Of a stretch of DNA of 64,000 nucleotides, positions 1-64,000 are shown piece after piece. The DNA comes from Ischnura elegans (Eukaryota > Arthropoda > Insecta > Odonata > Coenagrionidae). Position 1 is the first letter of the stretch. Each line of letters begins with the position of its first letter. The notes under the pieces are model-generated. The model was not told the DNA's origin. It did no database searches and saw only the letters and a list, made by a program, of their open reading frames with translations. Position numbers and translations under genes: made by a program. Where the stretch lies: assembly GCF_921293095.1 (NCBI RefSeq), contig NC_060253.1, positions 75,181,992 to 75,245,991 on the forward strand. Reading direction: 5' to 3'.

Positions 1-3000
1 TAATATTTATACTGTATCAAACTCAAAAAAAAAAACTTTCATCAACCAATTGAACCAAGAGCTTCAATCATGAGTTTGATACAAATTTGAGAGCAGGGAT
101 ATTAAAAATCAATAAAGCGCTACAAAGTACCGCAAAATATTCCAAGAAAATAAAATAAGAAAGTATTAAAAGCCTAAATAACATGAAAGCGAAGGATAGC
201 ACCTAAAACTTGCATTTAAAAACTTATGAACGGACAAAAAAAGCTATTACAATATCTCCCGTAAGCCTGGCATGATGACTATGGGCTTTTGGAAAGGACC
301 TGTTGCATAGAGCGCAGTCAAGGAGGGCCGATGTATGCCGTGGAATCTGGATCAGGGAATCGGGCACACATCCGCACAACCCAAAAACCCTTCTGAGCCT
401 GGCGAAAATCAATATTTCGAGGGACCCGAAAGGACGGAATAAGGGAGAGGGGATGAAAGATGGAATGACTAGAGGGGAAGAGATGGAAAAGGAGAGAATG
501 AGAAGGGAGACAGGACTCTCGGTATTACAAGAGAGACGATAATGATGAGAGCCGTCCGATTTAATCTTCTCAAATGCCAGGACCCAAAACTAATCTCCCC
601 GCTTACTTATTGATCAACTGGAAGAGTCTACGCGCCGTTAATTCCTTTTTTTGTTCTGACTTCACGATAATTCTTATATTATTTGTAGGAATACGCTTGT
701 ACGTACACTGGTAGCTTGTCGGACATATGAATGTGAATTTCAGCATTCATGCTATTATTGTTTCCAAACTAGAGTCGCTTTCGACAGGAGAAGCCTAAAT
801 ATTTTACTTAGTGAATTTTAATTAGGCCTAGGAGGAGGAGAGGCAAGAGGTTACCGTGCACTATACTGTTCTAGATTGATTTTCGCACTATTGAATCAGA
901 GGCCACAACAAGACAAATAGTATTCAGGAGGATTTTATGCTGGGAATACCATAAAGACCTCTGTTGGTCGTAGCTCCATCCATACGGTAAAGATTGCCTC
1001 GTAGCAAGATAGGAGGAAAGTTACCAACACATATTCCACTTTCTAAATATTTCAATTTTATCTTTTAAAGGTAACCCATTAACCTTAAAAGCTACTTTCT
1101 TCATTTTTGGTCATTTGTATACTGCGAGGCATTGTGTCTATATGCTTAAAAACTAACTGCGTACCGACTGCCGGTAAACAAGAAACTTGACATTCATGGT
1201 TGAGCTGAAAAAATACTAAGCGAGTTTTAATCCAGCGATATGGAAGTTAGTTTTAAATATTGAGGTGAAATGTTCGAATGCGATAGTTAAATCCACCCAC
1301 GCACCAACGATGAATGAAACTCATTCTCAAAATTCATACATAATTTTCAGAGTCACTGGAAACATTACAATGGCTTACTACGCTCATAAATGTTCACCAT
1401 GCTACCTGGAAGAAGATACGACGAAGATATCCATTATCGGATATCGATAAAATACGGAATAGCTTGACACGACGAAATACCTGTAGTGGTACTAAGAAGT
1501 CAATACCGCAAACCAAAATAATCATCTGGAACTCCTTAAATGCAATCATTACAATTTGTGTGTAAATTTCTTGGAGTTTTTTTTTTCAAAAAATCCCATT
1601 AGTATCTGCCCGAAATTTGTAATGTCGCTCTATAGCACAGATTATTTTCTGGAGAACTGAGAAAATAACTAAATGCTTCTGTCGAATCCATACGGATTAT
1701 ATACAGTCTCCACATCAACCAGCACCAAATTTGTAGGCAGAGCTGATTAAGCAGTTGAAACAATTTATTTATGCTGACTGAAGTCGCGTTTCACCAGATA
1801 TATTGGATTACCACGGCTGCATAAATCACTGAGCACGTTAATTTTCTTCCGTCATTTCACGGTAACTACCTACTTTTCGGAGGACGCGATGAAAAATCCA
1901 CGTCTTTGTGGGAACGAATGTTAACTATTTTTAGAAGCGCGCAGATTACAGTCGACGCCTGTCTCCTTTCCCTCGTGCAAACTTAACAACAAGCGGTCTG
2001 GCGGGGAGGCCACACGCGACCATATCGAGGGTGAGGTTAAGGTCGGTCGAGGGGTAGGAGAAGGTCGATTGAGGCACAGGCGCGCGCGCAGCTGCAAACA
2101 CTACGACGCGACGTGGAGAGTGTAGGACCGGGAGAATAACCTACGACAATTTGGCGGCGAAAAAGAGAATCGATGCCGCTATCATCCAATGGATCTTAAT
2201 GGACGTAAATGTGACTCCCAACGTTAAAGCTCAATGAAAATTGACGTTACCGCCTTAAATAGGGAACTTTTCGTCTCAGTTATACCTCGAATGTATACTG
2301 CATGCTACAGAACGCATGAAATAATGTTTGGCTTGCCTGGAACCAACAGACATATCCAACAAGGAGATCGAGTGAATTCAGAAAATGCCCAAACAAGAAT
2401 ATAAGATAGGCAGATAACAGAGGATGAAATACTTGCATCCCTAACGGACTTATTTTATTTTCAGAAAATTAGAAATGAGAATAAGAAAAAATATAACTTT
2501 TGTGTTGTATATACTGGTTGTCATTGAGAGATGTAGGCTGTTTTCCCCCTCTTTTATGTCACGAAAGGATATTTTTTCACAATGGCACACATCGGCGTCG
2601 AGAAAACTCGAAAACAAAAGAAAGAGTGGAAAATTTGAGTAATTTTTTACTGTTTTTCGTGGAGCACATAGCCACCTTTTGCATTTTTTTCGTATATTAT
2701 TTTTTAGATTATATTTCTTCATTTCCTTCTTCATGTAATTAGAACAGAGTAAACGGAGACTTATCCCTTTCTATTCGCCCACAATTTTCAATTTCTTATA
2801 AGTTCATAATACTGTGATCTTTCACTATTCGAGCCTAATAATAACTGAAAATATTAAATAGCATACAAAAAATGGGTTAAACACCATTGCACTCAGCTTC
2901 TCAACTCACGACGCTTTAATCAGAGAACAATAAGCAATAACCTCTAGATAACTCGTAAAGGTCGAAGGGTGCCGCAGCGTTAGGCTTTAATCCGGTAGGT

Positions 3001-3540
3001 GGTAAGAATTTGCAACTGCCACGAGTGATTAGTAAAGGGAATTTAAAAGCTGATACAAATAAAAAAAAGTTAAGTAGCTGAGGAATCAGGAAGGAAGTCC
3101 TTATAGAATTAAAAAGAGTAGGCCTTGCGAGAAATCAAGGGAGGATACCACATACCATCGAAAATCCAGTTACCAGCATTCCAATAAGAAGACGCAAGCC
3201 AGAAAGTCGATTTGGGGTATAGAGAAACTGGCGTGCCGTAATATCATCATCTTGGACACATCCATAGTGTACAACGGAATCCAAAAACGTAATTCCTTGA
3301 CATCATACTAATGATCCGTAATACGCATCTCGCGGATTGATAGCGTCACACCGCCATTAAACCATTCCTCTCCTCCATTAGACCGAATATACGGAATCGC
3401 TGGCCAGGATGTTCTTATTATTATATTATTTTCATCTTCCAAAGAAACATTTTTTACATGCAAACTATATTCGAGCATCAAACTTGAAACTTTGCGCGGA
3501 AATTTAATAACAGCTTGAACTACATAAGTAAAAATGATAC
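1..3540. other. No gene recognised
   Basis: AT-rich sequence with only short random-looking open frames. A CpG-rich patch with alternating GCGCGCGC lies near 2080-2095. Nothing else was identified. Confidence 0.5.
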
Positions 3541-3560
3541 ACAAAGGTACTGTCCCCTTC

Positions 3561-3670
3561 ATTTTAATTTCACAAACTCTACTGCACGTATTTTGATTGG
3601 CTTGCAATCTTCATCAGGTACCTGTTGAAGACTGCAAACCAATCGAAACACGAGTTAGTGAAATTAAAAT
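3561..3670. mobile_element. Foldback element with two degenerate hammerhead-like halves
   Basis: Inverted arms ATTTTAATTTCAC (3561-3573) and GTGAAATTAAAAT (3658-3670), centred on AGGTACCT (3616-3623). Minus half: CTGATGA, extra A, GATTG-CAAGC-CAATC, then AAAA for GAAA. Plus half: CTGTTGA, extra A, GACTG-CAAAC-CAATC, GAAA, then a GTT site. Each half has lost one core element. Confidence 0.5.
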
Positions 3671-4137
3671 TAAATGGACGTCATGGAATCTTTGAGAATC
3701 ATTCAATTGGCTTTCCCACAATATCCCTCCGGAAAAAGTTGACTTCGTGCATAAGTAAGAGCTCAGTGGAGTGGAAAGGCGACGTGAGATTAAGAATATA
3801 GCTACGCATGTTAGCCGACTAGAATTTGCGAATGCCAAGGACAGAATAATGTACGTTATAAGTAACCCTGGCGACGTGAACGACTGATTCAGCCGCCAAA
3901 ATTTGGTAAACAGGAGTATAAATACCGCGGATGTCTTCCTACATACATTCCCAGGAAAAAAAGGCTTCAACACCAGGGTCGCTTCTAGAAATTTTTCCAG
4001 TGTAAGCGGACAACATTCCTCCCCCCCTCAAATAAAACCCTTAAACTTTAATCTTCTTCTTCGATTAATACTGAACGTTTTAAGATTACCGGAACTAGAA
4101 AACGGTGATAAATTTACGGAGTCACCCGAAATGCACA

Positions 4138-4314
4138 ATTTGTGCAAAAATTCCACAGAAAAAAACATCATCCTCCCTTACCGGGAATCGAACCCGGATC
4201 CTCCAAATTTTCACAGGCAGGAATGACGCCTCGATAGCTTAACTGACTGAAGCACTCGGCCGGGAATAGGGGGAACCGGGTTCGATAATTTTTTTCTGCG
4301 GAATTTTCGCACAA
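4138..4314 (-). repeat. tRNA-derived SINE-like sequence in a foldback
   Basis: On the minus strand, CCGGCCGAGTGCTTCAGTC...TTAAGC resembles an A-box half, and CCGGGTTCGATTCCCGG is a perfect T-arm with B-box. The outer parts are inverted copies: TTGTGCAAAAATTCC...CAGAAAAAAA (left) mirrors TTTTTTTCTGCGGAATTTTC and GCACAA (right), each with its own GGGTTCGA B-box. An authentic tRNA gene is unlikely because no acceptor stem closes. Confidence 0.5.
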
Positions 4315-4329
4315 TTAATACTGAACATT

Positions 4330-4920
4330 GGACAGAGCGCTTATACACCCTCTTTTGTTCGGTGCCCTGCACTGCCGCTCACTTCGAGTTCCGCTTAAAC
4401 GGGCCGATCAAAACACGGAATTCCGTGACACCGCCCTCGTCCGCAAAACGTGGCTCATCCTCGTAGTACGCACTTCGCGGACCGCAACCGTTCCTACTCC
4501 CATTTAACCCTCACCCAACACCATTAGACCCCTCATACGCAAGCGTAGGCCTAGAGAGAGGAAGAGAGGGAGCGAACCCTGCAAGATAGAGGTCACCTCT
4601 CCACTCCTTCCACGAGACCTCCACTCTCGCCCTCGACAGAGGGATGGAGAGAGGGGGGATCGAAGCGAGAAAGCGACAGGGAGATGTTCGCCAACAGACT
4701 TCCCGCCAATCGGTGCATGCGCACTGAAAAGCAGCGTGGGCATTCGATTCGGCCTACGTGCAGGCGAAGAACACGGGCAGGGAGGCCGCCGCATCGAAAC
4801 ATCGAGTGCTCGACATTCCGATACGCGGACACGTAGCCAGAAAGTCGTATTACGGGCTGGGGAACTATCATGGCGTAATTTGTCACAAATGATGTTACTC
4901 CTTAGGTAACCATAATCCAA
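4330..4920. other. GC- and CpG-rich block with no supported gene
   Basis: This stands out from AT-rich surroundings and is open in overlapping minus frames, but the peptides are low-complexity Arg/Ser/Pro and no splice context supports them. Other GC-rich patches are at about 1960-2110, 5530-5780, 17380-17740, 22390-22580 and 24830-25080. Any could be a promoter of a gene outside the window or simply old repeat DNA. Confidence 0.3.
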
Positions 4921-7900
4921 TCAAGAATTTCGATTAAGGTGAGGTAGAGGCACCGAATACATTCTCCCTTACCCTTAAAATGAAATAATCTGCACATATT
5001 TATTACAAAGCTGGTATTTTTTATGGCAATATGAAAACATTTTAAATGTTCACAAATATTTCTGTCATTTACTCAAGGGATGATAATATTTCAGGGAAAA
5101 AAATTGAGACCTCCAAGACTGTGGTGAATCACCCTTTGACCCGCAACCAGTAACAATTTGCCCAAATTAATCATCGTGAGTGTGATTATGACATTAAAAA
5201 CTGAACTTACGACCGCAAATGCCTTCATGTAGCATGCAGTTTATGAATTAGCGCTGGTTTTAGCAAGTGAAACGTTTGGGTGAATATATTCATTTGGTGA
5301 AAATTAAGAAAAAACTACTCATAATTAATACAATTCAAAAAAAATTAAACGCGGTAATATTTCATGAGTTGATACAAGAATAATATGGCTCCGCGCCATT
5401 ATAATAAAATTAGAGCGATGCTGTGTATTTTCAAAACATCATACAAAGGCTCTACTGTCACACATTTAGAGGAATCGAAAATAAAACATCGATGACATCG
5501 ATACAGCAATACGGTATCGCTGGAGAAGAGAACTTGCTGGATCCCAGAGCAGGAAGGCGGGAGGGAGAGGAGGGGATAAGAGGGGACCCCTTCTGCACGA
5601 TGAATGCCCGGACCAGCCGCCGCACACCGAAAACCACGCCAAAACGGCCAGGGTGGGTTAGGGGAGGACGTGGAGAGGGAAGGGGGAGTGAGGAACGCCC
5701 TTAGGACGTCACGTGCCCAAACACGAGACCCCCAAAGCCCTCCCAGTCACATCATCGACCCGCAGCTTCGATGAGCGCATTATATGGACGTCCACAAAGG
5801 GTTGAATGTTAACTGACAACTGTTGTGAGATGACAACTAACCCAACGCCTCCAAAAACCATTTACAGACATGTGCCACGAGTGAGATGAAAATTCTTTAA
5901 ACTGAAGTGGATTTTCACGAGTCCAAAATCTATATTTTGGAGGACAAATTTGCCCTTCATTATTTCTAAATAATGCATACGACGAATGATAGAATTACTT
6001 CTAGTAAATACTATTGATTTAAAGATTCAATGTTGCTGGCTTAACTTTGTGGATCATCGTCAAGTTTAATTGGAGTAATGACGACTCAGTAAGTCTCCAC
6101 ACAAAGATTAACTAACCCAACCGGTTTCGAAAGTTACATTGTTATTCTCAATGACACAACTCTTGTTGCATTTATGTTGATTGGGAGTTGTACGCTTAAG
6201 AAATACACTGTTGAAACAAGATAGAAACCATTCGAAATGCTGTGTGGAAAATTACAAAATTGTTATCACTCGCATAAATATTCCTGTTGAAGTTTCTCCA
6301 TTGGCGAATTAATTTTAAATAAAATTTAAAAAAACTTGCAGTGATGATTTTTACAAGAATTCATAACTGTGAGTACCACAAAAAAGCTGACATTTTCCAA
6401 GTTCTCGTACCGTACATAGGTATCCCGTGAAAAAATAACACTAGAATGGATAGATCGCCTCTTTCTCTATTAGATTAAATAAATAATTTAATCAATAACA
6501 CATTTCATCTGTATTGAGCTAAACATTCCAAATCGATTCCCGAAAAATTTGGATAATTGATTTTTTCTGGAAAAAAATTATTCTTTTATTATATGACATA
6601 GGGCCAGATTAGGACTAAGGTCATACAAAGGTTTTGTGTGAATATTTATTAAAGCACCATTTACCTCACAAGGAATTTGGGTTGACCTTAAGCAGCAAAT
6701 TGATTCACGATTTTTTTCTGTTGTTTAAAGCCACGATCGTCATATAAAAACTACGAAATGTATTAAAAAATATGCAAATATATATAAAACAAATTACTTG
6801 CTTCTTAATGTTTGAATAGCCGAATTATTTGCGACTTTTTTATGAAAATAGTAAACTTTTTATTCGTCGATTTGTAAACAAAGTTCTAATATTTGGTACA
6901 ATTGGGTTGTCTCCTCCTTTATACCCAACCTTTGTTTCCCAATCAAATACCTCCTCTCGCGACCAATAGGGACCCATACGTGAGAAGAAAACTCTAAATG
7001 CCTACGTCGGCGATTAATAGCCGCCCATCGCATTGATTAGTAAATTTTATTCATAAAGGGTGGGATTCCAATCAGAGAAGACAACTTTCACCCAAAATGA
7101 TGAACTGACTTGAGGCAAGAGCGAGTTGAACTGCTTCAACATTCCAGAAGAACGTGAGTTAGAGCCACCGATATCTGTGGGCTGGCAGAAGTGGTCACGC
7201 GATTCAATCACGGGACGTAATCACGCGATACCATCGCGATAGAGTTAGTTACCCCACGTAAAAAAAATCCAAATTTGAAGATCTGACCTTGCGGGAGAGG
7301 TCATCGAGCTTCGGAGATTCAGGTGATAATGTAAAAAGAAGACACATCAATCACTTAGCAGTCACATAACGTTCCAAGTTCCTTTTTGAATGAAATTTTG
7401 GTTCCGCGTTATGTGTGTTGCAACATTGTCAGGCGCTACAACCGAATCCACTGTGACTAAAAACGTGATGTATTTTTCCTTTTGAGACTAGCGTACTTTA
7501 TCCAAAAATGAGTGCATTAAAAAAATTTAAATGATTTTCAAAATTTACTTATTTATTTGATCATATTATTGTATCAAAAATGTTTATGTATATTGTTATA
7601 AAAATATCAACGTACGAGTAACAAATCATTCTTCCCTTTTAAACCTTATCACCTATTTACGGAATTTTTTGAACTAATTCCTATTTTTCTATTACACCTT
7701 GCATTTTTTTCACTCTCACGCAGTCGCGGATAACATGTTTCGAAAACGAATTGAACAAAACAAAGAGTTGTAGGTTCTGAACAAAAAGTTTTTTCAACAA
7801 TCATTCTGAAACCTTTCGGGTTATGTACACAAAATTATATGTAATGCAGTCGCTATTAACCAATCATTAAAATAGGTTCGTAATTACCCAACGGTGGTAA

Positions 7901-10079
7901 TTTACCAGGTACCGAAGAAAGCCTTCACCTAAAAGTCTTCAAGGGAGAGTTATGTGCAATTTTGTCAAAAAATCCACGTCAAAGACTACCTTAAGTATCT
8001 TGTATTAATGGAGTTACAGTTTCCCAAGGGTAAAGTTCAAATGTTATTAGAGAGGAATGAAGAAGCAATAGAAGCAATACTAAAGTTAGAAATAGTTCTT
8101 TGCAAGGTATAATTTTTGAGCTTTTCCAGAAGCATCACCAAACTTACGTAAGGGCATTTAATACAATTTATTTAACATCTTTTCCAGTAGTTCGGTACCT
8201 ATATCTACCAGCGTGTTTCCGGTTAGCCGTGTACAAGGACGATCGGGTAATAGCCTCGGACTCGCTACGCTACCACAGCTCACTTAACAACGCTGAAGAG
8301 AAAATTGAGCAGGGCCTGGACAGTTTCCAAGGGATAGAAATAAATTGCGGCAAGTCAAAGAGGGAAATTACCAGGGGAGTCGGATAGACGAATGGGAGAC
8401 AAAGGGCACCCACACGGTCCAATTAAACTCCATTAGTCAGTTGAAAAAAACACTAATGCATCACAAGATTTGTTTCAACTTATGATTGGAATTCGCGTTA
8501 ATTCAACAGCTTCACTGCTTAATAAAAACATCCCAACGGTAAAAAAATCAGCAGCGAGCAATTTCATTTGGTAGATTTCACCTATTTTTTGCAAGAAAAA
8601 AACACTTTTTATCCCGATGCACATATCATAAAAATATAGACAGATTTATTTCCTCTAAAACTTAATGACAGTTTCAACCTCCAACTAAGTATAAACTATT
8701 ACGAGCGTTGAGAATTACTGAAAAATGCCAATCGCGGAGATCAAATATATGTGATAAAATAAACCAAGTGCATCTCTCAAATATATATTTAAAATAAAAT
8801 ATGTGAGTCAAGCAATTTTATGAGAAAAAATGTGTGGATGAAGGGTACAAACGGGTCAATGGAAGAATAATGCAAGTGAGAAAAACTATGCAGCACGTCT
8901 ACAGTAAAAATAATAAATAGGATACAAAACTTGAACAGATCATTTTGCTTCAAGCTAAATAAATTATTCTTAGTCTTAAAATAGGCATAAGTCTTTTAAG
9001 CCGAATCCTGAAGTTTGATTCACTATAAGTAGAGGACCATAAGCAAAATCCTCCAAATTGTAAACTATGATATCTATCAAACAGACTTAAAGAGTGCGAA
9101 ACTCCCAAACTCAACAACTATAAGAGTGAGTACTCCATTATGCCTCAATAAATATAAATAATGAATGTTCAAATGATCTGATATCCCTCTTCACATGACC
9201 TTCTAACACAGAGTAATTTCGCACAAGCTAAACCTGTCGAACGAAGAACTTAAGTTGACTAAACCAGCTCTCTGTTCAATATGCGTCGCTCATGTATCTC
9301 GGGAATGTTCTCGATGGACTGTATCTGAATGTAGGTATACATAACATATGCATTGAGCCGTACATAAAGATGTATGCAAGAGAAAAAAATATTACAGAAA
9401 TAAATTTCAAAAACAGTTCCTTTATGATTTTCTCCAGGAGCAATGTGTCTTGCGTCTAAAACGGCGCGGCGGGCGGCCATCACGGCGTCCCTATTTGACA
9501 CATAGCGTCGTTCCCTTTTCCACGCTGGAATCGTATCAGAACAGATAAATTACGCGCATTCAATGCGTGAATTAAAAGTAAAAAAAATAGCTTGAATTTA
9601 AGATTTTTCGTTTAACTCCAGCGAGTAAGAAATGCAGTCAAAATACTTCAACAAGTTTAGTCGCCTATGGCAACACCGCTCATGAATTCTCAACTGTTCT
9701 CAACTAGGCATAAGAGAAGTTCATAAATTTTAAAACGATATCCAAGCCCAACCAATAAATTAAAAGTACAACACTACCAACAAAAAATCTAAATCCTTGG
9801 ATAACTGGGGAATTGTCACTATGGAAAACAATTAAAAGTTTGCGGCTATAAATTCATAACTTCCCAACAATCAAGTAATTTGTATTATACGCGACTATCA
9901 AAGACGCGACATGATAAGCTGTTTCCATTTCCAAATATTCCTTTAATTCTTTTACTCTAACAGCTATTTTAATAGTCGCTAAAAACGGAATATACTTAAT
10001 TCGTATCCTAAAAGTTTTCACAAAAACACGGAGCAAGCTGTACAGTCAAAATACATCCCGCGAAAGAGACAATTAAACA
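4921..10079. other. No gene recognised
   Basis: AT-rich; no protein family or structured element was seen. A GGGCGGCCATCA-containing stretch at about 9470-9535 resembles 13830-13885 and may be another degraded interspersed repeat. Confidence 0.45.
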
Positions 10080-11250
10080 TTTTTAACCTAAAAAAGAAAT
10101 TTCTCAGCCACCAACACACACGGAAGTCCAGCACAAAAAAACTGAAAGAAAACTAATATCGTGGTCGAATGAATATACATAATATTAAACTATTCGTAAG
10201 TTATTACTTAGCATGGCATCAATTTATAATATTACTCCTAAGCATATGCTATAATGATCAAAATGTAGGAAATGCATCTACATGCATTACGAAACTGATC
10301 CACGATGTGGCGACGTGCACTATTTGGCGGTGATACCAAAATCCTGCATTTGAATTTCACAGGAAAACAAACATCTAGGTCTAGCGAGTACACTAAAACA
10401 CTATATTCCAATAGTATCATCACTCTGGATACTTATATCTTATAGACGTAAATTCCAAATTGCTATTTCTGAAAAAGAAAAAGTTGCAAAGATACGTACT
10501 GTATGGCTATAATAAAATAAATCCTGCGTCTTAAGAAGCACAAATACAAACTTCGTTTCTGGCGAATACACTGGAGTACTCAGTTCCCGATATAATACTT
10601 CTTCAAGTACCAACTAAGATAAAAGTCCTTACGCGTTACTTCAAAAAATGATGAAATAAGCGAATATCTTTAAACAGCGAACTTAAGAACTGGTAGTCTT
10701 CTCAGGCACTGTTTGATGGCGATGAATAATATCTATATTTGAAACCGCACGGAGACAAACAACGTGGTCGAAGGAATACATCGTAATACACAGTTTCCCA
10801 GGCAGAGCATATCCATGGATATATTTAAAATAAAAATCCCCGGGAGTTACTTCTGAAAGCAAATAAGTGGCAAAAGTATTTCAAATATTAATAGAAAGTT
10901 CTACTCAGCCAGTGTATTGAGTTGATACAGAAAAACACGAATGAGGGCAGCATAACACACAGATATCCCGGAGTCAATTCACTGAATAATAATTCACGAT
11001 GAAATCCGCAATGATTCTGGAAGTGGAAAAGTGGCAGAAGTACGTAGGTAGCTGAAATAAAGTAGAGGTGCCTCCTGCGATACTGTGGCTACGATGAAAA
11101 AACCGTGCACCGAAAGCCGCTCGAAGAAGTCGAAGGAATACACCTTAATAGTCAGTTTGATTTAATCACTTCTCCACTGAAGTCATTCAAGACGCGAATC
11201 CTTGGAGGCAGATTTCAGAAACTGAAAAAAAGGAAGAAGATAATTGCATA
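10080..11250. repeat. Decayed tandem array, unit about 160-215 bp
   Basis: Related blocks recur in order: GGTCGAATGAATATACATAA (10,163), GCGAGTACACTAAAACAC (10,384), GGCGAATACACTGGAGTAC (10,561), GGTCGAAGGAATACATCGTA (10,767), CACGAATGAGGGCAGCATAA (10,936), GTCGAAGGAATACACCTTAA (11,131). A second marker (AAGTGGCAAAAGTATTTC and kin) recurs between them with similar spacing. Units are too diverged for a clean period by eye. Confidence 0.45.
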
Positions 11251-11989
11251 CGTACATAGCGAAAACAATCGGACGTATCCCCGTGCTAGTCACCAATTGC
11301 CGGCGGCGTTGTGGTTTGCGAAGAACTAGACGTTCTCCTAGACAGCCCGTGGCATCATCGCACTCTCAAGGACTACTGACCACGAATCGGTTATTGCGCC
11401 CTGTAGGCATTACTTATCCCACCGGTGCGCCCACGGCAAAGGTGAGTCCCTATTGGTCATCACGGACCACGCCCACAACACGCCGAACTTAGCACGAGAC
11501 ATCAGAACCAAAAGGGGAACTGTATTAATTCTTAACCTCTTGGAAGTCGGAGGATCGAAGTTAGCGGTCGCCAGAGAAACGAGCCCTCGCAAAAATAAAC
11601 AAAGACATAATACAGCGCGCTGAGGCGTGGACGCAAAAAATATACGAATTAATGAGGACACATTTTTTGGGCAAAATATTGACCCTTCCAGTCCAGATAT
11701 ATGCCAACTATTAAAGGAGAAACTTATACGATAATGGAGAGAGGGGAAAGGCATACGTCAGAGACTAGTTAGAAGACAAATAATTGTCGGAAAAAGGCCG
11801 CGGGTTCAAATGTGGGTGAAGCCTTTACATTTTATGAGAAAATTGTACACATTTCTTTACCGCCGTAACAAGAAAAATCCATAAGAACCAAGCCTCTCAC
11901 AACAAAAATACAAAGTAAATATATATATATATTTTTTTATATCACGAGATGTGGGTCAAATGTAAATATTATTTATTTTTTCAAACTTT

Positions 11990-12028
11990 GCCTACGTTTC
12001 GGACATTATATTTGTCCATCCTCAGGGC
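11990..12028 (-). ncRNA. Hammerhead ribozyme motif, GUA type
   Basis: Minus strand: GCC, CTGAGGA, extra T, stem II GGAC-AAATATAAT-GTCC, GAAA, stem III ACGT, cleavage triplet GTA, GGC closing stem I. The core is intact and GUA is a permitted GUH site. No PLE ORF was found beside it; the surrounding AT-rich sequence (about 11.95-12.25 kb) is probably a solo terminal repeat. Confidence 0.6.
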
Positions 12029-12434
12029 TATAAAAATGATAATGTATGATACAAAATTAGTTAAATACAGGCAATTTTACAGTTGTTATACATTAAAATA
12101 CATGGAAATACATATTCAAAATTTACCTTTAAGTCTGATGTTGTTTTTATTTATTTACAATTTGGTTGCTTGGATTTCTTTCTTTGTTGGTTATGTCATT
12201 TATTAAATTATGATAAATTTTGCTAAGGTAAGTAATGTCTGTTCTTTTATTGCAGCTTTTTTTATTTCTGGATATGTGAGTACCCAACATCTCAAAGTCA
12301 AGAATAAAAATATTTTGTTAAGGATAGCAGGCACCAAGAACATAACAGAACTTTTTCCAGGGGTTGAATAGGACGGGGGTCTAGTGTAAGTTAAATTGTC
12401 AGAAAGTAATAAAATTTCATCGGCGTATAGGCTT

Positions 12435-12562
12435 CAGCTTAGTAAAACCACTTGTCTGTTTCCACGCACTTTTATTTAAACCGACCATGGTTTCGGCAAG
12501 TTGTGCCATTATCAAGGTTAAATAAAAGTGTGTGGAAACAGACAAGTGGTTTTACTAAGCTG
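12435..12562. mobile_element. Foldback element with central hammerhead motif
   Basis: Arms 12435-12482 and 12516-12562 are near-perfect inverted copies (CAGCTTAGTAAAACCACTTG against CAAGTGGTTTTACTAAGCTG at the outer ends). The 33-bp centre holds a hammerhead core. The arms act as a very long stem I. No coding sequence is present. Confidence 0.7.
12479..12519 (-). ncRNA. Hammerhead motif at the centre of the 12.5-kb foldback
   Basis: Minus strand: AACC, TTGATAA, extra T, stem II GGC-ACAACTT-GCC, GAAA, stem III ACC-AT-GGT, GTC, GGTT. The core carries C3U and G8A changes, as in the 55557 copy. The shared TTGATAA suggests one subfamily decayed or inherited the same variant core. Confidence 0.6.
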
Positions 12563-14043
12563 AATATCAAAGATTTCAACCGTATCACGCCGGACACTGT
12601 ATATTTTATGAGTACAAGCTTCGTTATTTAGCGATTTCCTCCAAATTAAAGCAGCAAATTTTTTTTATAAATAAATGTCATTTTATGTGTATAAATAAAT
12701 GTGTAATTTTTTCACAAAGGACCATACACTACCTAAAATTGTATTCAGTCGAATGCACAAATTGTTTTTGGAAGGATGAATAAATGCAACCTTCTCTCAA
12801 CCCCCGTCTACGTGACTGGTAAAAACAAACTTTTCACTCACCCTGTAATAATTAAATTTATATAAACAAGTATCAAAATATATCCCGAGGGAACTCCGCA
12901 CTGAAATCAACCCCTGCTCACTTGAGAGCACCGGCTACAGCGGATTAGCTGGAGAGACGGAGAAGCCATCGGCCGAGTCAGGTTTGGCACGTCACCCCTT
13001 CCGCATCGGGTCACCCCTGGAGAACGACTCGCAGATTCGCCCGGAGATCCAAATGGAATGCCAAACACTTGAATAAAATCTTTATTCGCTGGCTCCTGAC
13101 GTAGAGGCGATTATAGAATGGATATAGAATATAGCGGTGGATTAGGAATGGAAGGTTACGAGGAACGAGTCTATTGAAACTTAAAAATTTAATTAAAATA
13201 TTTATACATTTAAAGTTGTTGAATGGATCGGGGACTTAGGAAGCGTTAAAAGGGTGTACAGTACCGTAAATTCTAACCCATCCAAAGTGCCCCGAAGCAT
13301 GTGGTCGGGGAAAATGTTAACAAAAATATTTGTAAACAAAAAAAACGACAAGGTTAAGGGTACAGAGCATATGGGAAAAACTACTACTATTAAATAAATA
13401 ATGAAAAAACTAATTTAATTCAATTATTATTATTAATTTACTAAACTGAGAAAATGATATTTCAAATAAAGTTCTCATGGAGATTAAACAACTAATTCAC
13501 ACCTCGCTGGAATGCAAAGATACCGAAAACCGCTCTATTATTTACACCTCAATTGAAGTACCTAAAAAACAAATTCATTTTTCACGTATTTAAATCAAAT
13601 CCAGAGTGTTCTATTTTTTCATTCATTCCAGCTCATGCCATGTGCGTCCGCTAGCGTTCCTTTTGAACGAAATGAAATTTAAGCAAAGTATATTTACGCT
13701 AGAGTTTAGACTAATAAATAACTATAAAATTGATCGTAGCAGTATTATAACACACAGCCTCTGTGAATAAGGGAAATTTAAAAAGGAGAGACCAGGGTAA
13801 GCAGTAACCACACGTGAGAAATCCATGGAAACGGGCGGCCATCATGGCGTTCCTTTTCGTCACGTCTCCTGTTCACCCTGGAACCAGAGTAGTGCGGAAA
13901 ATGGTAGGCAGCGTAGAAACGAATGCCTTTTCAAAACATTGTTGGAATTGCTTCCTTAAACAAAATTCAATGACATCATAATAAATAAACACTATCTCTA
14001 AGGCCTACTCATATTAAAATTGAATGTTCTACTGACTTCCGGA

Positions 14044-14711
14044 AATAGGGTAGTTTCCTTCATCAAAGAAAACGAAAGACATTGATTGCAATTCGTTACC
14101 CACCATTAGAGTATTCATAATATACAAATGATTTGGTTTTAGAAATACCGGTTTAGACGAATGGCAAGGGTCAATTTTATCCTCATTTGAAAAAGGCCAG
14201 ATTGGCGCCCATGCGATGCCACTCCACGTGACGTCACAGGGACCTAGTTTCTACGCGAGAGGATAGGAGTTTTACATCGTCTGCGGTTACCAATGCATGC
14301 ATGAGGCACAGAGCTCAGGGAAACATGTCTTAATAATCACCTATTAAAACTGGCTAAGGTCGGAAAGTTTTCTTCGTCTGATAAGGCATTAATAATCCTT
14401 ATTTAACCTAAGGCGCTACCAGCTAGCATGGTACTCAGCTACCTGCTAGCATCCTGCGTCGTATCAGCGCTCAGATCCTAGCCCCAAGGTCACCTCACTT
14501 GCGGCAGCGGAAGCAGAACGACGTCACGCGGAGTTTTTCCCGGCATTCATACTTAGCCGTCGCGTTTTCGCGCGCTTGAAAATTTTCACTTTTCATTTAA
14601 TCGCGAAAAGTAGATATCTTCATATAAAAATCTAGAAGCGTGAAATACGTATTCCAGGAGTAATAATCTCTCGATTTAGGCAATAAAAAAATAATAGGAA
14701 ACCACCCTATT
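14044..14711 (+). mobile_element. MULE-like non-autonomous element with 9-bp target duplication
   Basis: ACTTCCGGA (14035-14043, 14712-14720) flanks a 668-bp element whose ends are AATAGGGTAGTTTCC and, inverted, AATAGGGTGGTTTCC. A 9-bp duplication fits Mutator-like elements. No transposase is present. A second, inverse copy lies at 52702-53362. Confidence 0.7.
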
Positions 14712-14725
14712 ACTTCCGGAAGGCG

Positions 14726-15073
14726 CTACTGCGCAAAAATATAATCAGCTTCCATTGGAGTTTTTCCCTGGGAAGAAACACTGGTACAATGCTCCTTTTG
14801 ATAAGATGGAAACTTATTCATTTGAATGGTTTTATAACACAAAACATCAGATGCAGGAAAACTTTCCAAGCCACCAATATTCATGGTAACATTATTAGGA
14901 ATCCTTGTAAAACAGATAGTAAGCCAGTATGAACCTTGGGCATTATGATCATTACCAACAGCAAAGGTATACTTAAATCCAAAGAGAGTTCCAATGGTAT
15001 CAGCAACCCAAACATTAACAACTCCAGCATGATTAGCCTTCAAGACAGTACAATCCTTGATGATAACCCTTTT
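14726..15073 (-). CDS. Candidate terminal exon of an unidentified minus-strand gene
   Basis: A 348-nt open stretch (115 codons plus TAG) follows an excellent acceptor, GCATTTTTTTTGTAG, with frame open from the first base. The peptide looks protein-like rather than random: KRVIIKDCTVLKANHAGVV, GTLFGFKYTFAVGND, GSYWLTICFTRIPNN, ending MEADYIFAQ. It has four cysteines, balanced composition, and codon use like the DIPK1 exons. I do not recognise the family. It lies 14 bp from the end of a MULE-like element, and the heptamer GGCGCTA occurs at both sides (14722-14728, 15125-15131), so it could also be a captured or retrocopied fragment. No upstream exon was identified. Confidence 0.4.
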   Translation of the reverse strand, partial: KRVIIKDCTVLKANHAGVVNVWVADTIGTLFGFKYTFAVGNDHNAQGSYWLTICFTRIPNNVTMNIGGLESFPASDVLCYKTIQMNKFPSYQKEHCTSVSSQGKTPMEADYIFAQ

Positions 15074-15134
15074 CTACAAAAAAAATGCTTAGGTACGAAA
15101 AAAGCCATGCTATCAGGATATAGGAGGCGCTAAA

Positions 15135-18100
15135 TTTACGGGTCCAACAAACGTTTAAATTAACACATTTAATTTAAGCCCTTGAAGAAGGTATGGACTG
15201 AAAAATATTTGTTAGTTTTCTGGATAGTTTAATATAATATGTATTTGCATTGTTAATTGATATGCTAGTGATTTGTGTCGATAGAGCCTCAGTTGAGAGC
15301 CCGCATACCAAGGTTTTGTCTCAGGCGCCTTCTACGCTCTCCGTGGCTCTGAATACGGTTTTCAGTATCATAAAAAATATGGTGCGTAGGATCAACGAAG
15401 GCACTGTAGCCGGAAAAATCCGTAAACTATGCTGAATCGCCAATCAAAGCACATTAATCATTAATATGAAGTTTTGGAAACTCTGGCTTTGGTAATATGA
15501 GTTAAGCATGACCGGATATGCAATAAATCTCTGATGACATGGACCAATTAAAACAAACCATTTCTTGCCAGAATTTCCGAAAAAAGAGGACGTCTACCAT
15601 TCAGTGTGACCATTTATCAATTAAATTTCCCACATAATATGCTATGCTATTCATCGCTCAAAACTGCGCAATGCATTAAAGGATGTAGTTAGACCTAACA
15701 ATGGATATAGAATGGGTATTGATGACGTTTCTCAATTCAGGTCTTTAATATTTCTTTGCATTGAAAAAAAATTCTTATTTTTATCCCCTTCAAAATTTGA
15801 TGGCAGCATGTTCATGACCAAGTCAACCTGCGAAAATCGAGAGGTGCCTGGACAGTAGCCTTCCCCAGTTAATCGTGGTCATTCAACTGTATTCAAAGGA
15901 TGCTTTGGAGCGATGCATTGCATTCAATGCGAGACGTCCGCAAACGTCAATTTTCAAAAATTACCCGTCTCTACTCAAATGACTATGCGCCGAGATTACT
16001 AAATGGGCTCTGTCCGGGAGGAGGGTTTTAATAGAGGTTATGATCGAGCCACGGCGGCTTACTACCCTCCGGGCAACGCAATTTCCCGCCGAGTTGCAAA
16101 GCTCCTCAATAATGGCGCCGCCAATCGATTTCTCCTTTCACGAGGGGTCCAAAAAGGCGTCAGCCCCCCCCTCAGGTGACGCCAGGTTCACAACCGCCCC
16201 CAACAAAGAGAACATTGCTCCCGATCTCAACAACTCTTCCTCGGCGTCATAACAAAATCGGTTCGGAAATTACTATTGTCGCGACGAGTTTAATAAATAG
16301 ATAAACTACCATCCACCAAGAAACGGAACGCGAGTAAAGATTAACTAAAAGTAAATGAGAGATAAGATGTAACTAGCGATTTTAGGGCGTGACTTCGGGT
16401 AGAACCTCTGCATTTGAATTTTAGGATTATGCTATGACTTTTTAGGATTGGTTGCACAAAAGACTACCAGTGAATCTGTGAACTATTTTGGTGTGCGGAA
16501 ACAGAGCATGTGCGAATTCATGATTCAAATAACAGGCTATATTTTGGGCTCGAGAATCCGTATAAGTTGGTTGACAACTCAGTGGATTATCGCGATCATT
16601 CTCGTGTTCATGAATTTACACAAAAAATCGTACATATTAATGCATCGTATAATCAGGCTTACATAACTTTTTCAAACCCAGTGGTAGTTTTGCGATTAGC
16701 TTTTATTCTTTAACTTTTATACGTGTAAATAAATTCCGTGAACTATAAATACTTTACTTGAAATGAATTGGGACTACATTCTCTTCAGATAGCTATTGAC
16801 GACAGGAACGTCGAAACTCAAATCCGTCAAAATAATTGGAAATATATTGTTGAAATTTCTTTTAACTTCAAAACCGCATGGGAAATAACTTCGGCCGCGA
16901 TTTAAATACGACAAACATAGTCCGAGGGCGTCATAGTTACCGATGAGGGAAAATGTTGGTACCGCCTAAATTGCCAAGTTTCCTAACTCTAAATAGAGGA
17001 TGTTATGTTTTCCCTACGATTTATGAAGTAACGGCGGATGGCTTGTATAGTTTACCTGGGCGCAAAGCCATGTTGACAAATTGTCTTTACAACCAGTGCT
17101 GTAGTTGGAAAAAAAATTTATGCGGTACTCACCAAAAATTCCAACAGCTGAACATGTATTATACATCCGGCCGCGAAGGTTTTTTAACCGGTACGCTTAT
17201 AACGAGTTAGGATTTTAGGGGGTACGCCGTTCCGGCCCAACTACAGCACTGTTTACAACCCAGCTGTGGATACAAATATTTCCTGGATCCATAAAACTAA
17301 TCATCTTGCTTTCCGTAGAGAAGGACTGCATACTATCAGGCCCCGACCAACAAAACGCGTTTTGACGAAGGGTCGAATTCCAGGACCACGCAAGGCTGAG
17401 ATCAGCTAGTAGGAGCCCTTCCCCGAAAGGACCTCGTTCTTTCCAGAACCTTCCCCTCTGGAGGGATGAAAACAGCCGCGGCGGAACAAAGAATAAAGCG
17501 GGGAAGCTAAGGGGAACAGTAAGGAAGGGAAGTGGCGTATTCGGGAGGGGTGTCAGTATGATTCTCTTTGTTGAGGATCCGGCGGGAGCAAGGGCAGACT
17601 CGGATAGCTCAGAAGCGGTGAGTCCTAGGTCAGTGAGAAGACGCCCGCAATGCCGATTTGCCTGCCGCGTCCGTACGGCCCCGCTGCTTAGGTCGCCATG
17701 GCTACGCCGACGAAATCACATCGACAGACATCGCTACAACGTCACGAATCAAAGTGTTATGATGGACTTACTGCTTCAATGCTAGACTTGAGAGCCAATA
17801 CAATAGAGCTCGAGGCGTCTAGTAAGTTTACATAAGCTGAGCCGCAACCTCATTACCGTTATGAGAAAAAGAAAAGTAACGTAATGAAATATTTTTAAGT
17901 AATAATAAGTAAATCCATTAATAAAGAAATGTACAGCATGTGCTATCCAAACGGGTTGATCTCAGGGCTAGTGAATGAAGGACCCCGAGTTCAATTATCG
18001 AGAGATACCTTCCCGAAACACCCAAAACAAAAACCTCAAAATTAACCAAGGGAATGGAAATTAATGTGCGTGATTCGCACATCTACGGCTTAATCTAGGA

Positions 18101-19290
18101 TGAAATCTACCCTCACCAAACAAAACCAACCTTCAGATTAAATCACTGAGCAAGTAAAAAGAACCTATGCCTCGTATTTAACTAAAAATAATTCCCTGGG
18201 AAACAAGTTTACCCCTCAGCGAAGGCAGAAAAATCGCTGGGAATTCCGCCACGCCTCAACAACGAATTAGTCGGACAACGTCACGGGATATGGTCGTTGT
18301 AAAAATTGATTGCCCCAAAGGAGAAGGGTGGGAAGCAGCGTAACCCGTGACGTGGATGATCGAAGAGTAAACCGGAAGAATTTCGAATAGAAAATGAAGA
18401 GGTCATTCTCTTTTTTTTCCGGCACACCCCCGTCAACATGGTGTGCGTAAAAACTATTCCGAGCATTCTGCAAGGGGTGAGGAGTAAGGAAAGCAGATTA
18501 AAAAAACACAAAAATAAGACAACGGAGCACGAGGGAAGAAGGGGGCTCTACTGACGCATCGCCTAGCGGCAGGGAAGGTAGCGAAGAAGAGGCAGCAAGG
18601 GTAAAGGAAGGTCGCGGACATTTTCGCCGAATCTTGGCGGGGAATGAAGGGGAAAGACTGGCTACGTGACGCCGACCTCATATATGTGTATTCGCACACT
18701 TCCACTGATAGGAGAGAAAGTGAAGAGATATCGGCTGGACTGAGCGGGTAGTACATTTCGTGATTCGATAAAGCGTAACAATCTTTCATTGTGGAGTGGG
18801 CGATGGTGGATATGTCAGATATATGACTATTTTTCTACAGTTAATCTACGGTGCACCTATTATCGACGGTATTCCGAATCTAAAGATTTGATCATCGGCC
18901 ATCGTTTCCCATTCATGGTTGAAATGAAAGGTGGTTGCACTTTTACAAGATTATTATATGGTACCCAATAATTAATTGCAGGAAAGGGCAAGTACCTTTT
19001 ATTTCACTACATCATGCTTGAATCGGTTGATTCCATTCATGACCTATAACAATATATATTCACAGCTGCACCATTTGAATATTGAAATTCGACGACCATG
19101 GACAACCACTGACATTAATACAAATGAACTCGAGTAAGAAACAGCTTAATTTAAATGCTTTAGAGGGTATCAATGGCCAAACGATTCTATAGTTGACCAT
19201 ACGCAATTATGCCTATCACTGTGCGTCCTCTATCTAAGATAGATCACTACTAATGATTTCCGGATGGCGGCGAATTCACAAGATTATAAC
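15135..19290. other. No gene recognised
   Basis: Mixed AT-rich and GC-rich sequence. Short open frames at 16040-16252 and 17558-17785 have no recognisable family. A degraded B-box-like stretch lies near 17990. Confidence 0.4.
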
Positions 19291-19564
19291 CAGGGGCGGA
19301 TCCAGGATTTTTTTCTGGAAGGTGGGCACAAGGGTCTGACATGCTAATGATCTTCTCTTACTTGAGATTAAAGGCAAGATACAACAATTACTTTACGAAA
19401 TGTTCTCTTTATTTTAACATGAAAGTTAATGCTATGAAATTAAATGATTAAAGCTCTGTGATACACAAAACAATACGAACGTAATGATAATAGTACAAAA
19501 AAATTGGCTACCTTTTAAGCGTCTGGGGGGGCACGTGCCCCCGTGCTCCCCCCTAAATCCGCCA
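19291..19564 (+). mobile_element. hAT-type MITE, longer diverged relative
   Basis: It begins CAGGGGCGGATCCAGGATTT and ends in GGGGCACGTGCCCCC...TAAATCCGCC like the 41.7-kb family, but with a different, longer AT-rich middle. The flanks ATTATAAC and ATTATTAT only roughly match as target duplications. Confidence 0.7.
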
Positions 19565-19569
19565 ATTAT

Positions 19570-21996
19570 TATGGCTGATGTAAGGAGATGACAGTGCAGA
19601 CGATAAATTGAAAGTAACGATGTATCGAGGTGTTAGTAACGCATGTTGACATCGGACAGGAAGTGAAGGTCCCAGTCTGCAAATTATTTACTTAACTCTG
19701 GACTCGAACGAATCACAATTATCTCAAAAGAAAAATATCGGTTCATAACAAAACCATGAGGCGGTCAGAAAAACCGAGACCCAATGGACGTATTATATGA
19801 AACCCTTAAAGAAACTTACCAACCATGCGAATAATTTCCTGTCCTCTTTGGCCTTCTTTGCCTATTCTTTACATTTTAAGTGAGCTGTGAGGAATTAAAA
19901 GCAAATATAAATATTTTAAAGCCCTTACTAAAGTAATGTATAACAATATGCTTCTACAATATGACATTGTATATAAGACTGCCAGTCAATACTGCTTATA
20001 TGCGTATTTATTTACTCATTAAAATCAGCTATTAGCCAGCCATTATTACACACCTAATATCAATGAAATCCAGAATTGAAAATGCAGATTTACATTTTTT
20101 AAATGCATCTAATATTCTTAGAAAGAAAATCACTCTAACAGATGAAAAGGTCAGAGATGAACTCGATAGTTTCAGGATCGACTTTGTAAAACTCTGCCAT
20201 TTTGACAATAAAAATAAAATTTTGTACAATGTCACGGGATGTACGATGTGCGACCGGTCTCATGATTCAGCCCGCGTCGGGTCCTAACTGAGAACTACTC
20301 CTAAACAGCACATGACGTAGCATGGAATACATCTCTGTTGAAAAGGCACTCCATTTCACGGCCAAGGTGGCACAGATCAGCTATCAAATTATTGATAAGC
20401 ATAGTCCTTCCCTCGCCAATTTTCTGCCAGACGAGTGATATTCTTGCGAAAGAGTTCAAAATCAACAAGCAAGAATTGCCGAGGATCAAATGCGACAAAA
20501 AAGATAACGAGACGATTGTGATGATAAGCGAGAAGCTCAAACCAATTGAGAATTTGAATTATTCCGGAAGAGCATATTTAACTTCATTCATGATTTAAGT
20601 CGTGCAAATCAAGAGCGAAACATCTTCTTTCACCGGGTTTTGGGAAGGTCTCATACGGAACACAAAATAAATGTAAAGATAAGGGACTCGAATAAAACCC
20701 CGGAAAATTTGTTTGCATGTGGTTATAACTGAAAACAAATGGAAATGATACCGAAATCATCCTAAAGCTACGGGTTTTGAATCATAATTTTTATAAAGGA
20801 CACAATTTTCCCTAAGACCTTAATTTGCTATAATCAACCATTCTTTTCTGTGATGGCAAATGCAGTTAAAACGAGGCTTCATGTTTTATTAATTTTTGAA
20901 AATTCTTATAGACTGCATACATGTCAAATTATTATTGATTTATAACTTCATTTCCATTCAAAAAGAGAAAGGAGATGCCAATCCTTTCAATTTTGCATTT
21001 TAATTAGGAAAGAGATACAGCCAACTTCATTGCTCGCGAACTTCGCAGTGACAGAGGTTACTCGTAAGACTTAGAAATTTCAGAAACTGACCAGTAAAAG
21101 AAGCAACGTCAAGCAAGTACACGAGCAAAGAAAGGCATTTTTTTCAGGACAGACCGATGAAGCGACCGTTATAAAAACTGTACCCAGTAACCAGCGCAGG
21201 AAACCGTCACAGTGATATGAAAGCTACGTCCAACCTCAAAGCCTTGAAACACTGTCCTTATCAGCGACCGTCAAAATTTCAAGGAAAAGCGAGGTCAACG
21301 TAATATGTAGTAAACAAAAACCGTCGGAAGCGACGGAATTTACTTCCCCGTCTGCTAAAAAAAAACTGGTCATAAGAAGGTGGCAAATTTGATATGAATC
21401 ATAAGATAGCGCAAGAAACGTCTGGTAAGAAAAAAAAACTTGATACAAAAAATAAAGCACAGACCAACGCGTCAAAAACTACAAGGAGTATTCTACACTT
21501 CCATTCAGCGTTCTCATGAAGTAAAATTCCATTGAAAAATGGGAAATGACAATGGAAATAGTTTAACCCTCTTAGTGCCGCGGACCGACCTATCAGCTTT
21601 GGGGTAGTTGATTGTTCAAATTAATAATTATACAGCAACTAAAATGCTGCATGATAAATCAGGATTTGCAATTAAAAATACAGTTTAAAAGTAATATCAT
21701 AAGAGACAAATTGTGACTTAGTCGTATAGGAACAATTTGACCAAATGTTCACAGCTAATTAATAATAATAATATTTATTACGGGCAAAGGCCCATTTTAC
21801 AAAATTGCACAAAATTAAGATCAATATATAAACATAAAGTAATTACATTGGTTCATTCTTACACTGCTTGTTTTCATGCTGTTTCACAGAATTGTGCTTC
21901 ATGGAATGATGCCAGTAAAAGAACACAACTTCGTTGCTACTCACAGATATTCTGCCTAATACAGTGAATCAAATGCTGAATCAAGTAATATTTACG
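19570..21996. other. No gene recognised; two unexplained plus-strand open frames
   Basis: 20063-20287 and 20338-20598 encode fairly hydrophilic peptides (KITLTDEKVRDELDSF; SDILAKEFKINKQELPRIK) that look more protein-like than random, but no family, start context or splice pattern supports a gene. They could be an old transposon ORF. Confidence 0.25.
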
Positions 21997-22000
21997 TTAA

Positions 22001-22230
22001 CTCTATAAATGACAGTTCGCACGGTACATTAACACGCTCGAGTAAATGTGTGAATGCAAGAACGATTTTGGTGGACCCGAACGGAACATTTACGAATGTA
22101 TGTATCAATTTAGAACAGGTTCTACATTCTGTTCGTGCATTCGCACAAGTTGGGTGGTTACACGATGGATGTTCGTGTTCATATACCTGGATATTGATTC
22201 TTATGGTTTATTGTATCGTGTAAACAGGCC
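22001..22230 (+). mobile_element. MITE, same TTAA family, older copy
   Basis: The right end CGTGTAAACAGGCC abuts TTAA (22231-22234), and a TTAA occurs at the left (21997-22000). The interior aligns with the 25.7-kb copy (CATTAACACGC, AACGATTTTGGTGGAC, AGAACAGGTTCTA). The left terminal repeat is eroded. Confidence 0.6.
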
Positions 22231-23671
22231 TTAAGACGCGTAAAAAGATGGCTGATTTTACAGCTCACAGCCATGTCAAGCAACTAGACGAAAATCCCAA
22301 TAGACGGCATAGGTCGACAGAGGAAGCATGCGGTTCAGCCTATAGTGGGACGTAATTATTCTCGTCCAACGGCTCCTAAACATCGTCATCTGCATGCATA
22401 GACTCCGGCGAGCGTTGCATAAGAATTACGGCAGCGGGCGCAGGAAAGCGGTCACACGGTTTAACGACCCATCCGAAGGTCGTGCGGCTGGCGCATGGCT
22501 TCTGCCTTATCTCGGCGCTGCATACACCAGCCGCAATCCAATCGGAGAACGCGGAAAGGATGCTGCTAAAGCGACTGTGGAATCCAATCGAAGCCTTCTC
22601 TCAAAGTGCCTCCTAACGTACTACCACGCTTTACTAAACACTTATGTATCAAGGTTTCTCGTATGCGAAAAAAGATACTGCAAAGCAGCGAATTCTAACT
22701 CAAGGAATCAATATTTACAAAAATCATGTATTACCAATTTTGTTTTTGTTTCCTGTCATGAAATGCAAATTTGCATCCAGAAGTATGAGTTTTAAATCGA
22801 GTAGTCAAAAGTAAAGTCCATTTAATCAGAGTTCAAAGCATTAAATACAGATCGGCTTACAAGTCGAAGAACATGATGGCTAGGTGCTAGGGGCAGGGGG
22901 AGGTGACGAGCGGCGACAGCGCGAGCTTGAAGCGGCTAGTTATTAGATCTAGCGGCACAGAATCAGGACGCGACAATATTTCAAATGAAAGAAAACAACA
23001 AATCAAAACAAAATAACGGAAATGCCAAAAAATGAGGGTCGAAAAGAAATGCATCCCCAATGAATTCTACTTTGAATTTTACGTAACGCCAAAATCGATT
23101 GAAGAAATTGAGCGAAAAAAAATGTAGATCAAAACCGCCTTTAATGAGAAGCGCGTAACAGAAAACAGGAAATTAGTAAGAGACACTCCAACTCCCTCAC
23201 GAGTTAAAAATAACACCGACACGGTCGGCAATGCGAGCCCAACGGGCACCTCCGCAAACCCAGCTGATGCTAGAAGGAACTCCATGACTATTTTCGTCAA
23301 AGGTCGCCCATCAACAACTTTCACGTGCATGGGCGACCGTTGACCACGCTCCTTAGACGCCGCACGCGTCAAACGGACCAAAAAGCATGACAAGCAAGGT
23401 CATGAGGAAGAGCAGTCCATCATTGCCGCCATGCCGCATTCCTACGCTTATTTTTTTCCTCTAAAAACACATTCCTCTATATTTTTAATTTTTGAAGTCT
23501 ACGTCAAGAGAAAACAACACTACCCTGCGATCAGTGGCATTTTGTTTTTTTTTGCGATCAGTAGTATTTTGTTTCAAGCCTATGCTATAGTTCTGAAATT
23601 TTAGGATGAAGATGGCAGATTAAGAGTGTCAGCATTTACCCGTATCTAAAATAGAAAACATTTACACCGAG

Positions 23672-23871
23672 CATAGGCGGATCCAGGGGGGGGGCACGGG
23701 GGCACGTGCCCCCCCCCCAGACCCTCAAAAATATGCAAGATTTTTAATGCGGTCCCATTATCATTGCATTCGTTTTGTATTACGAGGTATCCTTGTGCCC
23801 CACCCAGAACAAAATCCTGGATACGGCCTTGCTTGTGCCCCTCCCAGAAAAAAATCCTGGATCCGCCCCTG
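23672..23871 (-). mobile_element. hAT-type MITE with 8-bp target duplication, same family as 41.7 kb
   Basis: ACACCGAG (23664-23671, 23872-23879) flanks a 200-bp inverse copy of the 41722 element, nearly identical along its length (shared internal GGATACGGCCTTGCTTGTGC). Confidence 0.85.
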
Positions 23872-25727
23872 ACACCGAGGATAATAATCTATATATTGTG
23901 GACAAAAGCAAGGGTCTACTGTATGTACCCCTAAAATATCAAGCCGTTCGATTGTCAAGTCCAGGATTTATTCGGTGAGTTAAAGCTGGGAAGAGATTCC
24001 AGAACTATGGCACTGGCTTAAATGCTTTCGGGAATTGGTGGTTGAAAGTCCCTTACTACCTTCAGGACATTCATAGGTCTTTATTCACACAGTATTCTAT
24101 TATTCTTATCAAAATTATTCTAAAATAAGTTTCTTTTATGGGCGCTGAAAAGTACCAAACGAACGTTTTCCTTGAAAAGTACCATACGAAAAATCTCCTT
24201 TCCCCGTGTACACATGAAATTCTGATAGGCGAAGATATTAATTGGGAAGTATCTACGACGAAACAAGAGTTCTATCGATACGCTAACAAAAATAAACAAT
24301 TTTTCCCGACAAAAGGTTCCGAGGAATAAACAAAAAACAACATAGGGCTATACAATCAACTCTAAAACAAGTAATTATGTAATTAGAGACTACACGAATA
24401 TTTATAAGCTTGGTGGCAATATAAATAAACAAGTAATGGCACCATTGGGAGAAACTAGACAAAAACACTAGGAGAGCCTTCAACTACAAGTCTCGTGGTA
24501 AAAGATTTGGGAAATCCAGCATAAAACGGTCAGCGGTATAAAACAAACGTTCTAATCCTAGCGGTGAAAAGAGAACCCTAATTTTTCAATCGTTTTTTAA
24601 CTCTGAGGACAGCGCTCAACCTACGTCACAACCCTCACCTCTTGTGAGATCACGATCATGGACCCGAATGACCGATGAAAAATCGTCCTCGCTAACTTGA
24701 CAGGAGACAGACCCAAAGAGATGGAATAATCATCAGTTATTACCCACCAATTACGTCACGGACGACACTTCATGTCAGATACTGTGGATCATACGAATCA
24801 ACAACGAGTTCGCGCGCATCACGAGGCAGCCCCGAGCCACGCGGGCGATCGCGATTCGTTTGTTTGTAAACAAAGTCAAATGGAGAGAGTGAGAACGTAA
24901 GGGTTAAATGGGAGAGGGGAGTTTTCCCCACCTTTTCACCTTGGGCCAGCTCAACCCCTACGGAGAGGGGAAATGAAACGGGTGACCAACCCATTCCACC
25001 GCGGCACCGGAAATTGTCACGAGGCTCCGCGTGAGTCGAAAGGCTCGCGCGCGAGATCAGACACTGCTGAATCACGTGAGAGTATTAAAAAATAAAAAGG
25101 ACGGTTATCTCCAGATATTCTGGTCCTGAAGTCGGGGAGGGAGATATTTGGGTAGGCGGGTGCGGGGATGACAAGACACTTTTGAAAAATTTTCGTGCTT
25201 CCTACTTTCACTCGAGTATCGTTCGACTGCATCACTTTGTCGCTAAATTATGGGAATGTTAAACCTGGTTGAACCTCGGCACGCGAATCAAACATTTTGC
25301 CAGCTGATTTAGAACTGGGAGGACCCTAGAGGGGACGTTTATATACCCTATAAACTCGCATAAATGTGGACACCAGCAATGAGTAAATAGATTTGGTTAT
25401 ACTTAACGATTCATTATCAAACTAGGACGAATAAGAGTTGACTTAAGACTTGTATCCGAAAATACTTTAAATTTCTAACGCTTTATTGCAACAGATTTTG
25501 CTAACAACATATATGTGAACTACACAGGATGATTAGCGAAGCATGATCAATACCGGAGGGTGATAGAAGCGACGATGAATGGGGAAAATTGCCGGCTAAT
25601 ACCCTTTCGCAGATAAGTGGATAATATAACGTCATCAGCTCAATCCGAGCGGGTTTCTCGCTTCTCAGCCACTCCTCGGTTCTGTGGAAGGGCTGCGGGT
25701 GGGTCGTTGTTGTTTTCACTCTCTTAA

Positions 25728-25962
25728 AGACTTGTTTACACGATTCATTAACACGCACGAGTTTATGCCCGCTTGCATGAACGATTTTTGTGGACCAATA
25801 CTTAGCATGTACGAATGCATGAATCAAATAAGAACAGGTTCTATTTTTTCTGTTCATGAATTCTCACAAGTTGTGAGGCTACACGGTGCATTTTCGAGTT
25901 CATTACGCATTCATACATTTAGACATTAATTTTTACGGGTTAATTTACCGTGTAAACAGGCT
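25728..25962 (+). mobile_element. MITE with TTAA target sites (piggyBac-type)
   Basis: TTAA (25724-25727, 25963-25966) flanks terminal repeats AGACTTGTTTACACG and, inverted, AGCCTGTTTACACG. TTAA duplication is the piggyBac hallmark. The 235-bp interior shares CATTAACACGC, AGAACAGGTTCTA and CTGTTC.TGCATT.CACAAGTT blocks with copies at 22.0, 42.8 and 59.4 kb. Confidence 0.65.
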
Positions 25963-28224
25963 TTAACAGATGATCTCTGCCTTCTCTTAGGATTTTCACC
26001 GCGTCCCGGAGAGAATGCAGAGATCATCTGACCAACGCCGCGAAAATCTTCGAACCTACAGGCTTTGACAGATATCCGTCTTCAATGAGTAGTACTCTCC
26101 GAACGGGTAAATGAACCGAAAATCTGCTGAAAGTCATGACGTCACCAACTCATAAAATGTGGGCAACAAATTTCGCTTTTTATTATTTTAAAATTTTGAC
26201 ACAATGACTATTTTTCGTCATAATCTCCTTTCCCTTAAGTCTACTGAAATCTTTAAATCAATAGCGATTGCAGGTGTGAGTGAACTGGTCCATTTCCTGT
26301 GTTTATTTTGATGAAGATAAAAAAAAGAAGAGGTTTTCTCAAAACGGACTTCTGCATGGGAGAGGCATCCACTCACGTGTTCGCTTCGTGGCTTGTGATG
26401 ACGTGATAACCCCGAGGGGGACCAAAGTCAACCATTGGTGCGAGGGAGGAGAGTTGAGAGGGGATCTTTCACATTTCGTCTATTTCGGAGCTCGCGCGTG
26501 ATGGTATCGGTCGTTTCCTCCTCTCGGTCATCTGAAATTCTGGAGGGCGTAAAGAAGCGTAAACACACGAGCCTTTCATGTTTATTCCGTCGATACATCG
26601 AATTTCATTTCACGGTGACCAGAACTCGGCCGCTCGAGGCGGTGGCAAGTTTTTGGCTGTCACATTTCAGTCCCGCATAGATCAAAAATATATAGCTGAC
26701 CGTATATTGTTATATTTACCAATATAAAATGGGAGAAAATTTTTATGATGAAAATAAAACTGTTAGCTACGGAAAAAACAGCAAATTAAATACCTATACG
26801 GCCTCTGACCATTTCAATTGCCAGAAATAAACGCCTTCTCCCAAACCTATGGAAAATAGAAAACTTAAGAAACGAAAATTGAATAAAATGCCCACTTTAC
26901 CTATGAAAAATTTTAGGCCACAAATGACAGCTTTTTCATAAGCCAGTGTACTATTGACAACATTTAACGTCACGAACAAAATTATCCAAAATGCCTATTA
27001 ACTCCATTTTTTTAGTCAACTACAAACATGAATTATATTTGATTTGATTAGCATACCGATTATAACTATATTTTACATATTTGTACCCAGTGTATGTAAA
27101 CTTTTCAGATCAATTTCTCAATGATACCATTATCATTAAATTTTTCCATGAATTTATTTTACATATAAGTTAATCCGTTTTATTTGCGAGCAACTTCATT
27201 AACTAAATGAAGCAGGACGAGGTAGGTAACTCAATTTTTAATTCAAAACATATTTGTAAAGAAACAAGCAGGCTGATATATTTATTTTAAAAATGTGATA
27301 TTAACTTAATGTGTCAGATAATCATTTTCTTCGTTAGAGCGAAACGCAGTCTGCTAATCCTTGGGTTGCAGAGCGAGATCTCAGAAATCAAAATAATTTT
27401 TAACCAAACATACTCGGATCAACTGCCTTTTCAATCGCAGCATTCAAATATAGCATACGAAGAAAACTTTATCGATATAATTTATTGAGATTTTAATTGA
27501 ATTTTAATTAAACGTCATGCATGGACTGTAAACCAAATGCCTCACAGACCTTGAGACGGCACAGGGTACTTTTTGTATATTTTAAGTAAATCAAAGCGTA
27601 ACCAGGAAACGAAATCCATTTGCGTCGATAAACGCTATCCTTTACCACACAAAATGGTCAGGCATAGTCAGAAATCTTAAAGTTCCCCCAATCTTGATTA
27701 CTGTTAGATACCCTTGCTTTTTTTCACCAGTCATTGTAATGAATGAAGATAAAAATTAAGCACAGAAAGCCTGAATATAATTAAAAGGCACAGGGCCAAA
27801 AAAATAACAATGACTGGTGAAAACAAAAATGCCTTCGAAGAGTCTAAAAATCGCTCGTCAACCCTTCATATTGGAGAAAACAAGATCCACAAATCCCTTG
27901 ACCTTTTTAAAACCCCCGGTCTTAAGCAATGCTGATATCCAGCTAAGGTTAGCTACCGAGGGTATTAAAGGCACGCAGTTAAGCACATATATATGAAAAA
28001 AAGACGACAGAATACCCCTGAAAACGATTCAAAATATACTGAAAGAATGTAATATGGCACAAAATAAAAAAGATACCTTGAGCAGCATTTACTTTTATGG
28101 TTATGACAAATAATAAAGTCATGTGCAAAGTTTAAGAAACTTGTATTTAAACTGATAATTTTCATATACCAGACAATGCCATCCTATGATATAATAAAAG
28201 CTATAACTGTGGTTCTGCAATGTT

Positions 28225-28295
28225 CGGCAATGGGGACGGCCCCGCCAGGGGGAAGGGGGCGCGCGCCCCCTTCGCCCCCCATATGTATCCGCCAC
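28225..28295. mobile_element. Fragment of a GGGGGCGCGCGCCCCC-type MITE end
   Basis: A short G/C palindrome, then CCCCATATGTATCCGCC, resembles the right end of the hAT MITE family at 19.3, 23.7 and 41.7 kb. The rest is missing. Confidence 0.4.
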
Positions 28296-29714
28296 TGCGA
28301 GGGATTATTTTTATAACCAGACTAATTTAAGTTCATGAATGATAAATATGCCCTGATCGAGACTCATTAGCCATGAATAGCACATAGCTAATTGCATTGA
28401 AATTAACCTTCATTTCATGTCGCAGTAAATCAATCTCCGATTAAAAATAAAATGAGAAGTTGAATCTGCAACAAGATCAATAATACCATCCAAGGCTTGA
28501 AACAGAATAAAACGTGTCAATTCTATAGGTATAATTCTACAAGTTTTATGTTTAATTTAGTGCACTTCTGTGCTCTGACTTGAGGAAGTCAGGAAGTTTT
28601 GTATTTTATTCTCATGTCACATCAGGTCATTATTTCGAATAATAATTATCGCTGTGGAGATAGATACATCATAACACGGAAATATGAAAGCAAAAGTCAA
28701 GGAGCGCAAACTCTGTCAGGCATGAATATACTTCAACCACAAGATATTGCACGTAGGACTCTTAACATACCACCGCAGTTAAGTCTTTTACTAACATTGA
28801 ATATCTGGAGGCCTTGATGGTACCAACCAACAAGTTTAAAGCGCCGTCGCAATACGATGACTATCCAATGACCAAGTGCACGAATGGAATAATCATCTAG
28901 TTTCCTGACGAACTTCAATTCATTAATCGGATCAAAAATTCAGCGAACCACAGCAAAGGCCAACTTCCCAGCAATTTCATCAGCTTTAGTTACCCTTCGC
29001 AAATACTTCTACGTGCATGACCTTCAAGTTAGGATCCCGAATATCGTAAAAAAATGCACCCTCGAAAAAAATACTCCTTCAATTGGCATCTCGTGGATTT
29101 TAAATATTGCGACGTCAAATTTGGCACGCGTCAGCTAGGCTCGTAAATTTTACAGCCTCCCTAAAATTGTTCCCGATGAATATCCTGGCAAGCGAATAAA
29201 ATGGACACATGACTGTGCAAAGCAGCGTAACTCGGAGTCATGATGCAATTTCAACCTAATTATAACAACTCATTGCGTATCATTTATGTACTGTGAAAAA
29301 TTACCATTTAAGTTAGATAAAATGGCATTCATAAATAAATATGTAACCGATGCATCCCGCAGAACTACTTTGAATTTTCAGGAAATGGTCATGACTTCTT
29401 GAACCATTATGGAACGAATGACATGATAGACCCTTCGAGAAACCAAAATCGGTATAACCTTCCTCAAGTTTGTAAGATTTATAAAAAATAACTTGTTTGA
29501 ATAAATTTGAAAGTAATCCCATTCAGGGTATCAGTCATTCCATTAACATTCATCTCTCACTCAAATGTTTGTTAATCGTCTGAGAGTTTTGCAATCTACG
29601 GAAGAGATCATTTCATGGATTTTGTTTGCCGTATTGTTTCTTCGAATTATGAAAATTTTCAATTCCTTATTATAAATTATTTTACCGCGTAAATTATGTA
29701 TGAGACGATGTGAT

Positions 29715-29975
29715 CAAGGGCGTACCCAGGATCAAAACTAGAGGGGGGCATGCCGTGGTCGTTCACCATGTAACTCAGAAAAGGTTAAGGAAACAAAATT
29801 TCAAGAAAATTATAGCACCGCAATATTAGTTTTTTCAAATTTTTTGCTCGAAAAAATATATTTATTTTAATTCAATATTTATTACTAATAACACTTCTCT
29901 TGGATATAATAATAAATAATTTCGTTTTTAACTAATTTTACTTTTGCTTCTAGAGTTCCAGGGGGTAGGCCCATG
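29715..29975 (+). mobile_element. Second hAT-type MITE family, 8-bp target duplication
   Basis: GATGTGAT (29707-29714, 29976-29983) flanks a 261-bp AT-rich element with ends CAAGGGCGTACCCAGG and, inverted, CATGGGCCTACCCCCTGG. The duplication length and CA...GGGC ends fit hAT. Confidence 0.75.
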
Positions 29976-31317
29976 GATGTGATTGTGCCTATTCAAATTC
30001 AAAGTTCACATATTCTTATTTGGGTTATTTTATAGTTGCCCGAGAAATTTCTACATTGGTAAATATATTGGTAATATGGTTATCACTCAATCTGCAACAA
30101 TAAGCAACTCTAGTGTATTCAAGTAGATTGCGAATTCGCGTAAACAATTAAAAATAATAAAGCTTTTCAAATTTTCTTCTCTCAATTTTTCCTGACCGCT
30201 TCTGGCTGGATATTAAAAAACGGTCCCTTGAATACAGAGCCGGGATAGGAACATTTTCCTCATTCCAATGGCAAAATAAGGCCTCAATCCCATGCTGAGC
30301 AATGCGCGACTCGTGCAGATAGATAAATTACACAATCATCCTCAGGAATCTCCTCATGTTAATACCCCTATTTCAATAGAGCAACATACATTAAACTATA
30401 GCCCTATTTCCAACTTTGTGCATGAATTACATCAGAAACTTCATGAAACCTTCCCATGCGTGAATGAAGTTGGTCCTGTCCATGAAAATTGGAAACCATT
30501 CCATATCTTTAAGAATCCTTAAAATATTCTTTTCCAAAATTTGCCAGTTCAATTGCGGCGTCTGAATCTAGAGCAATTATAAGAGAAATGAGGACATTTT
30601 GTAATGAAATTTTTTCGGAACAGGTGAATTTCTAGTTTTTTAAATGTAAATTAGGAACTAAATTAGTTCTATATATTGGCAAATGAACCGCGAAACATCT
30701 ATCTTAGATAACTATTGTTACAATGAAATAAAATTTTGTTACATCTTTAAAGTAATACGTCCCCTGAATGTATCTCTGATTAGCAATACATACTCATATG
30801 CATTAACACATGCAGTACCTACGTGAGCTGTAAAACTCATTCACGCCAAACCGCCTACTGTAGTGAAAACCCTGCCAATTTTAAAGGTCCCACAAGTGAA
30901 TCACCAAGACAGACAGGAGCAACAATGAACATAGCGTCCCACACTCGAACAACGCGAGAGGAAAAAAAAGAGCATTTTTAACGCCTGGCAGCTCTACCGC
31001 GTATGATTCACGACGCGGTTCTCCGAGGGTGCAAGGGAGCAGGGATGGAGGGTGACCTTTGATATTGAGTTCCCTTAGATATTCCCGCGTCGCGTAACGT
31101 TTGGACAGAATTGCATCACATGACGAACTTGACATGGTACGGTGCGCGAAGTCGGAAGACGTTCGTGCGACACAATTCAGTCTTTTGGCCACTTAACATA
31201 TGGGGAACGAAAATGCACGTCATCAAGGTGCATGTTTTTTTTCAATCAGCCGAGCGTTGTTTTTTTTATAAGAGTACGGGCTCTCTTTCCGCCAAGCAGT
31301 CATTCATTCACGTAATT

Positions 31318-31362
31318 CACGGTTTTACACGATGAATTTTAAAATGAACGCGTAAAACCGTG
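31318..31362. repeat. Near-perfect palindrome CACGGTTTTAC...GTAAAACCGTG
   Basis: A 14-bp stem with one mismatch (CACGGTTTTACACG / CGCGTAAAACCGTG) around ATTTTAAAAT, itself a palindrome. A half copy lies at 33579-33613 (ATTTTAAAATGCATCGCGTA...CCGTG). Probably the end-to-end remains of a small inverted-repeat element. Confidence 0.45.
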
Positions 31363-34300
31363 TATCCACGATAATTAAACAAATGATGACGTAAACTTTA
31401 TTCAAGGAACCTGGTTGGCGAAAAAGGAGAATATTCCAGAATGACAACGTTCATATCTATGACCGCTTAGGCAGGAGATGATGTTTTGACAGCACGGTGC
31501 GAGAAAAATAAAAAGGCGAAACAAAACAAACTTAGCATTCCATTGGAAAAATATCTCAGTTTTTATCATACGAGTATTAACATCGCTGCATTTTATCCGA
31601 TAAACAAATTGTAATTACGATATGTCAAGAATCGTTTTTATCGTGTAAGCCGTTTGCAAAGTCGCGCGAATAGTTCAAACAGGTGGAACAGTGTGGGAAT
31701 CCAACAGTATTTTCCAGGAAAATTCTACTGTGTCGTTCTACGATGCGAATGGATTAAATTTTTAGAGTAACGGATTGTAATTATATTATTCCACTCTAAA
31801 TGAAACCATAATGGATGTTGATGTATCGTAAAAGAGTGATCGTTTACAGCAAACGGACAATTCGTTGTAACAACTATTAGGGTAACCTATCAACAAAATT
31901 ATAATCACAGACCTGCATAGATCCGTTCTATTGCATTGAATCAACCAAAATACACTACTTTTTAAAGTAAGTAATCCATTTTCCTTTTTCCATCCCTAAA
32001 CATATTATGCATCTTAATTTAATTATTTTTGTGCAATTTGTGGAATTTTGCTGACAATTTTGAAATTCACGAATATGAACAAATCACTTTCACCATTTGG
32101 AAAACCATGACTTTTTCAAAATCATTTATAATCATTCCTTCCGGAGATAAGGAACAGATATCATTACTCTTGATCTAAAATAAAAGTCATTTATCATCGC
32201 ATTCTCCCAGATTTCATACTTACTTGTCTCAGCCGTTCTGATAAATTGTCGGCCAAATGAAAACTAATCGCCGAGAAGACCATTTTTTTGACAGCAACTC
32301 TCTCAGTTGGAAAATATAAAAGAAGCTAAAGACTGTGGGTGCTATGGACTATCCTAGTATTTTATCCCTTAAATTGTAATTATATTGTATTGTGTAAGCC
32401 GTTCGGAAAATTGTGCCCACCACTTTGAACCCAAAAAATAACAACTTAATCCGCTTAAGGAGATTTTGCGAGGAAGAAAAATACTCTTTTGGTCTTGAGT
32501 GACTACAAAAGGGGTATTTAGAACTGATTTAGAATATGCGCGCATAAATTCTCAATGAAAATCAATAGAACTTCAAGCATAACGAAAAATTTCAGCAGCA
32601 AGTTACTAATACGTAGAGAACAGGAAAGCATACATTCCACCGATATAACCCTCTTGCCGTCAAATAAGATGAGTAAATGAGATGTACAGACGGAATTCAG
32701 CGATTGAATAAAGTATCAGCGAGCTAAAATTTCCAGTTATAAGAATAATATGTAATACACGGAATTACCCATGTTTCCCAAATGAAAAAGTTGTGTAAAT
32801 TTGAAAATATTTATTATAATACTGAGAAGACTGGGACACCCGCTTCACATTTTCCTTTAGTTATCTGTCAAGCAAGTTGGTTTAATAGTAACAAATACAT
32901 AAAATCTAAAGCTAAGTACATTTTGAATTAAATTTAAAGGACTACGACCAGTAAAGAAGAAGGAAAACCCAGCATATTCGTAACGGAATAACCGCAGAAT
33001 TAGCGACGAGCCTCAATGTAAATGAGTAATAAAATATACTTCATTTTTTACGTTAATTTGGAATTTTCATTAATTTAAAAGAACCTTTATTATCATCAAC
33101 ATAAGTCAACAATCCTAAGACTGGTTTCACGCAGCTCTCCACTCCCATCCGCTAGCCTTTTTAAAGAGATGATAGTACATTATGAACTCTAGCCAATCAC
33201 AAACTGACGATCTTGCCCATTATTTAAGGTAAAAAAGCTGTAGCTTTTTTCACGCAAAAACAGATATACTATATCGTATTTAAAGGCATATTGAAGAAAT
33301 TACTCAGTAAATTCCGTGTAAATTTCAGTAGGAGCGCAGATGACACACTTCCTTTTCGGAAAAGAATACCTACCTTTTCACAAATATAGGTAATTCAAAA
33401 ATAAGAGGGTTAAAAATAGCTGAAACTTAGGTAAAATTAAACACTAAATGCCTAAAATTCATCGCTCAATTTTTCAATAGGTGTTGGTAGTATTATTAAA
33501 CATTAATAAAGTTTGATAATAGAGCATGAAGACCATTTTACAATAAGCATAATATTGCAAAACCTGATGCACGTCCGAATGTGCATTTTAAAATGCATCG
33601 CGTAAAGCCGTGAATTTTATTGTCTCCTGTGTGCTAATATTAGTAACCACGGCGTCAAAAATAGCCCCTGCACATCTGATAGAGAAAAAAACCTCCAATT
33701 TGAAGAAAATCAATCTCACCCTTTGAAAAATGGTCTCTAAAACTTTAGTAAAACATTAAATCACATTCTCTTTCAATTGAGAATGAAAATACCAAAAATT
33801 TCAACTGTTTTATCTCGAAGTCTTACTACGTAATTGCAAATGGAAAGTAAGATACGCGAAACTTGTTGCTACAGAAAAAATATAGCGTGACTTGACCAGC
33901 GTAAGTGAAATGAGTACTGGTCTTCTGCGTGCAGGATCAATAAGAGGAAGCAAGGCGTGAAAGCGAAAGGAAGATAGGGAATGCGGAGGGAACATGGGAC
34001 CAGGGGAACCAAGGACATGCCTAAGGCCGCTTCATTCAACGAAAAACTCATTGAGCGGCGCTCCGGTTACGTAAGGGAGTCGATTCGGGAAAGTAGGATA
34101 GGGGTTTTTCGCGGTGGTAGCTGTAGGTAGTTCGCTCCCAGAGGTCCCAGGTTCGAATTTTAGGAAAATCAGCGATATTTGGGAGAAATCTCGAGATCCC
34201 ACTTTTACGGTTTAGGTACTCACTGAGATAAGGATGGCAGAAATGAAATGCAAGGAACAGATTTGCGTGAAAATGTTCATAACCCTTAATTTTAATAGAG

Positions 34301-36224
34301 CTCATGAATGATAGTAAAAAATTACAATTATTTCTTTATATAGTGTCCATTTTTTTACGATAGCCTGAGAAAATAAGACAAATTTATTCATAACTCATTT
34401 ATTTGTGCGGATTTTATCTTCTGAAAGAATAATAATACTAGAAAAATGACTAATATTAAATGATGCCCATAAAAGTATCTTAAAGAGGGAAAAAAAAGAA
34501 AAAATACAAAATGTTTTTTTTTTTCGAGGTGTGATACGATCCTAAATGAATGTCCGGCTAAAACTATTACCCAACCTCGAATGCAACTGGAGGGAGAAAC
34601 CTCCTCTGTTTAACCCAGTTTCACTTTTACAATTAAAACTGCAGTTAAAATAGAATTAAGATTCGATAAAGGTCTAGCACAGTAGGTACAGTAATTGTAA
34701 CAGGAATATCGCTGAATCAAATATGTAATAATCAAGTCTTAACTATTAGATACTTAATTGGCTGAAAGCCGTAAGATACATTGTTGTGAACTATACTCCC
34801 ATTGAGAATAAACTAAAATGGTAACCTTCCACACAATTTTATTTACTAAAGTACCGACCCATTTGTCGATATCGATCCATCATGTAATTTGTCACCTAAG
34901 GAGAACATAGAAATGAATGTGAAAACCCATGTATAAAATACCAATCTTAAACTCAATTGAATAATTAGAAAATATAATTGGCGAGTCGACCTACTCGTAT
35001 GAATTCTTAATTTCGTAAGGAAATGCTCTGACGGTCACAACCATAGAAAATATCTAGACAAATCCCTAGAGGCATAATGCATTGGTTTGACCTCTCATCC
35101 CCCGAAAACGTCTCTTCTCCCCAATGCAAGAAGACATGGGGTTGGACCCCCGTCCCACCACCGTTCGCCCTTTATGTAGGGCAACTTGGCTGATCGATCC
35201 GAAAGGACCGTGAGGTAGGACATTGGCCCGGGCGCTTATAATATGGGTCATGCGAGAGAGCAATGCCCCAAATTCACCGCGAACAAGAAGCAAGTAAGGG
35301 CGGTTGGAGCACACTTGAGTGACATCCTTGTGGCGAGAAATGTGCATAAAACCGATAACAACACCTCAAAAATAAACCTCAATCCTCCGACCCACTCCGA
35401 TCGCGAGATCCGCAGAAACCCCGCCAACGTTTAGAGAGGGCCAGAATCCGATTAAGGAAGGCTATCTCGCCAGCGCATCAATTCCGTATTCTCTTGACCC
35501 CGAATGACGTTGATGACTTCAACCCAAAATAATACTTAAAAACTCTAATTTAATACCAAAAAGAAACATCAAGGATCTCCAATAATATCCTGTATCTCCT
35601 ATTAAAAAAATTAAAGATAAATTCAAGTCTAAACCTCGCAATAAAAGATTACAGGCACAAGTAGACTCCGGATGACTACCAAAAGCAACATCAAAGTGCA
35701 TCGAAGATTAATACTAAATAAATATATAGATGAAAAACTAAAAGAAAAAATGTTCTTATCTCTTTAATCGAAACATTTTCATCTCGTGTGATAAAAATAC
35801 TAGGTCGTGGGTTTTAATGCAAACCGAATAGAAAAAATAATCCCTAATTAATTTAATAACTTGAGAAATAGGCAATTGCCCAAACTCTCAGAGAAATACC
35901 CTAGAGTATGAAAATGTAAATAGGCTAACGACGTAAGTATTGAGTGAGGACAACACACCTTCAGTCGATAGCCCCAGTTCAAGGGCAGGGGAATTTATTT
36001 CCTTGTATGGTTCGAATTAGTAAACTCTGAGCTCCATTAGTTACAGCAGAAAAACACTAGCAAACGTGAATTATAGACCAAACGCGTACTGGGACATGAA
36101 GTGTCTTAACCACGGTGAAACACGCGTAAACGTGCATTATACCGTACACACCCAATTAAAGTCTGCAATCAGACGAATAAAGAGAACTTCGCGATGCAAA
36201 AACCCGCGGAAAAAAATAAAACCC

Positions 36225-36297
36225 AATGGCCTGGACTCGAACCAGGATCCCGTAAAATCGAGGTCTCGAATCATCTCTCCTAAGTCCACGCGGAAAA
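36225..36297 (-). repeat. tRNA-like sequence, probable SINE head or tRNA pseudogene
   Basis: Minus strand: CCTGGTTCGAGTCCAGG forms a perfect 5-bp T-stem with a 7-nt loop. Upstream, TTAGGAGAGATGATTCGAGA is a weak D-arm, then CTCGATTTTACGGG. The acceptor ends do not pair well. Confidence 0.4.
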
Positions 36298-39200
36298 AGA
36301 TCAACGTTGAGTTTTTTTCTCTGCGCGCATTCGCCAGAGACGACTTCAAGATTTAGTCAACCTTTAAAGTTTACTTTAGTTCGCGGTTTTTTAGCATAAA
36401 TTTGAACTTCATACTTTTATCCGACCCGAAAGACTGAATTCGAATTATATGTACTGGTGTTAAAATACACGAGAGTACGCTAAAGAAGAGTGGTCGATTC
36501 CAGCTAAAACCCATAAGCTTAAAAATAATTTATCACTTTTCCATAGCCCTCCAGCTGTTAGAGAGGATGGGTCATCACCCCTTTGCAATTCGAGTTTTGT
36601 AATTTTTACACATCTTTTGCTTGAAAATTCAGCACCCATCCTAAAATTTTCAGGGTACGTAGGGTGGATTTCAGGCATTTATGACTCAAATATATCCTTT
36701 GTACCGAAAACAAAATGATTTTATAACTGAGAAAATAATAAGGCGCATTTCAAAATTTGAGAAACAGGCAAATATATGGCAAGAACATGGTATATTCCCT
36801 GAAAATTTCAAGACGATGACTGAAGGTTTTAACAGACAATACCTCACCTCTTATTTGGGATTCGCAAAACTTTACGCACTCGAAGGATACACTAGAGCTC
36901 ATTGTCAGTGGTTCGTTATATAAACTTAACTAAACTTATACACTTATACATACTGATAACAATTTAAACAGCGACAAACTCTACGTAATGTAAAACTCGT
37001 ATCATAACCAAGATAGACACTTAAAATATACGCACCATAGTTGTTAGATCGCCGGATTCACTAGACGGAAACGTTAATGTCGCATCAGACGTAACATTTC
37101 GGATAAATTGAGAAAGACTATCATAGAAAAATAGAAATAGTCCTCATTACTGTATAAATTCATTAGCATTTCCAGAAAAAATTAAATTTTGATTAAAATC
37201 AAAATAAAGGAAAACGATAACTCAACAGTCTAAACTATAATAAAACCTATTCCTCGATCTGGAAGATTCGATTAAGTAGTTTCATGGAATATGCTCTAAA
37301 TTCTGAGAAAACAAAAGATCGTTATAAAAGAATTCAAATCCAACTGCTCGCGAAAGGATGATTTTTCAAAAATAATCATTACAAAAATTTTGTATTGATT
37401 ATCTGCGCATTCCTTCACAGCGAAAAACACTTCCTTTACGTTTGCATGAACTCCACAGCGAATTCGCTCTTGAAGTGCGTATTTTTATCAACCTTGAGCC
37501 ATTTCCTGAATTTTCTACCTCAATTACTACGCCACGTCGAGCCAGAACGTTAGCCCATAGCCTTAGGACTTCATATCCAATTCATACATCTGCGAGTGAG
37601 TGAGTGTGAGTGACCAGATTTGTTTTCTAACAATGGGCGCCCGTAAAACTGAGTAAAAATAATCATAACTACATCATATACGATTAGCTAAAAGCTAGAG
37701 AAAAGGCATTATATAAATAATTTTAAGTGTAGGTACTCTGCTCCTGCAGAATGCTAATGCTAAAAATTAAAATGCTTCTCGAAAGATAAGGGTGACATTA
37801 TTAGTGCGATCGCTCTCACATATAAGGTCAGACCAATTTGCCCCATTTTACTAAAACTTACTATCTCATCGCCATTATTAAAATTAAAAAGGTTATGATG
37901 CATGCCCCATTATACTCAAACTTATTATGTCCAGTAATGACACTTTTTTAAACATGAATACCATGGGCAATCACGCATACGACTTGGTTTCTTTGGGCAT
38001 GGCCTGGGGTGTTAATCCCAAACTTTGCCATACCATGCTTCGGTGTTAACGATGCCAGCTATGGCTCTACCAATGAAAATCCATCATTTTATCATTGCTC
38101 ACACATACACATCACTAATCCCAAAGTATTGGATGCCAAAGTATGTGAATTACCCCGCCATCAAAGATTTAACATTTTCGCCTGACCCTTTAGCTACGTA
38201 ACCGGGTCTCAGTAGATATTTTGTAAAAAGAAATGCAATCAATTATCAAATCCTGCTAGAGATGTTTTTTTACTTAAAGAATAAGGACTGAAATTTGGAA
38301 AGAATTAATAAAATTTCCAAAAAAAAGCGGGAAAGCAAAATTCGAGAGGCAGCAAACTCGAATATTTTGACAGGAATTCTGAATGTTTCTTTACCCGATA
38401 AAATTCATACATAATCAAAATTAGCGATCACACCTTGATACGCAAACCAAGCAGATAAAAACCAGAAGTATATAGCATTCTAACCGCTACATTTTAAGTA
38501 AGGATGTAATTTTTTCCGGAATGTTGCCATGAAATAGAAGATAAGTGACTATCATAAAAACAATTATCATAAATAGAATCAGTAGAACAGCATTAAAAAG
38601 CACGATATGTCAAAGGCTAGCAGAGAGTTTTCACCCCAAAACTATCATACATATTCAGGAGCGTACGTCATAACCACGAAAACAGAATAGCACTTCAACA
38701 CCTGACTATACAAAAACATTTTTCTTCCGCTCATTATACCCGGAATAGACATGAAAAGCGGTCGCTCATGATGTCAGGTCACCATCGGTCAATTTGAAAA
38801 ATTATATTTACTGGTTACGACAAGTGTATTTGAGATTATGACACAAACATATTTCCGTAACAGAATAAAATATTTCTCCACAAAGTAAAAACCACCTATA
38901 GTCCTCAGCACATGAAGAAAGACTGCTGCACTGATTAGTACGAAAATAAATATTTCAATTTTCATTTGAATATCGCCAAACCTGAGAGCCAAGTCATGAA
39001 TATCGTGATTCAATGACACGGTAGCAGACAGTAGGTTGCCTTGGAAACGTCTTGCAGCAGCACGTAAGATAGCAAGGAAATCCTAACTTGATAGAAACTG
39101 ACATCGATGAAAAACCGTAATAATGGACTCATGCTTTAACGTAATGTATGACAGCTTGGGCGGAGGCATATAGTTCAGTTCTGCATAATACCTTATTACA

Positions 39201-39511
39201 ATCCATACCCCACAACCAGAAACTCTCATGAGACAACATCACTTTCGCTGAATAGAGATAGAAATTGCAACAAGTCATAAAATTCACTAATGTACCGAAT
39301 ATTCACAGTTATCCCTTTGGGCTCGGGCAGCAAGTTTAAAAATGTCTCAGCAATAGAACACAACTGACATCGCTAATGGCATACGACTCAAAAGACAGTG
39401 CAACTAAAACACCATATCACACAGATGTCATGCTGTTTCTAAACACATCAACACAGCAAGTCAATTCTACGGTTCGACATCTCATATAATAACAAGCAAA
39501 AAACTACTCAC

Positions 39512-39760
39512 CTTAGGGTTGAATGAAATGTCGTCCGAGAGTCGAAGGTACTCCCTGTTATTCTACCAGTATTCGTGCCCAACAGTATCCCGATTCGAAC
39601 CCCGCGAGTGTTGCCGGCTAGGTGTGATGTGCGCGGCAGGAGCAGAAACCCACTGCTCCCGCCAAGGACGAAGGAAGGTCGCGAGTAGACTGCCTCTTCG
39701 CCCCGCAGCAGCTCTCTCTAGCAGACGACGCGCGCTTCAACAGAGAGAAAGCGGTCATCT
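39512..39760 (-). promoter_or_regulatory. GC-rich block with minus-strand splice donor: possible first exon and divergent promoter
   Basis: In AT-rich surroundings this block is rich in G, C and CpG. Read on the minus strand it ends CTAAG|GTGAGTAG, an ideal 5' splice site, with its exon side at 39512. That is what a non-coding first exon looks like. The DIPK1 start codon lies about 600 bp to the right on the opposite strand, so the interval could be a bidirectional promoter. No TATA box or initiator was identified, and no downstream exon is tied to it, although the candidate exon at 14.7-15.1 kb is on the same strand. This is inference. Confidence 0.3.
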
Positions 39761-40351
39761 AAAAGAATCAAGATTATTAATTTCCTCAATATTTTAAATA
39801 AAAAATGATTCAATAAAAATTTTAATATGATTATAAAGGTTTAGAGACCTTATATTGTTGATCAATGAAGGGCATCGATGCCGATTTGAGTCGATTTTCC
39901 TGGTTCTATAAATTGATCCTCGAAAATGTCAAAGTGATAAAGCAATAGAACCCTTTATATCGCGTGGTAACCTATTCTTCTTGGTCCTTAGACTCCTTCG
40001 AAGTTGATTATAACAAAAATCCAATCCAGAAATACGAGAAATACCATCCAAATTTCGTATTATGAGTATCGTATGTCACTTGTATTTTGATTTGTAGTAA
40101 ACCTTCTCACCGCTGGCAGCACTAGCAAGGGATGTCTGCAAAAAATTTAATGTGCTGAAAAAGGGTCTGTTAAGTATAATTTGTGAATGAAACTACCAGT
40201 TGCCTGTTAAGCATTAAAATAAGTATCTTTACTTACGCCTTTATGAATTTGCATCTGATGTTTTAAAAAAATATGAGGAATTATGTTACCGTAGACTGAG
40301 GTATTTGGAAATGCGATTTCCGCCGTCTAGTATTTCGGTGTCCTTTACCCT

Positions 40352-40504
40352 ATGATTTACATGCGTAGAATTCCCGGTATAATTTATCGCAAGAAATGCT
40401 TTGTGTTCTGCGCTCTTGCTATCCTAGTATCCTCTATTGTACTCCTCCTTCACTGGGGTATTCTATGCACCAACATACAAGCTTGGCATCATGTATCTTA
40501 TCTG
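40352..40504 (+). CDS. DIPK1 exon 1: start codon and signal anchor
   Basis: This frame is open from ATG 40352, with an in-frame TAG at 40328-40330 just upstream. It encodes MIYMRRIPG..., then a run of hydrophobic residues (CALAILVSSIVLLLHWGIL) flanked by basic residues, and ends at CTG|GTAAGT, a near-ideal donor. A second in-frame ATG at 40361 could be the real start. Exon 2 begins in the same phase, and the short spacing from anchor to first Cys motif fits the family. A further small exon in the 431-bp intron cannot be excluded. Confidence 0.72.
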
Positions 40505-43500
40505 GTAAGTTGTTTGTAAACATGCCTGTGTACTTGAAACATTCTGGTGGCATTTATCTGTGGACTGCTATAATTGTGCCCTTATATATTACTACTACTA
40601 TTGGAAGTAATTTTCCTGACAAAAGAGTGTGTGTGCTAACTGTCCTTTTAAGTTAATTACCGTGAGCAGGTATTTAGATGCTTCAATAAGGTTGGCTTGT
40701 AGTGTCCATCTGCTTGTTGTTGTAAATAGATATTAGATAAGAATACATTTTAGTGAATAACAACATATCCCTTTGCCTTTCAGTAGTTTTAAAAGTCTCC
40801 ACGCTCATCGTTAGAATTAATTCAGTAATAATTTTGTGCTTTACCAAAGGGGCACACAAACTTCGTATTGTACTTTTGTTAAAGTTTTGGCTAATTTTAC
40901 GTCAAAAATTAATTTTCTTTTTCCCGTCTACGCAGTGTGAGCTTTACCGGCAAGGTAAAGCCATTGGCAGCCTATGCTCTGCCATGTGCGTCGATAAGCA
41001 ATTCCAAACCCTGACATGCCACCCTTTCCATGCTGGTAAAGATGCCGTATTTTCTGCTAGTTGGATGATACAAGGTACACCACGCGCAGTTTTCAAAGCT
41101 GCTCGCTTGCCTCTGGATGGAGAAAATGATTACCTCTCAGAAAACAAGGTAAATTCCTAATTGACTCAAATTTCTCATGTCCATTTTATCCAGGTTATGA
41201 TTTGTTATGTTTTCATTTAGCAGATCATATTCTTTATTCCATTTATTCACGACGGAAAAATGTTTTATGTTTCAAAAGGGAAGCCAATCACATTATGAAA
41301 CTCGTGTGATATACATGACTGTGGGAATATTGCACTGATACAGTTCTAGAAATTAATTTGACGTCTATCATGCTTGGCCTGGTTTTTGTTTTTCCCATTA
41401 TGACATATCTTATCAGCTTAAATTGTATTACTTAATGGTATATCATTAGGATGTTTGCAAAATTGACATCCACCAGAGTAATTTTTAGGATACAATACAG
41501 TTTGTGATACTTACAACTTTTTAAGTCTTTGGTGCATCAGTAACACCTAACTAACTATAATCTTTCCTTCAATTCAGAACCTAGGCATGTAGAATCAAAC
41601 AATTTCCCTTGTTGAAAAAAGGGGACAAAAATTTGCCGTTCACTACAACTTTCGGAAAAAACTTAATTCTGGCCTGGGTTTCATATTAAGCCTGAATTAC
41701 ATCCTCATATTCCCATCCCTGCAGGGGCGGATCCAGGATTTTTTTCTGGGAGGGGCACAAGCAAGGCCGTATCCAGGATTTTGTTCTGGGTGGGGCACAA
41801 GGATACCTCGTAATACAAAACGAACGCACTGATAATGGGACCGTATTAAAAATCTTGCATATTTTTGAGGGTCTGGGGGGGGCACGTGCCCCCGTGCCCC
41901 CCCCCCTGGATCCGCCTATGCATCCCTGTATGGGTTAGCTGTGGCATTAGCTTCTCAGGGGCTATGAAAATATTAGCCCAAAATATCATTTTCTGAATCT
42001 AAGGTCATTTTTGTTATCCTGTTTTCAATCATTGTTCCCATCCCTTAATATTTGCATGTCAAATTCCGATACAAGCTGAACGTGGCATTAACATCTCTCT
42101 TTGTCGGAGCTATGGGGTCTGATTGACCAAATGATAAAAATTTTCAGCAACAGAGAAAAGGATATGCCAAGCAATGGAAAAAGTGATGAGAATCCCTTTT
42201 ACGGAACGAGACTCAATGTAAGGAAACCAGAAAAACAGAACTTCGATGAAGGAAACTAATGTGCAGTTGTGCCATCAAGGCCTTGTTACACTGTATTTAA
42301 ACACCCATCAGTTAATATGTTTATTATTATCTATTCATTTTATATTTGGGGGTGAGTTTAAATCAAAACTTGAAGCATGTACATTATGGAAGGGCTCCAT
42401 ATTAATAATGAAAGATGCTTTGTTTCTTCCACAAGTTTATAAAAATTTCTGCAATTTACCTACTTAATGGGAAGGTACTGAGTATAATCGTTAGCAAGAC
42501 ATTGTCAGCTACCACGCTGAATGAGGCACGGTTGGTGAAAGGCATACTTCAAGACATACGAGGAGAGCGCCTGAGGTTTGGCAACACTGCTACACGAGCA
42601 GATTCAAGATGTTAACTCGACGGGGGTATGAGAGCTACTCACTGAGGCCACGCCTGCTGTTTGCTGATTGGCCACGGGAAAGTAACGTTTTGAGAAACTT
42701 ATACCACCTCACCTCAACTTGCTTTAGCCACACCAGCTCACCCGCAAAGACGTAATGAACAGAGAATAATACATATGTAAATGAACGGATGAATGCAAAA
42801 CTTCATCACATAACCACCCAACTTGTGAGAGTGCATGAACAGAAAATGGAGACTGTTCTTGATTTGTTCAGCAGTGTTCAGCGAGATGTTGTGGAACATT
42901 TTGCTATGATAAATGAAAATGAAAAACTTTGTGTATGTCCACAGTATTTATGATCGTACGTACGTATTACAGTACTTCAGCGAATCACCTTCGCCACCAT
43001 CATGTACAATGCATTTCTACCTGATGATAGCGAAGGTGATTTGCTGAAACACGTCGTACAATAATAAATACTGCGGACATACACAAAGTTTTTCATTTTC
43101 AATTATCATTCTTGATTTGGTTCATGCATTTGTACATGTTTTGTTCCAGTCCACCAAAATTGTTCATGCATTCATAAATTAAATCCTTAGTGTTTATGAA
43201 CCATGACTAGGCCTTCATACATCATGATGTCAAGTCATGGATGAGTGGTTCTTGGAACTAAGCCTTCAGAGAACCAGTGTTTGAGGAATCACTGTATCTG
43301 GAACAGTTACTTACGTAACAGAAAAAAGTGGAAGCATATTTTGTTCCTCTATTGTACAGTAGTGAGGCTGGAAATTGGTCAATGCTATAATAGTATTTGG
43401 CTTGCATAATTGAATAATTATACCTGTTTACATGGATATGTACTCCTTCGTTCATTCATACTATGCCTTAAGCAGGAACATATATTAATATGAATTCATA

Positions 43501-46500
43501 GAAAGAAAGAGACAGGAATGCATGACATAAAAGGGTGAGGACAATAGTGCTGTGGTAGATGGAAAAAAACAAGAAATCAGAGGGTAAAAATGTGGCCTGC
43601 TATATCTTATTTCCTGATATATTGACTATTGGCTATGGTTTTCTTTAAGGTGTACACCATCGATAAGGATGGAAACAGAAAATATCCTTCAGAAAAAGAA
43701 TTTGAGGCTATGGTTGCAGATTTGGTCTCAAAAAAGCTTAACATTAGTGTTACTCAAGAAAAGTTGAGAAAATTGGGTTATCTTGGACCATCTGCCTTGG
43801 AAGGTCTGCCTGGAACACCCATTGAGAAGAGGAAGCGAGAAATGGAAGCTGCTTGGTACTTACTCCAGGTGAGTTAGAAACCAACTTTCCTCTTGAGTTC
43901 TCTTTAATGCATGATTGAAGTCTTTGTCAACAGGCTAATTTTGGGTGGGCCCCCCCTCCCCAGTTGAATAAAAATGGGCAAAATTTTTAATATGGTCCTA
44001 TGTATTATCATGAAGTACGCTTTGTTTTGCGTAATCAACAATAGTCAAATGTACAGGGTGTTTGAGAAGCTTTTCTTTTGCACACAAATTCGGTACCAAA
44101 ATTCATAATCCCTTGTAAAAAAAAAGAAGGTAGAAAACCAAGATGGTATGATGCAATAGTCAGAAAATCATTAAGGCTACACAGAGCATGCCATGCAAAG
44201 ATAAAAATAGTCCATACTGATTCATCTGAAATTCATCGCGAGTTAATAAGAAAACATAATCTGTCTAAAGCAAGTATTAAAGAAAACTGTCATTGTTATA
44301 CATATATGTAACTTATAAATAACTTTTATACATTAAATTATAGTATATTTTAACATTAACATTGAAAGGTATTGTAGAGCATGAGCATGTTGTACAATAC
44401 CTTTCAAAAATACTGAAGTTTTTTCACTATTGAAATAAAAAAACTTGGATGTCCACTTCACTCATCTCTTGATTATAATTTCCATTACTTCTAATATTTA
44501 TAGATAATCCTTAGCATCCTTATTCAGTCTAGGATTTAATCACATTCCAAACTTATGATTTTTTATGTTATTTTGTACTCAAGATAATCTAGAAAAGGTA
44601 TGCCATCATCACCTCATGTTCAGCTTAACTGAGATTTAAAATATATTTTTTTTCCTTTTCTTCTAGGGGCATGAATACTTAGTATCCATCCTATTTGAGG
44701 AAAGAGAAATTTTTCCAAAAGTCATGGGTACTTGTGGCCCATACTTTGCATCAGAGTGGGTTGATCCATTGGTGTGGGAAGAATCAAAGGAAGAATGGAT
44801 TAACAGAGTCCATGCTGCTGTTCTTGTATTGGAATTAATAGAAGCTCTTGAAAATGCAGTGCCTGCTTTTCAGCTTTGCGATGTTCGTCCTGGAGATTTT
44901 GGTATTACTAATGATGGATCAAAAGCCAAGGTATGTGAAGGGTTGGTCTGGGAAACTAATTCTTTATCATTTTCACGGTTTAAAAATTAATTCTTTATGG
45001 GCTGACTCATTAAATATTTCTTTTTTTAATGTATTATTATCATATGTAATATATATTGACTACCTATATTAAAAATATGTCACCATAAAAGTTGGACCTG
45101 CACAGTAAATGTTGCTCTCCTGTGGTCATAAAATAATAAGCATATGTCTAATTTCATTTTGTTTTCATTTACTCTATTTTAAGGTTCTAGATTCAGATTT
45201 GGCCCTTCCAATAGCAGTTGCTGACAAGTTGACTGGTGATGGAAAACCATGTACTAAGGACGAAGATTGCCACTACTTTGATTGCAAATCAAGATGCCTG
45301 AAGGGGTTTTGCTCTGAACCAGTTTTAAACAGCAACTTACAGGTTAGAAGCCACCTAAATCTAGGTATTGATGGCTCACTCATATTTCCCTGAAGGGCCC
45401 TTTTGTACCATTTAGTATACCGATAATACATTAATATAAATATCAGAATTAAAAATAGAGGGCATTATTTATTTATTATTATAAGGACATCCTTAAGACT
45501 TAATGAGGTGCATCACCTGAAATCTCCTTGCTGTTTTTTTTTTCGAGTGGTAGTGGAAATTATTCCATAAGTACACATGTGCTATTGTTGTAACTCTTAT
45601 TTTATTGATGTATTCTGTGGTAAATTGTGAATTTTGAAGCTCTCCAGCTTTAAATAGTATAGGGTACCTTCCTTTACAAATATGGTTTCCTACTCTCCGC
45701 ATTAGCCTAGGTGTGGATTAAGGTCATTGTTTTGTGGGGCAGTTCACTACTTTTCATGGTGCCTTGGTGCCATTCAATTCCTCTCAACATTAATTCATCT
45801 ACTTATAGAGCAGTGGTCTTTAGATGTTTCTCATATTGGTGAAATAAATTTTTTTTTGAAAGCCACCTCAATAATTACCATTTTTGCTATTTTTCCAGGC
45901 ATTTCAGGGTTGGGGAAGGGCATCTGCCACTGCATGAACTCCCCCAAAAACGCTATGCTCTTCTCTCCTTCTCCTAAACTCATGGTTATATTCAACTGTA
46001 AAAATTTTTATTATTTACAATATATATGTTTTGCTCATAAAATTTTGCCATTCAATTTTTATGCCATCCTGTGATAATTTTATATGAATCTAAATCAGTG
46101 ATATGAAAATCATAAATATGATTATTAGTAAATATATGCTAATTTAATATGACACATGATACTAGGCATTTATTCTTTAATGATCAACAAAGATATTGTA
46201 TTGCCCACAAATTCCTGTCAGCATTAGTACATCTGCTTGTAGAACAGTCGCCTTAAGATATTCTCTCCATATAGTAAAAAAAAAAAAAAAAAATTGCAAT
46301 GGAAAGCCACCTTAATGATTGCCGTCTTTCCAACCGTATTGACCCGAAGAAGCCAGGCACCTTTTTTTTGGAAATGCCCATGAAAAAATGTGGATGCGCT
46401 GCTTACACGAATTGTCCAAATTTTAATGCAAGCCACGTTCCATTTTCCCTCAAATTCTTATTGTTTATTTCTCCAGAGTTAAGCATTGAAACTAGGAAAA

Positions 46501-47069
46501 CTTTTTAGGAATTACATTTCTAACATTATTTAACCTTTTTCATCATGGAAACGTAAATTTATTGATTTAGCAACGAATCACGAGTTCCTATATTAGACAG
46601 CACCCGAGAAGCATTAGAAATTTTTGTTTTTCCCCCTCACGAGCCGTCCCAAAAATGGAGGAGCGTGGGCGCAGCTTGTGCGAGTAAATATGGTATTTTT
46701 CCAGGTTTTTCGGAGGGAGGGGCTTTCTTACTCAGTAATTTTTTTTTTTTTTAGAAATTTGTGGACAATACCATTTCTGCGTTCATCATTAGTTATGTAG
46801 TTCCATGACATCTCTCCTCAAAAAGTTGACTTTATTTATTCTTTACTCTGCAGGTGGTTTGTGACAAGGTTTTCCTGAATCAAAAACTTCCTGGTGGTGC
46901 AGTCGTCCTCCCGGGATTATTAATGTCAGAGCATACACCCTCGTCAATATCTGCTCTGTTACGTTTGTGTGTTGATCATCCTTCAGGTGAAGGGGCTGAG
47001 TATGTGCGCAAAAAGCTATATGCAACCCTAACACAGATGGAAATGGCTCTAATTGATGAAACTATTTAA
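40352..47069 (+). CDS. DIPK1/FAM69-family protein kinase-like ER membrane protein (6 exons, 407 aa)
   Basis: Six exons with GT-AG introns, all in phase 0, join into one 407-codon reading frame: 40352-40504, 40936-41148, 43650-43868, 44667-44930, 45184-45342 and 46854-47069. Visible parts in order: a short basic N-terminus and one hydrophobic segment (about residues 16-38, type II signal anchor); a Cys-rich luminal stretch starting CELYRQGKAIGSLC; a possible ATP-site lysine in AVFKAARL (K105); an EF-hand-like loop DKDGNRKYPSEKEF (127-140); a catalytic-loop-like CDVRPGDFG (266-274); a metal-binding-like VLDSD (284-288); then a Cys-rich insert. This order and the length (about 430 aa in the family) fit DIPK1/FAM69, divergent kinase-like proteins of the ER or secretory pathway. 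The substrate is unknown. Which paralogue (A, B or C type) cannot be decided by eye, so no symbol is given. Family assignment is strong; the first exon is less certain than the rest. Confidence 0.88.
40936..41148 (+). CDS. DIPK1 exon 2: N-terminal Cys-rich lobe
   Basis: Acceptor CTACGCAG precedes TGTGAG and the donor is AAG|GTAAAT. It encodes 71 residues with four cysteines (52, 65, 69, 79) and the K105 context AVFKAARLPLDGEN, which resembles the ATP-binding lysine strand of kinases. This Cys pattern after the membrane anchor is a hallmark of the family. Confidence 0.9.
41722..41920 (+). mobile_element. hAT-type MITE with 8-bp target duplication, DIPK1 intron 2
   Basis: The 8-bp duplication CATCCCTG (41714-41721, 41921-41928) flanks a 199-bp element with terminal repeats CAGGGGCGGATCCAGG and, inverted, CATAGGCGGATCCAGG. 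An 8-bp duplication and CAGGG ends are hAT hallmarks. It is non-coding. Confidence 0.85.
42963..43003 (-). ncRNA. Degenerate hammerhead motif, left arm of the 43-kb foldback
   Basis: The mirror of the 43018 motif on the minus strand. The core reads ATGATGG instead of CTGATGA and GAAG instead of GAAA, so it should be inactive. Stem II with the AAGGTGATT loop is kept. Confidence 0.45.
43018..43058 (+). ncRNA. Hammerhead ribozyme motif with intact core, right arm of the 43-kb foldback
   Basis: TAC, CTGATGA (perfect core), extra T, stem II AGC-(11-nt loop)-GCT, GAAA, stem III AC-AC-GT, GTC, GTA closing stem I. This is the best-preserved solo copy. It lies on the sense strand of DIPK1 intron 2, so it would be transcribed in the pre-mRNA. 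Confidence 0.7.
43650..43868 (+). CDS. DIPK1 exon 3: EF-hand-like loop
   Basis: Acceptor TTTCTTTAAG, donor CAG|GTGAGT. It encodes 73 residues beginning VYTIDKDGNRKYPSEKEF. The acidic loop resembles a Ca2+-binding EF-hand, a feature described for this kinase family. A helical stretch ending MEAAWYLLQ follows. Confidence 0.92.
43945..44040 (-). mobile_element. Fragment of the hAT-type MITE family, DIPK1 intron 3
   Basis: GGGCCCCCCCTCCCCAG, then GCAAAATTTTTAATATGGTCC and a CATGAAGTACGC...TTTGC stretch, matches the interior of the 23672 element with substitutions. The ends are lost. Confidence 0.5.
44078..44310 (+). pseudogene. Possible LINE fragment (region between endonuclease and RT)
   Basis: The peptide contains GRKPRWYDAIVRKSLRLHRA then CHAKIK, resembling the PxWYDxxLxxLRxxRxxAYKxYK pattern before the RT domain of Jockey-like LINEs, followed by an unrecognised tail. 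It is in DIPK1 intron 3. Short, so tentative. Confidence 0.3.
44364..44405. repeat. 13-bp perfect hairpin in DIPK1 intron 3
   Basis: GAAAGGTATTGTA and TACAATACCTTTC pair perfectly around a 16-nt loop. The stem is too short for a usual miRNA precursor. Confidence 0.4.
44667..44930 (+). CDS. DIPK1 exon 4: kinase-like core with catalytic-loop-like motif
   Basis: Acceptor CCTTTTCTTCTAG, donor AAG|GTATGT. It encodes 88 residues: GHEYLVSILFEEREIFPK, then MGTCGPYFASEW, then the C-lobe helix RVHAAVLVLELIEALEN, then LCDVRPGDFGITNDGS. The last part sits where kinases carry HRDxxxxN, but the His-Arg-Asp triad is replaced by Cys-Asp-Val, as expected of a divergent kinase. Confidence 0.93.
45184..45342 (+). 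CDS. DIPK1 exon 5: metal-binding Asp and Cys-rich insert
   Basis: Acceptor CTATTTTAAG, donor CAG|GTTAGA. It starts VLDSDLALP, in the place of the kinase DFG aspartate, followed by five cysteines in PCTKDEDCHYFDCKSRC and LKGFC. Confidence 0.92.
45789..46330 (+). repeat. Pair of diverged direct repeats inside DIPK1 intron 5
   Basis: 45789-45893 and 46222-46330 align over about 105 bp (CATCTACTTATAGAGCAGTG against CATCTGCTTGTAGAACAGTC; GAAAGCCACCTCAATAATTA against GAAAGCCACCTTAATGATTG). Both contain a T- or A-rich middle. They are either two copies of a short interspersed repeat or a local duplication. Confidence 0.5.
46854..47069 (+). CDS. DIPK1 exon 6: C-terminus and stop
   Basis: Acceptor TTTACTCTGCAG. 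It encodes 71 residues from VVCDKVFLNQKLPGG to EMALIDETI and ends at TAA 47067-47069. The helical tail (SISALLRLCVDH, YVRKKLYATLTQME) matches the family's C-terminal helix bundle. Only 64 bp of ordinary sequence separates the stop from a Tigger-like element, with no AATAAA in between. Confidence 0.93.
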   Translation: MVCDKVFLNQKLPGGAVVLPGLLMSEHTPSSISALLRLCVDHPSGEGAEYVRKKLYATLTQMEMALIDETI

Positions 47070-47133
47070 GAGCTCGTGCAATTGGAGTTAGTTTGCTAGT
47101 TTGCAGTGAAACTGCATGTTTGCTTTCCATTTA

Positions 47134-48573
47134 CAGCAAACTCCCGATTATCCATGCTAATGATGGGGAGAGGCGGCACTAAAAAATCGAAAAACATGAA
47201 TAATCCTAACGTTCACTTTAATTTCATGTAATTTTCACAATTTAGGTAGATCAAATAATTTATTATTATTTACACACATTATCAGTTATTTTAGATAGCT
47301 TCCCGGACTTATTGGGAGCTTTCTTTTTCCAACCGCGATCTTTTTAGCTGCAATAACATGATTGTACTCGTATTCCTTCTGCTCCATGTACAGTAGACCC
47401 CCATTAATACGAACAACATTATTACGAAGCAAATTGTTGGACCTGATGAAAAGGCCAATCTAATCCATAATAAGAGAAATGTTATTACGAAATTACAAAT
47501 CTCAGTCCCTGTCCTGGCCGTTACAAAAAGAACTTTATTACGAAGATCCATGGGTAAGCAATGGTATTTACGAGTATATACACGACGATACGTTATAATC
47601 ATTGCGCCACGATTAAGTTCACCTGGTGCACTGTGCTCAAGAGCATCAATTACGATTCTTTCTTCTGTAGGAGATTCTTCAGTATGCACGCAACATCATA
47701 TTATAAGCTTCATTCCAATGGAATCATGGTAACTCACTCATTACTGCTCGTAAATTGGGCGTACGTTAAGTCCTCTTCTCATGAAAGTTATATTTATGAA
47801 CTTTCAGAGATGTGAAGAATCGCAAAATTAAAGCGTGCCCGAAATTTCAAAATTGGCGCCCTCGAGCCAGTGCGACGCTGTGTGGCGTAGACGAACTCGC
47901 ACTTCGCGCATAATCTGAACAAAGTATCATTTAATCCGCTGTGAAGTCGGGGACTATCCAGCGTTTCACCCGTTCTTCCTTCCCGTGGACAGCTATTTTT
48001 ATCGGCTTAAGCTGCGTCGCGCGCGCAGCTAGATTAGCTCGTCACAATAGTGAGTTAACGCACAGGTGTAATGCAGTGTTGCATTCTGCAGGATAACCGC
48101 ACGTGTCAATGCCTTACAAAGGTTTATCAACTTACGAAGAAGGTATTGGAACGCATCTCGATCGTTTTATATATTTGCGCGTAATTTCATCGCGTATATT
48201 ATACACATGACTGAAGCTATTGCTCAGTTCGGCTATAAGTACCAGGTATTGAAGGGACAAGAAATTTTGACAAAGTTTTTTTTTGCGATGATTCCTAAAA
48301 GAATCGTTCGTACGAACTTCGTTATTACGAACCTCCGGTTTTTCGGTCCCGCAAACTTCGTAATGACGAGAGTCTACTGTAAAACCTGGTTTCCGAAAAT
48401 CACGCAACCGTGGCAGCGAGATCATGGATTCTGAAAAGAAATTCGCGCAGTGATTTTGCATGGATGCTGCTAAACCACTGCGCGACATCGGAAACTACAC
48501 TGTCACTGTGTGAACTCATGCATGGATATCTGAAACACGGATAAAATGCAGCTAGATAATCGGGAGTCAGCTG
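47134..48573. mobile_element. Outer Tigger/pogo-like DNA transposon remnant
   Basis: TA-flanked terminal inverted repeats CAGCAAACTCCCGATTATC (left) and, read from the right end, CAGCTGACTCCCGATTATC. The CAG...ACTCCCGATTATC terminus is characteristic of Tigger/pogo elements. It lies 64 bp after the DIPK1 stop, so it is probably in the 3' UTR. No intact transposase was found. Confidence 0.75.
47391..48379. mobile_element. Inner Tigger-like element nested in the first
   Basis: TA-flanked inverted ends CAGTAGACCCCCATTAATACG (left, trimmed) and CAGTAGACTCTCGTCATTAC (right, read inward). Both sides continue with ATTACGAA-rich subterminal sequence. Its ends fall inside the 47134-48573 element, so it inserted later. 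Confidence 0.7.
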
Positions 48574-48579
48574 TATTTC

Positions 48580-51500
48580 GAGACCCATGCAATCAGCAAA
48601 TGACTGGTAGATGATGAGATAGATGAGTTACTTTGTTCCAAGTTGGGGTTTAAAGAAAATAAGAAGCTTGATATGTTCCCAAATTGTTATCAGTGCTTTC
48701 ATCTTTCCAATGCTTTACTAGAAAATTTTTCCTTATTTTAGCATATAACTTGAATGAAAGCATTTCCTATGAAAGAAACGAAAGACAGTGAACATTCTCT
48801 AAAAATTTGGCACTATTCATATGTTCATTTTTCCTATCAATTCCTACCTTGTCATGTAGTCTGTGATAGCCCAGAACATCAGATTTAAAAGGGAAAGGAA
48901 AGGAATAGGTTTTAAAGTTTTTATTGGTGAATTTAGCTAATTACTAACTTGAAAGGCTAACGGTAGCTGAGGCAGCTTACTTTTATGTTGTTATTTCCAT
49001 TCTAAATTCTGAACATAGACTCCTTGGAGATAACACTCATGTTTCACTGTCATTATTCTGAAAATGTCATGTTTCACTCAAATTTAAAGGGTTGAAGAAG
49101 CATATACAATCCATTGGATACCCAAAAGCAATCTCCGACCTAAATAGGTACTCATCTTTCATCATTTACATTTATTCGCTCTGATTTGCTAAGTTCAACA
49201 CCTATAGTAAGAAGCTCACTCACTTCTGCAATGCAGTACCTAGAGAAGTTTGTATTATTAATGTTTATTTTGTAGTATTTTGAAAATTACGCTCACTTTC
49301 TGTCATTGCAAGAGGCATTCCTTGCTGGATATCGTTTGCTCAATTATATGTGCCATAAGGATCTTTTAACCCTCAATATTTTGATGGTATTTTAAGTATT
49401 ATTTTTCGTTTGGAAATATTTGAATTTATAGTATTATTTGGGTATTTGAGGTTCTTTAATGCTTAGAAATTAATTGCTCCAAGCCTGTCGCACAAAGTAA
49501 TGTTGTACAGTGTGACTTACCAGTACCTTATACCATATAAAAGTTTCATTTTATGTTTTCTGGTTAATGTAAATGGTGGGATGACTTAGCATTCACCACG
49601 AAGTTATGATAGCAAAGCAATCTGTTTATTGTTCTGCTGGTTAGAGCACAACAATCTAAGATATTATTGACCTCAAGATGTAGAGAAAACAGTAAACCAA
49701 AGATAGAGATTGGGCATTTATATGGCTAATTCTATGCACAAATTCATGTACAACATTTATATTTTATAGTCTATTTTTAGTTCCTTTTTTTGAGAATATT
49801 GATCCATTCTCAATCATGACCATTTAATTGTGTTCAATGGATTTTTTTAATGTTTTACTTATTTTTTTAGCTTAGCTTTGTTAGCTATGTGATTACATTG
49901 AATTTCCTTTTAATTATTGAAATTGAAGTATTATTTTAATTTACTGCATATTTCATGATCTGAGATTTTGCTTGTTTTACACACCTTTTGTGTAATCTGT
50001 TGTTGAATTCTTTTATAAAATGATGTATGAAGTGTCTCCATGTAAAAGTCATATGCATACTCTTGAGGTATAGGTTTTTATGTGCCTCTGTCATTTGCCT
50101 CAACTTTTTCGTTAGCATTGAAGCAAAGACTTGCCAGTATTCTCAGCTAGCCTCTTAAAAATAAGAGGTCTCAAATTCAAGAATTCTTTGAAGAGTGTAA
50201 CCTTGGAAACAAACAAATACTGCTAGAAAATATAGCCCTGGTCAACTTGAAAGTTTCTGAGCAAAAAATTTAACCAGAACATTGTAATCTTTGCTTTAAA
50301 ATTTTATTAGTATTTTTCAGGGATGGCAAAATAATGTCACACATGCCCATAGACGTATGATAAAGTATATATTATGAAATGTGAGGGCAGTTAGAGATAT
50401 TCCTTAAGGAATTGAAGTCCTTGTTTTGAAATGATGACTAATCAAGCTTAATCTGAATTTCTGATTCAGTTATTGATAGGAAAAGTTTCCATGGGTCCAT
50501 ATAATGGATGTTTGAAATTGGTGTTCCCCTGTCATAATAGTTCATCAGTTTTGTGTGGCATTTGTCAATAACTATTCTTTTGCAAAATCACACTTTTTGT
50601 GCAAAAATATCAGCTATTACTTAGATATGTAATTCGATTGGTCTAGCATTATTTTCCCCTTTATTGATATCGAAATTCTTCACATCAATTGCGAGTTATG
50701 ATGAATGTCATAATTAAATTGTTTTATGATGCAATATCCAAAGAAATATTTATACATAATATGTACGTTGCATCTTGTTTATTTGATAGTTGGTCCATAA
50801 GTCAACACTTAACTATTTATTTTATTGAATTTTCCGTGTGCATAATAATTTACAGCTCCCCTATCTGGGTAATTTACAGCCTGGCCAATTTTTTACCCAT
50901 TAACATTTTATAATAGTTTTAGTGGGTTTTTTTAATTCTCCTTAGTAACAACCTTTTGGTGTGGCTTTTTTGTGTACACTCACCATGTTACAATAGATAC
51001 TCAATAACTGGACTCAGTGAGTGGATAACAATAAAATAGACCTCCGGAATTGCATAGGAAGGATTTCCTTATCATACACAGTGAGTATTTGGGATTAATG
51101 AGGCTACCTCTGCTCAAGTGCATATATTCACTAATTCCCTTAGTGGCCATAGGAATTGATGTGGTAGTCAAGGGTATGATCAGTGCCGTACGCAGCATTG
51201 TGTGCCTTCAAGTTAGGCAATCCACGTAAACAATTAACTAATGGCAATCAACAGTACCTCTAATTTGGGAAGAAGAGATCTGTGAATATTTATAGTCACA
51301 CTAGAATATAAATAAGCACAATTAATTCATTAGTCAAGTCCATTTAAGGTTGATTCTAGTCAGATACTATAATAACTCCCGAGGTTATCCATCAGTTTGT
51401 AACATTAATGATTCCTTCCTAATTCTTGCTAAAATGTAAACTATGCTTTCCATCTTCTTTCATTTTGTATCATTGTATTTTAATGTGACTCGTCAACTGT

Positions 51501-52190
51501 TATCTTTTCAATTACAAAATATGGTGGTAATTCTTATCAGAGCACTGTACACTTAGTCTAAAATGGGAAGAGCTACTTCATGGTAAGGCTGCATGAGTAT
51601 ATAGGTACTGAGGAGTATCGTCCTTAAAAGGTTAATGCACACAATAGGTTTAATAATTTGTATTCTTTGTACTGAATAATTTGTACTGTAACTTTTTTAA
51701 CATAATACATGTGTTTCAAAAGCTTTAGCTTTTGAGATGTTACGCACAACCACTGCTTAGTTCATGAAGAATATGTAAGAGAACTAAAATACCACCATAG
51801 TTATCCTTTTCACGTCTACGCACTTATAAAATCATTTTTATTATGAGTAACGCGACTATTATAAAGAGAGCGAATCCAAATGTAAAAGACTGATAGCAGT
51901 GATGGGGTTTGTTTTACACTTAATAGTCAACCAGAAATGTCTTCAAAAGGCTTGTAATGTGTGAATTGTATTTTTTGTTTTGTTTTGAGCAAGTTTTTGT
52001 TACATTTATATAGTTATGATGTAAATATATTTTTTTTACAATAAACGGTCCATGTGGATCAGATTTGCTTATAATGGTCCTGAAGATTTTTTTCTCCCCC
52101 ATTCTTTAAGCAGAATTTGAGTTCCCACCATTAGCTATAAAAAAACTGGATTGTTGCTGGAATGGAAAAAAATCAGCCCAAGAGCAGAGT
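48580..52190. other. DIPK1 downstream region, possible long 3' UTR or intergenic
   Basis: AT-rich with no coding signal. The clearest AATAAA seen after the DIPK1 stop and Tigger block is near 52040, so the transcript end cannot be placed. Confidence 0.35.
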
Positions 52191-52214
52191 ATATTGCCTT
52201 AATGTGACACGATT

Positions 52215-52500
52215 TAAATCGGCCAAACAGGGAGGAGATTTTCACCAGAGCAGCTGAGCACCAGATGTATCACCATCAGGGGAAAGATAACTCGAAGTTT
52301 GCTGAACACCTTATAGACATGGGCCACCAAGGTGACTTCATCCCCATTCTTCACTTTGAGATTATTTTCAAATTATTATTATTTTACCTTGGAAGAGCTG
52401 GAAATTTTAAGCCACAAGGATTCATACCTCATCGACTACCACCTTTACCCTTCTTGCTCACCCTCCACTTTCCCACTTACTCATCCAACCCTCCACCCAC
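52215..52500 (+). pseudogene. PLE GIY-YIG endonuclease tail remnant
   Basis: Plus-strand peptide FTRAAEHQMYHHQGKDNSKF then AEHLIDMGHQGDFIPILHFE matches the distal GIY-YIG region of the 57-kb PLE (SEHRN...SNFANHLLNGKHESDF). A GQTGR sequence just upstream is in another frame. It is an old fragment between DIPK1 and CDT1. Confidence 0.6.
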
Positions 52501-52701
52501 AGTGATGCCTACCCAAGCACCGGGCCCAACCACAACCTTCCCCTAACCAACAGCATGGGAAATCTCCCACTAAATCTTTTTTAAGCTTTATATGCTGCTC
52601 CATTTACCTGTACTGGTTACCGAGGTAATGTTTCGCCGTAACAAAACCATGGTTGGTAACAATAAATCACCATTTGGAAAAAGCTAAGTTTTTATTACTC
52701 C

Positions 52702-53362
52702 AATAGGGTGGTTTCCTATTATTTTTTTATTGCCTAAATCAAAAGATTATTACTCCTGAAGTATGCATTTCATGCTTTTGAATTTTTAAATAACGATATC
52801 TATTTTCCGCGTTTACATGAAAAGTGAAAAATTTCAAGCTCGCGAAAACAGGACGGCTAAGTATGAATGCTGGGAAAAGCCCGTGAGACATAATTCTGGT
52901 TCCCACTGCCGCCGCAGGAGGTGACCTCTGGGGTGAGGATATGTGCACTGCTGCAATGCAGGCTGCTAGCAAGTAGCAGAGTGCCCTGCAAGCATGCTAT
53001 AAGATAGCGCTTGGCTTAAATAAGGATTATTAATACCCTATCAAACGAAGGAAACTTTCTGACCATAGACAGATTTCATAGGTGATTATTAAGACATGTT
53101 TCCTTGAGCTCTGTGCCTCCTGCATGCATTGGTTATCTCAGACGATGTAAAACTCCTATCTACTCGTATAGAAACGAGGTCCCTGTGACATCACGTGGAG
53201 CGGCATCGCATGGACACCAATCTGGCCTTTTTCAAATGCGGTTAAAATTGACCATAGCCATTCGTCTAAACTGGGATTTCTAAAACCAAATAATTTGTAT
53301 ATTATGAATACATTAATGGTGGGTAACAAATCGCAATCAATGCCTTTGGTTTTCTTTGATGA
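52702..53362 (-). mobile_element. Second copy of the MULE-like element, one end lost
   Basis: It starts AATAGGGTGGTTTCC and follows the inverse of 14044-14711 throughout (GCATGCATTGGTTATC, GGTGGGTAACAAATCGCAAT, TTTTCTTTGATGA). The last 15 bp or so, the other terminal repeat, are missing. Confidence 0.7.
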
Positions 53363-53708
53363 ATCGATACTTTTTGAGTTACAATTGCAAACTTTTCTTT
53401 CGTGAATACTGTTACATTCAATGTCAAATACTTGGATGAGGTTTGATTTCATAAATATAATGACCATGATGCATTTTATTGCTCTTGCATACACCCTTCA
53501 ACTGAGCACTGATAAAAGTCAATTTGAGTGAAATTGAAGTACTCAGTAAAAACTGATGGCATATTTTTGACTGGCATATATTTTTTTTTTAAATTGATAT
53601 TTAAAACAGCACCATTTCCAACTGAAGTTAATCTTATGACTTATGAAGTTTGCATTTTATTGAGAGGAAAACCCGCCTTGAAACATCCTCAAACCTGTGC
53701 TAATAAAT

Positions 53709-53877
53709 ACTGTATTTCTCCAAATATCCTCTGAATATAGTCCCCCCCCCCCCCTAATTTTGAGGCTTCAGTTTCGGGAAAAGTTAAATAAATGTGTTTG
53801 AATATAGTCCCCTCCTTTACTTTTACTACAGGCATTTTTGGAAAAAAGGGGGGGACTAAATTCAGACATATATGGTA
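53709..53877. mobile_element. Short MITE with CTGAATATAGTCCCCC ends
   Basis: The left end TACTGTATTTCTCC, then CTGAATATAGTCCCCC, pairs with the right end GGGGGGGACTAAATTCAG, then ATATATGGTA. A poly-C run and an internal partial duplicate (GAATATAGTCCCC at about 53801) are present. Confidence 0.5.
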
Positions 53878-53879
53878 CT

Positions 53880-55230
53880 TAAAATTATTTCATCAGTAAC
53901 TCCGTCAAATGTTCTATTTCTCATATCAATGGTAAACAATTCACAGAAAAAATTCTTGGAATAAGCAAAAATGATTTCATATATTCATGGTGTAATAGCT
54001 CTTATAATTATCTCTACATTTTTTATTTGGTAGGCTATGATAGCTGAAAAAATTGTTGCAAAAATAACAATCATACTGCAAAAAGCGATGGCATTTTATC
54101 AGAATGAGGAAAATTTGGAAATTCATTAAATAGTGAGGAATATACGACTTTTGCAGAAGCAAATTCATTTGTCAGTAGCTTGAGTTGTTGCCTTAAGATT
54201 GACCTACTACTTGACCAGCAACCAGGAATTGATCAGGCATTAAGACAGCAGCAGACATGGTGAATTTAAAGACTATTTTAACATAACTAGCACGTGAGGC
54301 ACCACTAACCAAAATTACATACCTATTAAAACCAGTAAAGATGAGGTATGGAAAATGTCTTTCATCTCTAAGTCACTAACTGAACAAGATTAACGAGATT
54401 ACATATACAATGTACAAGGGTAAATTTTACAAAAAACTTGGGTGATGAAAGAAAAAAGGGAGGAATCAGACAAATGTTGTATTTCTCATATTCATAGTAA
54501 ACAATTCAAAGAAAACATTCTATGAATTATTCAAATCACATTAACAAATTTGTATGATTTATAAAAATCAGTGAGAAAACTTATATAAATATAAAGACAA
54601 TATGCCGCTGGCAGAAACTTATTTTAAGTTTGTTCAAATATATGGGAAGGAAAAAATGCTTCCTCACAAAAAATTCCATAGACTAGTAACTCCTCACAGA
54701 GTAGCACATAGTTATGTTCCATGGTTTACTTAAATTAAAAATGCAGAAATTTTATCGACAAAAATCACACTTTTACCAATAGTGACTCTGTAAATATTTA
54801 TATAAAAAGGTTACTCAATATGCTCACAAACTACAAGAATCATACAGGCAGTCAAAATTTCAGATAACATTAACATGAAACTATGGATTATCACAAAATG
54901 CAATGGAATAGCATGAACAGAGGATAAAATTAAATCTAGGCACTTTGAGATTCAAGGCTTATTCTAATTACTATTTCAGTCAATGTAGCATCAGTGACCA
55001 AACACCAATTACGTTACACACCGCAAATATCATTCATGACTCTTCATTGGTTTTTGCTATGCTATATCAACCTTTCATTCAGAAAAGACACAAAAAATAC
55101 AATCAAGTAGAAAAGTGTATGAATATTGATATGTTAATTACCACTGAAGCAAAATCCTCATTAGACAAGAAAGAGATTTCCTTGGGCTGATTGTCAATCC
55201 CAGCACAAATACACTTACAGTTCTTCACCA
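53880..55230. other. CDT1 downstream region, no gene recognised
   Basis: AT-rich sequence after the CDT1 stop. No clear minus-strand poly(A) signal close to the stop was found by eye. Confidence 0.4.
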
Positions 55231-55233
55231 CTT

Positions 55234-55391
55234 TCACTTAGCATCGTTTGAAAGTCTCTCCAATTTGGATATAACACGAGACACATCAGCATCTCGAGAA
55301 AGTTTTATGTACTGGGCATTACGAATTGTGCATCTGCTTACCCAGCCTGGGACTGAGTCTTCCAAGAGTTTTAAATGCTCATGTAACTCAG
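55234..55391 (-). CDS. CDT1: CDT1 last exon: end of C-terminal winged helix and stop
   Basis: Acceptor CTTTTCAG at 55392-55393. The first two bases complete a codon with the last base of the previous exon. It encodes ELHEHLKLLEDSVPGWV, SRCTIRNAQYIKLSRDADV and SRVISKLERLSNDAK, with stop TGA at 55234-55236. The intron before it (55392-58954) carries the nested PLEs. Confidence 0.92.
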
Positions 55392-58300
55392 CTGAAAAGG
55401 AATAAAATTATCTACAATTATTCAAAAGAAACAGAAATATAAGTATAGACAACTTCACCTGGGATGGTGCCATAAATTTTCCAGCAAGGCTATGCTAAAT
55501 ACGAGATACGAAGTGAAACACTTTACACTTTCCACATAAAAATTTATTAAACTACAGTCGACATGTTTCACTGCACTGCAGCATTATCAAGACTAAACCA
55601 AGAAATTAATCATACCAATATAAATATAAAATTACACACTCACAAACACTTGAGGAGGTGGGGATGGAAGGAGGGAGGGTTGGGAATTTTAAACTGACCG
55701 TTGGTCTGGAGTGAGGTAGGGGAGGGGGATGGTGACAATTTTCAGGGGCTCGAAGGGTTTTATTTCCCCATTAGCTGAGGGAGGTCAAGGAGCGGAGAAT
55801 GGAAGGGAAAAAAATGGTCATTAGTAATACATAACACTAATAACATCTTCCCTACTAATGGCGGAAAATATGTACAATTGTTCCCAAATGTCAATTTTTT
55901 CCTCTTTTTAAACACATTGCAGCATTTCTGGGACGAAATCAGCTTGGTGTCCATCTTCTAGGAGGTGAGCCGCGAACTGGGATTTCCCTTCCCTGTTTTC
56001 AAAGTCCCTCTTATGCTCTGACCTTAAGACTTCTCCCCATCTATCCAATATAAGACGCCATACAATCTCCAACACTTTAGCCTATAAATTCCACTTTGGT
56101 CCCTAATATCGACAGGGTCTTTTACACTGAGAAACAAATATTTTAGGTTCTTTCTATTGTGGAAGGCTGGTTTGATGCCAAGATGATTTAGAAATTTACC
56201 TACTCTTAGGGAAGCACTACCAATGTAATTTATTTTTTCCAGCGTTGAGCTATCACAGGTTCAAATGAATAAATCTCCCCAAGGGAAATTTCTTTTTTCT
56301 TTTTCGCTACCATGTCTATCATAGCCTCTGTGAAACCATTAGCTGTAGCTATAGATTTTTATGATGGTTAACTCCTTACAGTATTGGAAGTAAGGAAATA
56401 AAACTTTGTAAGGTTCACTTATTTAATTGTAGGCACGACCCAGGTTTCGTAACTTGGTTACATCGTCAGGTGACTGATCTTGCATGCATCATACATTTAT
56501 ACACAAAGTACACAAGTGACAGTGAGGACATCTATCGGAAAGGAAAAGGATTGGTTGAAAGGACGGGGGTGAGGGTTAAACATGGAATGGAATAGGGAGA
56601 GGGGGTAAGGGGGAAAGAGGCAGCCTTGATTTGGGACGAGGGTTTTTCCTGTGAGGATAGGTATCTGACCAGCCAGAGGAGAGCGGGGTTAAAGTGGATG
56701 AGGAGACGAGAGCTAAAGAAGGTGGCGGTGTTGGGGAAGAAAGAGAGGATTAGCAGGGCACATTGAGTTTTCTTAATCACATTAGTCTATGGAAGGTCAT
56801 TGAGTCCGGCTGTGGAAGGTGCTGGTATGGGTTAATGATTTCCCCGAAGGACATGGGTCACTGGGGGAATTTTGGTAAAAGCACTGCATAGTATTCGTTC
56901 CTGGAAATTTTAACAGCACACCGGTGGATAGGCACTTGAAAATTTTAAGGTTGTCACTGTAGGAGTTCATGGGGATGGAAAAGAGAGGGGAGTGGGAGGA
57001 AAGCACTTGCTCGTTGGCAAGGGGGGTGTTGTTCTTTAAATGTTGTATAATCTCCAACGTTTCCAGGGCATCGAGTCTCCACCAGTTTCCTTCTGAGTGT
57101 AGGATCTCCGGCTTGAAATCACTTTCGTGTTTGCCATTTAATAAATGATTGGCGAAGTTGGATTGATCTTTCTTCTTTTTGAAGCAGTTGCGATGCTCAC
57201 TCACTCTGATCTTAACACTTATCTCCGTTCTGCCGATGTATTTCATACCACAATCTTCGCACTTCAGTCAGTAAATTCCACTTCTTCTTTCTGGTGGGAA
57301 ACGATCTTTGCAGTTGGGCAGCAATGTTTTGAGAGTTGAGGGGGTGTAATAGGCAATTCTGTATTTTTCTTTCGGGAAGCAGGAGGTAACAGAATGAGAG
57401 ATTTTTCCTAGGAAGGGAATCCTGCACCAATTTTTCGAGTGTTGATGGGGGAGAGAGAGGACACCATTGATAAGGCCTGTTTCTTCCGCACTTTATTGAG
57501 GATGTTATCAATTACTGCTGGTTGATAGCCATTAACCTTTGCAATGTGCTGAATGATTTTCCATTCCTTATTGTAATTCTGTACATTGAGAGGAATTTTT
57601 ATGAGTCTATTGATTAAAGAATGGAACGCTGCTGTCTTGTGTTGGAAGTAGTGGCATGAGTCCGCGGGAATGGACTTTAACCCAATTTAACCCCACTCTC
57701 CCCTGGCTGGTCAGATACCTATCCTCACAGGAAAAACCCTCGTCCCAAATCAAGGCTGCCTCTTTCCCCCTTACCCCCTCTCCCTATTCCATTCCATGTT
57801 TAACCCTCACCCCCGCCCTTTCAACCAATCCTTTTCCTTTCCGATAGATGTCCTCACTGTCACTTGTGTACTTTGTGTATAAATGTATGATGCATGCAAG
57901 ATCAGTCACCTGACGATGTAACCAAGTTACGAAACCCGGGTCATGCCTACAATTAAATAAGTGAACCTTACAAAGTTTTATTTCCTTTCCGATAGATGTC
58001 CTCACTGTCACTTGTGTATAAATGAATGATGCATGCAAGATCAGTCACCTGACGATGTAACCAAGTTACGAAACCCGGGTCGTGCCCACAATCAAATAAG
58101 TGAACCTTATGCAGTTTTATTTCCTTACTTCCAACATGGAGAGGTTTCACAGAGTAAAGCCTGAAGGTATTAGTTATTCCTTACAGTATTCCTCATTTGT
58201 GAGGGGAATGAAAATAGCTCTGTGGACCATATTGCGGAAGGCTGCTAGCTTCTGACAAGGTGGATTTTTGGATTTGCATGGATCACATGATCAGTGCATG

Positions 58301-61300
58301 TTGGTTTCCAATAAATACCAAACATGTGTTTACCATTCTGAATGGATTTATCAAGTTAAATCAAGAAAATTTATTTTGTCACTGTCCTGGAATTCCACTC
58401 TAAACTTAATGCTTTCATCTAGTGCATTTAACATTTTCAAGAAATCCCTCACTAAGTGTTTGGTTCCGTTCCATAAACAATATATCATACACATAACAGT
58501 ACCAATAGTGCACATTCTTCATGAGGGGGTGATTGCATTGAATTAAATCTTTTTCCAAATTATTCATAAATATTTCAGTTACTAAGGGTGATAGAGGGGA
58601 TCCTATAGCCAATCCATTATCCTGTTGGCAATGGTTACCATTGAACACAAAGAGTAGATTAAAAGTAAAGATTAGAAAAGATCAGATTAAAAATAAACCA
58701 GCAAGACCAAAAGTGATCACTATGAATGAGAAAAATGCTACATGTCTTATAACTTTCCAATGGCTAAAATGAAGTCAACAAGAATCAAGCAGGCTCAAAT
58801 ATAATAATTGCTAACCAACAAGATAAGCTAATATGTTGGTGACACATACAGTCACTTAATTTTACAATCCAATCCACACCAAATAAAAAAATGGCAATAT
58901 TTCAGCCATAATAAGATCTTAGGAACTGAATGAATACATATGAAGGTTACTTACATGTACTAAGACCAGCTTTGTAGCTATCTAAAAGCTTTTGAATCAC
59001 TTGGTCCAAAGACAATACACCTTTGCGCTCTGACACAAATATTCCACGAAGTACACGAGCAAGTTCTGGAAGCCTAGATAATCTTTCAGCACGTTTCTCT
59101 TCAGCTGGAGACATTGTCATAGCCATCATTGCCTTGGCAGCTTGTCTTTCCCTAACCTGTGAATATCCATGCAAAGTCAATGAAGTATTTAGAAACGGGT
59201 CAATCCCCAAAAAACATACATTTTCGACAGGAAAATTTTAAAAAATTAATTTTTGTTTATATAAGAACCAAAATTGTGTAATTACAGTTTTTCAATCATA
59301 CAATCTATTGATGTCAGTTGCAGAGATCATTAGTATCCCCAAACCCCAAACAGAACATGTATAAATGCATGAACCAAATAAGTACAAACTCTTTTATTAT
59401 TTTCTGTTCATGCATTTGCATAACTTCAGTGGCTACACATTAGTGCATATAGTTCAAGTATTTACACATTGCTAAACATGTATTGTAACCAGGCCTAAAT
59501 AAATATTAATAGTAAAAAAATTATTAAAAATACACATAATATAGTAAGTCAATACACCTAGAAGTACATAAATGTATCCTAAATCCTCTTACCTTTTTCA
59601 ACAGAGCTGGAGGAATACCCCTAAGAGCTGGATTTAGGAATGGGACATCAGACGAACTTGAACTTGTAGAGGCAGCACTAGGGGCTTCCTTGTCTTTCCC
59701 GTCAGAGACACTCACTTTTGCTAATGCCCTCTCCATTCTAGTGTTGCAACCGAAAAGGTCACGGGCTTTGTCTGGAGGTCAAACAAAAGGGTTAAATCAA
59801 TGCACAAGATATGAATCCTCACCCTAATTTTGCTTCTACATTGATCTGAAGCCTAGATATTGACCAAGAATTTTTATTTTTATTCCAAAGTTAACCCAAG
59901 GCACAGTGGCACTAAAGTTGAATTTGAATTAAATTTTTTTCTTATATATAAAATTCTCGAGTCACGGTTTTTTGTTTCCAAACTCCTCCGAAATGGCTGG
60001 ACAGATTCCAATGAAATTTGGTGTGTATGTTCAGTAGGACTGAGAATATGTTGTTAACTATTTTTTATTCTTCTCCAGGGCCCATGATGCCCTGGAATGG
60101 GCCCTGAGTCATTTCCATAACAAATATATGTAAAGTTCGTTTTTAATTACCTTTTTCTTTTGCATGTTTAATTGGTCATTGGTGTCAAAAGGTGTTGACT
60201 GGAGGCAAGCATGAAAAAACTGGAACTTGCATTACTTTGAATTTTTTATGAGGGGGAAGTGAGCCCAGGTTCTCGGAATTTTACTTCAGATCAGTTTTGG
60301 TAAATCAGATGTAGCAGAAGCTGTGTAAGTAGCAGGAGGGAAGAAGTCAAGACTAATATTAAATTAGGGAAACAGAGGAAGAGGTGGACGAATTCTGTCA
60401 TTTAGGAAGTAGAGTATTTAGCGATGGATGATGCAAGAAAGAATTTATCAGCAGAATAGCCGAAGTGAAGAGATCATTCTACCGAAAGAAAGAACTACTT
60501 ACAGTGAGAAATTTAAACATAGAAGTAAGGAAGCAATTTACCAGAACTTATCCTTGGAGCATGCTTCTCTACGGAAGTGAGGCATGGACAATGACAGCTG
60601 CGGAAAAATCAAGGTAGGAGATCTTCAAAATGTGGTGCTACAGAGGAATGGTGAGTATCATTGGATTGACCGAGTAAGTTATGAGGAAGTGCTAAGAAGA
60701 GTAGGAGAGAAGAGAAGCCTCATGAAAACATTGATAAGAAGACGGAAAAAGCTTATAGGCTATTTTTCAGACATGATGGCCTGATGAAAAAAATCGTAGA
60801 TGGATAAGTAGATGGCGAGAACGGAAAAGGAAGACCTCGAATGAAATATATGTAAAAAAATAAAGAAAGATGTGGAAGAAAATAAATACTCAGGTGTGAA
60901 AATATTAACTGATAGGAGAATTGAATGGAGAGCTACTTCAAACCAATATTAGGATTATTTACCAGTAATGATCAATTTTGGTTCTCCATTAATAAAACAC
61001 AGTCTAAGGTTATAAGACTCAAAGCAGGTTCCAGACAGTTTCAACACCAATAAATTCATATAAAACACAATTCTCTTACAATTTTGATGGCATGATGTTA
61101 ACACTAGCTTGTTTTAATTGGTCATGAAACTTTAAATTTCTTTCAGAGCACCTTGCCATTAGGGAAGACTGACTCACCAAGGACATCTTTGGCAGACGAA
61201 CATTTATCAGGTGCATCTGGAGGCTGGGGTAACTCTGCTGGCTCAACTTCAGGAAGAATGTCCACTTCAAACAAAGGATGCCACCGGGTCAATTTTTCCC

Positions 61301-61868
61301 TAGGCACTGTCATTGGAGGATCCAAAGATTGAAGAAATTCCTAAATATAAATAAAAAAAACTGTGCTAACAATATTTCAAGGCAAAAATATTTGATGAAA
61401 TAATAAGGTTTTTTGGCCAAAAATAGCCCAAATATAAACTCTTGAAAAATTGTGAAAATAAAAAATATATGCAAGTTCTTACCTCATGATGATCTTTCAC
61501 CATCTCCAATAGGCATTTGTGGAATTCATGTCTTCTCTCCAACAGAACAGATGGTGTCATACTCATTGATGCTACAACAATGTTAAATAGATGAGATTTC
61601 AATAAGAAATAAGATAGTCAATTCCAATATTTATGAACATTAAGATTCTAAAGATAGAAATTACAACGTCAAGCCAGCTTTAATATCAAGAGTTAGTAAG
61701 AAATTTTCATTACCGTCATCACAAGATTTCAAAACTGGGATCATAATGAGTTCATAGCGTTCAGCTTTGGCAGATGATACGGTGAGTTGGTTAACTTTTT
61801 CATACTTGAATTCATAAGCATTTGGAAAAACTTTTTTTATCTGACCTAGATGTCTTTCATTCACATTC
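55234..61868 (-). CDS. CDT1: DNA replication licensing factor CDT1 (double parked), C-terminal part, 6 exons in window
   Basis: CDT1 loads the MCM2-7 helicase at origins with ORC and CDC6 in the nucleus; it is held in check by geminin and by proteolysis. Six minus-strand exons splice in compatible phases: 61714-61868, 61483-61571, 61178-61340, 59593-59771, 58955-59156 and 55234-55391 (946 coding nt). Recognisable blocks are GQIKKVFPNAYEF, LTRWHPLFEVDILPEVEP and LPQPPDAP from the central geminin/MCM-binding winged helix; a Ser-rich linker; and the C-terminal MCM-binding winged helix with LPELARVLRGIFVSERKG, a dimension of match typical of CDT1, then DSVPGWVSRCTIRNAQYIKL. The first exon seen begins with the last base of a split codon, so upstream exons lie beyond 64 kb behind an intron of over 2.1 kb. 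The gene converges on DIPK1. Confidence 0.93.
55557..55593 (-). ncRNA. Degenerate hammerhead motif in outer PLE terminal repeat
   Basis: Minus strand: GTC, core TTGATAA (C3 to U and G8 to A changes), extra T, stem II GCTGC-AGT-GCAGT, GAAA, stem III AC-AT-GT, GTC, GAC. All three stems still form and the single extra nucleotide is in the same place. The core changes should abolish or greatly reduce cleavage. Confidence 0.6.
55880..56373 (-). pseudogene. PLE linker and GIY-YIG tail remnant (outer element, downstream part)
   Basis: This continues the outer PLE after the insertion: ELTIIK, then in broken frames FTEAMIDMVAKKK, NYIGSASLRVGKFLNHLGI, and near the end FAAHLLEDGHQADFVPEML, matching the distal GIY-YIG domain of the inner copy (FANHLLNGKHESDFKPEIL). 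Several stops and shifts are present. Confidence 0.65.
56386..56700 (-). repeat. PLE pseudo-LTR, sense copy at the 3' end of the inner element
   Basis: An inverse copy of 57675-57983, almost identical over about 300 bp. It holds a hammerhead motif at 56434-56472 on the same strand as the PLE ORF and begins directly at the 12-bp target duplication. Confidence 0.8.
56434..56472 (-). ncRNA. Hammerhead ribozyme motif in PLE terminal repeat (sense)
   Basis: Minus strand: stem I CAC, core CTGACGA, one extra T, stem II GTAAC-CAA-GTTAC, GAAA, short stem III ACC/GGT, cleavage triplet GTC, stem I GTG. All core positions fit CUGANGA...GAAA...GUC. Only the extra T between A9 and stem II departs from the classic consensus. 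Stem III of three pairs with a two-base loop suggests activity as a dimer. HHRs are known in PLE pseudo-LTRs. Confidence 0.75.
56797..57655 (-). pseudogene. PLE RT-linker and GIY-YIG endonuclease remnant (inner element)
   Basis: Reading on the minus strand: AAFHSLINRLIKIPL, IIQHIAKVNGYQPAVIDNIL (linker after the RT), then a frameshifted Cys/Arg-rich part, then GIY, an in-frame TGA (57268-57270), LKCEDCGMKYIGRTEISVKI, SEHRN, FANHLLNGKHESDFKPEIL and DALETLEI. GIY...YIG with the downstream Arg, His and Glu residues is the endonuclease that PLEs carry at the RT C-terminus to nick target DNA. The RT core itself is absent (5' truncation). Confidence 0.85.
57907..57945 (+). ncRNA. Hammerhead ribozyme motif in inverted PLE terminal repeat, stem I damaged
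   Basis: Same core as the 56434 copy (CTGACGA, extra T, GTAAC-CAA-GTTAC, GAAA, ACCCGGGT, GTC), but the base after GTC is A, giving a C-A mismatch at the first stem I pair. Orientation is opposite to the PLE ORF. Confidence 0.65.
58046..58084 (+). ncRNA. Hammerhead ribozyme motif in tandem PLE terminal repeat
   Basis: CAC-CTGACGA-T-GTAAC-CAA-GTTAC-GAAA, then a palindromic stem III (ACCCGGGT), GTC, and GTG restoring stem I. Stem III can close only with almost no loop or between two molecules. It lies 139 bp after the 57907 copy, so one plus-strand transcript would carry both. Confidence 0.72.
58190..58650 (-). pseudogene. PLE reverse transcriptase remnant (outer element)
   Basis: GLAIGSPLSPLVTEIFMNNL is the conserved RT motif before the catalytic YVDD box, here YVYDILF, so one catalytic Asp has become Tyr. 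After frameshifts come INFLDLT and LAAFRNMVHRAIFIPLTNEE, typical of the RT thumb and linker of PLEs. It stops at the insertion point of the inner element. Confidence 0.8.
58955..59156 (-). CDS. CDT1: CDT1 exon: C-terminal winged helix, first half
   Basis: Acceptor GAATATTCACAG, donor ACAT|GTAAGT. It encodes VRERQAAKAMMAMTMSPAEE, then RLSRLPELARVLRGIFVSE and LDQVIQKLLDSYKAGLST. This is the start of the MCM-binding C-terminal domain. Confidence 0.93.
59351..59495 (+). mobile_element. MITE, TTAA family, partial copy in a CDT1 intron
   Basis: AACATGTATAAATGCATGAA, CTGTTCATGCATTTGCATAA and the end TGTAACCAGGCC match the right two thirds of the 25.7-kb copy. Confidence 0.5.
59593..59771 (-). CDS. 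CDT1: CDT1 exon: linker between winged helices
   Basis: Acceptor TTTGACCTCCAG, donor AAG|GTAAGA. It encodes KARDLFGCNTRMERALAKV, a Ser-rich low-complexity stretch, then LNPALRGIPPALLKK. The KA/RxLF...RMExAL and LKGV/RGI...LL pattern matches the CDT1 linker. Confidence 0.9.
60374..60949 (+). pseudogene. RTE-type LINE reverse transcriptase C-terminal fragment
   Basis: Plus-strand reading across several frames: EEVDEFCHLGSRVFSDG, FISRIAEVKRSFYRKKELL, SMLLYGSEAWTMTAAEKSR, EIFKMWCYRGMV, NEEVLRRVGEKRSLMKTLIR, then GKGRPRMKYM. YGSEAWT and the KMWCYRRM/R-rich tail are typical of RTE/BovB-like LINE 3' ends. It is 5'-truncated and lies antisense in a CDT1 intron. Confidence 0.75.
61178..61340 (-). CDS. 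CDT1: CDT1 exon: LTRWHPLFEVDILPEVEP block
   Basis: Acceptor TATATTTAG, donor CTTG|GTGAGT. It encodes EFLQSLDPPMTVPREKL, then TRWHPLFEVDILPEVEPAEL and PQPPDAPDKCSSAKDVL. The RWHP and LPQPP signatures are the clearest identifiers of CDT1 in the window. Confidence 0.93.
61483..61571 (-). CDS. CDT1: CDT1 exon: LLERRHEFHKCLLEMVKDHHE
   Basis: Acceptor ATTGTTGTAG, donor GAG|GTAAGA. It encodes SMSMTPSVLLERRHEFHK then CLLEMVKDHHE, the helix before the conserved FLxSL...P...LTRWHP block. Confidence 0.9.
61714..61868 (-). CDS. CDT1: CDT1 exon: central winged-helix part
   Basis: Acceptor TTTTTTTCAG before GAATGTGAATG; donor GACG|GTAATG. It encodes NVNERHLGQIKKVFPNAYEF onward to LKSCDD, the region of CDT1 that follows the geminin-binding helices. 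It starts after one base of a shared codon and ends with one base. Confidence 0.88.
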
Positions 61869-62515
61869 CTGAAAAAAATAGAAGGACATTAGTTATCCAT
61901 GGGCCAAATTATCACGAGGAAGGGCTAGCAGGGAAAAGTTTGAATAGCCAAAAACAAGGAGTATCCATTGATAAGGCAACACATACACATGGCATTAATG
62001 GCATGTATTGGCTGCAACTTTGTAAAAAGTAAGGCCGGAAATAATTCAGGAGTTCCAACATTTGTAGCAAAAATTTGACAGAGATTAAGGATTGTATGCA
62101 AGTAATGATAATTCTTCGCAATGAGTCATAAAAAAATTTGACCTTACATTTTCAATTCACTAAATTACATTTTACCTATTTCTTAAAACACTAGTTTTTG
62201 GAGACTGGAGGGAAAGTAAGATATAGGAAACAATATGGTAATTCGACAGTGGGTACTTTTGTATCTCTGAATGGGTACTTTGACTGTCGCCAATAACCAA
62301 TGTAAGCATTTGATGTTCATTTGCTTCGTAATTTTTAGAGCGACTTCAAGGTCCTGCTTTCTCCCTTTACTTAAAATAAACATCCATCAGACACCCTATT
62401 TTTGTTCAATATATTTTTTTATGCAACTCCAGAGAAATGAAAAGAACACATTTTAAATTTTTCACTCAATTTTGGCCCTACACAATAATATCCATAATCA
62501 TCAAAAGGAGAAATA

Positions 62516-63462
<947 letters not shown>

Positions 63463-64000
63463 TACAATTAGCAGAGACTAACAGATAACTTAACCCTATG
63501 GCACTCGTGCAGGATACAGTTGTAGCCCAGACATTCTGTACACTGTGTTTCTGCCACATGTTGACAGGGGTGGGGAGGAGTCTCAGTAAGAAAAAAAATA
63601 TGTAGAGATAAAAAATGTAGGAGGTAATTTAACCCTTTTAGTGCTATCCATCTTCCCGGGGTACAGTCGAAAAATGCGGAGGATATTTTAATAAAATGTA
63701 GCAACTAGGAAAAATAAACAATATATAGTTCATTTTTTTGATATCTAAAAGCAGTTTTTTAATTAATGAGATTAAATTGGACAATAATCACATTTTTATA
63801 CGTTTACTGATATATAAGTTATTTTATTTCAATGTCCTCAAATTTAACAACAATAACGTAAAAGCCGATATATCAGCGCGCCGCACTAAAAGGGTTAATT
63901 TAAAAAACTGTAGCGGTATCCCGCACATTTACTCGTGATTCAGTATCCTGCGTGAGTGCCGCAGGGTTAAGTGCTCCATCCATAGATGGAGAAAGAGAAA

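Follow-up and report, generated by a model that had tools for sequence, protein, structure and literature searches.

We analysed a 64,000-nucleotide stretch of the Ischnura elegans genome (contig NC_060253.1, positions 75,181,992 to 75,245,991), referred to here as the window and numbered from its first letter. A hammerhead-core scan of the window recovered all seven hammerhead motifs that had been claimed from its sequence, and in all seven exactly one T was found between the core and stem II (position 10), as described in the original prediction. Named by the position of C3, the plus-strand copies are 57910, 58049 and 43021; the other four (56469, 12025, 55590 and 12515) lie on the minus strand, a point that corrects the earlier description. 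Three copies belong to a single family (family A), so that the seven motifs represent five families. These are tandem copy 1 (57910..57942, plus strand, inserted T at 57917), in which the first stem I pair is mutated, tandem copy 2 (58049..58081 from C3 to H17, plus strand, inserted T at 58056), with the stem III segment ACCCGGGT, and an inverted copy (56437..56469, minus strand, inserted T at 56462), whose stem III segment ACCTGGGT is one change away from a palindrome. Two minus-strand copies have the core TTGATAA (UUGAUAA in RNA), with a U3-A8 pair: 55560..55590 (inserted T at 55583, stem III segment ACATGT) and 12483..12515 (inserted T at 12508, stem III segment ACCATGGT). The CTGAGGA copy at 11993..12025 (minus strand, inserted T at 12018) has a loopless stem III, ACGT, and the cleavage triplet GTA, and the CTGATGA copy at 43021..43055 (plus strand, inserted T at 43028) has the stem III segment ACACGT and, at the foot of stem II, an A-U pair and not the G-C of the earlier description. 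The division into five CUGANGA and two UUGAUAA cores was thus confirmed; a single variant class was not, since two core types, C3-G8 and U3-A8, are present.

All seven copies carry CUGANGA or a paired substitute at positions 3 and 8, GAAA, and UH at the cleavage site, as type I hammerheads do. An open-ended stem I of at least 3 bp was present in six of them, the exception being 57910 with its initial mismatch. Stem II, which in type I hammerheads follows directly on A9, was separated from it by one inserted base in all seven copies; this was not taken as a reason for exclusion, because it is a known tolerated deviation.

A tblastn search of the window, in which two long frames of Penelope-like retroelements (PLEs) located at other places of the genome (L284 and L285) served as queries, detected PLE coding remnants. 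A C-terminal remnant with a GIY-YIG-like stretch (56962..57674, minus strand, up to 89% identity), which has 153 relatives in the genome, is located on the strand of hammerhead 56469, upstream of it; the longest open piece of this remnant had no match in Pfam. A second, more decayed remnant (55794..56254, minus strand, 30-48% identity in pieces) lies upstream of hammerhead 55590, again on the same strand, and a third (58177..58651, minus strand) was found beside the family A copies. The placement of 56469 and 55590 downstream of same-strand PLE remnants is as expected for a pseudo-LTR. With these two queries, a same-strand upstream remnant was found for two of the five families in the window, and no adjacent coding match was obtained for the families of 12025, 12515 and 43021. 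Among 61 hammerhead-centred loci of the same genome (L195-L224 and L253-L283, the first listed on one contig and not a random sample), 12 had a PLE match, which in 9 of the 12 was upstream on the hammerhead strand; the loci with an upstream match include both C10 and T10. The claim that the window holds PLE-type hammerheads is supported.

The tandem copies of family A each occupy one unit of a 115-nt tandem duplication (57873..58126, plus strand, 139 nt apart, 94% identity), and divergent hammerheads are carried by a 306-nt inverted repeat of 98% identity (56392..57987, arms 56392-56697 and 57682-57987). Hammerhead 12515 is at the apex of a 47-nt near-perfect inverted repeat (12433..12564, arms 12433-12479 and 12518-12564), and inverted repeats with 55-nt and 34-nt arms surround hammerhead 43021 (42906..43109). 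In Rfam, the region 12433-12564 resembled a generic hairpin (microRNA families), with all scores below the cut-off. Hammerhead-like neighbours within 600 nt were mostly head to head in the 61 loci (12 -+, 2 +- and 2 ++); these are counts per locus, with some loci overlapping, and correspond to about 7 distinct -+ places, mostly with 28-43 or 141-242 nt between the cores. A Pfam search of the ten longest-looking open frames of the window returned only a host FAM69-type piece, the open frame 40741-41160 (PIP49_N, FAM69, E 8.7e-07), which is probably a host-gene exon.

Using a strict descriptor that requires 4 bp or more in stem II and 3 bp or more in stem I, we observed six loci in the window, every one with a single inserted T; copy 57910 falls outside these six, given the mismatch at the start of its stem I. 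In 300 dinucleotide shuffles of the window, the same descriptor found a mean of 0.097 loci and at most 1, and the shuffle matches were spread over 0, 1, 2 and 3 inserted bases (9, 8, 8 and 5 matches). Rfam remained below its cut-off throughout the window, as it would for random matches: the Hammerhead_1 model (RF00163, gathering score 34) gave 15.2 bits (E 0.67) on 58046-58084 and 11.7 bits (E 9.8) on 57904-57948, a search of the whole window at gathering returned no match, and no hammerhead family appeared for 12440-12560 up to E 10. However, Rfam at gathering also gave no hammerhead match in eight viral loci where textbook hammerheads are obvious, and its silence was therefore not counted as evidence. 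The shuffles and the reversed-pattern controls, over which the genome-wide excess is about 400-fold, refute the notion that the window motifs are chance matches, to which we assign virtually no probability.

Pairing in stem II was examined in 36 classes that differ in this stem, taken from 65 sites, and only pairs that are not fixed by the search pattern were scored. Standard pairs were present at 10.2-11.2 in 33 of the 36 classes (shuffle mean 15.0, maximum 23), at 10.3-11.3 in 34 (mean 18.3, maximum 25), at 10.4-11.4 in 26 (mean 17.1, maximum 22) and at 10.5-11.5 in 21 (mean 12.1, maximum 19). Each pair from 10.2 to 10.5 exceeded every shuffle, indicating that stem II pairs and covaries, as in type I hammerheads. 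An excess of compensatory change in stem II, which the original prediction had named as a check, was thus found.

The inserted base was followed through the 1.72-Gb genome by pattern search, with reversed patterns as controls. The patterns demand C11.1, GAAAC and GUC and miss other hammerheads; their counts include many copies per family, the members of which are not independent, and one site may count twice if two GTC lie in the gap. Patterns with any single base between the core and G10.1 matched 19,130 times (control, 48), compared to 89 matches (control, 48) with no base at this place, where the patterns leave out G at 10.2. For the TTGANAA core, we obtained 9,421 matches with an inserted T (control, 33) and 125 without insertion (control, 76). 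That unrelated stem II families share a one-base insertion was thus borne out. The identity of the base held for T in each window copy and not genome-wide: T matched 9,394 times (control, 9) and C nearly as often, at 8,060 (control, 6) or 42% of insertion matches, and A or G account by subtraction for about 1,676 (about 9%), an upper limit that may include zero-insertion GG sites. In 15 stem II classes drawn with position 10 free, this position was C in nine and T in six, while N7 took all four bases. The one-base spacing is close to obligatory in the hammerheads of this genome, and the base is a pyrimidine, not specifically T. Selection on the inserted base may be inferred from its constancy.

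The pair formed by positions 3 and 8 was free to vary in the presence of T10. U3-A8 (9,421 matches) was as frequent as C3-G8 (9,394 matches), and U3·G8 was found 1,871 times. A3-U8 matched 450 times (control, 12), mostly in one family, with 22 of the listed matches being other sequences; stem I was intact in most copies of this family that were fetched. The mismatched C3×A8 pattern gave 621 matches (control, 9), and A or G at position 3 with A8 gave 1,584 (control, 27). Another repeat (beginning with CTGAAAATGAATGAACG, e.g., at C1:1074416) fits the C3×A8 pattern yet is unlike a hammerhead. About half of the matches listed among the 1,584 belong to a G3·A8 repeat family (GTGAGAATGGGTAGCGAGTCGGTACCC, e.g., at C1:2221013), which has been amplified despite its non-Watson-Crick core pair. 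This family contradicts a strict rule of Watson-Crick pairing between positions 3 and 8, and the rule was dropped; the amplification of the family also indicates that activity is not required for every amplified copy. G3-C8 was found 33 times (control, 22), 15 of the listed matches being one family, and these copies look derived from the G3·A8 family, because their inverted neighbours in two loci (L290 and L291) read G3·A8. G3-C8 is a laboratory rescue pair. In the portions of the literature available to us, a search for natural G3-C8 hammerheads turned up laboratory mutants alone.

Stem III had been described as 2-4 bp long, which is misleading, since the segment from A15.1 to U16.1 is a perfect short palindrome in five of the seven window copies (ACGT, ACATGT, ACCATGGT and, twice, ACCCGGGT). 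Palindromic segments occur in four of the five window families; those of 43021 and 56469 are imperfect. The inner pairs of such segments are impossible in a monomer. Among the genome classes with 6- or 8-letter segments, 13 of 22 were perfect palindromes, and for 8 letters the fraction was 9 of 17, compared to 1 in 16 expected with equal bases and AC..GT fixed; ten four-letter segments are palindromic by the pattern itself and thus uninformative, and four classes have odd five-letter segments. When two copies were cofolded, stem III formed between the molecules for three of the seven window copies, and one copy, 12515, gave a complete double hammerhead. The minimum-energy fold of the dimer fell short of this structure in the six others, and the family A copies preferred a competing hairpin in which the core is sequestered. 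Taken together, the palindromes and the folds indicate that a dimer design is supported by the sequence and less so by minimum-energy folding.

We consider it very probable that the window motifs are minimal type I hammerheads of PLEs, left in pseudo-LTR remnants of at least five families, which bear an insertion and are putatively dimeric. The sequence basis of this reading consists of the core, the covarying stem II, GAAA, the UH site and a short stem I, together with the insertion at position 10, the PLE remnants and the often palindromic stem III. Pairing through the palindromic stem III would join two copies, whether they share an RNA, like the tandem 57910/58049, or lie on separate RNAs, into a double hammerhead that is predicted to cut after H17, and this cutting could divide PLE transcripts of several units into single units. 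The inserted residue, which is a pyrimidine in nearly all cases, would be bulged between A9 and stem II, where it may be tolerated or even mildly helpful to catalysis, and it may have been retained because such a geometry is both ancestral to PLE hammerheads and selected in them. The TTGATAA copies would retain the 3-8 core pair as U-A.

It is possible, if somewhat unlikely, that all PLE hammerheads of this genome descend from an insertion-bearing ancestor without any selection on the base. The mixture of T and C at position 10 is in line with such neutral inheritance, as C10 and G10.1 form a CpG, which decay would turn into T10. The same applies to the frequent occurrence in viral contigs of hammerheads that lack the insertion and are evidently sound (see below). 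However, stem II sequences have wholly turned over between classes while the one-base spacing is unchanged, and purines are rare at position 10 although N7 accepts all four bases. Retention of the inserted U as part of a start codon, with A9-U10-G10.1 as the AUG that opens the PLE frame, appears highly improbable to us. ATG is indeed read at these positions in six of the seven window copies, but AUG is automatic once U10 precedes the quasi-conserved G10.1, and family A reads ATG TAA. Frames starting from A9 had a median of 21.5 codons (maximum 66) in 38 T10 loci, whereas 18 C10 loci, which read ACG, had longer ones (median 44.5, maximum 120). Moreover, the 600 or so bases upstream of two long PLE frames (743 and 754 codons) contained no hammerhead, although these copies may be 5'-truncated. 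The short frames, the ACG of the C10 loci and the ATG TAA of family A thus do not support a start codon.

Residue 10 might also pair with G12, as C-G or U-G, and lengthen stem II in a motif that is not a working hammerhead and serves as a structural signal, for instance, in PLE protein binding or reverse transcription. The favoured pyrimidines could both form this pair, and U10-G12 appears in the folds predicted for the monomers of 12025 and 12515. We nevertheless judge such a role to be very unlikely, since the remaining catalytic positions are fixed, including the unpaired C3/U4/G5/A6 and the UH of the cleavage site, and since positions 3 and 8 are exchanged as a pair (9,394 C-G, 9,421 U-A and 450 A-U compared to 621 C×A), an exchange for which a plain hairpin would have no need.

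If the motifs are PLE hammerheads, as we favour, tens of thousands of copies constitute a natural experiment in which the rules of the hammerhead can be examined without mutagenesis, including the benefit of residue 10, the abundance of C10 despite its harm in a viroid, and the exchange of the 3-8 pair. The same material shows how PLE copies escape standard hammerhead models. What deserves the attention of specialists is how constant the insertion is across the genome and how freely the 3-8 pair varies. A further proposal, which we regard as unlikely, is that these copies form a lineage with a permanently altered core, in which a pyrimidine became fixed after A9 and the supposedly near-invariant C3-G8 was replaced by U-A in half of the copies counted, by A-U in a family of several hundred matches and by G-C in a few copies coming from the G·A family. 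Should a fixed pyrimidine buffer swaps of the 3-8 pair, these copies would represent a separately evolved, still active class of dimeric ribozymes.

Among known systems, the (+) hammerhead of the chrysanthemum chlorotic mottle viroid (CChMVd) also has an extra residue between A9 and G10.1 (PMC3705267), at the same place as in the window copies. Its natural residue is A10, and changing A10 to U raised the rate 3-4-fold, while C10 or G10 was harmful (PMC3705267, citing De la Pena & Flores 2001); in contrast, C is nearly as common as T in the damselfly genome. Insertions of one or two bases are allowed in known hammerhead alignments (PMC10085705). The change from C3-G8 to U3-A8 was described in several natural hammerheads (Perreault et al. 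2011, PMC3088659), and the U3-A8 cores found here are alike but amount to 9,421 matches in one genome. Beyond the U3-A8 of that report, this genome holds A3-U8 (450 matches), G3·A8 families and a few G3-C8 copies.

Viral hammerheads in IMG/VR were compared using a stem II starting with GGC and a GUC site, and 123 of 146 nonredundant matches passed a check of stems I and III. Of these 123, 76 had no insertion, 40 had T, 5 had G, 2 had C and none had A. U10 is therefore shared with viral hammerheads (40/123) and is a widespread natural option, but the insertion-free form (76/123) is normal elsewhere, whereas the PLE hammerheads of this genome are fixed for the insertion. At the same structure threshold, none of 11 TTGANAA loci in viral contigs was a hammerhead, and none of 17 viral loci with a PLE-style ACATGU stem III was hammerhead-like. 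One viral contig (L070) carries two Twister-P5 ribozymes (4770-4831 and 6203-6264, above gathering in Rfam) in addition to a U10 hammerhead, and another (L190) carries four hammerheads that share one stem II.

Minimal type I hammerheads of PLEs and Terminons were reportedly described by Cervera and de la Pena in 2014 and by Lunse, Weinberg and Breaker in 2017, the title of the latter being said to make a claim on the scale of 150,000. This scale makes it likely that the alignments in these papers contain the insertion at position 10 and the U3-A8 core. According to reviews, PLE hammerheads lack a proper helix III, occur in tandem and are probably dimeric (PMC7761336, PMC6155905). The copies analysed here share with these PLE and Terminon hammerheads, which we know through the reviews, the type I order, a tiny or absent monomeric stem III, the tandem arrangement, the PLE context and the expected dimeric cutting. 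In the one PLE studied in vitro, that of Anolis, the reading frame starts at stem II, cleavage mutants left insertion in vitro unchanged, the ribozyme cut only in the presence of protein, and no RNA-seq reads started or ended at the cut site (PMC11167929); the last three results weigh against the reading that we favour. The literature thus already contains the extra residue 10 and its faster U variant, as well as the U3-A8 swap and dimer-forming PLE hammerheads. The original observation is real and mostly known in kind: it concerns dimer-type PLE hammerheads with a known sort of core insertion.
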